The notes under the pieces were generated by a model. The model was not told the DNA's origin. It searched no databases and worked only from the letters and a program-made list of their open reading frames with translations. A program made the position numbers and the translations under genes. From Burkholderiales bacterium (GTDB taxonomy: Bacteria; Pseudomonadota; Gammaproteobacteria; Burkholderiales; Casimicrobiaceae): a stretch of 64,000 nt of DNA. This document shows, in pieces, positions 1-64,000 of this stretch (position 1 is the stretch's first letter; each line of letters opens with the position of its first letter). Location of the stretch: positions 24,876 to 88,875 of the forward strand of contig JAICXH010000002.1 of NCBI GenBank assembly GCA_025981645.1, written 5' to 3'.

Positions 1-223
1 CCTGGACGTAGAGCGTGCCGACGCGCGCGCGCTCGGTGTCGTCGAGCACCGGGAGGTTGACGGCGCCGGGAAGGTGGTCGAGCGCGAATTCACCGGGTGA
101 GCGAACGTCGATGCGGTCGGCGTAGCCGGCGAGTGCTGCGATCGGCACCTTCGCTTCGGGCCGCGCGGGCGGTCCCGGAGGGAGTGGGGTCAACGCGCCG
201 CCACCGGAATGCTGCGCGCTCAT
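1..223 (-). CDS. selU: tRNA 2-selenouridine synthase, N-terminal part (truncated by window edge)
   Basis: Reverse-strand reading MSAQHSGGG...IDVRSPGEFALDHLPGAVNLPVLDDTERARVGTLYVQ matches the rhodanese-like N-terminus of SelU/MnmH; ATG overlaps the stop of the next gene (ATGA). Confidence 0.8.
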   Translation of the reverse strand, partial: MSAQHSGGGALTPLPPGPPARPEAKVPIAALAGYADRIDVRSPGEFALDHLPGAVNLPVLDDTERARVGTLYVQ

Positions 224-987
224 CGGTTCTTCCGGCTCGCGGTCGCGTTGGTGCGCTTGCCGATCAGCGGCAGCAGCGCGGGCCAGACGTTGTCGAGCAT
301 GCGCGGCTGCGCCGCGGCGATCGGATGAATGTGATCGGGCTGGAACCGCGACAGGTCCTCGCCGAAGCCCGCGAAGAGCCACGGGACGAGCGCGGCGTTG
401 CGTGCCCGGGCGACCTCGCCATAGATCGCGTCGAATGCGCGCGCGTACGCTGGTCCGTAGTTGGGCGGCATCTTCATGCCGAGAATCAGTACACGCGCGC
501 GTGCAACCTCGGCGTCGCGCGCCATCGCATCCAGATTGTCGCGTGTGGCAGCAACGTCGCCACCGCGCAGACCGTCGTTGCCGCCGAGTTCGAGCACCAC
601 GATCGTCGGCTGGTACTCGCGCAACAGTACCGGCAATCGTGCGCGTCCGCCCGCAGTCGTGTCGCCGGAGATCGACGCGTTCACGACGCGCTCGCGGTAA
701 CCTTCGGTCTGCAGTCGTGCCGCGAGCAGCGCGACCCAGCCTTGGCCGGCTTCGAGCCCGTAGCCTGCGGAGATCGAGTCACCGACGACGAGAATGACCG
801 GGGCAGGATGGTCGGTGCCGAGCGGCGCAGCCGCCGCGACGACAGGTGTTGCCGCGACGACAATCGCCGCGATGACGAATGCGGCGGCCGCGAGCGCCGC
901 GGCGACCAACGCCGCCAGCGTCGCAGGCAGGCGTGCCGACTGCGGTCCGGTGGTCGCTGCGGCGCCCCGATCGAACATGCCGCCCAT
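220..987 (-). CDS. tesA: GDSL-type arylesterase / acyl-CoA thioesterase I (TesA-like), secreted
   Basis: ILVVGDSISAGYGL, GGNDGLRG and DHIHP SGNH-hydrolase blocks; hydrophobic N-terminus; divergent from a YbbA-type ATPase as in other proteobacteria. Start could be 978 or 987. Confidence 0.88.
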   Translation of the reverse strand: MGGMFDRGAAATTGPQSARLPATLAALVAAALAAAAFVIAAIVVAATPVVAAAAPLGTDHPAPVILVVGDSISAGYGLEAGQGWVALLAARLQTEGYRERVVNASISGDTTAGGRARLPVLLREYQPTIVVLELGGNDGLRGGDVAATRDNLDAMARDAEVARARVLILGMKMPPNYGPAYARAFDAIYGEVARARNAALVPWLFAGFGEDLSRFQPDHIHPIAAAQPRMLDNVWPALLPLIGKRTNATASRKNR

Positions 988-1045
988 TGTAGCGACGGCC
1001 TTGCACGCTGCCGCAGCCACGTAGAATCGCGCGCAGTCCGCAACG

Positions 1046-1747
1046 ATGCCTGCAATGTCCCAACCGATCGTGCGTGCCGAGTCGCTCGGCCGCGTCGTAC
1101 AGAGTGGTGACGCGCCACTGTCGATCCTCGACGACGTCTCGTTCGCGCTCGACGCGGGCGAGCGCGCCGCGATTGTCGGCGCGAGCGGATCCGGCAAGAC
1201 GACGCTCCTGGGACTGCTCGCGGGCCTCGATCGCCCGAGCTCCGGGGAGGTCTGGCTCGACGGCATCGCGCTCTCGACGCAGGACGAGGACGGCCGCGCG
1301 GCGCTGCGCCAGCGCCTGATCGGCTTCGTGTTCCAGTCGTTCCAGCTCCTGCCGGCGCTGACGGCGGAGGAGAACGTCATGCTGCCGCTCGACCTCGCCG
1401 GGTTGCGCGATGCCGGCGCCACCGCACGTGGCTGGCTCGATCGCGTCGGCCTCGGTTCGCGCCGGACGCACTACCCGCGGCAGCTCTCGGGGGGCGAACA
1501 GCAGCGGGTCGCCATCGCGCGCGCCTTCGCCGGCGGTCCCCGCATCCTGATGGCCGACGAGCCGACCGGCAATCTCGACGCGGCCACCGGCGCGACCGTC
1601 GCAGCGTTGATGTTCGACCTCAATCGCGAGGAAGGGACGACGCTCGTACTGGTGACGCACGATACCGAGCTCGCGACGCGTTGCTCGCGTATCCTGTCGC
1701 TCGAGTCGGGAAGGCTCGTCGGCGATCGCATTCAGACGATCGGCTGA
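1046..1747 (+). CDS. ybbA: ABC transporter ATP-binding protein, LolD/YbbA type
   Basis: Walker A GASGSGKTT, signature LSGGEQQRVAIARAF, Walker B ILMADEPTGNLD. Confidence 0.88.
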   Translation: MPAMSQPIVRAESLGRVVQSGDAPLSILDDVSFALDAGERAAIVGASGSGKTTLLGLLAGLDRPSSGEVWLDGIALSTQDEDGRAALRQRLIGFVFQSFQLLPALTAEENVMLPLDLAGLRDAGATARGWLDRVGLGSRRTHYPRQLSGGEQQRVAIARAFAGGPRILMADEPTGNLDAATGATVAALMFDLNREEGTTLVLVTHDTELATRCSRILSLESGRLVGDRIQTIG

Positions 1748-1801
1748 CCCTTCGACGCGCGGCGAAACATCGCGGCGCCGCCCGCGGCTATCGTAGGCGG
1801 C

Positions 1802-3238
1802 ATGAATGTACTTCCAGGGATCTCATCGAATTCCGTAACGACGTCCGTCACCGTCACGTCGCGAAGCCATTCGACCGCATGGGCGATCATGGCCGCAAGC
1901 GTCGGCTTCGCCGTCGTCCAGCTCGATGTCACGATCGTCAACGTCGCGCTTCCGCGCATTGCCGAGCTCGGCGCATCGGTCGCGATGCTGCAGTGGATCG
2001 TCGACGGCTACGCGCTGGCGTTTGCCGCACTGCTGCTGTCGGCGGGTGTGGTCGCCGATCGGGTGGGGGCCCGCCGCGTCTGCGTCGCCGGGTTTGCGCT
2101 GTTCGCGCTCGCTTCGGGAGCATGCGGGCTCGCGTTCGATCCGGCGTCGCTTGTTGCTGCGCGCGCGCTGCAGGGCGCAGGCGCAGCGCTTCTCGTGCCG
2201 AGTTCCCTCGCACTGCTCGACCAGGCGACCCGCCACGATGCCGCGCTGCGTTCCCGGGCGGTCGGCTGGTGGACCGCGGCGGGCGGCGTGTCGATCGCTG
2301 CCGGCCCCGTCGTCGGAGGGCTGCTGCTCGACGCATTCGACTGGCGGAGCATCTTCCTCGTCAACCTGCCGTTGTGCGCGATCGGCGCGTACCTGACGCT
2401 GGGCTGGCACGAGCGATCGGTAAGCCTCCCGGCATCGCGGCGCTTCGACCCGGTCGGGCAGCTGCTCGCCGTCGTTGCAGTGGGGGCCCTGGTCGCCGCG
2501 ATCATCGAGGTACCGGTGCTCGGCGTCGGGCATCCGCTGGCTGCAGGCTGCCTCGCCGTCGCGCTCGCCTCGGGATGGGGGTTCCGATTCGCCGAGGTGC
2601 GAGTGGCCGATCCGATGCTTCCGCCGGACTTGCTGCGCTCGCCAGGGCTCGCCGCAGCCGTCGCGTTCGGCGTCGTCGTGAACCTCACGTACTATGGGGC
2701 GATCTTCGTGCTGAGCCTGTACCTGCAGCAGGTCCTCGGCTACCCGGCGTTCACCGCGGGACTCGCCTTCGTGCCGCTTACCGCGACCTTCATCGTCTCC
2801 AACCTCGCGAGCGCGAAGGTCACGGCGCGACACGGACCGCACGTATCGATGCTCGTCGGCGCATCGATCGGTGTCTTGGGCTTCGCATTGCTCGGTGCTT
2901 TCGACCGCCATACTGCGTACGCCGCGATGCTGCCGGCGTTCGCCTTGATTCCTGCCGGGATGGGTCTTGCCGTTCCAGCAATGACGACGGTCGTCCTCTG
3001 CGGCGCCGATGCACGGCGCGCGGGCACGTCGTCAGGGGTGCTGAACGCGGCCCGCCAGTTCGGCGGCGCGATCGGCGTCGCGGCATTCGGTGCGCTCGCG
3101 ACCGGAGGGCCCGTCCCTATAATCTCCGGTCTGCACGCTGCCGCCGCGATCGCGGCGGTTCTGCTCGCCGGCGCGGCGGCGACCGCCTGGATCGGCGTCA
3201 GGGCGGCGTCGGGCGTGCATCAGGGAATCCCGTCATGA
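1802..3238 (+). CDS. MFS transporter, DHA2 (EmrB/QacA-like) family
   Basis: Multi-TM protein with QLDVTIVNVALPRI and GWWTAAGGVSIAAGPVVGGLLLDAFDWRSIFLVNLP motifs. Confidence 0.88.
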   Translation: MNVLPGISSNSVTTSVTVTSRSHSTAWAIMAASVGFAVVQLDVTIVNVALPRIAELGASVAMLQWIVDGYALAFAALLLSAGVVADRVGARRVCVAGFALFALASGACGLAFDPASLVAARALQGAGAALLVPSSLALLDQATRHDAALRSRAVGWWTAAGGVSIAAGPVVGGLLLDAFDWRSIFLVNLPLCAIGAYLTLGWHERSVSLPASRRFDPVGQLLAVVAVGALVAAIIEVPVLGVGHPLAAGCLAVALASGWGFRFAEVRVADPMLPPDLLRSPGLAAAVAFGVVVNLTYYGAIFVLSLYLQQVLGYPAFTAGLAFVPLTATFIVSNLASAKVTARHGPHVSMLVGASIGVLGFALLGAFDRHTAYAAMLPAFALIPAGMGLAVPAMTTVVLCGADARRAGTSSGVLNAARQFGGAIGVAAFGALATGGPVPIISGLHAAAAIAAVLLAGAAATAWIGVRAASGVHQGIPS

Positions 3239-3942
3239 TCGAAGCGCCGGAACCCCGATTCGCCCGGATCGCGACGATGATCGGCGACCCCACGCGCGCG
3301 CGGATGCTCGGCGCGCTGCTCGGGCGCGAATACATGACCGCCGGCGAGATCGCACACGCGTCGGGAGTCACGCCGCAGACGGCGAGCGCGCACCTCGCGA
3401 AGCTCTGCGACGCCGATCTGGTCGTCGCACGCACCCAGGGCAGACACCGCTACTTCCGGCTTACCGACGGCGACGTGGCGCATGCACTGGAAGCTCTTGC
3501 GCTGATCGCCGAGCGCGATGCGACCGCCGATCCCGTTGCCGGGAAGTGGTCGCGCGGATCGTATCGGCGGCTGCGCGAGGCGCGCAGCTGTTACGGGCAC
3601 CTCGCGGGGCGCCTTGGCGTCGCGCTGCACGATGCGCTGATCGGACGGGGTGCGCTGTCGTTCGAAGGCGGCGCGGCACGCGTCACCGAGACCGGACATG
3701 ACGAGTTGCTGGCGATCGGCGTCGATGCACGCGCGATCGCAGGTGGCCGCAGGGGCGTCGCGTATCCGTGCATCGACTGGTCGGAACGCCGTGATCACTT
3801 CGCGGGTCCGCTCGCCGTCGCGATGCTCGACCACTTCGTTGCGCGGCGCTGGCTGCTTCGCGCGCCGGACTCGCGCGCGCTCACGCTTACGGCGGCAGGC
3901 CGTCGCTCGCTCACCGACTGGCTCGCGCTCGCATCCGGCTGA
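3235..3942 (+). CDS. ArsR-family winged-helix transcriptional regulator
   Basis: ATMIGDPTRARMLGALL...EIAHASGVTPQTASAHLAKLCDADLVVARTQGRHRYFRL HTH; start overlaps the MFS stop (ATGA). Confidence 0.87.
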   Translation: MIEAPEPRFARIATMIGDPTRARMLGALLGREYMTAGEIAHASGVTPQTASAHLAKLCDADLVVARTQGRHRYFRLTDGDVAHALEALALIAERDATADPVAGKWSRGSYRRLREARSCYGHLAGRLGVALHDALIGRGALSFEGGAARVTETGHDELLAIGVDARAIAGGRRGVAYPCIDWSERRDHFAGPLAVAMLDHFVARRWLLRAPDSRALTLTAAGRRSLTDWLALASG

Positions 3943-3974
3943 GCGGCGGGCGGACGCTACGGTATTCTTGAGCG

Positions 3975-5336
3975 ATGGATTGGCCCCCGCGCCCGCTGAC
4001 CGATCTCGCCTCCGAGGGCGACGTCAATCTTTCGCCGTTGCGCAAGCGCTGGGAAGCCGAACAGCTTGCGCCGGCGACGCGTGAGCTTCTCGCCGACGAC
4101 GCGCGTTACTTTCTGCACCAGTCGCTGTCGACGCCTTGCTTCAACGCGCTCCGCTCCGCGTCCGGTATCTGGCTCGAGGACGTCGAGGGCAGGCGCTACA
4201 TGGATTTCCACGGCAACAGCGTCCATCAGGTCGGATACGGACACCCGCGTGTCGTCGAAGCGGTGAAGCGCGCCCTCGACACGCTGCCGTTTTCGCCGCG
4301 GCGCTTCACCAACGACGCCGCGGTGACCCTCGCAAGGCGTCTCGGCGAACTCGCGCCCGGCGATCTCGGCAAGGTGCTCTTCGCGCCGGGCGGCACCAGC
4401 GCGATCGGCATCGCGCTGAAGCTCGCTCGCCTCGCGACCGGGCGTCACAAGACGATCTCGATGTGGGATGCCTTTCACGGCGCCTCGCTCGACGCGATCT
4501 CGATCGGCGGCGAGGCGCTGTTTCGCCGCGACATGGGCCCGCTCCTTCCCGGCACCGAGCACGTGCCTCCCTGCGACCCGCGCCAGTGCCGCTTCGGCTG
4601 CAACGGAAGCTGCGACGCGCGCTGCGCCGATTACATCGACTACGTTCTGGGCAAGGAGGAGGACGTCGCGGCGGTCATCGTCGAGACGGTGCGCTCGACC
4701 GACGTGCAGATTCCGCCACAGACGTATTACGCGAGGCTGCGCGAGGCCTGCGACCGGCACGGGACGCTGCTGATTCTCGACGAGATTCCGATCTGCCTCG
4801 GTCGCACCGGCACAATGTTCGCGTTCGAGCGCTACGCAATCGTCCCCGACATCGTCGTGCTCGGCAAGGGCCTCGGCGGTGCGGTGTTCCCGATGGCAGC
4901 GGTGATCGCGCGCGAAGGACTCGACATCGCGGCCGAGCGGGCGCTCGGCCACTACACGCACGAGAAGAGCTCGATCGGCTGTGCCGCTGCGCTCGCGACG
5001 CTCGACGTGATCGACGACGAGCGCCTCTGCGCGCGCGCGCGAGAGTTGGGCGAGCGGGCGGTCGTGCGCCTGCAGGCGATGCGCGCGCGGCTGCCGCAGG
5101 TGGGCGACGTGCGCGGAATCGGACTCCTGCTCGCGATCGAGCTCGTCGACCCGGCGACAGGGGCAGCGGCTACCGGCCTCGCCGAGCAGGTCCTCTACCG
5201 CTGCCTCGCCGAGGGCCTTTCGTTCAAGGTCGGGCAGGGCAACGTCGTCGTGCTGTCGCCCCCGCTCGTCATCGCCGCAGCCGATCTCGATCGGGCGCTC
5301 GACATCGTCGAGTCGGCGATCGCGAGCGTTGCCTGA
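3975..5336 (+). CDS. PLP-dependent class III aminotransferase-fold enzyme, possibly (R)-1-hydroxy-2-aminoethylphosphonate ammonia-lyase-like (PbfA)
   Basis: FALRSASGIWLEDVEGRRYMDFHGNSVHQVGYGHP, LLILDEIPICLGRTG, PLP lysine in VVLGKGLGG; Cys-rich insert CDPRQCRFGCNGSCDARC. PbfA assignment is from memory of the subfamily. Confidence 0.7.
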   Translation: MDWPPRPLTDLASEGDVNLSPLRKRWEAEQLAPATRELLADDARYFLHQSLSTPCFNALRSASGIWLEDVEGRRYMDFHGNSVHQVGYGHPRVVEAVKRALDTLPFSPRRFTNDAAVTLARRLGELAPGDLGKVLFAPGGTSAIGIALKLARLATGRHKTISMWDAFHGASLDAISIGGEALFRRDMGPLLPGTEHVPPCDPRQCRFGCNGSCDARCADYIDYVLGKEEDVAAVIVETVRSTDVQIPPQTYYARLREACDRHGTLLILDEIPICLGRTGTMFAFERYAIVPDIVVLGKGLGGAVFPMAAVIAREGLDIAAERALGHYTHEKSSIGCAAALATLDVIDDERLCARARELGERAVVRLQAMRARLPQVGDVRGIGLLLAIELVDPATGAAATGLAEQVLYRCLAEGLSFKVGQGNVVVLSPPLVIAAADLDRALDIVESAIASVA

Positions 5337-6360
5337 CCGCCAAGATGTGAAGATCGTCCGCACGGACGCCGAGCTCGAGCTGCCGCGCGTCGACGAGCGA
5401 CTGCGCGGCGCCGGCGCGACGCTGGTGCTGCTCGAGGGCGCGGTGACCGAGGATGCACTTGCGCACGAAGTGCGCGACGCCGACCTCATCCTCATGTGCT
5501 ACACGCGGATCCCCGCGCGGGTGATCGCCGGCGCATCGCGCCTCAAGGGGATCGTCAAGTACGGAGTCGGCATCGACGCGATCGACATCGACGCTGCACG
5601 TGCAAGGCGGATTCCGGTCGTCAACGTTCCCGATTATGCGGAAGAGACGGTCGCGGAGGGCGCCGTGGCGCTGCTCCTCGCGCTCGCCCGGAAAATGAAG
5701 CCGCTGCAGCATCGGATGGACGCCGAGGGCTGGGCGTGGCCGACGCCGCAATGGCTCGCCACCGACCTTGCGGGGAAGACGCTTGGTCTGATCGGTGTCG
5801 GCAGGATCGGCAGCAAGCTCGCTCGGATGCTCGGCCAGGGATTCCGGATGCGTGTGCTCGGCTTCGATCCCTGGCGGGATCGCGAAGCGATGGCCCTGCA
5901 GGGAGTCGAGAAGTGCGACGAGCTCTGCGCGATGCTCGCGCAGTGCGACGTCGTGTCGTTGCACGCGGTACTGACACCCGCAACGCGCCACCTCGTCGGC
6001 GAGCGCGAGCTCGGCTGCATGAAGCCGGGTGCGCTCGTCGTCAACGTCTCGCGGGGTGAGCTCATCGACGAGGACGCACTGGCCGCCGCGCTGCGGAACG
6101 GGCGGCTCGGCGGCGCTGCGCTCGACGCCTATGGTGACGAGCCGCTCGCGAGGGAGGGGCACCGGCTGTCGCCACTTTATGCGATGGACAACGTGGTGCT
6201 GTGGCCGCATCTCACTTTCTACACGGCCGAGGCGATGCGGCGCCTCGAAGACGAGACGCTCGAGCGCTGCTTCGAGATTCTCGGCGGTGACCCGGTGCTC
6301 GTGAAGTCCCGCGATCCGCGCCTTCGCGCGCAGCGCACCGGCGTGCGCTTTGCCGATTAG
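5329..6360 (+). CDS. D-2-hydroxyacid dehydrogenase (phosphoglycerate dehydrogenase-like)
   Basis: LGLIGVGRIGSKLARM Rossmann motif, VVNVSRGELIDEDAL, DEPLAREGHRLSPLYAMDNVVLWPH. Start could be TTG 5329 or GTG 5347. Confidence 0.85.
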   Translation: MPDRQDVKIVRTDAELELPRVDERLRGAGATLVLLEGAVTEDALAHEVRDADLILMCYTRIPARVIAGASRLKGIVKYGVGIDAIDIDAARARRIPVVNVPDYAEETVAEGAVALLLALARKMKPLQHRMDAEGWAWPTPQWLATDLAGKTLGLIGVGRIGSKLARMLGQGFRMRVLGFDPWRDREAMALQGVEKCDELCAMLAQCDVVSLHAVLTPATRHLVGERELGCMKPGALVVNVSRGELIDEDALAAALRNGRLGGAALDAYGDEPLAREGHRLSPLYAMDNVVLWPHLTFYTAEAMRRLEDETLERCFEILGGDPVLVKSRDPRLRAQRTGVRFAD

Positions 6361-8950
6361 CGCTGCGCCTGACACTCGCGCGATGCCATCGCGCTCGCGC
6401 CTTCGCGGCGACGTCGCGCTTGCGCTGCGCCTTCTGCGCGGCGACTGGCACCGCGGCGAGCTTGCGGTGCTCGCTGCTGCGCTCGTGCTCGCCGTGGCGA
6501 GCGTCGCCACGGTCGGCCTCTTCGCCGACCGCGTCGCGCGTGGCCTCGCCGTGCAGGCCGATCGGCTGCTTGGTGCGGACCTGATGGTAAGCGGCGATCG
6601 GCCGCTTCCCGCGCCGCTTGCGGACGAGGCGCGTTCGCTCGGACTCGCGACGACGCCGGTGGTCCGCTTCAACAGCATGATTCAGCGCAAGGACGGCGGT
6701 CCCGCGGTGCTGACCGACGTCAAGGCGATTGCGGCGGGCTATCCGCTGCGCGGAGCGATCGCATTCGTCACCGCTGGCGGCGCGCGATCGGGTGCGCCGA
6801 CGGGAGCCGCGTCCCCGCCGGGCAACGAGACCGGCGGTGGAACGATCCCCGCGCCGGGTGAGGTCTGGATCGACCGGCATCTCGCCGACCGGCTCGATGC
6901 GCATCGCGGCACGGTCATCGCGGTCGGCGACGCCACACTCGACGTGGCGGCGATCTTCGCGCGCGAGCCCGAGGTCGCCGGTATCGTATTCGCCCCGGCT
7001 CCGAAACTCCTGCTGAACGCGGCCGATCTCGACGCAACCAGGCTGCTGCAGCCGGGGACACGCGCTTCGTTCCGGCTGATGGTCGCAGCGCGCGATGATC
7101 GGGCGGCGCTCGATCGCTACCGGACGTGGCTTGCCCGAACGATTGTCGCCGGCGAGCGCGTCGACACCGTCGGCGATCTGCGGCCTGAGTTGCGCCAGAC
7201 GCTCGATCGCGCCGGGCGCTTCCTCGGTCTCGCGGCACTCGCTTCGGTGCTCCTCGCCGCCGCGGCGGTGGCGCTGGCGACCGGACGCTATCTGCGCAGG
7301 CACCTCGACGTCGCTGCGATGCTGCGCTGCCTCGGCGCAGCGTCCGCGCGGACGCTGCGCCTGTTCCTGGTCCAGTTCGCACTGGTCGGCCTCGCCGCCG
7401 GCGTCGCCGGAATGCTCGTCGCGATCGCTGCGCAGGAGGTGATGGTTCGCCTCGTCGCAGGAGCCGACGGCGCGTTGCTGCCATGGCCTTCGTGGTGGCC
7501 GGCACTCGACGCGCTCGCGACGGCGATCGTGCTGCTCGGCGGATTCTCGCTGCCGCCGCTCGTTGCGCTCGCACGCGAGCCGCCGCTCGCCGTCCTGCGC
7601 CGGGATCTCGCCGCCGGCAATACGCACCGGTGGGGGGGGTGGATTGCGGCGATCGTCGCGATCGCGGCGCTGATCGGCTGGCAGGCGCGAGCCGTGCAGG
7701 CGGCGTGGCTGATCGTCGCCGGCGTTGCCGCGCTGCTCGTCGTCGCGGCCGGCGCCGGCCGGCTGCTCGTCGTCGGCGTCGCGAGGTTGCCTGCGCGCGG
7801 CGCGGCGTGGCGCTTCGGGCTCGCCAACCTGCGTCGCCGCGCGCTTGCATCGAGTTTGCAGATCGGCGCACTGGCGCTCGGCGGGATGGCGCTCCTGCTC
7901 CTCGCGGTGGTGCGCGGCGATCTTCTCGCCGACTGGCGCGCGGCGCTGCCACCCGACGCGCCGAATCGCTTTCTCGTCAATGTCCTTCCCGACCAGCGTG
8001 ACGCAGTGCGCGAACTCGTTCGCCGCTCGATCGGCGTCGATCCGGTGTTCGAGCCGATGGTTCGCGGCAGGCTGGTCGAGAAGAACGGAGCGGCGCTCGA
8101 CGCGGCACGCTCGGGCGATGCGCAGACGCGACGGCTTGTGCAGCGCGAGTTCAACCTGTCGTGGACCGACCGGCTGCCGCCCGGAAACGCGATCGTCGCA
8201 GGGAGTTTCTGGGGTCATGGCGCGCACGGCGCCGGCGCCGGCGTCTCGTTCGAACGCGGGATCGCCGAGCGCCTCGGCGTCAAGGTCGGCGACCGGCTCA
8301 CCTTCGACGCGGGCGGCGTACGGATCACCGCGCCGGTGACGAGCCTGCGCAAGGTCCAGTGGGACAGCTTTCGCGTCAACTTCTTCGCGCTGTTCGCCCC
8401 GGGTGCGCTCGACCGACTCCCTGCCACGTGGATCAGCGCGTTTCGCGTGCCGGACGGGACGGGCGATCAGTGGTCGTCCGCGCTAGTGCGGCGCTTTCCC
8501 AGCGTGCTGGTGATCGACGTGACCGAGATCCTCGCCGAGGTCGAGGGCGTCATCGATCGCGTCGCGCGCGCAGTCGAGCTCGTCTTCGTGTTCACGCTCG
8601 CCGCGGGCCTTCTCGTTCTCGAGGCGGCGATCGTCGCGACGCAGGACGAGCGGCGGATGGACGCCGCGGTGCTGCGCACGCTGGGCGCCTCGACGCATCA
8701 GCTCCGGACCGCGCTCGTCGCTGAATTCGCGCTCGTCGGTGCCGTTGCAGGCGCGCTCGCGGCAGGCGGCGCAACGTTGCTCGGCCACGCGCTTGCGTCG
8801 CAGGTGTTCGACACTCCGTATCGCGGCGATGCCTGGATCTGGCTCGTTGCGATCGCTGGCGGGACGGCGCTTGTCGTCGTCGCAGGCTGGCTGGGCACCC
8901 GCCGCACGCTCGATACGCCACCGATGGAGGTGCTGCGCGCGCTCGGCTGA
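6350..8950 (+). CDS. ybbP: ABC transporter permease, YbbP/FtsX-like
   Basis: FtsX-type permease with N-terminal ALRLLRGDWHRGELAVLAAALVLAVASVATVGLFADRV and C-terminal ATQDERRMDAAVLRTLGASTHQLR. Alternative ATG at about 6383. Confidence 0.85.
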   Translation: MPISAAPDTRAMPSRSRLRGDVALALRLLRGDWHRGELAVLAAALVLAVASVATVGLFADRVARGLAVQADRLLGADLMVSGDRPLPAPLADEARSLGLATTPVVRFNSMIQRKDGGPAVLTDVKAIAAGYPLRGAIAFVTAGGARSGAPTGAASPPGNETGGGTIPAPGEVWIDRHLADRLDAHRGTVIAVGDATLDVAAIFAREPEVAGIVFAPAPKLLLNAADLDATRLLQPGTRASFRLMVAARDDRAALDRYRTWLARTIVAGERVDTVGDLRPELRQTLDRAGRFLGLAALASVLLAAAAVALATGRYLRRHLDVAAMLRCLGAASARTLRLFLVQFALVGLAAGVAGMLVAIAAQEVMVRLVAGADGALLPWPSWWPALDALATAIVLLGGFSLPPLVALAREPPLAVLRRDLAAGNTHRWGGWIAAIVAIAALIGWQARAVQAAWLIVAGVAALLVVAAGAGRLLVVGVARLPARGAAWRFGLANLRRRALASSLQIGALALGGMALLLLAVVRGDLLADWRAALPPDAPNRFLVNVLPDQRDAVRELVRRSIGVDPVFEPMVRGRLVEKNGAALDAARSGDAQTRRLVQREFNLSWTDRLPPGNAIVAGSFWGHGAHGAGAGVSFERGIAERLGVKVGDRLTFDAGGVRITAPVTSLRKVQWDSFRVNFFALFAPGALDRLPATWISAFRVPDGTGDQWSSALVRRFPSVLVIDVTEILAEVEGVIDRVARAVELVFVFTLAAGLLVLEAAIVATQDERRMDAAVLRTLGASTHQLRTALVAEFALVGAVAGALAAGGATLLGHALASQVFDTPYRGDAWIWLVAIAGGTALVVVAGWLGTRRTLDTPPMEVLRALG

Positions 8951-9026
8951 CGCGCGATTGCGCCATCCCGGGACCGACACCGGTCCTCGATCGGGTCGCT
9001 CGCGCGGCGCGCGCATAATCGCGCCG

Positions 9027-10034
9027 GTGAATGCGGGTGTGACGTACCGGCGGATCGCTGCCACCGCCTTGGTGCTGGCCGGGCTCGCCTTTCTCGCGCT
9101 CGGCGCGGGGCGTTACCCGCTCCCGTTTCGCGACGTCGTCGCCGCACTGTGGCATCACGGCGACGAGGCGGCGGCCGGAGGTCCGGCGCAGGCGATCGTC
9201 TGGGGACTGCGCCTGCCGCGCGTGCTGATCGCGATGCTGACGGGCGCCGCACTCGCGGCCGCCGGGGCGGCCTACCAGCACCTCTTTCGCAATCCGTTGG
9301 TCGCGCCCGATACGCTCGGCGTGTCGTCGGGCGCGGCGCTCGGCGCGATCATCGCGATTCTTCTCGGCGCCGGGAGCGTCGGCGTCGCGCTCGCGGCGTT
9401 CGCCGGCGGCATCGTCGCCGTAGCCGCAGTGCTGGCGATTGCCTCGCGGCTCAGCGCGCATGATCCGCTCGTCACGCTGATTCTCACCGGCATCGTCATC
9501 GCGAGCCTCCTCGGTGCCGGCCTGTCGCTGCTCAAATATGTCGCCGATCCGTACAACGAGCTGCCGACGATCACGTTCTGGCTGATGGGAAGCCTCGCAT
9601 CGGCGTCGGGCCGCCAGCTTGCGTTGCTGGCGCCACTTGTCGCGGTAGGGCTCGCGACGCTGTTCACGCTCGCCTGGCGCATCGACCTGCTCGCTCTTCC
9701 CGACGACCAGTCGCGCTCGCTCGGCCTGCCGGCGACGCGGCTTCGCCTCGTGGTGATCGGCGCCGCGACGCTCGTCACGGCGGCGAGCGTCGCGGTGGGC
9801 GGCATCATCGGCTGGGTTGGTCTCGTCGTGCCGCACATGGCGCGCCTCGTCGTCGGGCCCTCGTTCCCGCGGCTGCTGCCGCAGGCGGCGGTGCTGGGGG
9901 CCGCCTTCGTGCTGATCGTCGATACCGCCGCGCGCAGCGTCGCACCGATCGAGATTCCGCCAGGGATTCTCACCGCGATCGTCGGAACGCCGGTCTTCAT
10001 CGCGCTTCTCGCTCGCGCGCGCAACGTGTTCTGA
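9027..10034 (+). CDS. FecCD/BtuC-family iron-siderophore/cobalamin/haem ABC permease
   Basis: LRLPRVLIAMLTGAALAAAGAAYQHLFRNPLVAPDTLGVSSGAALGA and GGIIGWVGLVVPHMARL are hallmarks of BtuC/FecC permeases. GTG start. Confidence 0.88.
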   Translation: MNAGVTYRRIAATALVLAGLAFLALGAGRYPLPFRDVVAALWHHGDEAAAGGPAQAIVWGLRLPRVLIAMLTGAALAAAGAAYQHLFRNPLVAPDTLGVSSGAALGAIIAILLGAGSVGVALAAFAGGIVAVAAVLAIASRLSAHDPLVTLILTGIVIASLLGAGLSLLKYVADPYNELPTITFWLMGSLASASGRQLALLAPLVAVGLATLFTLAWRIDLLALPDDQSRSLGLPATRLRLVVIGAATLVTAASVAVGGIIGWVGLVVPHMARLVVGPSFPRLLPQAAVLGAAFVLIVDTAARSVAPIEIPPGILTAIVGTPVFIALLARARNVF

Positions 10035-10059
10035 AGGCGAACGCCGCGAGCGCGACGCG

Positions 10060-10845
10060 ATGGCGACCGTTCCGCTCCTCGAAGCGCGCGAACTCGCGGT
10101 CGGCTTTGCCGCGCGACGAATCGTCGAAGGGATCACGTTCGCGCTTGCCCCCGGCGAATCGCTTGCCGTGCTCGGCGGCAACGGCGCCGGCAAGTCGACG
10201 CTGTTGCGTACGCTGCTCGGCCTGCTCGTTCCGCTCGGCGGCAGTGTTGTCACGGCGGGAGTCGGGATCGCCGCGTTGCGCCCATCCGAGCGCGCCCGCC
10301 GTCTCGCTTACGTCCCCCAGCACGACGGGCTGAGCTTCGGCTTTCGCGTGCTCGACGTCGTGCTGATGGCGCGTTGTGCTCAGCTCCCGTGGTTCGGGCC
10401 GCCGCGCGCAGCCGACCGCGACATCGCCCGCGATGCGCTCGCGCGGCTTCGCATCGTCGAACTCGCCGAGCGCAGTGTCACCGAGCTCTCCGGCGGCGAG
10501 CGCCAGCTCGTGCTGATCGCGCGCGCGCTCGCGCAAGCGGCGCCGGTACTTATTCTGGACGAGCCGACTTCGAGTCTTGACTTCGGCAACCGTGCACGCG
10601 TGCTGCACGAGATCGATCGGCTGCGCGCCGAAGGGAAGTCGATCGTCGTCTCGACGCACGAGCCCGATCTGGCACTTGCGCACGCCGATCGGGCGTTGCT
10701 GCTGCGCGACGGCCGGCCGCTCGCGCTCGATCGCGTCGAGCGCGCGCTCACCGCAGCGAACATCGAACGTCTCTATGGGCTGCCGGTGACGCGGATCGCG
10801 ATCGATGCGCGGCGCTCGGTGTTCGTGCCGGTGCAGTCGCTCTGA
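10060..10845 (+). CDS. ABC transporter ATP-binding protein, FecE/BtuD type
   Basis: Walker A GGNGAGKST, signature LSGGERQLVLIARAL, ILDEPTSSLDF; directly downstream of the FecCD permease. Confidence 0.88.
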   Translation: MATVPLLEARELAVGFAARRIVEGITFALAPGESLAVLGGNGAGKSTLLRTLLGLLVPLGGSVVTAGVGIAALRPSERARRLAYVPQHDGLSFGFRVLDVVLMARCAQLPWFGPPRAADRDIARDALARLRIVELAERSVTELSGGERQLVLIARALAQAAPVLILDEPTSSLDFGNRARVLHEIDRLRAEGKSIVVSTHEPDLALAHADRALLLRDGRPLALDRVERALTAANIERLYGLPVTRIAIDARRSVFVPVQSL

Positions 10846-10884
10846 CTGCGATGACGTGTCGTCGAGCGATGTTAGCATCGCGGC

Positions 10885-11277
10885 ATGGACGAGCTCGATG
10901 CGTTGCTGCACGCGCCGTCGCTCTACGACGAGTTCGTGCGCCTGCGCGCGCGGCGGGGTCTGCCGGTGCCGCGCGAGCTCGTCGAGCGCGACGTGACGCA
11001 ACCGTGGGTGCGCAGTTCCGGGTTCGTCGGAGCGCTGCGCGTCGTGTACGCGGATCGCGCGCGCTGGTGGGACGTCTACGACATGTGCGAGAAGCTGGTC
11101 GACGTCGAGGAGATGTTCCAGCTCTGGCGGCTCCGGCACGTCAAGACCGTCGAGCGAATCATCGCCTTCATGCGTGGGACGGGCGGCTCGTCGGGCGTCG
11201 CGTTCCTGCGCCGCGCGCTCGACCAGGCCTTTTTCCCCGAACTCATCGACGCGCGAACGACGATCGGCCGCGGCTGA
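10885..11277 (+). CDS. Tryptophan 2,3-dioxygenase C-terminal half (stand-alone short ORF, possibly truncated)
   Basis: LDALLHAPSLYDEFVRLRARRG...YDMCEKLVDVEEMFQLWRLRHVKTVERIIAFMRGTGGSSGVAFLRRALDQAFFPELIDARTTIG matches the C-terminal half of TDO (KynA); the N-terminal half is absent. Confidence 0.75.
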   Translation: MDELDALLHAPSLYDEFVRLRARRGLPVPRELVERDVTQPWVRSSGFVGALRVVYADRARWWDVYDMCEKLVDVEEMFQLWRLRHVKTVERIIAFMRGTGGSSGVAFLRRALDQAFFPELIDARTTIGRG

Positions 11278-11354
11278 GCACGCCAGCACCGTCGATTTCT
11301 CCGCCTATCTGCAGCGCGTCAAGGACCCGGGCAAACCGTAACGCGGCGGGCGTG

Positions 11355-12617
11355 TTACGCGGCCTCGGGCAGCGGCGGGGCCGCGGGCCCACGCCGGCGG
11401 GGCGGGCGCTCGTCCATCGACCACTGCAGCAGGAACGCGGCGAGCCCGACGGCGATCAGCGCAGTCCAACCGGCGTTGTAGTTGCCGAAGCGGTCGAACA
11501 CCATGCCTCCCATCAGCGCACCAGAGAACGAGCCGAGCTGATGCGAGAGGAACACGATTCCGTAGAGCGTGTTGAAGTGCCTGAGGCCAAACACGCGGCC
11601 GATGATACCGGTCACGAGCGGAATGACGCCGAGCCAGAGCATGCCCATCGCCGAGGCGAACACCAGCGCCGATCCTGCGCTCACCGGCAGCAGCAGGAAC
11701 GCTGCAATGAAGAGCGTGCGCAACAGATAGATAAGCGCCAGCAGTCGCTTCTGGCTGAGACGCGCGCCCAGCAGGCCGAACGCGTAGGTGCCGATCGTGT
11801 TGAAGAACCCGATCAGCGCGAGCGCGGTCGCGCCGACCCCCGGTGCGACGCCGCAGAGGTCGAGATACGATGGCAAGTAGGTCGCGATGAAAACGAGCTG
11901 GAAGCCGCACGCGAAGAACGCGACCATCATGCACAGATAGCCGCGGTGCGTGACTGCCTCGACGACCGCCTCGCGGAGTCGCTGGGTCGCCGCTCCCGGC
12001 GCGCCCGGACTGCGCCCCGGCTCGCGGATCACCAGTGACACCAGGGCGAGCGAAGCCGCAACGGCGGCGAACAGCAGCATCGCAGGGCGCCAGCCGAGTC
12101 CGCCGATCAGCATCTGCCCGGCAGGCGCGATGACGACGGTCCCGAGCGAGCCCGCCGCTGCCACGATGCCGACCGTCTGCGTGCGCTTTGCCGGAGGCGT
12201 CGCGCGCGAGACCACGCCGATCAAAACGCCGAAGCCCGTTCCCGCGACGCCGACGCCGATGAGGAAACCGGCCATCGCGAGCCCACCAGGCCATGCCCCG
12301 GCGACGACCATCAGCGCAAGCCCCGCCGCGTACACGATCGACGTCACGATCAGCACCGGCCGCGGTCCGTGACGATCCGCGAGGGCGCCCACCACCGGCT
12401 GCGACAGACCCCACACGATGTTCTGCAACGCGATCGAGAAACCGAACGTCGCCGCCGAAACGCCGAGGTCGAGCGTCATCGGCCGCATGAACAGGCCGAG
12501 GCTCTGCCGCACGCCCATGCAGAGCGAGATGATCGCGCCACTGGCGATCAGCAGCATGAGAAAGCCGGGTGTGGCCCTGGCGGGCCCGGTGGACGTCGAA
12601 GTGCGCGGGTGGCTCAT
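11355..12617 (-). CDS. MFS transporter (monocarboxylate/OFA-like)
   Basis: Twelve-TM MFS protein: MGVRQSLGLFMRPMTLDLGVSAATFGFSIALQNIVWGLSQPVVGALADRHGPRPVL. Confidence 0.85.
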   Translation of the reverse strand: MSHPRTSTSTGPARATPGFLMLLIASGAIISLCMGVRQSLGLFMRPMTLDLGVSAATFGFSIALQNIVWGLSQPVVGALADRHGPRPVLIVTSIVYAAGLALMVVAGAWPGGLAMAGFLIGVGVAGTGFGVLIGVVSRATPPAKRTQTVGIVAAAGSLGTVVIAPAGQMLIGGLGWRPAMLLFAAVAASLALVSLVIREPGRSPGAPGAATQRLREAVVEAVTHRGYLCMMVAFFACGFQLVFIATYLPSYLDLCGVAPGVGATALALIGFFNTIGTYAFGLLGARLSQKRLLALIYLLRTLFIAAFLLLPVSAGSALVFASAMGMLWLGVIPLVTGIIGRVFGLRHFNTLYGIVFLSHQLGSFSGALMGGMVFDRFGNYNAGWTALIAVGLAAFLLQWSMDERPPRRRGPAAPPLPEAA

Positions 12618-12726
12618 CGAAAACCGGGGCTCTCCGAGGGACGCGGACCCGTCATCTTAAGGTCACCGGCACGTGGCCGCGAAATGCTCTTTGCTCACGC
12701 GACGCATGCGCCGCGCGAATGGGCGA

Positions 12727-13182
12727 TCACGCTCCCGGCGTGCACTCGACGTTCATTCGCCGGCAGACACCGATGATGCGCTCGACGATCGTCGAGGTCG
12801 TCGCATCGGGCCCTGCGACGTGCGCGGACGACACGAGAATCTGCGTCAGCTTGTCGCCGAGGGCGATCGACTGGATCGCCGCGTTGCGCGATCCGTCGGT
12901 GAACTCGACGCGGCGCGTCGGCGCATCGTCGGAGATGATCGTGATGCCTGCCACGGCTTGCAGCGACTTCTGCACGGTCTCGTAGACGCGCGCGGCGGGA
13001 ACGTCAACGATCACCGTCGCCGTATCGAACGCGGTTTTCCCGTCGGGTGCTTTTTGTGACATCTGCTCGATGCGACCGACGGCTCGTCGCGCGAGGAACA
13101 CCCATTGCGCGTCGGCGGCGCCGGCCCAGACGGCGAGCGCGAGCGCCGGAAGCAGGACGATCAAACGATCGAATTGCAGCAT
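12727..13182 (-). CDS. Small secreted hypothetical protein
   Basis: ORF MLQFDRLIVLLPALALAVWAGAADAQW... with signal peptide followed by a ~120 aa domain (VPAARVYETVQKSLQAVAGITIISDDAPTRRVEFTDGSRNAAIQ). Confidence 0.65.
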   Translation of the reverse strand: MLQFDRLIVLLPALALAVWAGAADAQWVFLARRAVGRIEQMSQKAPDGKTAFDTATVIVDVPAARVYETVQKSLQAVAGITIISDDAPTRRVEFTDGSRNAAIQSIALGDKLTQILVSSAHVAGPDATTSTIVERIIGVCRRMNVECTPGA

Positions 13183-13376
13183 CGAACGACTCCGCGTGAC
13201 GTGTGGCGCGATTATCCGCGGTTCCGCGGGGCAGCGCCATTCTGCCGGCAGCGCGGGCGCGCGCAGGGAGTCTGGGTGGCGCCGGCAGGTGTTCGCTGCT
13301 ATGCTCCCGCGCCATCGATTGGGGCGGTCCGGGTCGCGCATGGCGCGCGGCGCGAAAGGATTGCACGGAGGCAAAA

Positions 13377-15869
13377 ATGGTCGACGCACGTCGGCAGTGG
13401 GTCGTGGCACTTGCCACATGGTTCATGTTTGGTGGGCTCGCCGCGCCGAATGCCGCTGCGCAACTTCGCGCACTGCCGCCAATGGCGTCGTGGCCGAACA
13501 CGATGACGCTGCACGGTTCGACGGTCACGGTGAGCGAGCCACAGGCGATCGCATGGCCCGAGCACCGCACGCTCACCGCGCGCGCCGCGGTCTCGATCCT
13601 GCGCCCCGGCGCCCGAGTGCCGATTCGCGGCACCGTCGAGGTATCGGCGAACACCGAGACCGATTACACGACGCGCACCGTGACCTACTCGGGCATGAAG
13701 CTCGTTTCGACCAAATTTCCTTCGCTCGATGCCGTACAGGCCGCGCAGGTCGAAGCGCAGATGCGCGACGTCATTCCCGCGCTGGGTGCGAAGCGCGTGC
13801 CAGTCGATGCCGTCCTGCTGAGCCTCAAGGAGCCACCGGCGCCACCGCAGACCATCGCGCTCGCCAACGATCCGCCGACGATCTTCTACAGTACCCGTCC
13901 GGCAAGCCTCGTCGTGTTCAACGGCGAACCGGTGATGGCGCCGCTCGCCGACGGGCTCTCGGTTGCCGTCAACACCAACTGGAGCGTGTTCGAGACGGCG
14001 GCAGGCCACAGCTGGTATCTGCTCGCCAACGGCACCTGGTTCTCGGCCCCGGCTGCGGCAGGACCGTGGGCACCGACGCACAGTCTCCCTCCGGTGTTCA
14101 AGACGCTGCCGCGCGACCCCGCGTTCGACGACGTGCGCAAGGCGATGCCGCCGCGACCGGTGCGTGCCGCGTCTGCGCCGACGATCATTGTCAGCATGAA
14201 GCCGGCCGAGATCATCGTCACCAGCGGTGCACCGAAGCTCGCCGCGCTCGCCGGCACTGCGCTCCAGTACGTCGTCAACACTCCGGTCGACCTCTTCTTC
14301 ATGCCCTCGACCGGACGCTTCTACTTCCTGACGTCGGGGCGCTGGTTCTCGGCGGCTGCGCTCGAAGGGCCGTGGACGTTCGCCACGCCGTCGCTGCCAC
14401 CCGATTTCGCGCGGATCCCGGCATCGAGTCCGAAGGGTCACGTGCTGGTGTCGGTCCCCGGCACGCCGCAGGCACAGCAAGCGGTGATGGAGGCACAGGT
14501 CCCGCGACAGGGAACGATCGAACGCAGCACGGTGAAGGTCGCAGTCACCTATGCGGGACCACCGAAATTCGTTCCGATCGCCGGCACGACGATGACGTAC
14601 GCCGTCAACACGTCGTATCAGGTGATCGACGTCGCTGGCCGCTACTACGTCTGCTACAACGCGGCGTGGTTCGTCGCGCCGTCGCCGAACGGGCCGTGGG
14701 TGCTCGCTGATGCGGTGCCGCAGGTGATCTACACGATTTCCCCGGCGAGCCCGCTCTACAACGTGACCTACGTCACCGTGTACTCGTCGACGCCGACGAC
14801 GGTGACCTACGGCTACACGACCGGCTACACGCTGGGCTATGTCAGCGCGGGAGTCGTCGTCTACGGCACCGGCTACTACTACCCCCCGTACTACTACCCG
14901 GCACCGGTGCCTGTGTTCATTCCGTATCCGTATTCGTATTCGGGCGCCACCTGGTACAACCCGAGCACCGGCGCGTGGGCGCGCGGCGGCACCATCTACG
15001 GTCCCTACAACACCGCTTCGGGGGCGCGCTACTACAACCCGAGCACGGGCGCGTGGGCGCAGGGAGGCGCGATCTACGGACCCAACGGAGGTGCAGGCGC
15101 GTTCTCCTACTACAACCCGACGACCGGCACCTATGCGCACGGGAGTGCGTCGTGGGGGGCCGACGGCGGCAGCGGTTATGCGAATTTCTCGAACAGCAAG
15201 ACCGGGCGCTCGGGCTCGACGCAACAGAACTGGAACGAGTACGAGCGCTGGGGCTCGTCGACGATCACCGGCCCGAATCAGACCGTCAACACGAAGAGCG
15301 GCGCGAATGCCCAGGGCAAGGCAGGCGGATTCAGCTTGAGCACCGGTGCCGAGGGCGCCGGCGCCAAGGGCGCGAACGGCAACAAGGGGGGTGCAGTGAA
15401 GACCGCGGGCGGCGACACCTACGCCGGCGCCGACGGGAATGTCTACAAGCACACCGACAGCGGCTGGTCGAAGTGGAACGACGGATCATGGCAGCCGGTG
15501 ACGCCGCCGTCGAACGCCACACACCCGGCAAACGGGCAGGGCCAGACAGGGAGCGGCACGCAGGGGCAGGGTCAGCATGCGCAGGGGCAGGGTCAGCACG
15601 CACAAAGCGCGAACGCGCCGATGCGCACGCAAGGTGGAACGCAGAAGCAACCGTCGAGTGCCGCGGCACCGGCGACGTCACAGCCGGGGGCGGCGCCGAG
15701 GCGCCTCGGGCAGGGTGGGTCCGCGCAGCCTGCGCCGGCGCGCGGGTCCGCCGAGGGTGGCGCGCCGTGGGATCAGCTCGAGCAGGACCGGCATGCGCGC
15801 ACCGAAGGCGCGCAACGCCAGCAGTCCTACCGTTCGCAGCGCGGTGGAGGAGGGCTGCGGTTGCGTTGA
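13377..15869 (+). CDS. Large secreted repeat protein with WF-x-A...GPW modules, YYNPSTGAW repeats and Gln/Gly-rich tail
   Basis: ATG at 13377, signal-like N-terminus (VVALATWFMFGGLAAPNAAAQ), internal repeats visible in the translation. Confidence 0.75.
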   Translation: MVDARRQWVVALATWFMFGGLAAPNAAAQLRALPPMASWPNTMTLHGSTVTVSEPQAIAWPEHRTLTARAAVSILRPGARVPIRGTVEVSANTETDYTTRTVTYSGMKLVSTKFPSLDAVQAAQVEAQMRDVIPALGAKRVPVDAVLLSLKEPPAPPQTIALANDPPTIFYSTRPASLVVFNGEPVMAPLADGLSVAVNTNWSVFETAAGHSWYLLANGTWFSAPAAAGPWAPTHSLPPVFKTLPRDPAFDDVRKAMPPRPVRAASAPTIIVSMKPAEIIVTSGAPKLAALAGTALQYVVNTPVDLFFMPSTGRFYFLTSGRWFSAAALEGPWTFATPSLPPDFARIPASSPKGHVLVSVPGTPQAQQAVMEAQVPRQGTIERSTVKVAVTYAGPPKFVPIAGTTMTYAVNTSYQVIDVAGRYYVCYNAAWFVAPSPNGPWVLADAVPQVIYTISPASPLYNVTYVTVYSSTPTTVTYGYTTGYTLGYVSAGVVVYGTGYYYPPYYYPAPVPVFIPYPYSYSGATWYNPSTGAWARGGTIYGPYNTASGARYYNPSTGAWAQGGAIYGPNGGAGAFSYYNPTTGTYAHGSASWGADGGSGYANFSNSKTGRSGSTQQNWNEYERWGSSTITGPNQTVNTKSGANAQGKAGGFSLSTGAEGAGAKGANGNKGGAVKTAGGDTYAGADGNVYKHTDSGWSKWNDGSWQPVTPPSNATHPANGQGQTGSGTQGQGQHAQGQGQHAQSANAPMRTQGGTQKQPSSAAAPATSQPGAAPRRLGQGGSAQPAPARGSAEGGAPWDQLEQDRHARTEGAQRQQSYRSQRGGGGLRLR
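14953..15150 (+). repeat. About three imperfect ~80-nt coding repeats (YYNPSTGAWA-GG-IYGPN type)
   Basis: tacaacccgagcaccggcgcgtgggcgcgcggcggcaccatctacgg / tacaacccgagcacgggcgcgtgggcgcagggaggcgcgatctacgg / tacaacccgacgaccggcacctatgcgcacggg. Confidence 0.75.
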
Positions 15870-15926
15870 CGCGTCGTACGGCGAAGCTCAGAGCTTTCTT
15901 CGTGGACTGCGCCTGCCGCCGCGGCG

Positions 15927-16529
15927 CTACTTGCCCATGTGATCCTTCATCGCGGCGAGGTCCCGCCGGCATCCTGGCGCCAACGATGCGGCGTTCGCTT
16001 CGAGGCAGGTGATCGCATGGCCGCCGCCCGGCTTGACGCCTTGGCAGAAGGTCCGGTAATCGCGTCCGCAAGCGTCGCGCATCAAGCGCATCTCGTCGCG
16101 CTGTGAGATCCCGGACGGCGCGCCTGACGGAGCCGGCGTGATCGCAGCCGGTGTGACCGCGGCCGGGGCGGCCGCCGCGGGGGCCATCGCTCCCATCGAC
16201 CCGCCCGCGGCGGATTGGGGCGGCAGCGGGGCACCCAGCGCCGCCAGCGCGTGCTGGCACCCCGGTGACACATGCGCAGCGTTCTCCTGCAGGCAATGGA
16301 GGGCCGCAGGTCCTCCCGGCTGCACGCTCGCGCAAACCGCCCGGTAATCGCCCCGGCACGCCGACTTGATCGCACTCTGCTGCGCGGGCGTCGGCTGCTG
16401 CGCGGACACCGTGCCGAACAGCGCGAGCCCGGCCGCCAGCGCGATTCCCGAGGCCGTCCTGCGTACCACCGATGCCGTCCTGCGAGTCACCGGTGCCGCT
16501 GCGTTGCCCGTTGATCCACCTTGCGCCAT
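15927..16529 (-). CDS. Secreted protein with two cysteine-rich repeats
   Basis: Two copies of IKSACRGDYRAVCASVQPGGPAALHCLQENAAHVSPGCQHAL / MRDACGRDYRTFCQGVKPGGGHAITCLEANAASLAPGCRRDL after a signal peptide (Cys-rich repeat, PF00839-like). Confidence 0.8.
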   Translation of the reverse strand: MAQGGSTGNAAAPVTRRTASVVRRTASGIALAAGLALFGTVSAQQPTPAQQSAIKSACRGDYRAVCASVQPGGPAALHCLQENAAHVSPGCQHALAALGAPLPPQSAAGGSMGAMAPAAAAPAAVTPAAITPAPSGAPSGISQRDEMRLMRDACGRDYRTFCQGVKPGGGHAITCLEANAASLAPGCRRDLAAMKDHMGK

Positions 16530-16623
16530 GAGCCTGTCTCCGGTTCGTGAAATCGCGAAAGCGTAGAGCGTGGGCCGGCGCGAGTCAATGCGCACGGCCC
16601 GCCGCTTTGCATCGACTGCCCGA

Positions 16624-16949
16624 TCAGAAGTGGTCGTCGACGCGCAACATCGGGGTCTTCCAAGCGAGCCCGGGACGTCGGAAGGATTGCCGAACCGATT
16701 GCGCCAGTACTGGTACTTGTGCCCCGTCACCTTGGCAAAATCAATCGTATTGCGATAGGTGACGTACTCCTCCTGCGCGTTGCTGTCGATGGAGTCCGAC
16801 ATCAGGACGTCGACATTGAAGAAGTTGGTGCCGTACTTGTAGCCGCCGACGTGCTGCAGATCGAAGATGTTCTTCGAGATCGCTGCGCCATTGGCGACGC
16901 AGGGCTCCTTGAACTCGGTGCCGTATCGCCGGTCGATCGACGTGTCACT
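16624..16949 (-). pseudogene. Remnant of a Tsx-like outer-membrane protein (N-truncated, internal deletion, frameshift)
   Basis: Reverse strand: SDTSIDRRYGTEFKEPCVANGAAISKNIFDLQHVGGYKYGTNFFNVDVLMSDSIDSNAQEEYVTYRNTIDFAKVTGHKY joined to QYWRNRFGNPSDVPG, then in another frame LAWKTPMLRVDDHF-stop (outer-membrane barrel C-terminus ending in F). Confidence 0.6.
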
Positions 16950-16981
16950 TCACTCCTCGTCGTTCGACGGCTACGCGTTGT

Positions 16982-17098
16982 CAGGGCGTCGAGGGGGAAG
17001 GCCGCATCGGCGGCGAGCTCGCGCTCGAACTCCTCGGCCGTCCCGGCGCGGTTGAACAGTACGTTGAGCAGGATCGCCGTGATCGCGGTCGACGGGCT
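16982..17098 (-). pseudogene. Remnant of the C-terminus of an NCS2-type nucleobase permease
   Basis: Reverse strand SPSTAITAILLNVLFNRAGTAEEFERELAADAAFPLDAL resembles the last TM and tail of xanthine/uracil permeases; no upstream permease present, puuD begins ~30 bp away. Confidence 0.45.
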
Positions 17099-17127
17099 GC
17101 GTTGATTGGCACATGGGCCTCTGTTGA

Positions 17128-18333
17128 TCAATGGGTCTTCGCGCCTTCGGCGATCCACGTGCCGAGCAGCACACGCTCGTCGGGGGTCATGCGGGTGAGG
17201 TTGGCGAGCGGCATCGTCTGCGTCGCCACCGCCTGCTGCTCGATACGCTGCGCGTTGTCGTGAATGTGCTCGGGCGAATCGAGAAGCACGCCGGCGGGCG
17301 CGGCGGTGAACCCCGGCTGGGTCGGTCTCTGCGAATGACACACCGCGCAGCGCTCGGCGACGATCGGCTGGATACGGCTGAACGGGACCTTCATGCCGTC
17401 GACACTCGCGCTCAACGGCGCCGCGTGCGGTGCGATCGCCACGGCGACGACGATGAGGATCACCGCGCCGGCGGCGGGCAGCGCGTAATTCACCTTGCCT
17501 TGGTGGCGCAGCACGAAGAACTGCCGAATCAGCACGCCGGCCAGCATGATTCCGGCGAGCACGAGCCAGCCGTGCCGGTTGCCGTAGGTCATCGGGTAGT
17601 GGTTGCTGATCATGATGAACAGCACCGGCAGCGTGAAATAGGTGTTGTGCACCGAGCGCTGCCGGCCGATCACACCGGGGCGTGGATCGGGCTCCTTGCC
17701 GGCACGGATCGCGGTCACCATTCGCTTCTGGCCGGGAATGATGTGAAAGAACACGTTCGCCACCATCATCGTGCCCATCATCGCGCCGACGTGGAGGTAC
17801 GCGGCACGCGCACTGAAAAGGTGAAACAGGCCCCAGTCGGCGATGACGATGAGGACGAACAGGACGAGGGCCAGCAGCGTCGCCTGGTTTTCGAAGATGC
17901 GGCAAAGGGCGTCGTAGAGGAGCCAGCCGCCGACGAGGAAGCCGATGCTGATGGTGATCGCGGTGGCGGGCGTCAGATCCATGACGCTTTTGTCGATCAG
18001 GAATGCGTTCGCGCCGTACCAGTAGATGATCGCGAGGAGCCCCATTCCGGACATCCACGTCGTGTACGCTTCCCACTTCGACCAGTGCAGGTGTTCGGAG
18101 AGCGGCTCGCCCTTCGGCCCGGTCAGATATTTGCGGCTGTTGTAGAAGCCGCCGCCGTGCACGGCCCACAGCTCTCCGAACACGCCGCGCTGACGGTCCT
18201 CGTCCTTCGACGGCGGCGTCAGCGAGCTGTCGAGCATCACGAAGTAGAACGACGCGCCGATCCACGCGATGCCGGCGATCAGGTGCAGCCAGCGCACCAG
18301 CATGTTCATCCAGTCGATGACATACGCTTCCAT
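17128..18333 (-). CDS. puuD: Membrane urate hydroxylase PuuD with C-terminal cytochrome c domain
   Basis: WLHLIAGIAWIGASFYFVMLDSSL, HVGAMMGTMMVANVFFHIIPGQ, C-terminal haem motif CAVCH. Confidence 0.9.
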   Translation of the reverse strand: MEAYVIDWMNMLVRWLHLIAGIAWIGASFYFVMLDSSLTPPSKDEDRQRGVFGELWAVHGGGFYNSRKYLTGPKGEPLSEHLHWSKWEAYTTWMSGMGLLAIIYWYGANAFLIDKSVMDLTPATAITISIGFLVGGWLLYDALCRIFENQATLLALVLFVLIVIADWGLFHLFSARAAYLHVGAMMGTMMVANVFFHIIPGQKRMVTAIRAGKEPDPRPGVIGRQRSVHNTYFTLPVLFIMISNHYPMTYGNRHGWLVLAGIMLAGVLIRQFFVLRHQGKVNYALPAAGAVILIVVAVAIAPHAAPLSASVDGMKVPFSRIQPIVAERCAVCHSQRPTQPGFTAAPAGVLLDSPEHIHDNAQRIEQQAVATQTMPLANLTRMTPDERVLLGTWIAEGAKTH

Positions 18334-18351
18334 CCGCGGCCCCCGTGCCGT

Positions 18352-18705
18352 TCAGCTTCCGCGGTAGGTCGAGTAGCTCCACGGCGTGACGAGCAGGGGC
18401 ACGTGGTAATGGGCGGACGCGTCGACGATCGTGAAGCGTACCGGGATGGCGTCGAGGAACGGCGGACTGCCCTGCGCCACTCCGCGGCGCGCGAAGTATT
18501 CGGCAACGTGGAACACGAGCTCATAGCATCCGGGCGCCAGCTCGTCACCTTCGAGAATCGGCCGGGCGGTGCGGCCATTCTCGTTGGTCGTCACGGACTT
18601 CAGCGTGCGCCAGCCGGTCCCGTCGGCGATCGCGAGGTCGATTCCGACGCCGTCGGCCGGGCCTCCGCGCACGGTGTCGAGAACGTGAGTCGAGAGCTGT
18701 CCCAT
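18352..18705 (-). CDS. uraH: 5-hydroxyisourate hydrolase (transthyretin-like)
   Basis: [18 protein letters not shown]-terminus and YRGS C-terminus are diagnostic of HIU hydrolase. Confidence 0.93.
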
Positions 18706-18737
18706 TCTCTGCGCTCCTGGAGTGGTCGTCGACGCGC

Positions 18738-19265
18738 TCAGTTGCCGAGCATCCGCTCGAGCCGGATCAGCCCGATCTCGCACACCTGTTCGACGCAGAT
18801 GTCGAATTCAGTCTCCGGATCGTTGGCGAGGCGGCGCTCGAATTCGCGCAGGACGCCGCGCTTCGTGTAGTTGCCCACTGCGATGACGAACGGGAATCCG
18901 AAGCGCGCGCGGTAGTCGGCGTTGAGCCTCGCGATCCGCGCAATCTCGTCGCGCGACAATGCCAAGAGGCCGGCTCGCGCCTGCTCCCGCGCCGAGCTCC
19001 CGGTCAACGTACCTTCCTGCGCCTCGCGCCCGGCGAGTTCCGGGTGCGCACGCAGAAGCGCAAGCCTGCGGCTGCGCGATGCGGAGAGCACTCGCCCGGC
19101 CATCGAGCGATGGAGCGCGGCGACGTCGGCGAACGGGCGCTCCGGCCAAACCTCGGCGGCCACCCACGGCGAATGTTCGAAGACGTCGCCGAGCGCACGT
19201 GTGAACTCCGTTTCGTCGAGGCGATTGAGCGCGTCGAGCGTGCAGCGGTCGCGACGGGTCGTCAT
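18738..19265 (-). CDS. uraD: 2-oxo-4-hydroxy-4-carboxy-5-ureidoimidazoline (OHCU) decarboxylase
   Basis: [69 protein letters not shown]. Confidence 0.93.
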
Positions 19266-19563
19266 CGGGCGGCCAGTGATCGGGTGCGGGCGCGGTCGGG
19301 CGTCGGTTGCGGGGTGGATCGAGGTGTATATGTACGCGCGCTCGGATACGATAACAGCAAAAACGTATACTGTAAAGCAGCTGCCGTATCCAGAGATTTG
19401 GTGGCCACTCAATCCATACGGGTCGCGATCGAACGAGCAAGGAGCTCCGCGCTGACGGTGCTGTCACGGTAGTCCATCTGTACGAGCTCGCGCCGACCGC
19501 CGTTTGCAGGAGGCCGTATCTACGCATACAATACGAAACAGCGTGTACACAAGAGGATCGAGT

Positions 19564-20385
19564 ATGGTCACCAGAAAGGCCGCCGGGAAGGCGCGAAGGG
19601 CACTGGCGTCCGGGAGCCGTGCGCCGACGCTGCACCGCGCGCGGCCCGCAAATTCCATCGTCGCGGCAAATTCGCCCGCCATCGCCAGAGGCGCGCCGGC
19701 TGCCGCGGCGACCGACGCCGAAACGATCGCGACGCGCATCACCGACGCGATCGTCGAGCATCGGCTGCTGCCCGGCACGCGCCTTGGCGAGGAGAGCCTC
19801 GGCGAGATTTTTGGCGTGAGCCGCACGAAGGTGCGCGAGGCGCTGTTCATCGTCGCGCGTTACAAGCTCATCACCTGGGAGCCGTCGAAGAGTGCCTGCG
19901 TCGCGCAGCCGTCGGTGCAGGAGGCGCGCGACGTGTTCGAGACGCGACGTGTGCTCGAGGCCGCCACGGCGCGCAGGCTGGCGGGCCACGCAGGGCCGGC
20001 GCAGCTTCGCCTGCTGCACCAGCAGATCGAGCGCGAAGCAAAGCTCGTGCGGAGCGGAGACGTGAAGTCGGGAACCGCGTACGGGGCGCGCGTCTTCGGT
20101 GACTTCCACCGGCTGATCGCCGACCTCGCGGGCAACGCCGTTCTGGCGGCGTTCGTACGCGAGATCAGCGCGCGCACGTCGCTGGTCGAGGTCTACTACG
20201 GCACGACGATGCCCAGCGCGTGCTCGCACGACGAGCATGTCGAAGTACTCGCCGCCATCGAGCGCGGTGACGCCGAGGCCGCAGCATTGCTGATGATCGG
20301 GCACTTCGTGCACATCGAGAAGAGCGTCATGCTGCGCGACAGCGCACCCGGGGTCGTCGATCTGCGCGAAGCGCTGCGGGCATGA
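19564..20385 (+). CDS. GntR-family transcriptional regulator with FCD domain
   Basis: ITDAIVEHRLLPGTRLGEESLGEIFGVSRTKVREALFIVARYKLI HTH and DFHRLIADLAGNAVLAAFVREI; divergent from uraD-uraH-puuD. Confidence 0.88.
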   Translation: MVTRKAAGKARRALASGSRAPTLHRARPANSIVAANSPAIARGAPAAAATDAETIATRITDAIVEHRLLPGTRLGEESLGEIFGVSRTKVREALFIVARYKLITWEPSKSACVAQPSVQEARDVFETRRVLEAATARRLAGHAGPAQLRLLHQQIEREAKLVRSGDVKSGTAYGARVFGDFHRLIADLAGNAVLAAFVREISARTSLVEVYYGTTMPSACSHDEHVEVLAAIERGDAEAAALLMIGHFVHIEKSVMLRDSAPGVVDLREALRA

Positions 20386-20417
20386 CCCGCGCGCGGCGCA
20401 GCGCAGAAGGAAGCGGG

Positions 20418-21254
20418 CTAGCGCTTCGTGGTGCCAGCGCGACGGGGATCCGCGCGCCGCAGGGCTGGCCGACGCGCCGGCGGCGCCACGGCGGCCTGCG
20501 GGCGCGCCGGGGCGTGCTCGCGCAGGCTCGCCTGGATGAACGAGAGGTGGAGCTGCGCGGCCGAGCGCGCCCGCTCGGGGTCGCGGTCGGCGATCGCGTC
20601 GACGATCGCCGCGTGCTGCGCGTGAAGGATCGGGATGTTCCTGCTCTGGTGGTAGAGCAGGTCGCGGACGCGGAACGAACTCGTTCGCACGAGGTTGACG
20701 ATCCCGTGCGCGATGTGCGCGAGTGCGACGTTTTTCGACGCGTCGGCGATCGCCATGTGGAATTCGGTGTCGGCCTGCGCATCGACGAGCGCATCGCGCC
20801 TGCCACGCCCGGGCGCCATCGACGCGAAGATCCTGCGCAGCTTGCGCAGATCGGCGGCAGTGGCGTTCTGCGCAGCGTGCCACGCGGCGAGCGCCTCGAG
20901 CCCGTAGCGCACGTCCTGCACGTCGCGCGCCGCCTTCTCGTGACGAACCAGCAGGTGGACGAGCGGGTCGGTGATCGTCGGCGCGGCGACATCGGTCACC
21001 GCGAGGCTGCCGCTGCGTCCGGCGCGCAGGAGGCCGCGCGCCTCGAGCTTCAGCAGCGCCTCGCGCAGCGAAGGGCGCGACACCTGCAGGCGCCGCGAGA
21101 GCTCGCGCTCGGCCGGCAGCACTTCGCCCGGGGGCAGCGAACCATCGACGATCAGGCGCTCGATCTGCTCGCTGATGGCATCCGAAAGCCGCACTCGCGG
21201 TGGCGGCGCAACGCGGTGGAATACGGCGGGATGCGACGGCGCACGAGGGCTCAT
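20418..21254 (-). CDS. GntR/FadR-subfamily transcriptional regulator (FCD domain)
   Basis: LSDAISEQIERLIVDGSLPPGEVLPAERELSRRLQVSRPSLREALLKLEARGLL HTH; C-terminal FCD (DTEFHMAIADASKNVALAHI). Confidence 0.88.
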   Translation of the reverse strand: MSPRAPSHPAVFHRVAPPPRVRLSDAISEQIERLIVDGSLPPGEVLPAERELSRRLQVSRPSLREALLKLEARGLLRAGRSGSLAVTDVAAPTITDPLVHLLVRHEKAARDVQDVRYGLEALAAWHAAQNATAADLRKLRRIFASMAPGRGRRDALVDAQADTEFHMAIADASKNVALAHIAHGIVNLVRTSSFRVRDLLYHQSRNIPILHAQHAAIVDAIADRDPERARSAAQLHLSFIQASLREHAPARPQAAVAPPARRPALRRADPRRAGTTKR

Positions 21255-21285
21255 GGGATGGCGGCGATTATGGCACGCGCGGCGA

Positions 21286-21313
21286 TTGACACTGCGGGCC
21301 CCGATGGTATGCT
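21286..21313 (+). promoter_or_regulatory. Sigma-70-type promoter for glycerate kinase-pyruvate kinase
   Basis: TTGACA (21286-21291), 16-nt spacer, TATGCT (21308-21313). Confidence 0.6.
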
Positions 21314-21326
21314 TGGTCTGACCAAG
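21312..21326. promoter_or_regulatory. Perfect palindromic GntR/FadR-type operator CTTGGTCTGACCAAG
   Basis: Inverted repeat CTTGGTC-T-GACCAAG in the 118-bp divergent intergenic region; TGGTC-GACCA core is typical of FadR-subfamily operators; overlaps the -10. Confidence 0.75.
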
Positions 21327-21372
21327 TGGCGATCGCCGGGGCGGCGCATCTCTCGACCGGTCTGAGCCACCC

Positions 21373-22656
21373 ATGGACGCACCCCGCGAGTTGCTGCAGA
21401 GGATGTTCGGCGCCGCGATCGCCGCCGCGCAGCCGCTCTGCTGCATCCCGGCGCGCCTGCCGCCTGCCCCGCCGGGCCGCACGGTCGTGATCGGTGCCGG
21501 CAAGGCGTCGGCGGCGATGGCGGCGGCGGTCGAGGCGAGCTGGCCGGGACCGCTCGAAGGCCTCGTCGTCACGCGCTACGGGTACTCGGTGCCGTGCACG
21601 CAGATCGAGATCATCGAGGCGGCGCACCCGGTACCCGACGCGGCGAGCGTTACGGCCGCGCGACGCATCGCGCAGCGCGTTCGCGGTCTCGGCTCCGACG
21701 ATCTGGTGATCTGCCTGATCTCCGGCGGCGGCTCGTCGCTGATGGTGGCACCGGCCGAAGGCCTGACGCTCGCCGACAAGCAGGCGGTCAGCCGGGCGCT
21801 GCTGAAGTCGGGTGCGACGATCAGCGAGATGAACTGCGTGCGCCGGCACCTGTCGGCGATCAAGGGCGGGCACCTCGGCGCCGCCTGCCACCCGGCGCGG
21901 CTCGTCACGCTGCTGATCTCCGACGTCCCGGGAGACGATCCGATCGACATCGCGTCGGGCCCCACGGTCGCCGATCCGACGACTTGCGCCGAAGCGCTCG
22001 CCATCGTCCGGCGCTACGGCATCGACGTTCCGCCGAGCGTCGTCGAGGTGCTCGCGAGGGGCCGCGGCGAGACGGTGAAGCCGGGAGACGCGCGGCTCGC
22101 CGGCAGTGTGACGACGATGATCGCGACGCCGCAGATTGCACTCGAGGCGGCGGCGGACGTCGCACGCTCGGAGGGCATTGCCGCGCACATCCTCGGCGAC
22201 AGCATCGAGGGCGAGGCGCGCGACGTCGGCCGCGTGATGGCCGGCATCGCACTGCAGGTCTCGACGCACGGCGAGCCGTTCACGCCGCCCTGCGTTCTGC
22301 TCTCCGGCGGCGAGACGACGGTCACCGTGCGCGGCGACGGTCGTGGCGGGCGCAACGTCGAGTTCCTGCTGGCGCTCGCCGTCGCGCTCGACGGGCATCC
22401 GGGCATCCATGCGCTCGCCGGCGACACCGACGGCGTCGACGGCCAGGAGGAGATCGCCGGCGCGTACCTCGCTCCCGACACGCTCGGGCGCGCATTCGCG
22501 GCGGGACTCCGTCCGCGCGAGAGTCTCGACCGCAACGATGGGCACGGCTTCTTCGGCGCACTCGGCGACAGTGTCGTGACCGGCCCGACCCTCACCAACG
22601 TCAACGACTTCCGCGCGATCCTGATCGAGCCACGCGCGCGTCACACAGTCACCTGA
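21373..22656 (+). CDS. Glycerate 2-kinase (MOFRL/GckA-TtuD family)
   Basis: RTVVIGAGKASAAMA, LVICLISGGGSSLMVAPAEGLTLADK, LLSGGETTVTVRGDGRGGRNVEFLLALA. Confidence 0.92.
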   Translation: MDAPRELLQRMFGAAIAAAQPLCCIPARLPPAPPGRTVVIGAGKASAAMAAAVEASWPGPLEGLVVTRYGYSVPCTQIEIIEAAHPVPDAASVTAARRIAQRVRGLGSDDLVICLISGGGSSLMVAPAEGLTLADKQAVSRALLKSGATISEMNCVRRHLSAIKGGHLGAACHPARLVTLLISDVPGDDPIDIASGPTVADPTTCAEALAIVRRYGIDVPPSVVEVLARGRGETVKPGDARLAGSVTTMIATPQIALEAAADVARSEGIAAHILGDSIEGEARDVGRVMAGIALQVSTHGEPFTPPCVLLSGGETTVTVRGDGRGGRNVEFLLALAVALDGHPGIHALAGDTDGVDGQEEIAGAYLAPDTLGRAFAAGLRPRESLDRNDGHGFFGALGDSVVTGPTLTNVNDFRAILIEPRARHTVT

Positions 22657-22670
22657 AGAGCGAGTCCGCC

Positions 22671-24083
22671 ATGCGCCGCCATCGCAACGCCAAAATTGTC
22701 GCCACGCTCGGCCCTTCGAGCTCGGATGCCGCCACCATCCGCGCGCTGTTCGATGCCGGCGCCGACGTGTTCCGGCTCAACTTCAGTCACGGCACCCAGG
22801 ACCAGCATCGCGAGCGCCTCGACATCATTCGCACGATCGAGCGCGAGACCGCGCGGCCGATCGCCGTGCTGCTCGATCTGCAGGGCCCGAAGCTCCGCGT
22901 CGGCACGTTCGCGGGTTCGCCGGTGCGCCTCGAAGCGAATGCGGCGTTTCGCCTCGACATGGACGCCGCGCCAGGCGACGCGACGCGGGCATCGCTGCCG
23001 CACCCGGAGATCTTCGCGGCGCTCACCCCGGGCATCGAGCTCCTTCTCGACGACGGCAAGATCCGACTCGTCGTCGAGCGCTGCGGACCGGCGTTCGCCG
23101 AGACGCGTGTCACCGCCGGCGGATTGCTCTCCGACCGCAAGGGGGTCAACGTTCCCGGCGTCGTCCTGCCGATCGCGATCCTGACACCGAAGGACAAGAG
23201 CGACCTCGAGTTCGGGCTGTCGCTTGGCGTCGACTGGGTCGCGCTGTCGTTCGTGCAGCGTGCACAGGATCTCGACGAGGCGCGCGCGCTGATCGGCGGC
23301 CGCGCGGCGATCATGTCGAAGCTCGAGAAGCCCGCGGCGATCGAGCATCTCGATGCGATCGTCGAGCGCTCCGACGGCATCATGGTGGCGCGCGGCGATC
23401 TCGGCGTCGAGCTCCCCGCCGAGCGTGTCCCGGTGATCCAGCGGCGCATCGTGCGGGCCTGCCGCAAGGCGGGTCGGCCGGTGATCGTCGCGACGCAGAT
23501 GCTGGAATCGATGGTCGCCGCCCCGGTGCCGACGCGCGCCGAGGCCTCGGACGTCGCGACCGCGGTCTACGAAGGGGCCGATGCGGTGATGCTCTCCGCC
23601 GAATCGGCGAGCGGCAGATACCCGGTCGAGGCGGTACGGATGATGGATCGCATCATCGAGCAGGTCGAATCCGATCCGCAGTATCGCGAGATGATCGATG
23701 CATCGCACACGCCCGCCGAGGCGACGGTCTCCGACGCGATCTTCTGCGCGACGCACCGCGTCGCCGAGCTGCTCCACGTCGCCGTCACCGTCACCTACAC
23801 GAGCTCGGGCCATTCGAGCCTGCGCGCGGCGCGCGAACGCCCGACGTCGCCAATCCTGAGCCTCACGCCCAACGTTCGCACGGCGCGCCGCCTCGCCCTC
23901 GTCTGGGGCGTGCACTCGGTCGAGACCGCCGATGTGAAGGATGTCGACGGAATGGTCGACACCGCGTGCCGGCGTGCCGTCGACGAGGGATTTGCCAGTT
24001 CCGGGGACACCATCGTCATCGCGGCAGGCATGCCGTTCGGGGTCGCCGGCACGACGAACCTGCTGCGCATCGCCCGCGCGTGA
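22671..24083 (+). CDS. pyk: Pyruvate kinase
   Basis: MRRHRNAKIVATLGPSSSDA, DVFRLNFSHG, IMVARGDLGVELPAERVPVIQRRIV, SAESASGRYPVEAV. Confidence 0.95.
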   Translation: MRRHRNAKIVATLGPSSSDAATIRALFDAGADVFRLNFSHGTQDQHRERLDIIRTIERETARPIAVLLDLQGPKLRVGTFAGSPVRLEANAAFRLDMDAAPGDATRASLPHPEIFAALTPGIELLLDDGKIRLVVERCGPAFAETRVTAGGLLSDRKGVNVPGVVLPIAILTPKDKSDLEFGLSLGVDWVALSFVQRAQDLDEARALIGGRAAIMSKLEKPAAIEHLDAIVERSDGIMVARGDLGVELPAERVPVIQRRIVRACRKAGRPVIVATQMLESMVAAPVPTRAEASDVATAVYEGADAVMLSAESASGRYPVEAVRMMDRIIEQVESDPQYREMIDASHTPAEATVSDAIFCATHRVAELLHVAVTVTYTSSGHSSLRAARERPTSPILSLTPNVRTARRLALVWGVHSVETADVKDVDGMVDTACRRAVDEGFASSGDTIVIAAGMPFGVAGTTNLLRIARA

Positions 24084-25342
24084 GCGCTGCGCGACCGGAG
24101 GAGCTCCGCTTCGGGCCGGCGATCATGGCGCGGCTCGACGAGCTCGCGACGATCTCGCAGGACGCTGGAGCGCTGTCGCGTCACTTCCTCACCGCCGAGC
24201 ACAAGGCCGCCGGCAACCTGATCATGCGGTGGATGGAGGCAGCCGGAATGAGCGCGCGCTTCGATGCGATCGGCAATGTCGTTGGCCGCTACGACGGCGA
24301 GGCCCCGGGACTGCCGGCACTCCTCACCGGCTCGCACTTCGACACCGTGCGCAACGCCGGCCGCTACGACGGTATGCTCGGCGTCGTCACGCCGATCGCC
24401 TGCGTCGCCGCACTGCACGAGGCGGGCATCCGCCTTCCCCACGCGATCGAGGTGATCGCCTTCGCCGACGAGGAGGGCGTGCGCTTCAACGCGACGCTGC
24501 TCGGCAGCCGCGCGGTGGCGGGCACGTTCGACGCGGCGCTCCTCGGCAAGTCGGACATCGACGGCGTCACGATGGCCGAGGCGCTGACGCGCTTCGGCCT
24601 CGATCCCGCGCGTATCGGTGAGGCCGCGCACCGTCGCAACGACGTACTGGGCTACGTCGAGGTCCACATCGAGCAGGGCCCGGTGCTGCTGAACGAGGGG
24701 TGTCCGGTCGGCGTCGTGACGTCGATCGCCGGTGCAAGCCGGTTCGCGGTGCGCGTCGAGGGGCTCGCCGGGCACGCCGGCACGGTCCCGATGACCCATC
24801 GCCATGACGCGGCGGCCGCCGCCGCCGAGATGGCGCTCGCGATCGAAAGACGCTGTTCGACGGCCGAGTCGCTGGTCGGCACCGTCGGAGTACTCGGCGT
24901 TCCCAACGGCGCGGCGAATGTGATTCCCGGCGCGGCGGCGTTCACGATCGACATCCGGGCCGGTGACGACACCGTTCGCAATGCTGCCGTCGACGATGTG
25001 CTGCGCGAGATCGCCGCCATCGCGTCGCGCCGTGACGTGCGCGCAGCCGTCACGCCGCAGCACGACGCGCGTGCGAGCCCCTGTGCGCCGTCGATCATGG
25101 ACCACATCGCCGCGCAGATCCGCGCCGGGGGAATCGAGCCACGCTTCCTTGCGAGCGGCGCCGGGCACGACGGCATGGCCATCGCCGACCTGACGTCGAT
25201 CGGCATGCTGTTCGTCCGCTGCGGCAACGGTGGCATCAGCCACAATCCGGCCGAAACGATGACCATCGAGGACGCCGACCTCGGTGCACGAATCTTCCTC
25301 GATGTCCTGCGCCGGTATCCGCACGGCGCGAAAGCGTCCTGA
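24080..25342 (+). CDS. Zn-dependent allantoate amidohydrolase / N-carbamoyl-amino acid hydrolase family
   Basis: TGSHFDTVRNAGRYDGMLGV, FADEEGVRFNATLLGSRAVAG, HIEQGPVL, HAGTVPM; GTG start overlapping pyk stop. Confidence 0.87.
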   Translation: MSAARPEELRFGPAIMARLDELATISQDAGALSRHFLTAEHKAAGNLIMRWMEAAGMSARFDAIGNVVGRYDGEAPGLPALLTGSHFDTVRNAGRYDGMLGVVTPIACVAALHEAGIRLPHAIEVIAFADEEGVRFNATLLGSRAVAGTFDAALLGKSDIDGVTMAEALTRFGLDPARIGEAAHRRNDVLGYVEVHIEQGPVLLNEGCPVGVVTSIAGASRFAVRVEGLAGHAGTVPMTHRHDAAAAAAEMALAIERRCSTAESLVGTVGVLGVPNGAANVIPGAAAFTIDIRAGDDTVRNAAVDDVLREIAAIASRRDVRAAVTPQHDARASPCAPSIMDHIAAQIRAGGIEPRFLASGAGHDGMAIADLTSIGMLFVRCGNGGISHNPAETMTIEDADLGARIFLDVLRRYPHGAKAS

Positions 25343-25367
25343 CCGCGTTCACGGTGATCCCGACCGC

Positions 25368-26606
25368 ATGAGTGCAACTTCCCGCGAAACGATCACACGT
25401 CACCTGGTCGAGCACGAGGCGCAGGAGACCGCCTTTCTCGCCGAGCTCGTCAGGGTTCCATCCGACAACCCGCCGGGTGACTGCGCGGCGCACGCCGAGC
25501 GCGCAGCCGGGCTGCTCGAAGGTCTCGGCTTCGTCGTCGAGCGCCACGCGGTCCCCGAGGCCGCCGTACGTGCCAACGGCATGATCAGCGCGACGAACCT
25601 CGTCGTGCGCGAGCGCTTCGGCGACGGACCGGTGATCGCGTTGAACGCACACGGCGACGTCGTTCCCCCCGGGCTCGGGTGGACCGCCGATCCCTACGGC
25701 GCCGAGGTCCGCGACGGAGTGATGGTCGGACGCGGTGTCGCTGTCTCGAAATCGGACTTCGCGACTTACGCGTTCGCGCTTCTCGCATTGAAGGCGAGCG
25801 GGGCGAAGCTGGCGGGCTCGGTCGAACTTCATTTCACCTACGACGAGGAAGTGGGCGGCGCGATCGGCCCGGCCCATCTGCTCGCCGAGAAGATCTCTTG
25901 TCCCGACTTCGCGATCTCGGCGGGGTTCGCGTACGGCATCACGACGGCCCACAGCGGTTGCCTGCACCTCGAAGTCGAGGTGACCGGCCGCTCGGCTCAC
26001 GCGGCGATGCCGGCGACCGGCGTCGATGCGCTCGAGGCTGCGACGGCGGTGCTCGCCGATCTCTATGCGTTGCGCAAGACGCTCGCCGCAAGGAAGTCGA
26101 ACGTTGCGGGCATCGAGAGTCCGACGCTTGTCGTCGGATTGATCGCGGGGGGCATCAACACGAACGTGGTTCCGGACAAGGTCAGCTTCAGGCTCGACCG
26201 CAGGATCATTCCGGAGGAGAATGCGCAGGAGGTCGAAGCCGAACTCACGCACCGCATCGCCGAGTCGGCCACGCGCTGGCCGGAAATCACCTGCAAGGTC
26301 CGGCGGATCCTCCTCGCAATGCCATTCGTCCCGACTCCCGGCCAGGAGAAGCTCGTGCGGGCGATCGCCTCGAACGCGACAGCAGTTCTCGGGGAAGAGG
26401 TGAAGCCGAAGGGTTCTCCGCTCTACACCGATGCGAGGCACTACTCGGCGGCCGGAGTGCCGACGGTGCTCTACGGCGCAGGCCCGCGCACGCTGCTCGA
26501 AGCCAACGGTCATCGTGCCGACGAGAAGCTCGTGCTCGACGATCTCTTCAAGGCGACGCGCGTTGTCGCGCTGGCACTGCTCGACCTGCTCGAAGTGCGC
26601 CGATGA
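25368..26606 (+). CDS. M20-family deacylase/peptidase (ArgE/DapE-like)
   Basis: ALNAHGDVVPPGLGWTADPYGAEVRDGVMVGRGVAVSKSD, TYDEEVGGAIGPAHLL, GRSAHAAMPATGVDALEAA. Confidence 0.85.
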   Translation: MSATSRETITRHLVEHEAQETAFLAELVRVPSDNPPGDCAAHAERAAGLLEGLGFVVERHAVPEAAVRANGMISATNLVVRERFGDGPVIALNAHGDVVPPGLGWTADPYGAEVRDGVMVGRGVAVSKSDFATYAFALLALKASGAKLAGSVELHFTYDEEVGGAIGPAHLLAEKISCPDFAISAGFAYGITTAHSGCLHLEVEVTGRSAHAAMPATGVDALEAATAVLADLYALRKTLAARKSNVAGIESPTLVVGLIAGGINTNVVPDKVSFRLDRRIIPEENAQEVEAELTHRIAESATRWPEITCKVRRILLAMPFVPTPGQEKLVRAIASNATAVLGEEVKPKGSPLYTDARHYSAAGVPTVLYGAGPRTLLEANGHRADEKLVLDDLFKATRVVALALLDLLEVRR

Positions 26607-27535
26607 AACCCGGTCATGGCTATCCGCGCGACCTCGTCGGCTACGGCCGCCGCCCTCCGGCCGCGGACTGGCCGGGTGATGCGCGGGTCGCCGTGCAGTT
26701 CGTGCTGAATTACGAGGAAGGCGCCGAGAACTGCGTGCTGCACGGCGACAAGGCGTCCGAGCAGTTCCTGTCCGAGATCATCGGTGCGCAGGCCTATCCG
26801 GCGCGCCACCTGTCGATGGAGTCGATCTACGAATACGGATCGCGCTCCGGTGTGTGGCGCGTACTGCGCGAGTTCGAGCGGCGCGGCCTGCCGCTCACCG
26901 TCTTCGGCGTGTCGATGGCCCTCGAGCGCAACCCCGACGCGACGGCCGCATTCGTCGAGCTCGGCCACGAGATCGCCTGCCACGGGTGGCGGTGGATTCA
27001 CTACCAGGACGTCGACGAGGCGACCGAGCGGGAGCACGTGCGCATCGCCGTCGACATCATTCGCCGAATGACCGGCAGCGCGCCGCTCGGCTGGTACACC
27101 GGGCGCGACAGCCCGCACACGCGCGAGCTCGTCGTCGAGCACGGCGGCTTCCTCTACGACGCCGACTATTACGGCGACGATCTGCCGTTCTGGACCCGCG
27201 TCACGACGCGTGACGGTCGCGAGCACATGCATCTCGTCGTGCCGTACACGCTCGATTCGAACGACATGCGCTTCGCGTCGCCGCAGGGCTTCAACTCCGG
27301 CGACCAGTTCTTCGCCTACCTGCGTGACGCCTTCGACGTGCTCTACGCCGAGGGGCAGGAGGCACCGAAGATGTTGTCGATCGGCCTGCACTGCCGGCTG
27401 GTCGGACGCCCCGGACGCTTCCGGGCGCTGCAGCGCTTCCTCGATCACGTCGAGAAGCACGACCGCGTCTGGGTGTGCCGGCGCATCGACATCGCGCGGC
27501 ACTGGATCGATCGGCATCCGGCCGCGGCAGCCTGA
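26603..27535 (+). CDS. puuE: Allantoinase PuuE (polysaccharide deacetylase fold)
   Basis: YPRDLVGYGRRPPAADWPGDARVAVQFVLNYEEGAENCVLHGD and GHEIACHGWRWIHYQ are characteristic of PuuE. Confidence 0.93.
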   Translation: MKPGHGYPRDLVGYGRRPPAADWPGDARVAVQFVLNYEEGAENCVLHGDKASEQFLSEIIGAQAYPARHLSMESIYEYGSRSGVWRVLREFERRGLPLTVFGVSMALERNPDATAAFVELGHEIACHGWRWIHYQDVDEATEREHVRIAVDIIRRMTGSAPLGWYTGRDSPHTRELVVEHGGFLYDADYYGDDLPFWTRVTTRDGREHMHLVVPYTLDSNDMRFASPQGFNSGDQFFAYLRDAFDVLYAEGQEAPKMLSIGLHCRLVGRPGRFRALQRFLDHVEKHDRVWVCRRIDIARHWIDRHPAAAA

Positions 27536-27553
27536 ACAACGAGGAGAACCAGC

Positions 27554-30208
<2,655 letters not shown>

Positions 30209-30243
30209 TGCCGGACTGACGCTGGACTGACGCTGGAGGAGCC

Positions 30244-31791
30244 ATGGAGGTAAGAGTCCCGGACATCGGCGATTTCAAGGACGTGCCGGTGATCGAAGTG
30301 CTGGTCAGGCCCGGCGACAGCGTCGCAGCCGAGGATCCGCTGGTGACGCTCGAGTCCGACAAGGCGACGATGGATGTGCCGGCGCCCGCCGCCGGAACCG
30401 TCGAGTCGATCCGGGTCAAGGCCGGCGACAAGGTGAGCGAGGGCAGCGTCCTCCTCGTGCTCGACGCTGCAACCCCTGCCGCGGCGACGCCGAAAGCTCC
30501 GGTCTCCGCGCCGCCTGCGCCCGCGCACGGGCCGGCAGGCGTCGTCGAGGTCAAGGTCCCCGATATCGGCGACTTCAAGGACGTCCCGGTGATCGAGATC
30601 ATGGTGAAACCGGGCGATACGGTGGCAGCGGAGGATCCGCTGGTGACGCTCGAGTCGGACAAGGCGACGATGGACGTGCCGGCGCCGTTTTCCGGCGACG
30701 TGCGCGAGCTTCGCGTCAAGGTCGGTGACAAGGTGAGCGAAGGCTCGGTGATCGTGACCCTTGCGGCCGAGACCGCGGCGCAGGCTGCGCCGGCCAGCGC
30801 CCCCGCCGCGGTTACGGTTGCACCGACCGTGCCGCGTGCCGCGGCCACGGTTGCACCGACGACGCCCTCAGCGGTCGACGAGAAATCGTTCGCGCTAGCG
30901 TACGCGGGCCCGGGCGTGCGCAAGCTCGCGCGGGAACTCGGCATCGACCTCGGACGCGTCACCGGAAGCGGCAATCACGGCCGCATCGTGAAGGAGGACG
31001 TCGAAGCGTTCGCGAAGTCAGGCACCGCGGCGCCGTCCGGCGCGGGCATCGGCGGCATCGACCTCCTGCCCTGGCCGCATGTCGATTTCGCGAAGTTCGG
31101 TCCGATCGAGACGAAGCCGCTGTCGCGGATCAAGAAGATCTCGGCGGCCAACCTGCATCGCAACTGGGTGATGATCCCGCACGTCACCAACCACGACGAC
31201 GCCGACATCACCGAGCTCGAGGCGTTTCGCGTCGAGCTCAACAAGGAGAACGACAAGCGAGGCATTCGCGTGTCGATGCTGGCGTTCATCATCAAGGCCG
31301 TGTGCGCGACACTCGCGAGATTCCCCGAATTCAACGCCTCGCTCGACGGCGACAGCCTGGTTCTGAAGAAGTACTACCACATCGGGTTTGCCGCCGATAC
31401 GCCGCAGGGTCTCGTCGTGCCGGTGATCCGCGACGCCGACCGCAAGGGCGTGCTGGCGATCGCGCAGGAGATGAGCGAACTCGCCGCGCTGGCACGCGGC
31501 GGCAAGCTGAAGGCCGAGCAGATGCAGGGCGGCACGTTCACGATCTCGAGCCTCGGCGGCATCGGCGGCACCTACTTCACGCCGATTATCAATGCACCCG
31601 AGGTCGCGATCATGGGCATCTGCCGCTCGGCCTGGCGGCAGGTGTCGAGCGACGGACGCAACGCGGCGTGGCGGCTGATGCTGCCGCTGTCGCTCTCATA
31701 TGACCATCGCGTGATCGACGGCGCGTCGGCCGCGCGCTTCAACAGCCACTTCGCGGCGCTGCTCTCCGACCTGCGGCGCGTGCTCGTCTGA
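30244..31791 (+). CDS. aceF: Dihydrolipoamide acetyltransferase (E2) with two lipoyl domains
   Basis: Two ESDKATMDVPAP lipoyl motifs, E3-binding domain VRKLARELGIDLGRVTGSGNHGRI, catalytic LSYDHRVIDGA. Confidence 0.96.
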   Translation: MEVRVPDIGDFKDVPVIEVLVRPGDSVAAEDPLVTLESDKATMDVPAPAAGTVESIRVKAGDKVSEGSVLLVLDAATPAAATPKAPVSAPPAPAHGPAGVVEVKVPDIGDFKDVPVIEIMVKPGDTVAAEDPLVTLESDKATMDVPAPFSGDVRELRVKVGDKVSEGSVIVTLAAETAAQAAPASAPAAVTVAPTVPRAAATVAPTTPSAVDEKSFALAYAGPGVRKLARELGIDLGRVTGSGNHGRIVKEDVEAFAKSGTAAPSGAGIGGIDLLPWPHVDFAKFGPIETKPLSRIKKISAANLHRNWVMIPHVTNHDDADITELEAFRVELNKENDKRGIRVSMLAFIIKAVCATLARFPEFNASLDGDSLVLKKYYHIGFAADTPQGLVVPVIRDADRKGVLAIAQEMSELAALARGGKLKAEQMQGGTFTISSLGGIGGTYFTPIINAPEVAIMGICRSAWRQVSSDGRNAAWRLMLPLSLSYDHRVIDGASAARFNSHFAALLSDLRRVLV

Positions 31792-31804
31792 GCGAAAGGA
31801 AGCC

Positions 31805-33628
31805 ATGGCCACCGTCGAAGTCAAGGTCCCCGACATCGGTGACTTCAAGGATGTCCCCGTCATCGAAGTGCTGGTGAAGGTCGGCGACACCGTCGCTCCC
31901 GAGGACCCGCTGGTCACGCTGGAGTCGGACAAGGCGACGATGGACGTCCCCTCGCCTGCCGCGGGGAAGGTCGCCGCGTTGAAAGTCAAGGTCGGCGACA
32001 AGGTGTCGCAGGGAAGCGTCGTGCTGACGCTGACGAGCGATGCAAAGGCCGACGCCGAACCGGCGAAGACTGCCCGCGCTGCAGGATCCGCGGCACCGGC
32101 GAACGCCGCGCCGACCGTCGCGACGGCGCCAGCGGCAGCGCCGTCAGCGACCCGAAGCGCCACTGCGGCGGCGACGTGGACGGGGCGCGCCGACGTTGAA
32201 TGCGAGATGCTCGTGCTCGGCTCGGGTCCCGGAGGCTACTCGGCGGCATTCCGCTCGGCCGACCTCGGCATGAAGACGGTGCTGGTCGAGCGCTATCCGA
32301 CGCTCGGCGGCGTGTGTCTCAACGTCGGCTGCATCCCGAGCAAGGCGCTTCTGCATACCGCAGCGGTGATCGACGAAACGAAGGCGCTCGCGGCGCACGG
32401 CATCACATTCGGCCCGCCGCAGGTCGACCTCGATCGACTGCGCACATTCAAAGACGGCGTCGTGAAGAAGCTGACCGGCGGGCTCGCCGGCATGGCGAAG
32501 CTGCGCAAGGTTGACGTGGTGCGCGGCACCGGTCGCTTCCTCGACGCGCGTCACGTGGAGGTCGCCGTCACGTCCGGCCCGGGGCAGGCGCCGACCGGAG
32601 AGAAGAAGGTGATCCGCTTCGCGCGCGCGATCATCGCGGCCGGCAGCCAGGCCGCAAAACTGCCGTTCCTTCCCGAGGATCCGCGCATCGTGGATTCCAC
32701 CGGGGCACTCCTGCTCGAGTCGATTCCGAAGCGGATGCTGGTGATCGGCGCCGGCATCATCGGCCTCGAGATGGCCACTGTCTATTCGACGCTCGGCTCG
32801 CGTATCGATGTCGTCGAGATGCTCGACGTCGTGATGAACGGCGCCGACCGCGACCTCGTCAAGGTCTGGGAGAAGAAGAACGCCGGACGGTTCGACCGGG
32901 TCATGCTGAAAACCCGGACGTCGGGCGCGAAAGCCACTTCGTCGGGGATCGAAGTGTCGTTCGACGGCGCGGGCGCGCCGTCCGGGCCGCAGAACTATGA
33001 CCTCGTGCTGGTCGCGGTCGGGCGCGTGCCAAACGGCAAAGCGATCGAGGCGAGCCGGGCCGGAGTCGCCGTGAACGACCGCGGCTTCATCACCGCCGAC
33101 CGACAGATGCGCACCAACGTCGGTCACATCTACGCGATCGGCGACATCGTCGGCCCGCCGATGCTTGCCCACAAGGCAGTCCATGAGGGCCACGTCGCGG
33201 CGGAGGCCGCGGCCGGCCTGAAGTCGTATTTCGACGCACGCCAAATTCCCTCGGTCGCGTTCACCGACCCCGAAGTCGCGTGGGCGGGTTTGACCGAGGA
33301 ACAATGCAGGGCCAACGGAGTCAAGTACGAGAAGGCGGTGTTTCCGTGGGCCGCGTCGGGGCGTGCGATCGCGAACGGTCGCGACGAGGGCATGACCAAG
33401 CTGCTTTTCGATTCGACGACACATCGCTGTATCGGAGGCGCCATCGTGGGTACGCACGCGGGCGACCTCATCGGCGAGGTCTGCCTCGCGGTCGAGATGG
33501 GATGCGATCCGACGGACATCGGCAGAACGATTCACCCGCACCCGACTTTGTGCGAGGGAATCGGCATGGCGGCGGAGGTCTTCGAGGGCACCTGCACCGA
33601 CCTCCCTCCGGCGAAGAAGGGCGCGTAA
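31805..33628 (+). CDS. lpdA: Dihydrolipoamide dehydrogenase (E3) with N-terminal lipoyl domain
   Basis: N-terminal VEVKVPDIGDFKDVPVIEVLVKVGD...ESDKATMDVPSP; GGVCLNVGCIPSKALLH redox-active site; HPHPTLCEG C-terminus. Confidence 0.96.
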   Translation: MATVEVKVPDIGDFKDVPVIEVLVKVGDTVAPEDPLVTLESDKATMDVPSPAAGKVAALKVKVGDKVSQGSVVLTLTSDAKADAEPAKTARAAGSAAPANAAPTVATAPAAAPSATRSATAAATWTGRADVECEMLVLGSGPGGYSAAFRSADLGMKTVLVERYPTLGGVCLNVGCIPSKALLHTAAVIDETKALAAHGITFGPPQVDLDRLRTFKDGVVKKLTGGLAGMAKLRKVDVVRGTGRFLDARHVEVAVTSGPGQAPTGEKKVIRFARAIIAAGSQAAKLPFLPEDPRIVDSTGALLLESIPKRMLVIGAGIIGLEMATVYSTLGSRIDVVEMLDVVMNGADRDLVKVWEKKNAGRFDRVMLKTRTSGAKATSSGIEVSFDGAGAPSGPQNYDLVLVAVGRVPNGKAIEASRAGVAVNDRGFITADRQMRTNVGHIYAIGDIVGPPMLAHKAVHEGHVAAEAAAGLKSYFDARQIPSVAFTDPEVAWAGLTEEQCRANGVKYEKAVFPWAASGRAIANGRDEGMTKLLFDSTTHRCIGGAIVGTHAGDLIGEVCLAVEMGCDPTDIGRTIHPHPTLCEGIGMAAEVFEGTCTDLPPAKKGA

Positions 33629-33727
33629 CGGAAGCTGCGCCCACTCGTCCGCCGGAGAAATTCCGGCAGTATCATTACAGCGTCGCGCGTTGTCGAAACG
33701 AAGCGGCGCATCGAAAGGAGCAGCACC

Positions 33728-34906
33728 ATGACCGACATCGTCATCGCCGCGGGGCTACGCACCGCCATCGGCAAATTCGGCGGCTCGCTCGCCAAGGTTC
33801 CCGCGCCCGAGCTCGGCGCCACGGTGATTCGCGCGCTGCTCGCGAAGACCGGCATCCAGCCCGACCGGATTTCCGAAGTGATTCTCGGCCAGGTGCTCGC
33901 CGCGGGGAGCGGCCAGAATCCGGCGCGCCAGGCGGCGATTCGCGCGGGCCTGCCGTACGCCGTTCCGGCGATGACGATCAACAAGGTCTGCGGATCGGGA
34001 TTGAAGGCGGTGGTGCTGGCCGCGCAGGCGGTACGCTGCGGCGACGCCGACATCGTCATCGCCGGCGGCCAGGAGAACATGACCGCGGCGCCGCACGTGC
34101 TGCCGGGCTCGCGCGACGGCTTCAGGATGGGCGACGCGAAGCTCGTCGACTCGATGATCGTCGACGGGCTGTGGGACGTCTACAACCAGTACCACATGGG
34201 CGTCACCGCCGAGAACGTAGCGAAGAAGTTCGAGATCTCGCGCGCCGAGCAGGATGCGTTCGCGGTGGCGAGCGAGAACAAGGCGGAGGCGGCGCAGAAG
34301 GCCGGAAAGTTCCGGGACGAGATCGTTCCGGTCTCGATTCCGCAGCGCAAGGGTGACCCGGTCGAGTTCAAGGACGACGAGTTCATCAAGTCCGGCGCCA
34401 CGCCCGACGGCGTCAAGGGGCTGAAGCCGGCCTTCGCGAAGGAGGGCACGGTGACTGCGGCCAATGCCTCGGGCATCAACGACGGCGCCGCGGCGCTCAT
34501 TGTGATGTCCGCCGAGCGCGCGCACGCGCTCGGCCTCACGCCGCTCGCGAAGATCAGGGCCTACGCGTCGTCGGGGGTCGACCCGGCGATCATGGGCATG
34601 GGCCCGGTTCCCGCGTCGAGGCGCTGCCTCGAGAAAGCCGGCTGGAAGGCTTCTGATCTCGATCTGATGGAGATCAACGAGGCGTTCGCCGCGCAGGCCT
34701 GCGCGGTCAACCAGGAGATGGGCTGGGATACGTCGAAGATCAACGTCAATGGCGGGGCGATCGCGCTCGGGCACCCGATCGGCGCATCGGGCGCGCGCAT
34801 CCTCGTCACGCTGCTGCACGAGATGGCGCGTCGCGGTGCGAAGCGCGGCCTGGCGTCGCTGTGCATCGGCGGCGGCATGGGTGTGGCGCTGGCCGTCGAG
34901 CGTTGA
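33728..34906 (+). CDS. phaA: Acetyl-CoA acetyltransferase (beta-ketothiolase)
   Basis: [75 protein letters not shown]. Confidence 0.94.
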
Positions 34907-34963
34907 GCGAACCGGACGAATAACCGCGGGGCGCGACCCCGGAAGCGAACGGAGGAACGCATC

Positions 34964-35713
34964 ATGACCGAGAAGAAGCGCGTGGCGCTGGTGACTGGCG
35001 GTATGGGGGGCCTCGGCGAGGCGATTTGCGTCAAGCTCGCGGCGATGGGCGATACCGTGGTGACCACGCACTCGCCCGGCAACACGAAGGCCGCCGAGTG
35101 GCAGCAGGCGATGCGCAGCCAGGGCCACGAATTCCGTGCCTATCCCTGCGATGTCTCCGATTGGGAATCGGCGGTGGCGTGCGTGAGGAAGGTCGTCGCC
35201 GATCTGGGCCAGGTCGACGTGCTGGTCAACAATGCCGGCATCACGCGCGACATGACGTTCAAGAAGATGGACAAGACGAGCTGGGACCAGGTGATCAAGA
35301 CCAACCTCGACTCGTGCTTCAATATGACGAAGCAGGTCTGCGACGGGATGGTCGACCGCGGCTGGGGTCGGATCGTCAACATCTCCTCGGTGAACGGTCA
35401 GAAAGGCGCTTTCGGCCAGACCAATTACTCGGCGGCGAAGGCGGGCATGCACGGCTTCACCAAGGCGCTGGCACTCGAGGTCGCGCGCAAGGGCGTCACC
35501 GTCAACACGATCTCGCCGGGTTACATCGGCACCAAGATGGTGATGGCGATTCCGAAAGAGGTGCTCGACAGCAAGATCATTCCGCAGATTCCGATGGGAC
35601 GCCTCGGTAAGCCCGAGGAGGTTGCCGGTCTCGTCGCCTATCTGTCGAGCGACGAGGCGGCGTTCCTCACCGGCGCCAACATCGCGATCAACGGCGGCCA
35701 GCACATGCAGTGA
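34964..35713 (+). CDS. phaB: Acetoacetyl-CoA reductase
   Basis: SDR protein: LVTGGMGGLGEAICVKLA, VNNAGITRDMTFKKMDKTSWDQVIKTNLDSCFNMTKQV, NISSVNGQKGAFGQTNYSAAKAG. Confidence 0.94.
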   Translation: MTEKKRVALVTGGMGGLGEAICVKLAAMGDTVVTTHSPGNTKAAEWQQAMRSQGHEFRAYPCDVSDWESAVACVRKVVADLGQVDVLVNNAGITRDMTFKKMDKTSWDQVIKTNLDSCFNMTKQVCDGMVDRGWGRIVNISSVNGQKGAFGQTNYSAAKAGMHGFTKALALEVARKGVTVNTISPGYIGTKMVMAIPKEVLDSKIIPQIPMGRLGKPEEVAGLVAYLSSDEAAFLTGANIAINGGQHMQ

Positions 35714-35844
35714 GCGCCGCTGGGCACCCGTCGTCGGAGCCCAGTTGGTCGCAGTCTCGAATGGACGGAGGTGATGCTCGCGCTCGCGGGGGAAATTCGC
35801 GCATGCTTCCGCAAGCGGCGTCAGCCCGACGACGCGGGGACACG

Positions 35845-36135
35845 ATGAGCGACGCCGGTTTCGATGCATTCAAGGCCGATGCGCTGGCGCACGGTTTCGA
35901 CGAGGTCATCGAGCGCACCTGGGCGCCTGGAACGACGCTCGACACGCACATGCACGCATTCTCGGTTTCGGCGCGCGTGGTTCGCGGCGAGATGTGGCTC
36001 ACCGTCGGCGAAAAGGTTCGGCACCTGTTGCCCGGCGAGACGTTCACGCTTGCCGCACGCGTCCCCCATGCCGAGCGGTACGGCGGCGACGGCGCAACCT
36101 ACTGGGTCGCTCGACGCAACGAGCGCGTCACTTGA
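35845..36135 (+). CDS. Small cupin-domain protein
   Basis: THMHAFSVSARVVRGEMWLTVGEKVRHLLPGETFTLAARVPHAERYGGDGATYWVARR. Confidence 0.75.
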   Translation: MSDAGFDAFKADALAHGFDEVIERTWAPGTTLDTHMHAFSVSARVVRGEMWLTVGEKVRHLLPGETFTLAARVPHAERYGGDGATYWVARRNERVT

Positions 36136-36724
36136 TCCGCCGGAGGACCTCGCGAAAGCTCGGGTCGTCGCTGGTCCGCAGCCACTCGAACGCGACCATC
36201 TCGACGCTTACGAGCGTTGCGCCGGCGCGCGCGAGTCGCATCGTCGCGAGCCGGTGGTCGGCCGGACGGCGCGATCCACAAGCGTCTTCGACGACGAAGA
36301 TCGTGAATCCGGACTCGAGCAGCCCGAGGGCCGTCTGCAGCAGGCACACGTGCGCTTCGCAGCCGGCGAGCACCACGTCGCGAACCTCTGCACCGGGCAC
36401 CGCGCCGGTGCGTTCCGGCCCGGTGGCGCGCGCGGGAGTGCGCGCGAGCGCCTCGACGAGGCCATCGCGACAGGCGTCGAAATGCGTCTTCACGATGGTT
36501 TCACCGCAACGCGCGCGGATCGCTGCGACGTTGGCGCCGAGACCCGCAGGATTCTGTTCGGTGCCGATGACGCCAACGTCGAGTGTGCGCGCGATGTCCG
36601 CGAGACGGCAGGCCTCGCCGATGACCCGCGGTCCGTCGTGGATCGCCGGCATCAGCTTCTCCTGAAAATCGACGAGCACGAGGGCAGACCGCTCGCGGCC
36701 GATGCGTCGCATTGCGGAAGGCAT
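36128..36724 (-). CDS. Isochorismatase-family cysteine hydrolase
   Basis: SALVLVDFQEKLMPAI, VIGTEQNPAGLG, VLAGCEAHVCLLQTALGLLESGFTIFVVEDACGSR. Confidence 0.88.
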   Translation of the reverse strand: MPSAMRRIGRERSALVLVDFQEKLMPAIHDGPRVIGEACRLADIARTLDVGVIGTEQNPAGLGANVAAIRARCGETIVKTHFDACRDGLVEALARTPARATGPERTGAVPGAEVRDVVLAGCEAHVCLLQTALGLLESGFTIFVVEDACGSRRPADHRLATMRLARAGATLVSVEMVAFEWLRTSDDPSFREVLRRIK

Positions 36725-36801
36725 AATCGCATTCTAGCCAACGCGGGATCCGTGCGATCCGATTGGCATCGCAAGCTGCACCGCGGATACGGAGGCTGCT
36801 C

Positions 36802-38481
36802 ATGACCGTCCCACTGGATCGTGCCGAACGCAATGATCTCCGCGTGGCGGGCCCCGCGGACCTTTCCGACGCCGGCGGTGTGCGCATTTCGCTGCAGCCC
36901 GATCCTGCGTCGCTGGACGGTGCTGGGTACCGCGAATCGCTGCGGCGGCTGAAGCCGGTCGTCTATGTCGATGGACGGCGCGTCGAATCGGTGGCGGACG
37001 AACCGTCGCTCGCCCCCGGCGTGAACGCGCTCGCCGTGAGCTACGACTACGCGCGCGACAACGCGCTCGCGCCGCTGATGCTCGCGCGCCAAACCGCCAC
37101 CGGGAGGACGGTCAACCGGATGTTGCACGTCAACGAGTCGGCCGGTGATCTGCTGAACAAGCTCGAGGCGGTGCGCATCCTTTGCCAGGAGACCGGCTGC
37201 GCCCAGCGCTACCTCGCGCACGACGCGTTGAACGCGCTCGCGCGGGTGACGTCGGAGATCGACGATGCGCGAGGAAGCCGCGAGCACCGCGCGCGTTTCG
37301 CAGCCTATCTCGACCATGTCCAGGGCGGCGACCTCGCGCTCGGCATCGCGATGACCGACGCGAAGGGCGACCGCTCGAAGCGCCCGCACGAGCAGGGCAA
37401 TCCGGACACCTACGTCCACGTCGTCGGGCGAAGCGGCAAGGGCATCGTGATCTCGGGCACCAAGGCGATCGTCACCGGCGCGCCCTACATGCACGAGCTT
37501 CTGGTGATGCCGTGCCGGAACATGACGCGCGACGACGCCGATTTCGCCGTCTGCTGCGCGGTTCCCGTCGATGCACCCGGCATCACGATGGTCTCGCGCC
37601 CGGCCGGTCGCCCCGGCGAGAAGCTCGAGCACGGCGACGCGCTGTTCTCGCGCCGCTACGGGCAGGCGACCGCGGTGGTGATCTTCGATCGCGTGCTCGT
37701 TCCCTGGGAGCGCGTGTTCTACGCGGGCGACTGGGAGCACTCGGGTACGCTGACCTACGCGTATGCGGCGCATCACCGTCAGAGCTGCATTGCCGCACGC
37801 GCGGGATTCGGTGACCTGTTGATCGGCGCCGGGGCCCTGATGTGTGAGGCGAATGGTTTCGATCCGGGGTCCGTATCGAATCTGCGCGAGCCGATGGTCG
37901 AACTGATCAAGATCGTCGAGGGCTTCTATGCCTGCGGCGTTGCCGCGAGCGTTTACGCCGTCCACGACGAGGCGAGCGGCACCTTCATGCCCGAGCCCGT
38001 CTTCGCGAACATCGGCAAGCTCCTTCTCGCGACGCAGATCTACGACATGCACCGGCTCGCGCACGACGTGTCGGGTGGGCTTGTCGTCGCGCTGCCGGGA
38101 CCCGACGAGGACCACAACCCCGCGACCGCGGCGACGCTCGCGGAGGTACTGCGCGCGAACCCCGACGTGCCGTACGACAAGCGAATCGAGGTCGCACGCT
38201 TCGTCGAGGATCTGACCGCGTCGTACCAGGGCGGCTGGTACTCGCTGATCAGCCTCCACGGCGGCGGGTCTCCCGCTGCGATGAAGCAGGAGATCTGGCG
38301 CAACTACCCGGTCGGAAACAAGGTACGGCTTGTCGAGCGGCTCCTCGAGCGCGGGGTGCTCGCCGACGCCGGGCGCGCGATCACGCGCAACCGCCAGCCG
38401 GGCCGCTGCTGCGACCACGGTTGCACGAGCCCTGGGCAGTCGATCATGGTGCCGCTGCCGGCGTCCGCGCGCGAGCGCTGA
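36802..38481 (+). CDS. 4-hydroxybutyryl-CoA dehydratase / HpaB-fold flavoprotein family
   Basis: GNPDTYVHVVGRSGKGIVISGTKAIVTGAP, HHRQSCIAARAGFGDLLIGAGALM, VSGGLVVALPGPDEDHNP, HGGGSPAAMKQEIWRNYPVGNKVRLVERLL. Confidence 0.78.
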   Translation: MTVPLDRAERNDLRVAGPADLSDAGGVRISLQPDPASLDGAGYRESLRRLKPVVYVDGRRVESVADEPSLAPGVNALAVSYDYARDNALAPLMLARQTATGRTVNRMLHVNESAGDLLNKLEAVRILCQETGCAQRYLAHDALNALARVTSEIDDARGSREHRARFAAYLDHVQGGDLALGIAMTDAKGDRSKRPHEQGNPDTYVHVVGRSGKGIVISGTKAIVTGAPYMHELLVMPCRNMTRDDADFAVCCAVPVDAPGITMVSRPAGRPGEKLEHGDALFSRRYGQATAVVIFDRVLVPWERVFYAGDWEHSGTLTYAYAAHHRQSCIAARAGFGDLLIGAGALMCEANGFDPGSVSNLREPMVELIKIVEGFYACGVAASVYAVHDEASGTFMPEPVFANIGKLLLATQIYDMHRLAHDVSGGLVVALPGPDEDHNPATAATLAEVLRANPDVPYDKRIEVARFVEDLTASYQGGWYSLISLHGGGSPAAMKQEIWRNYPVGNKVRLVERLLERGVLADAGRAITRNRQPGRCCDHGCTSPGQSIMVPLPASARER

Positions 38482-38514
38482 AGCACCGACGCGCGGACGA
38501 ATCGTCTCGGAAGG

Positions 38515-38991
38515 TTATCGATTCGGTGCGCCGGGCGCATCGGGGAGGGTTTCGAGTACCGCGACCACGTCCGCGGCCGACGCACAGGTGGCGAGCGTCG
38601 CGCGCTTCGAGCGATCGCCGAGGAGTGCGGCCGCAGTCGCGAGAAGCTTCAGGTGCTGTTCGCCGGCCTGTGCGGGAACGACCAGTCCGAGAAACAGCGA
38701 GACCGGACGTCCATCGGGGGCTCCGTAAGGCACGGGGGTTGCCGTTCGCACGAGCGCGGCGGCCTCGGCGCCGCATTCGGCGAGGCGCGCATGCGGAATT
38801 GCGACGCCGTGCCCGAGTGCCGTGGAGCCCAGCCGCTCGCGGTGCTCGAGTCCGCGAAGAACGTCCGCAGGCAGCCGCCCGATTCGCCGGGCGAGGATCG
38901 CGGCGAGTCTCGCGAGGACAGCGTCGGCCGAATCGAGGTCGGCATCGAGCTCGATGTCTTCGGCCGCGAGCATTTCGCACAGAGGATTCAT
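38515..38991 (-). CDS. PTS IIA (PtsN/fructose-type) domain protein
   Basis: STALGHGVAIPHARLAECGAEAAALVRTATPVPYGAPDGRPVSLFLGLVVPAQAGEQHLKLLATAAALL; phosphoryl-accepting His in AIPHAR. Confidence 0.87.
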   Translation of the reverse strand: MNPLCEMLAAEDIELDADLDSADAVLARLAAILARRIGRLPADVLRGLEHRERLGSTALGHGVAIPHARLAECGAEAAALVRTATPVPYGAPDGRPVSLFLGLVVPAQAGEQHLKLLATAAALLGDRSKRATLATCASAADVVAVLETLPDAPGAPNR

Positions 38992-39027
38992 CAGTGTTGC
39001 CCGTCGAGACTCACCGCATGCCTGGCG

Positions 39028-40449
39028 TTACACCCGGTCGTCCGCCGCATCGACCGGCTCTTCATCGTCCTCGCCGGTCATCGCCTCGTGCAGGAACACC
39101 TCGTTCGTGTGCTCGTCGAAGTCGATGATCTCGGCGTAACGTCCCCAGCCGAGCATCGTCTGGAAGAGCTTCGCCGGCTGGTCGTAGGGCAGGAGTGTGC
39201 CGAGCTCCTCGAGGAGCTCGTCGGCGTCGATCCGATGGTCGGTCGCCGCCGCGAGGTTGGCGACGAGGAGCTGGAACAGGCGCAGCTTCATGATCGCTTC
39301 GCGGAACAGCGTCTTGCGCACCGGCGCCGGTGCGGCGAGGAAGTACCAGCCGACCTCGGTCATGAACACGTCGTCCTTCGGCGTGTCGACGAGGTCGAGC
39401 ATCTCGGCTGCCTTGACGATCGCGATCGTCTCGCCGAACTCGCGCCCGATGCGCCCGGCGAGGTCGAACACGTTGATCGTCTCGCGGCTGTCCTCGAGGA
39501 TTTCGAGCAGTCCGACGATCGTCTCGACCGGGGCGTTCGGGATCGTCTCGATGCGGGCGGGCGCGGCGGCCGCGTCAGGCTCGGTGCGGACACCGCCGGG
39601 CGGTGCCGCGCGGCCGCCCGCGAGCGTCTCCGGCGCAGCCACCGGCCGCTCCCCCGGCTCGTCGGGCAGGACAAGCGCGGTGATCGCCGCGTGCACCTGG
39701 TCGACGAGTGCGGCGAACTGCCGCGAGTTGGCGTCACGCGGGTACGGAAGCGGGTTGACGATGACGTTGCGAACGCGTCCCGGATGCGACGAGATGATGA
39801 CGATCCGCGTCGCCATGAACACGGCCTCGGCGATGTTGTGCGTCACGAGGAAGATGCTTCGCAGGCCCGCGTGCCCGGCGCCGCGCCACAGGTCGACGAC
39901 CTGGGTGCGCAGGTTCTCGGCGGCCAGCACGTCGAGTGCGCTGAACGGCTCGTCCATTGCGAGGATCTCCGGCTGCGCCACCAGTGCACGGGCGAAGCCG
40001 ACGCGCTGGCGCATGCCGCCCGAGAGCTGCTTCGGATAGGCGTTCTCATAGCCGGTGAGTCCGATCAGCGCGAGCGCGCGCTCGATCTCGTCCTCCTCGT
40101 CGGTGGAGTCGAGCCGCCGTTGCACGAGGCCGACGCGAACGTTCTCCTGCACGGTCAGCCATGGGTAGAGCGCGTAGCTCTGGAACACGATCGCGATGCG
40201 GTGGTTGATCGATGTGAGCGGCTCGCCGTGCGCGAGGACGACTCCCGACGTGGGCCGCGTGAGCCCCGCCATCAGTCGCAGGATCGTTGACTTGCCGGAG
40301 CCCGATTGTCCGAGGAGCGCCAGCATCTCGCCGTCGCGCACTTCGAGCGAGATGCCGTCGAGCACCGTCACCGGCGGACCGCCGTCGCGGCCTTCGTAGG
40401 CCTTGGTGACGCTGCGCAGCTCGATCAGCGGCGGCGATGCGGAAGACAT
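39028..40449 (-). CDS. NitT/TauT-type ABC ATPase with C-terminal AAA-associated domain
   Basis: Walker A GQSGSGKST, LSGGMRQRVGFARALVAQPEILAMDEPFSALD; ~200 aa C-terminal extension VETIVGLLEILEDSRETINVFDLAGRIGREFGETIAIVKAAEML. Confidence 0.88.
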   Translation of the reverse strand: MSSASPPLIELRSVTKAYEGRDGGPPVTVLDGISLEVRDGEMLALLGQSGSGKSTILRLMAGLTRPTSGVVLAHGEPLTSINHRIAIVFQSYALYPWLTVQENVRVGLVQRRLDSTDEEDEIERALALIGLTGYENAYPKQLSGGMRQRVGFARALVAQPEILAMDEPFSALDVLAAENLRTQVVDLWRGAGHAGLRSIFLVTHNIAEAVFMATRIVIISSHPGRVRNVIVNPLPYPRDANSRQFAALVDQVHAAITALVLPDEPGERPVAAPETLAGGRAAPPGGVRTEPDAAAAPARIETIPNAPVETIVGLLEILEDSRETINVFDLAGRIGREFGETIAIVKAAEMLDLVDTPKDDVFMTEVGWYFLAAPAPVRKTLFREAIMKLRLFQLLVANLAAATDHRIDADELLEELGTLLPYDQPAKLFQTMLGWGRYAEIIDFDEHTNEVFLHEAMTGEDDEEPVDAADDRV

Positions 40450-40460
40450 GGGAACCGGGG

Positions 40461-42296
40461 TCAGTCGAATCTGTAGCGGCGCTCGGCAAGGTCGTACAGG
40501 CGCCGCCAGAACAGCCGATTGGTCATCACGACGAACGCCGCCATGATGATAATGCTGAACCAGATCGCCGGTCGGTCGCCGCGCTCGGTGACGCTTGCGA
40601 TGTACGCGCCGAGACCGTCGGCGACGAGCTTCTCGTGGCCCCAGGTTGCGACCTCGGCGACGATGCTCGCGTTCCACGCCCCGCCGGCTGCCGTCACCGC
40701 GCCGGTGACCCAGAACGGGAAGATCGCCGGGATGATCAGCGTCTGCCACAGACGCCGTCCGCGCAGGCCGAACTGAGCCGCGGCTTCGCGGAGGTCGGTC
40801 GGGATCGACATCGCGCCAGCGATGACGTTGAACAGGATGTACCACTGCGTGCCGAGCGCCATCAGCGCGATGCTGCCGAAATCGATCGGAATATGCGCGG
40901 CGATGAAGAACGCCACGACGAACGGGAACGTCATGTTGACCGGGAACGACGCGGCGATCTGCGCGATCGGTTGCGCGATGCGGGCGATGCGCGGCCGCAT
41001 TCCGATCCACACGCCAATCGGCGTCCACACGAGGGTCGCGAGCGCGGTCATCACGGCCACGCGCAGGAAGGTCAGCACACCGAGCCAGACGACGTGGAAC
41101 ATCTCGCCCGCGGTGAGGCCGCTGCGGATCGTGCCGAGCGTCGAAGTCGTTTCGATCGCCAGCCAGACGGCTGCGACCGCAACGAGTGCCACGCCGGCGA
41201 AACGCAGCAGCAGTCGCGCACGCCTGGGGGTCCGGGCGCCGACCGTATGGCCGGCGTCGGAAGCGAGGGTCGACGCACGATCGATCGCGCGCCCGATTCG
41301 TGCGCCGACGTGAATCGACAGCCACTCGAGCACGGCCGAGCGGCGCAGCAGGTCGAGCACCCATGACGTCGGCGCGTCGCGACTCTCGGTCTGCTCGAGC
41401 TTGAACTTCTCCGCCCACGCGACAAGCGGGCGCCAGACGAGCTGGTCGATCGCGACGATCGTGACGATCATCGCGGCGATTGCGTAGAGGGCCGCGCGCG
41501 TGTCGCCCGCTTCCACCGCGGCCGCCATGTACGATCCGAGCCCGGGCAGCTTGATGTCCTTGTTGAGCACCGAGATCGCCTCGCTCTGGGCGACGAAGAA
41601 CCAGCCGCCGCCGAAACTCATCATCGAATTCCACATCAGACTGATCGCCGACGACGGCAGCTCGACACGGGTGAAGCGCTGCCAGCGGTTGAGCCCGAAC
41701 ACCGCAGCGGCCTCGCTGAGCTCCGCAGGAATGGTGACGAGCGAGTGATAGAACCCGAACGTCATGTTCCACGCCTGCGCCGTGAAGATCGCGAAGATGC
41801 TGGCGCATTCGACGCCGAGCATGCTGCCGGGAAAGAGCGCGATGAAGCCGGTGACGGTGATCGACAGAAACCCCAGCACCGGCACCGACTGCAGCACGTC
41901 GAGCAGCGGCAGCATCACCTTGCGCGCGCGGACGTAGTGTGCGGCGACCCAGCCGTACACGAGCGTGAACGCGAGCGATGCGCCGAACGCGATGAACATG
42001 CGCAGCGTCGTGCGCGCCGTGTAATAGGGGATCAGTGCGACGTCGAGCGAGATCGATGGCGCGTTGAGCTCGTCGAATCGCGCTCGCATGTCGCCGCCGA
42101 GGACGACGACCGCCCACAGGATCGCCAGGACGGCAGCCACCACCAGCGCATCGGCCCAGCGTGAGGGCTGCTCCTTGGCGACCCGCTGGCCGGTGACGTC
42201 GGGATACGCGCGCGCGGTCAGCCGCAGGCCCCCGTGAAGCCGCAGTCCGTGCAGAAGTCGCAGCCGTCCTTGCGGATCAGCGCGCGGTTGCCGCAT
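40461..42296 (-). CDS. NitT/TauT-type ABC permease with two fused permease halves
   Basis: Two BPD-type permease cores: [44 protein letters not shown]...[12 protein letters not shown] and [19 protein letters not shown]...[29 protein letters not shown]. True start uncertain (possibly near 42221). Confidence 0.83.
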
Positions 42297-45172
42297 TCAG
42301 GGCACTTGCGACCGGGCAGCACGCGCAACTCCGCGGCCGACTGCTCGGTCTCGGGAACGCGCAGGATCCCCGCGTGGGAGACCGGATAGCCTTCCTCCGT
42401 CAGGATGCCGAGCATGGCATAACGGTGGATCATCAGCCTCGCGAGGTAGGCGATCGTCGACGACCAGAGCTGCGATTTCGGCAGTCCGGGAATGCGCGCC
42501 ATGAACGCTTCGTTGGGCTCGGCGTAGGTGAGGAGCTTCCTGAGCTTCATCCCGATCCACGCCGCGTCGACGACGCGCATGTCGAGCGACAGCGCCTTGC
42601 ACAGCCCGTCGAGGACGCGGGGGTATTCGCCCGACAGCCACATCGAGTACGGCCGCCGCTGTCCGTCGGGCATGATCAGCTCCTTCAGGAACAGCACGAA
42701 ATCGTCGCCGGTGCCGGGGTTCAGCACGTCGACGGTCCACGAGAGCGTTCCGTCGGTACCTGCCTTCGGCTCCTTCACTCCGATCAGCGCATCGACGACC
42801 GGCGTCGCGCCGTGACCATCGCCCGCGAACGCGCCGAGCTCGTCGACGCGATAGCGGATGAGCCGCGCGAGGCCGGAGACGAGGCTCGGCACGCGGACCT
42901 TGTGGCCGTCGGGCGGCATCGCCATGTCGAAACCGTCGTCACCGGCGGCTTTCTGCAGGGCGGACAGCTTCATGTCGAGCCACGCGCGATCGTGCGTGCG
43001 CATGTCCATTGACAGCGTCTTCGCGATCGCGCCGAGGCCGCGCGGCTGCTCGGCGCCGTTGATCCACACTTCGAACGGCCACGCCGTTTTCCCGTTGTCG
43101 AGGTGGCCGATGAACACGGCAAAATCGCCAAGCGGATGCCGCACGACGTAGGTCCAGCACGGGTTGCCGTTCGGGAGCTCCGGCCGCCCCGGCCAGCGCA
43201 GGCTGGCGAGAGGGGGCTCCTGCGCGCGGTCGAGGCGGATGCGCCGGTCGGGATCGGTCGCGTCGAGATCCTCCTTCGCCGCTTCGGACGCATTCGGCGA
43301 CGCCACTTCGAGCACCGCGCCGAGCACGTCGTTCGGGCGATACGTCGCGATGCCTTTCAAGCCCGCCTGCCAGGCGTCGAAGTAGAGATCCTTGAACGCT
43401 TCGAACGGGTAGTCGACGGGAACGTTGACCGTCTTGCTGATCGCCGTGTCGACGAACGGCTGCACGACCGCGTTCATCCGCATGTGATCGGTCGCGCTCA
43501 TCTCGAGCGCGCTTACGAACGCCGGCGTGAGCATCGCGCAGCGGCGCCCGTCAGCGCCGGTGTAGGCCTCGCCGGGAGCGCGGCCGGCCGCTGCGTCCCA
43601 GGGAACCATCGTCACGTCGTCGTCGAGGCCATGGAGGTGTTTGAACACGCGCAGTGCGTGATCCTCGACGGTGAACTCCTTCATCGTGTCGTCGGGCATG
43701 CGCTTCCTGCGCGTATAGACCCAGCTGAACGCTGGCTCGATGCCGTTCGACGCATTGTCGGCGAACGCGAGCGAGATCGTCCCGGTCGGCGCGATCGACA
43801 GCAGGTGACTGTTGCGGATGCCCTGGGTCCGGATGGCGTCGCGGATCGGCTCGGACAGGCGTGATGCGAAGCGCGGTGCGGCGAGGTAGGCGTCGGCGTC
43901 GAACTTCGGGAACGCTCCCTTCTCGCCGGCGATCGACACCGATGCCTCGTACGCGGCGTCCCGCATCGTCTCGGCGATCCGCGCGGCCATCGCGCGCCCG
44001 TCGTCGCTGTCGTAGCGCAGTCCAAGCTCGATCAGCGCGTCGCCGAGGCCGGTGAAGCCGAGGCCGATGCGGCGCTTGTCCATCGCTTCCTTCCTCTGCT
44101 GCGGCAGTGGCCATGCGGTCACATCGAGCACGTTGTCGAGCATGCGGACTGCGACCGCGGCCGTTTCTGCGAACTTCTCGAATTCGAACCGGGCATCGGA
44201 GGTGAATGGCCTGTCGACGAAGCGCGTGAGGTCGAGGCTGCCGAGGTCGCAGCAGCCGTAGGCGGGGAGCGGCTGCTCGCCACAGGGATTGGTCGCCTCG
44301 ATCGTCTCGCAATACGATAGATTGTCATCGCGGTTGATCGTGTCGATGAAGACCACGCCCGGCTCGGCGTGGTCGTACGTCGAACGCATGATCTGATCCC
44401 ACAGGTCGCGCGCGCGCACGCTGCGGTAGACCCAGAGACCGTCGGGGCGCTGGTGCGCGCCGGCACGGATCGCGTCGGGCGCAGGTGCCGCCTTGTGGAC
44501 GAGATCCCACTTGCCGTCGGCGCGCACTGCGTTTACGAACGCGTCGGTGACCGCGACCGAAATGTTGAAATTGGTCAGATCGCCGCCGTCCTTCGCGTGG
44601 ATGAATGCCTCGATGTCAGGGTGGTCGCAGCGCAGCATCCCCATCTGCGCGCCGCGGCGCGATCCCGCCGATTCGACGGTCTCGCAGCTCCGGTCGAACA
44701 CGCGCATGTAGGAGAGCGGTCCGCTCGCGCGGCTGTTGGTGCCGCGCACGTGGGCGCCGTGCGGGCGGATGCGCGAGAAGTCGTAGCCGACGCCGCCGCC
44801 GCGGCGCATCGTTTCGGCTGCTTCCTGCAGCGCGACGTAGATGCCGATCTCGGTTGCGTTGCCGGAGATGCTGTCGCCGACCGGCTGGACGAAGCAGTTG
44901 ATGAGCGTCGCCTCGAGGTCGGTTCCGGCCGCCGACGCGATGCGCCCGCCGAGGACGACACCTCGTTGCTGCGCGCGGTGGAATGCGTCCTCCCAGCTCG
45001 CGCGCGCGACCGGAGCCTCGACGGCGGCGAGCGCCCGCGCGACGCGCCTGCGCACGTCCTCGATGCTGCGTTCGTCGCCCTTGGCGTACTTCTCGAGCAG
45101 CACCTCGGTCGAGATCGATTGCGGGGAGAGGGCGTGGCTCGCTTCGAATTGCCTGGGGTCGTCGCGCTTCAT
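42218..45172 (-). CDS. nrdJ: Adenosylcobalamin-dependent class II ribonucleotide reductase
   Basis: [56 protein letters not shown]; two C-terminal TSCPD-like modules and zinc-ribbon [28 protein letters not shown]. Confidence 0.93.
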
Positions 45173-45894
45173 CGTGTGCTCGCCGGTGGAATCACGCTAT
45201 TTTCGTCGATCCGGGCCGCATAGTCGACGGTCGGACCGGGTTTCGAGGAATCATCGAGCTCGAGGTATTCGCCGAACAACGCATCGAGGGCAGCCGGCCG
45301 GAATCGCGACACCCCCTTGTTGGGGTAATTGGTGAGCTCGCCGAAAAAGGCGCGGCCGTCGATGTCGTAGAAATCGACGCGCAGAAAGTCGACACCGGCC
45401 GAAACCGCCTCGGCGGCCTCGATCATTACGCCGAGCGACGCGGGGGGCGGACCCGGGCGCCCCTGCTCTGCGGCGAGCGTTCCCTCGAAGAAGCGCCAGC
45501 GCTCGTCGTAGAGCGCCTGCGTGTGCCGCTTGCCGCGCCCCTCGTCGACCTGGATCAGGCGGAGCTTGCCGGCGAACATGAAGAGCTTGAAGTCGGGCGG
45601 CGGCCCCGCCTTTCCACCGGAGAGGAGCTCCTCGGCAAAGATCGCGCGACGGACGTTCCGGTACGCCCATTCGCGCCCGACGCGGGTGAAATCCGTACGC
45701 AGCCAGCGCCGCCCGAGTGTCGCCAGCGCGTCGCGCGACACTGCGCGCTTGTCCGGGACCAGCAGGTTGAAGCCGCTGCCATGGTTCGCCTTCAGCACGA
45801 ACGACGGCGGCAGCGCGTCGAACGGCAGCTCGTCGGCACGCTCGGACCACCAGTACAGGCGCGGGAAGGCGAGCCCCGGCGCGGCGCGGCGCAC
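45169..45894 (-). CDS. TupA-like ATP-grasp protein
   Basis: [76 protein letters not shown]. Homology continues upstream to about 46140 without a canonical start codon. Confidence 0.8.
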
Positions 45895-46168
45895 CCACGA
45901 ACGGGCGCGGAGCTTGTCGGCGAAGAGCGTGAGGTACGGTCGCCGATCGGTGAGGATCTTGACGAGGATCTTTTCGTTGAAGGTCCTGGGTCGATCGAGA
46001 TCGGGGGGGCTGCCGAAGCGGCGCCGATAGAGCTCCGACAGCCAGGCGCGGTCGCCGACGAAGCGCGCCGCGACCGCGCGCCGCCAGTCCTCCCGTAACT
46101 CGCGCCAGCGGCGGCGACCCGGGTTCAGGTTCGTGCGGACGACCTGCGCACCAGGGCCGAAGCGCGCG

Positions 46169-47425
46169 TCAGAACGCCGTCAGGTTGGTGCCGCCATCGC
46201 CGACCGCGACGTAGCCGACGCCGATCACCTTCGGAGTAAGCAACGTGAAGGTGACCGAGTTCAGGTTCGCGGTGGTGCCCGAGTCGGCATGCGTCCAGGT
46301 GACGCCGCCGTCGCTGCTCGTGACGATGGTCCCGCCCTGCCCGACGGCGACAAACTGCGTGCCGAAGGTCACCGATTCGAGGTCGGCGGTGACTCCCGAT
46401 GCGCGGGCCGTCCAGGTGAGTCCGTCGGAGCTCGTCAGGATCGTCCCGCCGCGCCCGACAGCAACGAAGGTCGAGATGGCGGTCACGTTCGACGTCGCGT
46501 TGCGCGTGCCGAAAAAGACGCCCTTGAGGTCGGCAGAAGTCGGCGGCTTCTGCAGTGTCCAGGTATCGCCGTCGCTGCTGGTGACGAGGGTCCCGTTCGC
46601 GCCGACCGCGACGTAGCGGCCGTCGCCGAACGCGACGCTGTACAGGTTCGCCGTCGTATGCGAGTCGTGGGCCGACCAGCTGGTGCTGTCGCTGGTCACG
46701 AGGAGCGTCCCTTGCGCACCGACCGCCACCACCTGTCCGGAGCCGCTGCCGTCGAGCGAATAGAGCGCATTGGTCGTCCCCGAACTGCGCGGAGTCCACG
46801 TTACCCCGTCGGGGCTGGTCACGATCGCGCCGCCGTCGCCGATCGCTACGAGCAGGTTGTCGCGGTGCTGCACCGCGTTGAGATTGGCCGTCGTTCCCGA
46901 CGTCGCCGCAGCCCAGGCCGTGACGTTGCCGGTCGTGAAGATCGTTCCCGCGGCGCCGACCGTCGCAAGGCTGGCAAGGCCGGTCGACAGCGACGACGCG
47001 TAGCCGACGCCGAGCAGATTGCTTCCGGTGAGCGGAGCGCCGACCGTCCAGGTCGCGCCGGCGAGGCGCGGGACGAACACGAGGGTCGGCGATCCGGGCC
47101 CTCCCGGTCCGTCGTTGTGGCGGCCGTTGACCGTCACCGAGTAGGTCTTGCCGTTGACAAGGCCGGTAACGATGAAGGGGGGCCTGACGTTGGTGAAGAT
47201 CACGCAGCCCGTCATCGTCGCGCAGTCGTCGGTGCTGACGTTCGAACTCTGCGCGACCCATACCCAGTACTCGACGCTGGCGTCGTTCTTCCAGTTCACG
47301 GTCGCGCTGGTGTCGCCCGGATCGACGGTGACTCCGGTCGGCGTCGGCGCCGAACTGCCTCCGCCGCCGCACCCGGCGACGAGCGAGGCGACGACGATCA
47401 TTGCGATGGCGAGTGTCGATTTCAA
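46169..47425 (-). CDS. Lipoprotein with fibronectin-like N-domain and YCF48/BNR-like propeller repeats
   Basis: Lipobox LVAGC then about six repeats of VAVGxxGTIxTSSDGxTWT; TTG start overlapping the upstream stop. Confidence 0.78.
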   Translation of the reverse strand: MKSTLAIAMIVVASLVAGCGGGGSSAPTPTGVTVDPGDTSATVNWKNDASVEYWVWVAQSSNVSTDDCATMTGCVIFTNVRPPFIVTGLVNGKTYSVTVNGRHNDGPGGPGSPTLVFVPRLAGATWTVGAPLTGSNLLGVGYASSLSTGLASLATVGAAGTIFTTGNVTAWAAATSGTTANLNAVQHRDNLLVAIGDGGAIVTSPDGVTWTPRSSGTTNALYSLDGSGSGQVVAVGAQGTLLVTSDSTSWSAHDSHTTANLYSVAFGDGRYVAVGANGTLVTSSDGDTWTLQKPPTSADLKGVFFGTRNATSNVTAISTFVAVGRGGTILTSSDGLTWTARASGVTADLESVTFGTQFVAVGQGGTIVTSSDGGVTWTHADSGTTANLNSVTFTLLTPKVIGVGYVAVGDGGTNLTAF

Positions 47426-49809
47426 TTCGGATTCCTGTCGGCAGCGGGCTCGCCGGCGATCGCGCGCCACACGGTTTCGGGGGTGAGGGGCATCTGGAGT
47501 GCCAGCGCCTGTCGCTCGCGTCCATGGCGCGCGAGCGCATCGACGACGGCGTTGACGACGCAAGGTGTCGCTCCGATCGTTCCCAGCTCGCCGACGCCTT
47601 TGACGCCGAGCGGGTTGGTGAGGCAGGGGGTCGACTCGTCCATCGTCATGTCGAAGGCGCAGACGTCTGCGGCTCGCGGCAGGGCGTAGTCCATGAACGT
47701 CGCCGTCAGGGCCTGCCCGGAGCCGCGATCGTACACGAAGCGCTCGAACAGAGCCTGCCCGATGCCTTGCGTCGCGCCACCTTCGAGCTGCCCGGTGACG
47801 ATCATTGGATTGACGACGCGGCCGACGTCGTTGACCGACCAGTAGCCGACCACTTCGACGGCACCGGTGTCGGGATCGACTTCGACTTCGCAGACGTGGC
47901 AGCCGTTCGGCCAGCTCGCCGCAGCGACGGCACTCGTCGAGCGGATCGCGATCGCCGCGTCCGGCTGCCGTGCAGCGAGTTCGAAAAGGCCGACGCGCCG
48001 GTCGGTACCGGCGATCGTGAACACGCCTTCCCGGTAGACGATGTCCGCGGGTGCCCCCTCGAGCGCCGCCGCAGCGAGTTCGCGGCTCCGGTCGAGCGCT
48101 CGCCCCGCGGCTACCCTGACCGCCGAGCCGACGACGAACAGCGAGCGCGATCCGGCGCTTCCGAATCCCTGCGCACGATCGGTGTCGCCGAAGCGCAGTC
48201 GGACGTGCTCGGGCGCCACGCCGAACACGTCGACGGCGAGCTGCAGGAACGTCGTGGCGAGACTCTGGCCCATCGGTTGCGCAGCCGTCCAGATGTCGAT
48301 CGTTCCAGCGGCGCCGATCGCGACGTCGACGACCTCCTCGAATACCTCGGCGCCGGTCCATTCGAGAAACGTCGCGATGCCACGTCCACGCCAGCGGCCG
48401 CGCTGGCGCGAGCGCTCGGCACGCAGGTCGAAATCGGCACGACCCGACCGCTCGAGCGCGAGGTCCATCACCTGCGCGAAGCGGCCGCTGTCGTATGTCT
48501 TCCCCATCGCGTTCGTATACGGCATCCGCGCGGGATCGATCATGTTGCGCCGGCGCAGCTCGACCGGATCGATTCCGGTCGCGCGCGAGGCCGCGTCGAT
48601 CAGCCGCTCGATGACGTAGATCGCTTCCGGCCGGCCGGCGCCGCGGTAGGCTGCGACCGGCAGCGTGTGCGTCAGGACGGCCTTGATGCCGAGGTCGATC
48701 GCAGGAATGTCGTAGACGCTGGTCGCGACCCACGGCCCGATCATCAACTGGATGATCACGCCGACCGGCGTCGCGTAGGCGCCGACGTCGGCGAGCGAGC
48801 GCACGCGAAGCGCAGTGATTCGACCCGCCGCGTCGAGCGCGAGCTCGGCGTGGCTCACGAGCGCGCGGCCGTGCGTCGCGGACAGGAACTCGTCGATTCG
48901 CGTCGCCGTGTAGCGCACCGGCAGGCGGAGCTCGCGCGCGGCGAACGCGACGACGGCATCCTCGGGAAACAATCCCGCCTTCATGCCGAAGCCGCCGCCG
49001 ACGTCCCCGACGACGACGCGCACCGACGCTTTCGGGATGCCAAGCACCGCCTCGCACAATTCGTCGCGAAGGCCGGTCGGCGTCTGGCAGGCGACGCGCA
49101 GCGTGAGGCGCGCGGTCGCCGCGTCGAATTCGGCGAGGGTCGAGCGCGGTTCGATCGGAGACGGTGCGACACGCGGGTTGACGAGATCGAGCGCGACGGT
49201 CGTCGCGGCGCTTCGGAAGGCGGCGTCGACGGCAGCGGGATCGCCGTGACGCGTTTCGCAGGCGACGTTGTCCGGAGCGTCGGCGACGACCTGCGGCGCT
49301 CCCGGTCGAAGCGCGTCCTCCACGTGGACGACCGCCGGAAGCGGCTCGTAGTCGACGCCGAGCGCCTCGACGGCGTCGCGCGCGAAGGTCGCCGACGTGG
49401 CGACCACCGCCGCGACCGCCTCGCCGACGTAGCGGACGGTGCCGACTGCGAGGATATGGTGCGGGGGGCTCGCTGTCGGCGCACCCGACGCTCGCCGGAA
49501 GTCTGTCGACGCGGGAAGAGGCCGGACTCCGGCTGCGACGAGGTCGCTTCCGGTCAGGATCCGCAGGACGCCGGGGAGGCGGCGCGCCGGCTCGACGTCG
49601 ATGCGCAGGATCCGGGCGTGCGGATGCGGCGAGCGCAGGAAGGCCGCGTAAACCTGATCGGGTGCCCGAACGTTGTCCGCGAACCGGCCCTCGCCGCGAA
49701 GCAGAGCGTCGTCCTCGACGCGCAGCACCGAGCGTCCGCTGCCGAAACGCTCGGGAGGCATGGGCTCAGGGTTGCCCGGCAGCCCGACGGTTGTCGGGGT
49801 TGTAACCAT
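47422..49809 (-). CDS. Xanthine dehydrogenase/CO dehydrogenase-family molybdopterin-binding (large) subunit
   Basis: VLRVEDDALLRGEGRFADNV, GGGFGMKAGLFPEDAVVAFAARELRLPVRYTATR, AAYRGAGRPEAIYVIERLID, GVGELGTIGATPCVVNAVVDAL. AYRGAGR (form II) rather than AYRCSFR (form I CODH). Confidence 0.9.
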   Translation of the reverse strand: MVTTPTTVGLPGNPEPMPPERFGSGRSVLRVEDDALLRGEGRFADNVRAPDQVYAAFLRSPHPHARILRIDVEPARRLPGVLRILTGSDLVAAGVRPLPASTDFRRASGAPTASPPHHILAVGTVRYVGEAVAAVVATSATFARDAVEALGVDYEPLPAVVHVEDALRPGAPQVVADAPDNVACETRHGDPAAVDAAFRSAATTVALDLVNPRVAPSPIEPRSTLAEFDAATARLTLRVACQTPTGLRDELCEAVLGIPKASVRVVVGDVGGGFGMKAGLFPEDAVVAFAARELRLPVRYTATRIDEFLSATHGRALVSHAELALDAAGRITALRVRSLADVGAYATPVGVIIQLMIGPWVATSVYDIPAIDLGIKAVLTHTLPVAAYRGAGRPEAIYVIERLIDAASRATGIDPVELRRRNMIDPARMPYTNAMGKTYDSGRFAQVMDLALERSGRADFDLRAERSRQRGRWRGRGIATFLEWTGAEVFEEVVDVAIGAAGTIDIWTAAQPMGQSLATTFLQLAVDVFGVAPEHVRLRFGDTDRAQGFGSAGSRSLFVVGSAVRVAAGRALDRSRELAAAALEGAPADIVYREGVFTIAGTDRRVGLFELAARQPDAAIAIRSTSAVAAASWPNGCHVCEVEVDPDTGAVEVVGYWSVNDVGRVVNPMIVTGQLEGGATQGIGQALFERFVYDRGSGQALTATFMDYALPRAADVCAFDMTMDESTPCLTNPLGVKGVGELGTIGATPCVVNAVVDALARHGRERQALALQMPLTPETVWRAIAGEPAADRNPN

Positions 49810-49838
49810 TGCAATATCCGCTCATTCGGAGGTCTTAC

Positions 49839-50375
49839 ATGAGAACAGGTCTATTGACGCTCCCGATCGTGCTCGCCGCGGGCCTCGCGGTTTCATCGCT
49901 GGCATTCGCCCAGGCGCCCGCGGGTTCGACCGGTGCGTGCAAGGACGGGTCCTATACGTCGCAGGCGACCAAGCGCGGCGCCTGCAAGGGTCACGGTGGG
50001 GTCAAGGAATGGTACGCCTCGGAAGCGAAGTCGAAGGAAAAGGCGTCCGAGGAGAAGGCGACGAAGGAGTCGAAGAAGGAATCGAAGAAGGAGAAGGCTT
50101 CCGAGGCGGCTGCAGCGGGTGGCGCCGCGGGCGCCGCGGCGACTGCGCCGGCGCAGACCTCGAGCATGGCGTCGTCGCACAAGACGCCGAAGGGCATGCG
50201 CGCGGAAGCCGCTCCTGGCGGTGGCGCCGGCAAGGTGTGGGTCAACACCGCGTCGCACGTCTACCATTGCAGCGGTGACGAGTGGTACGGCAAGACCAAG
50301 GAAGGCGAGTACATGACCGAAGCCGAGGCGAAGGCCAAGGGCGCGCACGCGTCGCACGGCAAGGCCTGCAGCTGA
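49839..50375 (+). CDS. Secreted DUF3761-containing protein with Lys/Glu/Ala-rich linker
   Basis: Signal peptide; CKDGSYTSQATKRGACKGHGGVKEWY (DUF3761-like); KESKKESKKEKAS linker; C-terminal KVWVNTASHVYHCSGDEWYGKTKEGEYMTEAEAKAKGAHASHGKAC. Confidence 0.8.
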   Translation: MRTGLLTLPIVLAAGLAVSSLAFAQAPAGSTGACKDGSYTSQATKRGACKGHGGVKEWYASEAKSKEKASEEKATKESKKESKKEKASEAAAAGGAAGAAATAPAQTSSMASSHKTPKGMRAEAAPGGGAGKVWVNTASHVYHCSGDEWYGKTKEGEYMTEAEAKAKGAHASHGKACS

Positions 50376-50396
50376 CCGCTGTTGGCAGGGAACCGG

Positions 50397-50426
50397 CGGG
50401 ACGCGCCGCACGCGCGGCGCGTCCCG
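50397..50426 (+). terminator. Strong 13-bp GC hairpin downstream of the DUF3761 gene
   Basis: CGGGACGCGCCGC-ACGC-GCGGCGCGTCCCG, perfect stem with 4-nt loop, ~20 bp after the stop; no U-tract. Confidence 0.6.
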
Positions 50427-50579
50427 CGATCGAACGCTGTCGCCTTGATCGCTCGATGATCGCTGCATGCGCGTGACAGCGCCGCGCACCGGAAGTAAGC
50501 TCGGCCTCGAACGAGTCGCCTGCCGCCGACGCCGCAACGGCGGATCGCGGCGGCGCGAACGACCAGTCGAGGCTTCAGC

Positions 50580-52289
50580 ATGAGCACACCGCACGATCTC
50601 TTCATTGGTGCGCGCGACTTCCTGCTCGCGCACCGCAGCGACTACGCCAGGGCCGCAAGCGAGTTTCGCTGGCCAGACCTCGCGACCTTCAACTGGGCGC
50701 TCGATCACTTCGATGTGATGGCGCAGGGCAACGACCGACCGGCACTGTGGATCGTCGGCGAGGACGGCAGCGAGCACCGGCAGACGTTTCGCGAGATCGC
50801 CGCGCGCTCGGGGCAGGTCGCGAACCACTTGCGGAGTCTCGGCGTCGCGCGCGGCGACCGCATCCTGCTGATGCTCGGCAACGAGCCTGCGCTGTGGGAG
50901 ACGATGCTCGCCGCGATGAAGCTGGGTGCGGTGGTGATCCCCGCGACCGCACTGCTCACCACAGACGACCTGCGCGATCGCATCGACCGCGGACGCGTTC
51001 GGCATGTCGTCGCGTCGAACGCGCACATTGCCAAGTTCGACGGCGTCGAAGGCTCGTACACGCGGATCTGTTCGGGTGCTGCGCAATCGGGTTGGATCAG
51101 CCATCGCGCCGCCGACGGGTTTCCTGCCGCATTCACCCCCGACCGCCCGACGCAGGCGACCGATCCCTTGCTGCTGTATTTCACGTCGGGAACGACGTCG
51201 AAGCCGAAGCTCGTCCTGCACACGCATCAGAGCTATCCGGTCGGGCACCTGACGACGATGTACTGGCTCGGTCTCGAGACCGGCGATATCCACCTCAACA
51301 TCTCGTCGCCAGGCTGGGCGAAGCACTCGTGGAGCTGCGTGTTCGCGCCGTGGAACGCCGGCGCCTGCGTGTTCATCTACAACTCGGCACGCTTCGACGC
51401 GAAGGGGCTGCTCGCGACGGTCGCGCGCTGCGGTGTGACGACGCTGTGCGCACCGCCCACCGTCTGGCGCCTGCTGATCCAGGAGGATCTCGCGGCGCAC
51501 CGCGGCAAGCTCGCTCTTCGCGAGCTTGCGAGCGCCGGCGAGCCGCTCAACCCCGAAGTGATCGAGCAGGTGCGCGCCGCGTGGGGCATCACGATCCGTG
51601 ACGGCTACGGGCAGACCGAGACGACGGCGCTCCTCGGCAACCCTCCAGGTCAGCCTCTGAAGCCGGGATCGATGGGTCGCGCGATGCCGGGCTTTCGCGT
51701 CGTGCTCCTCGATGTCGACGGGGGGCCATCCGACGAGGGCGAAGTGTGCCTCGAACTCGATCCGCGACCGACCGGACTGATGGCGGGATACGAGGACAGC
51801 GCCGAGGCAACCTCACGCGCGATGCGCAACGGCCGCTATCACACCGGCGACACGGCGACTCGCGATGCCGAAGGCTATGTCACGTTCGTCGGACGAGCAG
51901 ACGACGTGTTCAAGGCTTCCGATTACCGGATCAGCCCGTTCGAGCTCGAGAGCGCGCTCCTCGAGCATGAGGCGGTCACCGAGGTCGCGGTCGTGCCGAG
52001 CCCCGATCCGCTGCGCCACGCGGTGCCCAAGGCGTTCGTCACCGTTACTGCGACGAGCACGCCCGGCCGCGAGCTCGCCCGGGATATCTTCGCCTTCGCG
52101 CGCCGGCAGCTCGCGCCGTACAAGCGCGTGCGCAGGCTCCAGTTCGTCTCCGAGCTTCCGAAAACCCTCTCCGGGAAGATCCGTCGCGTCGAGCTGCGCC
52201 ATGAGGAGGAGGCCCGCCGCGGGCGCGGCGACCGCGTCGACCTCGAGTACTTCGAAGAGGATTTTCCCGACCTGAAGGGCGGTGCCTAG
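50580..52289 (+). CDS. Acyl-CoA synthetase (AMP-dependent, acetyl-/medium-chain type)
   Basis: LLYFTSGTTSKPKLVLHTH, DGYGQTETTALLGNPPG, YHTGDTATRDAEGYVTFVGRADDVFKASDYRISPFELESALLEHEAV, LPKTLSGKIRRVELR. Confidence 0.92.
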   Translation: MSTPHDLFIGARDFLLAHRSDYARAASEFRWPDLATFNWALDHFDVMAQGNDRPALWIVGEDGSEHRQTFREIAARSGQVANHLRSLGVARGDRILLMLGNEPALWETMLAAMKLGAVVIPATALLTTDDLRDRIDRGRVRHVVASNAHIAKFDGVEGSYTRICSGAAQSGWISHRAADGFPAAFTPDRPTQATDPLLLYFTSGTTSKPKLVLHTHQSYPVGHLTTMYWLGLETGDIHLNISSPGWAKHSWSCVFAPWNAGACVFIYNSARFDAKGLLATVARCGVTTLCAPPTVWRLLIQEDLAAHRGKLALRELASAGEPLNPEVIEQVRAAWGITIRDGYGQTETTALLGNPPGQPLKPGSMGRAMPGFRVVLLDVDGGPSDEGEVCLELDPRPTGLMAGYEDSAEATSRAMRNGRYHTGDTATRDAEGYVTFVGRADDVFKASDYRISPFELESALLEHEAVTEVAVVPSPDPLRHAVPKAFVTVTATSTPGRELARDIFAFARRQLAPYKRVRRLQFVSELPKTLSGKIRRVELRHEEEARRGRGDRVDLEYFEEDFPDLKGGA

Positions 52290-52352
52290 CCGCCGCAGTT
52301 AGAATTCCCGGCGTCCGCCGCCGCAGGTGGCTACCGTCGACTGAGTTACGCC

Positions 52353-54266
<1,914 letters not shown>

Positions 54267-55898
54267 CGAGCGCGCGCGTGAGCGCGTCGTCCAGCGTTCG
54301 CACGGTGCGTTCGACATCGGCGAGCTTGTCGAGGCCGAACAAGCCTACGCGGAACGTGCGGAAATCGGCGGGCTCGTTGCATTGCAGCGGAACGCCCGCG
54401 GCAGTCTGCAGGCCGAGCGTGGCGAACCGCCTGCCTGATTGGAGTTCGGGATCGTCGGTGTAGCTGACGACGACCCCCGGTGCGCCGAAACCCTCTGCCG
54501 CGACGCTCGCGAATCCCCGCGCGGCAAGCGCCTCGCGCACGCGGTCGCCGAGTCTCTGCTGCGCCTCGTGCGCTCGCGCGAAGCCGAAGCGCTCGGTTTC
54601 GCGCATCGTGTCGCGGAGTCGCGCGAGCGAATCGGTGGGAAGGGTTGCGTAGTACGCGTGCGCGCCCCCCTCGTAGGCTTCCATGATGCCGAGCCACTTC
54701 TTCAGGTCGCAGGCGAAGCTCGTGCTCTGCGTCGCATCGATTGCTTCGCGTGCGCGCTCGCCCAGCATCACCAGCCCGCACGAAGCCGGGCTGCTCCAGC
54801 CCTTCTGCGGAGCGCTGATCAGGATGTCGACGCCGCGTGCGGCCATGTCGACCCAGATCGCACCGGACGCAATGCAATCGAGCACGAACATTCCGCCTGC
54901 CGCGTGGGTGGCCGCCGCGACCGCGTCGAGGTAGGGATCGGGAAGGATGATTCCCGATGCCGTCTCGACGTGCGGGGCGAACACGAGCTCCGGGCGCTCG
55001 CGCGCAATCGTCGCCGTGACCTCGTCGATTGGCGCCGGAGCGAATGGCGCCCGCGGACCCTGCCGCACCGGGCGCGCCTTGACGACCGAAAGCGACGCCG
55101 GGATTTTTCCCATCTCGAAGATCTGGCTCCAGCGATAGCTGAACCAGCCGTTGCGCAGCACGAGACAGCGGCGCCCGGTCGCAAACTGGCGTGCGACGGC
55201 CTCCATCCCGAACGTGCCGCTTCCGGGTATGACGATCGCCGAGCGCGCATGGTAGACCCGCTCGAGCGTCGAAGCGATGTCGCGCATGACGGCCTGGAAG
55301 CGCACCGACATGTGGTTGAGCGCGCGGTCCGAGAAGACCACCGAGTACTCGAGCAGTCCGTCGGGATCGATATCGGGAAGCAGGCCGGGCACCTTGGACT
55401 CCTCGTGGCGAAGCGCGCGCCATGGTGCGCGCGAAGTGACTTTAGCACGGCGCGCGGCGTCGCCCGAAGTCATCGTACGCGTTCGGCCGCACGTTAATCT
55501 AGGCATGAAAAGCGATCAGCGATCGATCCGCTTCGGACAGAGGCCATGTGCAGCGCAAGGATTCATGAGCGACGTACAACGTCACTCGCGACGCACCGTG
55601 TCCTGTCGTCTGCCGATTCCATCGCGCGCGTCGTCAGCAGACCGACACCAAGAGTGCTGACGATCTGGCGCCGATTCGCGGCGACCGGAGACACCGTGCT
55701 GTTCATCGAATCGCCTCGCGTGCCGCGCTGCACGGGAGTCGGCGCACCGATTTGCATCGAGTGCGCTGCGTTCGCCGCCGCGGCGTCGCCGCGCAGCGAC
55801 GCATCGACCCGTTTGGGAAGGCGGTTTGCACCGCCGTCGCGCACGCCCTGTCGGCGGGATCGAGTCGTCGATTCAGGTCTTCCACGTCGCCGCGCTCA

Positions 55899-55916
55899 TT
55901 GGCACGAAGCGTGCAC
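55899..55916 (+). promoter_or_regulatory. Sigma-54 (-24/-12) promoter-like element 1 upstream of prkA
   Basis: TTGGCACG-AAGC-GTGCA; GG (55901-55902) and GC (55913-55914) separated by 10 nt. Confidence 0.65.
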
Positions 55917-55930
55917 TGCCGGTCCGGCGA

Positions 55931-55947
55931 TTGGCACGCGAAATGCA
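55931..55947 (+). promoter_or_regulatory. Sigma-54 (-24/-12) promoter-like element 2 upstream of prkA
   Basis: TTGGCACG-CGAA-ATGCA; GG (55933-55934) and GC (55945-55946) separated by 10 nt; 32 bp downstream of element 1. Confidence 0.68.
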
Positions 55948-56168
55948 GCAGTCGCGTCGACACTCCTGAATGAAGGCAGCTTCGCGAACCGTTTCTTCGA
56001 TATGCGGTCGCACGATGGCGCCGGGATCCTCCGCCAGCACCACGTCAGGTCGGTGCTGGGTGGATCGGCGTCCTGCCGATTGAATTTCCACAAAAGCAAG
56101 AAGGTATGCCGAAGGCAGGGCGGGTGCTCCCCCGGCCCGCGTCCTTTGCGCACCCGACCCACCGGGAC

Positions 56169-58100
56169 ATGACCATGACGCCATTGTTGGAAGAGTTTCG
56201 CTCGACCTACTCCGCAACGCACGAGGAGGAGATGAGTCTCGAGGAGTACCTCGCGCTGTGCAAACGCGATCCGGGTGCCTACGCCACGGCGGCCGAGCGG
56301 ATGATCAAGGCGATTGGCGATCCCGATCTCGTCGATACCCGCAATGATTCGACGCTGGGACGCATCTTCGGCAACCGCGTGATCCGCCGTTACCCGGCCT
56401 TCCGCGAGTTCTACGGAATGGAGGAGGTGATCGAGCAGATCGTCGCGTTCTTCCGCCACGCGGCGCAGGGTCTCGAGGAGAAGAAGCAGATCCTCTATTT
56501 GCTGGGGCCGGTTGGCGGGGGCAAGTCGTCGATCGCCGAGCGGTTGAAGGCGGTGATGGAGAAGCTTCCGATCTACGCACTCAAGGGTTCCCCGGTCAAC
56601 GAGTCGCCGCTCGGGCTGTTCTCCCCCGAGCGCTTCGGGGCGAAGCTCGAGGCCGAATTCGGCATTCCGCAGCGCTACCTGACCGGCATCATGTCGCCGT
56701 GGGCGATCAAGCGGCTCGCCGAGTCGGGCGGCGACATCTCGCGCTTTCGCGTCGTCCGGATCAACCCCTCGGTGCTGCGCCAGGTCGCGATCACCAAGAC
56801 CGAGCCGGGCGACGAGAACAACCAGGACATCTCGTCCCTGGTCGGCAAGGTCGACATCCGCAAGCTCGAGAGCCTGTCGCAGAACGATCCGGACGCCTAC
56901 AGCTACTCCGGCGGGCTCTGCCTCGCCAACCAGGGATTGCTCGAATTCGTCGAGATGTTCAAGGCGCCGATCAAGATGCTGCACCCGCTGCTTACTGCGA
57001 CGCAGGAGGGCAATTTCAAGGGTACCGAGGGCTTCTCGGCGATACCGTTCAACGGGATCATCGTCGCGCACTCGAACGAGTCCGAGTGGCACAGCTTCCG
57101 CAACAACAAGAACAACGAGGCCTTCCTCGACCGGATCTTCATCGTCAAGGTTCCCTACTGCCTTCGCGTGTCCGAGGAAGTGAAGATCTACGAGAAGCTG
57201 ATCGATCACTCGTCGCTCGCCGGGGCACCCCGGGCTCCGGGGACGCTCGAAATGATGGCGCAGTTCTCGGTGCTGACCCGGCTCAAGGACCCTGACAACT
57301 CGAGCATCTACTCGAAGATGCGCGTGTACGACGGAGAAACGCTGAAAGACGTCGACCCGAAGGCCAAGACCCTGCAGGAGTATCGGGATTACGCCGGACC
57401 CGACGAGGGGATGACCGGAATGTCGACGCGCTTCGCCTACAAGATCCTGTCGGCGGTGTTCAACTACGATCAGACCGAGATTGCCGCCAACCCCGTGCAT
57501 CTGATGTATGTACTCGAGCAGAGGCTCGCCCGCGAGGATCTCGCCGAGGAGTCGCGCCGACACTACGTCGAGCACATCAAGGGCTACCTGGCGCCGCGCT
57601 ACTCCGAGTTCATCGGCAAGGAGATCCAGACCGCCTACCTCGAGTCGTACTCCGAGTACGGCCAGAACATCTTCGATCGCTACGTGACCTACGCCGATTG
57701 CTGGATCCAGGAAGAGGACTACCGCGATCCGGAGACCGGCGAGAGCTTCGACCGCGCGGCACTCAACACCGAGCTCGAGAAGATCGAGAAGCCGGCCGGA
57801 ATCGCGAATCCGAAGGACTTCCGCAACGAGATCGTCAACTTCGTGCTGCGCGCACGCGCCCACAACGCTGGCCGCAACCCCGCCTGGAGCAGTTACGAGA
57901 AGCTGCGCGAGGTGATCGAGAAGAAGATGTTCTCGAACACCGAGGATCTGCTGCCGGTGATCTCGTTCAACGCCAAGGCGTCGGCCGAGGACAAGCAGAA
58001 GCACCAGAACTTCGTCGCGCGGATGGTCGCGAAGGGCTACACCGAGAAGCAGGTCCGCCTGCTCGCCGAGTGGTATCTGCGCGTGCACAAGTCGTCGTAG
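56169..58100 (+). CDS. prkA: PrkA/YeaG family serine protein kinase
   Basis: SLEEYLALCKRDPGAYATAAERMIKAIGDP, LLGPVGGGKSSIAERLK, ALKGSPVNESPLGLF, EGNFKGTEGFSAIPFNGIIVAHSNESEW. Confidence 0.94.
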   Translation: MTMTPLLEEFRSTYSATHEEEMSLEEYLALCKRDPGAYATAAERMIKAIGDPDLVDTRNDSTLGRIFGNRVIRRYPAFREFYGMEEVIEQIVAFFRHAAQGLEEKKQILYLLGPVGGGKSSIAERLKAVMEKLPIYALKGSPVNESPLGLFSPERFGAKLEAEFGIPQRYLTGIMSPWAIKRLAESGGDISRFRVVRINPSVLRQVAITKTEPGDENNQDISSLVGKVDIRKLESLSQNDPDAYSYSGGLCLANQGLLEFVEMFKAPIKMLHPLLTATQEGNFKGTEGFSAIPFNGIIVAHSNESEWHSFRNNKNNEAFLDRIFIVKVPYCLRVSEEVKIYEKLIDHSSLAGAPRAPGTLEMMAQFSVLTRLKDPDNSSIYSKMRVYDGETLKDVDPKAKTLQEYRDYAGPDEGMTGMSTRFAYKILSAVFNYDQTEIAANPVHLMYVLEQRLAREDLAEESRRHYVEHIKGYLAPRYSEFIGKEIQTAYLESYSEYGQNIFDRYVTYADCWIQEEDYRDPETGESFDRAALNTELEKIEKPAGIANPKDFRNEIVNFVLRARAHNAGRNPAWSSYEKLREVIEKKMFSNTEDLLPVISFNAKASAEDKQKHQNFVARMVAKGYTEKQVRLLAEWYLRVHKSS

Positions 58101-58131
58101 CGGTGGCTCCGGTCCGGACACGAGGTCGAAC

Positions 58132-59397
58132 ATGGTCCATCTGATCGACAGACGCTCGAGCAGCCGCGGCAGGAGCGCGGTCAACCGCGAGCGCTTCCTG
58201 CGCCGCTACAAGGCCCACGTCCAGAGTGCCGTGAGGAAGCTCGTCGGCGAGCGCAGGCTCGCCGATATCGAGCAGGGCGGCGACGTGCACGTGCCGAGAA
58301 AGGACATCGCCGAGCCCTCGTTCGGCTTCGGCCACGGGGGCGACCGCGAATTCGTGCTTCCGGGCAACCGCGAGTACGTCACCGGCGACCGCATTCCGCG
58401 GCCGCAGGGCGGCGGGTCCGGCGCTGGCGGCGGCGATGCCGGGGACGGGGACAGCGAGGACGCCTTCGTGTTCGCGCTGTCGCGCGAGGAGTTCATGCAA
58501 ATCTTCTTCGACGACCTCGAGCTGCCGCGGCTTGCCCGCACCGAGCTTGGGCGTACCGAGCACCGGACGAGCGTGCGCGCCGGCTACGCCCGGACCGGCG
58601 TGCCGGCGAATCTCGCGATCGTGCGCACGCTGACGCAGTCGCTCGCGCGCAGGATCGCGATCGATGGAAGCCTCCGCCGCGAGGCGGAGGAGCTCGAGCG
58701 CGCGTTCGGCGCCGCCGCGGCAGCCGGCCGTTCGGCGCATGCGGCGCATGCCTACGCCGAGCTGCAGCGCATCGAGCGCAAGCTCGAGCGGGTGCCGTTC
58801 ATCGACGAGCCCGACCTGCGCTACCGCAACCGCGTGATGCGCCCGGAGCCGGTCGCGCGCGCGGTGATGTTCTGCCTGATGGACGTGTCGGCGTCGATGG
58901 ACGAGGACAAGAAGGATCTCGCCAAGCGCTTCTTCACGCTCCTCTACCTCTTCCTTACGCGCAAATACGGCGAGGTTGACCTCGTGTTCATCCGCCATAC
59001 CGAGGATGCCGAGGAAGTCGACGAGGACACGTTCTTCCACGACACCCGCTCGGGTGGCACCGTCGTCTACTCGGCGCTCGACCTCGCCGAGAAGATCCGC
59101 GGCGAGCGCTACGCGCGCGGCTGGAACGTCTACGTCGCGCAGGCATCGGACGGTGACGCTTTCGGGGCCGATCCGGCGCGCAGCGCGCGCTTCCTGCGCG
59201 ACCGCTTGCTCCCCGCGGCGCGCTATTACACGTATCTCGAGCTGGCGGCCGAGTCCGATTCGGGCCGCTCGTCGACGCTGTGGGCCGAGTACGCGCGGGT
59301 GGCGACCGAGTCCGGCAATCTCGCGATGCGCCGGGCGACCCGCCGCGACGAGATCTACCCCGTGTTCCGCGAACTCTTCCGCAAGGACACGCAATGA
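58132..59397 (+). CDS. yeaH: YeaH/YhbH family protein (DUF444, VWA-like)
   Basis: IDRRSSSRGRSAVNRERFLRRYKAHVQSAVRKLV, VMFCLMDVSASMDEDKKDLAKRFFTLLYLFLTRKYGEVDLVFIRHTEDAEEVDEDTFFHDTRSGGTVVYSAL. Confidence 0.94.
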   Translation: MVHLIDRRSSSRGRSAVNRERFLRRYKAHVQSAVRKLVGERRLADIEQGGDVHVPRKDIAEPSFGFGHGGDREFVLPGNREYVTGDRIPRPQGGGSGAGGGDAGDGDSEDAFVFALSREEFMQIFFDDLELPRLARTELGRTEHRTSVRAGYARTGVPANLAIVRTLTQSLARRIAIDGSLRREAEELERAFGAAAAAGRSAHAAHAYAELQRIERKLERVPFIDEPDLRYRNRVMRPEPVARAVMFCLMDVSASMDEDKKDLAKRFFTLLYLFLTRKYGEVDLVFIRHTEDAEEVDEDTFFHDTRSGGTVVYSALDLAEKIRGERYARGWNVYVAQASDGDAFGADPARSARFLRDRLLPAARYYTYLELAAESDSGRSSTLWAEYARVATESGNLAMRRATRRDEIYPVFRELFRKDTQ

Positions 59398-60884
59398 CCG
59401 CCCTCTCGCACGGCGCCGACTGGGATTTCGAGCTGATCGAGCGCTACGACACGGCGATCGCCGGCGTCGCGGACGAGTTCGGCCTCGACACCTATCCGAA
59501 CCAGATCGAGATCATCACGTCGGAGCAGATGCTCGACGCCTACGCGTCGTCGGGTCTGCCGGTCGGCTACCCGCACTGGTCGTACGGCAAGGAGTTCATC
59601 AGGAACGAGCAGGCCTACCAGCACGGGATGCAGGGCCTCGCGTACGAGATCGTGATCAACTCGGACCCGTGCATCGCGTATCTTATGGAAGAGAACACGA
59701 TGGCGATGCAGGCGCTCGTCATCGCGCACGCCTGCTACGGGCACAATTCGTTCTTCAAGGGCAACCATCTGTTCCGGCAGTGGACCTCGGCGGACGCGAT
59801 CGTCGACTACCTGGTGTTCGCCCGGCATTACGTGATGGATTGCGAGGAGCGCTACGGTGCCGCGGCGGTGGAAGAGGTGCTCGACGCCTGCCACGCGCTG
59901 ATGGCGCACGGGGTCGATCGCTACCGGCGGCCGGCGGCGCCGACGCTGAGGGCCGAGACCGCCCGGCTCAAGGCGCGCGAGGAGAACCGCGAGCGCCAGT
60001 TCAACGACCTGTGGCGGACGTTGCCCGGCACGCCGGCGGCGGCGGCGTCGAAGGCGAAGCGCGAGGTGTTCCCGCCCGAGCCCGAGGAGAACATCCTCTA
60101 TTTCGTCGAGAAGCATTCGCCGAAGCTCGAGCCGTGGCAGCGCGAGCTCGTGCGCATCGTGCGCAAGCTTGCCCAGTACTTCCACCCGCAGGGCCAGACC
60201 AAGGTGATGAACGAGGGCTGGGCGACGTTCTGGCACTACACGATCCTGAACCGCCTGCACATGAAAGGCCTCGTCGACGACGCCTTCATGATCGAGTTCC
60301 TGAAGAGCCACACCAACGTGATCGCGCAGCCGGCGTTCGACTCGCGCGGCTACGGTGGGATCAATCCGTATGCGCTCGGCTTTGCCCTGTTCTCGGACAT
60401 CCGGCGCATCTGCGAGCGACCCGACGCCGAGGACCGCGCGTGGTTCCCCGATCTCGCCGGCACCGACTGGCGGCGTTCACTCGATTTCGCGATGCGCAAC
60501 TTCAAGGACGAGTCGTTCATCGCGCAGTATCTGTCGCCGCGGCTGATGCGCGAGTTCCACCTGTTCGCGGTGGCCGACCGCGTCGAGGACGACGCGCTCG
60601 TCGTCGACAGCATCCACGACGAGCACGGCTATCGGCGCCTGCGCCGGCTGCTCGCCGCGCAGTATGCGATCGAGAACCGAGTTCCCGACGTGCAAGTCCT
60701 CCGCTACGACCGTGACGGCGACCGCTCGCTGACGCTGCGCTTCGCGCGGCGCCGCGGTCGGCCGCTCTCGGACGCCGCCGAGGAAGTCGTCGCGCATCTG
60801 CACAGGCTCTGGGGCTTCGCGGTGCGTCTCGAAACCGTCGATGGCGACGAGCAGGTCGGCCGCGCGCTCGAGTGCGCGGCCTAG
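59394..60884 (+). CDS. SpoVR family protein (YcgB-like)
   Basis: IEIITSEQMLDAYASSGLPVGYPHWSYGKEF, LAQYFHPQGQTKVMNEGWATFWHYTILNRL. Confidence 0.94.
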   Translation: MTALSHGADWDFELIERYDTAIAGVADEFGLDTYPNQIEIITSEQMLDAYASSGLPVGYPHWSYGKEFIRNEQAYQHGMQGLAYEIVINSDPCIAYLMEENTMAMQALVIAHACYGHNSFFKGNHLFRQWTSADAIVDYLVFARHYVMDCEERYGAAAVEEVLDACHALMAHGVDRYRRPAAPTLRAETARLKAREENRERQFNDLWRTLPGTPAAAASKAKREVFPPEPEENILYFVEKHSPKLEPWQRELVRIVRKLAQYFHPQGQTKVMNEGWATFWHYTILNRLHMKGLVDDAFMIEFLKSHTNVIAQPAFDSRGYGGINPYALGFALFSDIRRICERPDAEDRAWFPDLAGTDWRRSLDFAMRNFKDESFIAQYLSPRLMREFHLFAVADRVEDDALVVDSIHDEHGYRRLRRLLAAQYAIENRVPDVQVLRYDRDGDRSLTLRFARRRGRPLSDAAEEVVAHLHRLWGFAVRLETVDGDEQVGRALECAA

Positions 60885-60935
60885 GCCGGAACCCGCTCTC
60901 GCCCACCGGCTTCCGGCTCGAACGCACGTCCGCCG

Positions 60936-60965
60936 CTTGAATCGGCGGCTGCAGCACCCCATCAT
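60936..60965 (+). promoter_or_regulatory. Sigma-32 heat-shock promoter
   Basis: CTTGAA - 15 nt - CCCCATCAT, near-exact match to the sigma-32 consensus, ~50 bp upstream of trxC-hsp20-lon. Confidence 0.82.
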
Positions 60966-61013
60966 GGGGAGCATGTCCGTTGCGCGCGCCACGCGCCACC
61001 CCAGGGCCGATCG

Positions 61014-61472
61014 ATGAGCGCCTCGCCGAGCCAGGAATCCAGAATCGCCGTCTGCCCGCAGTGCGGCGCCGCCAACCGCGTCGATTCGTCGCGCCTCGCT
61101 GAAGAACCCACGTGCGGGCAATGCCATGCGGTGCTCTTCCCGGCGCATCCGTTCGCGCTCACGCAGGAACGCTTCGAGCGGCACGTCGCCACCAGCGACT
61201 ACCCGGTCGTCGTCGACTTCTGGGCCGAATGGTGCGGGCCCTGCCGGATGATGGCGCCCGCCTACGAAGAGGCGGCGGGACGCGTCGGCCCCGGCGTGCA
61301 GCTGGCGAAGGTCGACACCGACGCCGCGCCCGAGGTCGCCGCGCATCACGCCATTCGCAGCATCCCGACGCTGATCGCGTTTCGCAAAGGTCGCGAGCTC
61401 GCGCGTCAGTCGGGTGCGCTCCCCACGTCGCAGCTCGTCCAGTGGATCGGAACGCATGCCGCGCAGGAATGA
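61014..61472 (+). CDS. trxC: Thioredoxin 2 (zinc-ribbon thioredoxin)
   Basis: N-terminal CPQCGAANRV...CGQCHAVLF zinc ribbon and FWAEWCGPCRMMAP active site. Confidence 0.92.
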   Translation: MSASPSQESRIAVCPQCGAANRVDSSRLAEEPTCGQCHAVLFPAHPFALTQERFERHVATSDYPVVVDFWAEWCGPCRMMAPAYEEAAGRVGPGVQLAKVDTDAAPEVAAHHAIRSIPTLIAFRKGRELARQSGALPTSQLVQWIGTHAAQE

Positions 61473-61866
61473 CCCGACTGATTGGATGTGGTCCCACGCC
61501 TGGGGATTGCTCGACCAGGCCGAGCGGATGCACCGGCAGTTCTTCCATCCGTCGCGCGCCGGCCGCGAGCAGGCGACGTGGGAGCCTCCGATCGACGTCT
61601 TCGAGGACGAGCGCGAGTTCGTCGTCGTCGCGGCGATGCCCGGGGTTCCGGCCGCGCGGATCGAGGTTCACGCCGAGCCGGGGGCACTCGTCATCCGTGG
61701 CGCGCGCGCACTCCCGGTCACCGGCCGCAGCCACGTGATCCGCCATCTCGAGAGTCCGTACGGGATCTTCGAGCGCCGCATCGTCCTGCCCGCCGGACGC
61801 TTCGACGTCGGCGCTCCCGAGCTCGCCGACGGCTGCCTCGTCGTCCACCTGAAGAAACGCCCATGA
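61456..61866 (+). CDS. Hsp20/alpha-crystallin family small heat shock protein
   Basis: WEPPIDVFEDEREFVVVAAMPGVPAARIEVHAEPGALVIRGAR...GIFERRIVLPAGRFD. Confidence 0.88.
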   Translation: MPRRNDPTDWMWSHAWGLLDQAERMHRQFFHPSRAGREQATWEPPIDVFEDEREFVVVAAMPGVPAARIEVHAEPGALVIRGARALPVTGRSHVIRHLESPYGIFERRIVLPAGRFDVGAPELADGCLVVHLKKRP

Positions 61867-64000
61867 ACGCCGAGATGGACAAGCCGATCGAGCCCGCCAC
61901 GCCCGGCGAGGACATCGCACGTGTCGAGGGCGCCGCGCAACCGTCCGAAGCCGGTGCCGAGGCGCGCCCGCCCAGCGCCGCCTCCGTACGGCCGCTTCCG
62001 GACGATGCGCTGATCATCGTGCCGGTGCGCAACCTCGTCCTGTTTCCGGGCGTGGTCCTTCCGCTCACCGTCGGGCGCGAGCGTTCGCTCGCCGCCGTGC
62101 AGGAGGCGGTGCGGCAGGAGCGGCCGATCGGAGTGCTGCTTCAGCGTCAGGCCGACGAGGACGATCCCGCGCCCGATGCGCTCCACTGGGTCGGCACGAG
62201 TGCCGCCGTCATGCGCTACATCACCGCTCCCGACGGCTCGCACCACGCGATCGCGCGCGGGATGCGGCGCTTTCGCGTGCTGCAGTTCCTCGACGGCTAC
62301 CCGTTCCATGCGGCGCGCGTGCAGTTCATCGACGATCCCGAGGCGGTCGACGCCGAGATCGAGGGGCGCGCGCGGGCGTTGAAGCAGCGCGCGGTCGAGA
62401 TCCTGCAGCTCCTGCCGCAGGTTCCCGAGGAGATGGTTGCCGCGCTGCAGGGAGTCGACGGCGCCGCACGGCTTGCCGATTTCGTCGCCGGGCTGATGGA
62501 CGCGAGCGCCGAGGAGAAGCAGGCGCTGCTCGAAATGTTCGACCTGCGCGCCCGGCTCGACCGGTTGCTCGAAATGCTGTCGCATCGCGTCGAGGTGCTG
62601 AAGGTTTCGCGCGAGGTCGACGAGCGCACCCGCGAGTCGATTACCGACGTCAACCGCAAGCACCTGCTGCGCGAGCAGATGCGCACGATCCAGAAGGAGC
62701 TCGGCGAGGGCGAGGAGGGCACCGCCGACGTCGAGGAGCTCGAGCGTGCCATCGATGCCGCGAAGATGCCGGAGGAAGTCGACAAGGTCGCGCGCAAGGA
62801 GCTGAAGCGGCTGCAGCGCATGCCCGAGGCCGCCGGCGAGTACTCGATGGTGCGCACCTACATCGAATGGCTGGTCGACCTGCCCTGGGCTGCGGTGCCG
62901 GAGCCGGCGATCGACATCGCCGAGGCGCGCAAGGTTCTCGACCAGGACCACTTCGGCCTGGAGAAGATCAAGCGGCGGATCCTCGAATACCTCGCCGTTC
63001 ACAAGCTGAATCCGTCGGGCAAGAGCCCGATCCTCTGCTTCGTCGGCCCACCCGGAGTCGGCAAGACCTCGCTCGGCCAAAGCATCGCCAAGGCGACCGG
63101 GCGCAAGTTCGCGCGCGCGAGCCTCGGCGGCGTGCACGACGAGGCCGAGATCCGCGGGCACCGGCGCACCTACGTCGGGTCGCTGCCCGGCAACATCATT
63201 CAGAACCTGAGAAAGGTCGGCACGCGCAACTGCGTGATGATGCTGGACGAGGTCGACAAGCTGGGTGCGGGAGGCTTCCACGGCGATCCGGCATCGGCGC
63301 TGCTCGAAGTGCTCGACCCCGAGCAGAACGCGACGTTCCGCGACAATTATCTGGGGGTGCCTTTCGACCTGTCGCAGGTGATGTTCATCTGCACGGCGAA
63401 CGTGCTCGACACGATCCCCGGGCCGTTACGCGACCGGATGGAGGTGATCGAGCTCCCCGGCTACACCGCGCAGGAGAAGCTCGAGATCGCGCGCCGCTAC
63501 CTGGTTCCGCGCCGGCTCGAGGCGACCGGCCTCACGGCGTCGCAGTGCACGATCGACGACGCGGCACTGCTGGCGATCATCGATGACTACACGCGCGAGG
63601 CGGGCGTACGCAACCTCGAACGCGAGATCGGCCGCGTGCTCCGGCACGTCGCCGTGCGGATCGCCGAGGGCGACAACGACGCGGTCGCGATCGGCCGTGA
63701 CGATCTCGCCGCGATCCTGGGCCCGCGCAGGTTCGAGGCCGAGGTGGCGATGCGCGCCGGTGTCCCGGGGGTCGCGACGGGTCTCGCCTGGACTCCGGTC
63801 GGCGGCGACATTCTGTTCATCGAGGCCGCGCGGATGCCGGGCTCGGGAAAGCTGATACTCACCGGACAGCTCGGCGACGTGATGAAGGAGAGCGCGCAGG
63901 CGGCGGTCTCGTTGCTGAAGGCACGCGCCGAAGGGCTCGGAATCGCGCAGGACGGGCTCGACAGGTCCGATATCCACATCCACGTTCCAGCGGGGGCGAC
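61863..64000 (+). CDS. lon: ATP-dependent protease Lon, 5' portion (runs off window end; absent from ORF track for lack of a stop)
   Basis: VPVRNLVLFPGVVLPLTVGRERS, LCFVGPPGVGKTSLGQSIAKATGRKFARASLGGVHDEAEIRGHRRTYVGSLPGNIIQ, MMLDEVDKLG. Confidence 0.94.
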   Translation, partial: MNAEMDKPIEPATPGEDIARVEGAAQPSEAGAEARPPSAASVRPLPDDALIIVPVRNLVLFPGVVLPLTVGRERSLAAVQEAVRQERPIGVLLQRQADEDDPAPDALHWVGTSAAVMRYITAPDGSHHAIARGMRRFRVLQFLDGYPFHAARVQFIDDPEAVDAEIEGRARALKQRAVEILQLLPQVPEEMVAALQGVDGAARLADFVAGLMDASAEEKQALLEMFDLRARLDRLLEMLSHRVEVLKVSREVDERTRESITDVNRKHLLREQMRTIQKELGEGEEGTADVEELERAIDAAKMPEEVDKVARKELKRLQRMPEAAGEYSMVRTYIEWLVDLPWAAVPEPAIDIAEARKVLDQDHFGLEKIKRRILEYLAVHKLNPSGKSPILCFVGPPGVGKTSLGQSIAKATGRKFARASLGGVHDEAEIRGHRRTYVGSLPGNIIQNLRKVGTRNCVMMLDEVDKLGAGGFHGDPASALLEVLDPEQNATFRDNYLGVPFDLSQVMFICTANVLDTIPGPLRDRMEVIELPGYTAQEKLEIARRYLVPRRLEATGLTASQCTIDDAALLAIIDDYTREAGVRNLEREIGRVLRHVAVRIAEGDNDAVAIGRDDLAAILGPRRFEAEVAMRAGVPGVATGLAWTPVGGDILFIEAARMPGSGKLILTGQLGDVMKESAQAAVSLLKARAEGLGIAQDGLDRSDIHIHVPAGA

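Follow-up and report, generated by a model that had tools for sequence, protein, structure and literature searches.

The prkA-yeaH-spoVR operon is widespread and linked to starvation, and its function is poorly known. The head gene of the E. coli and Salmonella yeaGH operon, yeaG, is orthologous to prkA and is preceded by a sigma-54 site (PMC4591121, PMC3844500). A single -24/-12 element, ATGGCATGAGAGTTGCT in E. coli, is listed there (PMC4591121), with about 93 bp between the predicted start and the gene. The order prkA-yeaH-spoVR is found in R. etli and B. cenocepacia (PMC3188799, PMC5491218), and expression of the operon decreases in the ntrC mutants of both. In R. etli, where prkA depends on RpoN1 and NtrC, it also decreases in the rpoN1 mutant (PMC3188799), and in the B. 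cenocepacia ntrC mutant the log2 decreases of prkA, BCAL1664, and spoVR were 4.0, 3.4, and 3.0, respectively (PMC5491218). The parts of these two reports that concern the prkA operons mention no tandem element.

We analyzed a 64-kb stretch of DNA from a Burkholderiales bacterium (hereafter, the window), in which the prkA operon is preceded by two sigma-54-type elements, P1 and P2. In contrast to yeaGH, which has one element, the window has two about 31.5 bp apart, and its leader exceeds 200 nt. Sigma-54 control of prkA is known, whereas the phase-locked tandem arrangement is new: none of 80 named loci had a tandem upstream of prkA, and no described tandem of this kind was found in the open-licence literature searched. 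The features of the locus are as follows.

55571–55660, no strand assigned: conserved upstream block, GACGTACAACGTCACTCGC ... GAGTGCTGA, a candidate activator-binding region from the five-genome alignment
55899–55915, plus strand: P1, the upstream sigma-54 -24/-12 element, TTGGCACGAAGCGTGCA, present in five genomes only
55916–55930, no strand assigned: spacer between P1 and P2, 15 bp (14 bp in L016), conserved in length and diverged in sequence
55931–55947, plus strand: P2, the downstream sigma-54 -24/-12 element, TTGGCACGCGAAATGCA, retained in 11 of the family's genomes
55958–56174, plus strand: 217-nt leader between the predicted P2 start and the ATG of prkA, strongly conserved in sequence
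56175–58100, plus strand: prkA (yeaG), serine protein kinase (NF011999, 1227 bits, cut-off 576), with a conserved start
58132–59397, plus strand: yeaH, PRK05325 family
59316–60884, plus strand: spoVR family gene (NF008737, 839 bits, cut-off 679), the true start of which is probably near 59394

The family-model matches confirmed that the downstream operon is prkA-yeaH-spoVR, as stated in the original prediction made from the sequence of this DNA. That prediction had also described two GG-N10-GC elements 32 bp apart and about 220–270 bp upstream of the prkA ATG, and direct reading of the sequence agreed with it. GG and GC are located at 55901–55902 and 55913–55914 in P1 and at 55933–55934 and 55945–55946 in P2, with 10 nt between them in each case, as in the consensus YTGGCACG-N4-TTGCW, and the start-to-start distance is 32 bp. 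The two elements lie 228–276 bp upstream of the ATG at 56175, a start conserved in relatives. Both sites are near-perfect, with G in P1 and A in P2 at position -15.

A scan with an RpoN weight matrix, which had been suggested as a check, placed P1 and P2 among the three best-scoring positions of the 64 kb on both strands. Their scores were 17.4 and 17.1, respectively, against 19.3 for the consensus; these values are relative, the matrix having been drawn up from general knowledge of the sigma-54 consensus. The third strong match in the window, CTGGCACGCGCTTCGCA, lies on the minus strand at 13787–13803 and scored 17.4. Sites scoring at least 17 occurred at 0.08 per window in simulated 64-kb sequences with the same dinucleotides, and no same-strand pair with both scores at least 14 within 60 bp was obtained in 100 simulations. 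The pattern YTGGCAYGN5TGCA had three matches in the whole 2.76-Mb assembly, two of which are P1 and P2. Across the genus, however, the count of this pattern was near that of the reversed control pattern, and a looser tandem pattern yielded 9 matches in 399 genomes of the order versus 6 for the reversed control. Because the pattern counts approach those of the reversed controls, a string match alone cannot carry the claim. The pair of strings is rare by itself but is no proof; the proof lies in its conservation.

Among the 64 genomes of the family, 15 carried prkA, and 11 of these, from the genus of the window and two sister genera, had an element at the P2 position. TGG and ATGC of P2 were invariant in the 11 genomes, and GG and GC never changed. 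The substitutions fell at -27, -21 (C/T), -20 (G/A), N4, and -11 (G or C in several genomes), almost all of which are loosely constrained positions of sigma-54 promoters. L012 and L017 had a single sigma-54 element located closer to the gene. Only five genomes had P1, namely the window genome (L027), L028, L010, L011, and L016; the remaining six that have P2 showed nothing resembling it at the corresponding place. The PrkA tree was compatible with a single gain of P1, with weak support (52/70). Since P2 occurs in 11 genomes and P1 in 5, and the tree is compatible with one gain, P2 appears to be the ancestral, core promoter of prkA and P1 a later, clade-specific addition. The expected conservation of the -24/-12 elements in relatives was thus observed, with substitutions of the sigma-54 type, and the original reading is refined in that the two elements are not equal. 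The phase-locked pair, together with close relatives that have one element, constitutes a natural experiment on the effect of a second site on output, which also bears on whether two sigma-54 polymerases can share one enhancer.

P1 and P2 stood out as conserved islands in the five-genome alignment. Over three lineages (L027, L010, and L016), the invariant columns were 13 of 17 in P1, 11 of 17 in P2, 3 of 15 in the spacer, 31 of 150 (about 21%) in the upstream region, and 87 of 150 below P2. The variable positions of P1 were -27 (C/T) and N3. The distance between P1 and P2 was 32 bp in four genomes and 31 bp in L016, whose spacer is one base shorter. This spacing is close to 31.5 bp, or three helical turns, and has been maintained as the spacer sequence diverged. 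Strict tandem patterns were little commoner across the order than a reversed control, as would be the case if P1 were a chance match or a leftover without a role. This explanation is highly improbable, however, because all 13 consensus positions of P1 were invariant over three lineages in otherwise diverged DNA, for which the rough chance is 1e-9 (a figure that takes shared ancestry into account only through the background rate), and because its spacing to P2 was kept.

P1 contains a perfect palindrome, GCACG-AAG-CGTGC, at 55902–55914. GCACG-N3-CGTGC was perfect in all five genomes with P1, with AAG, ACC, and CTG as the middles. CG was conserved at -16/-15, where sigma-54 does not usually favor it. 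This finding and the location of P1 adjoining P2, which would suit a repressor, are consistent with P1 being an operator. The palindrome would then bind a dimeric regulator centered near -50 of P2 and block or tune P2, and the likeness of P1 to a -24/-12 element would be incidental or dual-use. We consider this unlikely, because the left flank of the palindrome is always YTGG, the signature of the sigma-54 -24 box, and does not mirror the right half. In addition, no regulator is known for the palindrome, and outside the prkA locus and the loci of a MerR-like gene the string is about as frequent in the genus as expected by chance.

In 11 genomes (loci L176–L185 and L187; L182 belongs to the window genome), the string search in the genus revealed this second conserved site, which precedes the MerR-like gene by about 150 bp. 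Its pattern is TGGCAYR-NANC-S-TGCW, with G or C at -15. The site varied at -27, -21, -20, -15, and -11. In several genomes its palindrome was gone, but the sigma-54 positions, including GG and GC, were retained. Because the palindrome is dropped and GG and GC are kept, sites of the P1 shape in the genus were read as sigma-54 sites, which argues against the operator explanation for P1. The same loss led us to reject the idea that these sites are a common operator for the MerR-like regulator. A conserved CGTGNARCAC-like motif follows the sigma-54-type site before this MerR-HTH gene.

The genome encodes a full-length RpoN (TIGR02395, 463 bits, cut-off 277), the presence of which the original prediction had required. 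It also encodes four activators whose AAA+ domain is intact, and further activators may exist, the assembly being 87% complete. One is NtrC, which scored above both curated cut-offs (TIGR01818, 685 bits, cut-off 558.6). The other three are a PEP-CTERM response regulator, a GlrR-like activator whose best model was NF011695 with a score below its cut-off, and one of the response-regulator type without assignment to a curated model. According to the original prediction, the two promoters could compete for one activator or answer to two. Extra activator genes were considered as the reason for P1 and rejected: G008 and G017, which have a single element, carry as many as the tandem genomes. The precedents in R. 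etli, B. cenocepacia, and E. coli/Salmonella make NtrC the likeliest activator.

A search upstream in the window for the NtrC-type dyad GCACC-N5-GGTGC gave no signal above shuffles. NtrC-type sites with one mismatch were found in L010 and L011 and, one each, in L013 and L017; the window was at the chance level. The inverted repeat GACGTACAACGTC, which had been proposed as a speculative upstream activator site, is present at 55571–55583, but its dyad was kept only in the nearest relative, L028, and the proposal was not supported. The conserved block at 55571–55660, which includes this repeat, is about 300–390 bp from the P2 start. It was kept in L016 despite differing neighboring sequence, and in L011 the distance is shorter by about 140 bp. 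Such persistence and shift are how an enhancer would behave, and the block is regarded as a candidate only. No sigma-70 promoters and no Rfam RNAs were found in the upstream region, and the upstream DNA had no match in a plasmid collection.

The explanation we favor, and consider probable, is that P2 is the ancestral promoter and P1 a later-gained binding site for the sigma-54 holoenzyme, that both are served by a shared remote activator, most likely NtrC, and that initiation at P1 and occupancy of P2 exclude each other. The analysis shows the sequence and how it is conserved, the restriction of P1 to five genomes, and the presence of the RpoN and NtrC genes; the polymerase binding, the start sites, the activator, and the exclusion are inferred. 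P1 would be located about three turns upstream of P2 on the same face, and under nitrogen limitation the same activator would open both. The geometry of the -12 elements predicts starts near 55926 for P1 and 55958 for P2, and the leader from the P1 start would be about 249 nt long, compared with 217 nt from P2. In a sigma-54 intermediate, the downstream DNA to about +15 is at the polymerase jaws (PMC6028918). Counted from the predicted P1 start, +15 would reach about 55940, inside the -24 box of P2. Since the P1 open complex would reach this box, initiation at P1 and a polymerase bound at P2 would exclude each other, and there might be barely enough room for a closed complex at each element. 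P1 could raise polymerase loading at the operon or serve as an alternative start.

Against the favored explanation, P1 has G at -15, where T is usual. The chance-level result of the NtrC-type search in the window and the weak tree support for one origin of P1 also count against it. P1 may bind the sigma-54 polymerase without firing, by analogy with other sigma-54 binding sites, which are often transcriptionally silent (PMC4591121). In that case P1 would be a secondary site for loading, feeding P2 or shielding it. Besides the frequency of silent sites, the fixed phase of P1 and its closeness to P2 are in line with this role, and it has been proposed that sites close to a functional promoter make that promoter faster to find (PMC3844500). 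On the other hand, the match of P1 to the consensus equaled or exceeded that of P2 in all five genomes, so its inactivity would need another cause, and we regard such a silent loading site as a tentative possibility. It is a narrower form of the favored explanation, and our estimates for the two overlap, as in both P1 binds the sigma-54 polymerase. Two further arrangements appear quite unlikely: paired closed complexes three turns apart that one activator opens alternately, as a switch of rate or start site, or a dual-use P1 at which a regulator competes with the sigma-54 polymerase.

The predicted P2 start and the ATG were 215–234 nt apart in 10 of the 11 genomes with P2 and 181 nt apart in L013. 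By eye, several genomes seemed to have a leader folded so as to mask the ribosome-binding site, but this reading was rejected, as the folding energies were mostly no better than those of shuffled sequences (one of eight had z -2.4). The leader is strongly conserved in the window and in L010, L016, L025, L029, L033, L034, and L021, and in some genomes TTGGGA before the ATG could base-pair with CCCAA farther upstream.

Elsewhere in the order, two same-strand sigma-54-like elements, 22–36 bp apart and intergenic, were also observed at L124, L122, and L123, but these differ from the prkA tandem in their genes and spacings. At L124, two elements 23 bp apart on the reverse strand at 1500–1540 precede a gene for an aldehyde dehydrogenase, and a divergent gene lies upstream. 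Of the two elements, the upstream one is the palindrome GCACGCATCGTGC, the same as that before the MerR-like gene. At L122, from another genus of the order, about four sigma-54-like repeats stand in a row at 1370–1540 on the reverse strand, upstream of a TonB-receptor-like gene, and the best two are 22 bp apart.
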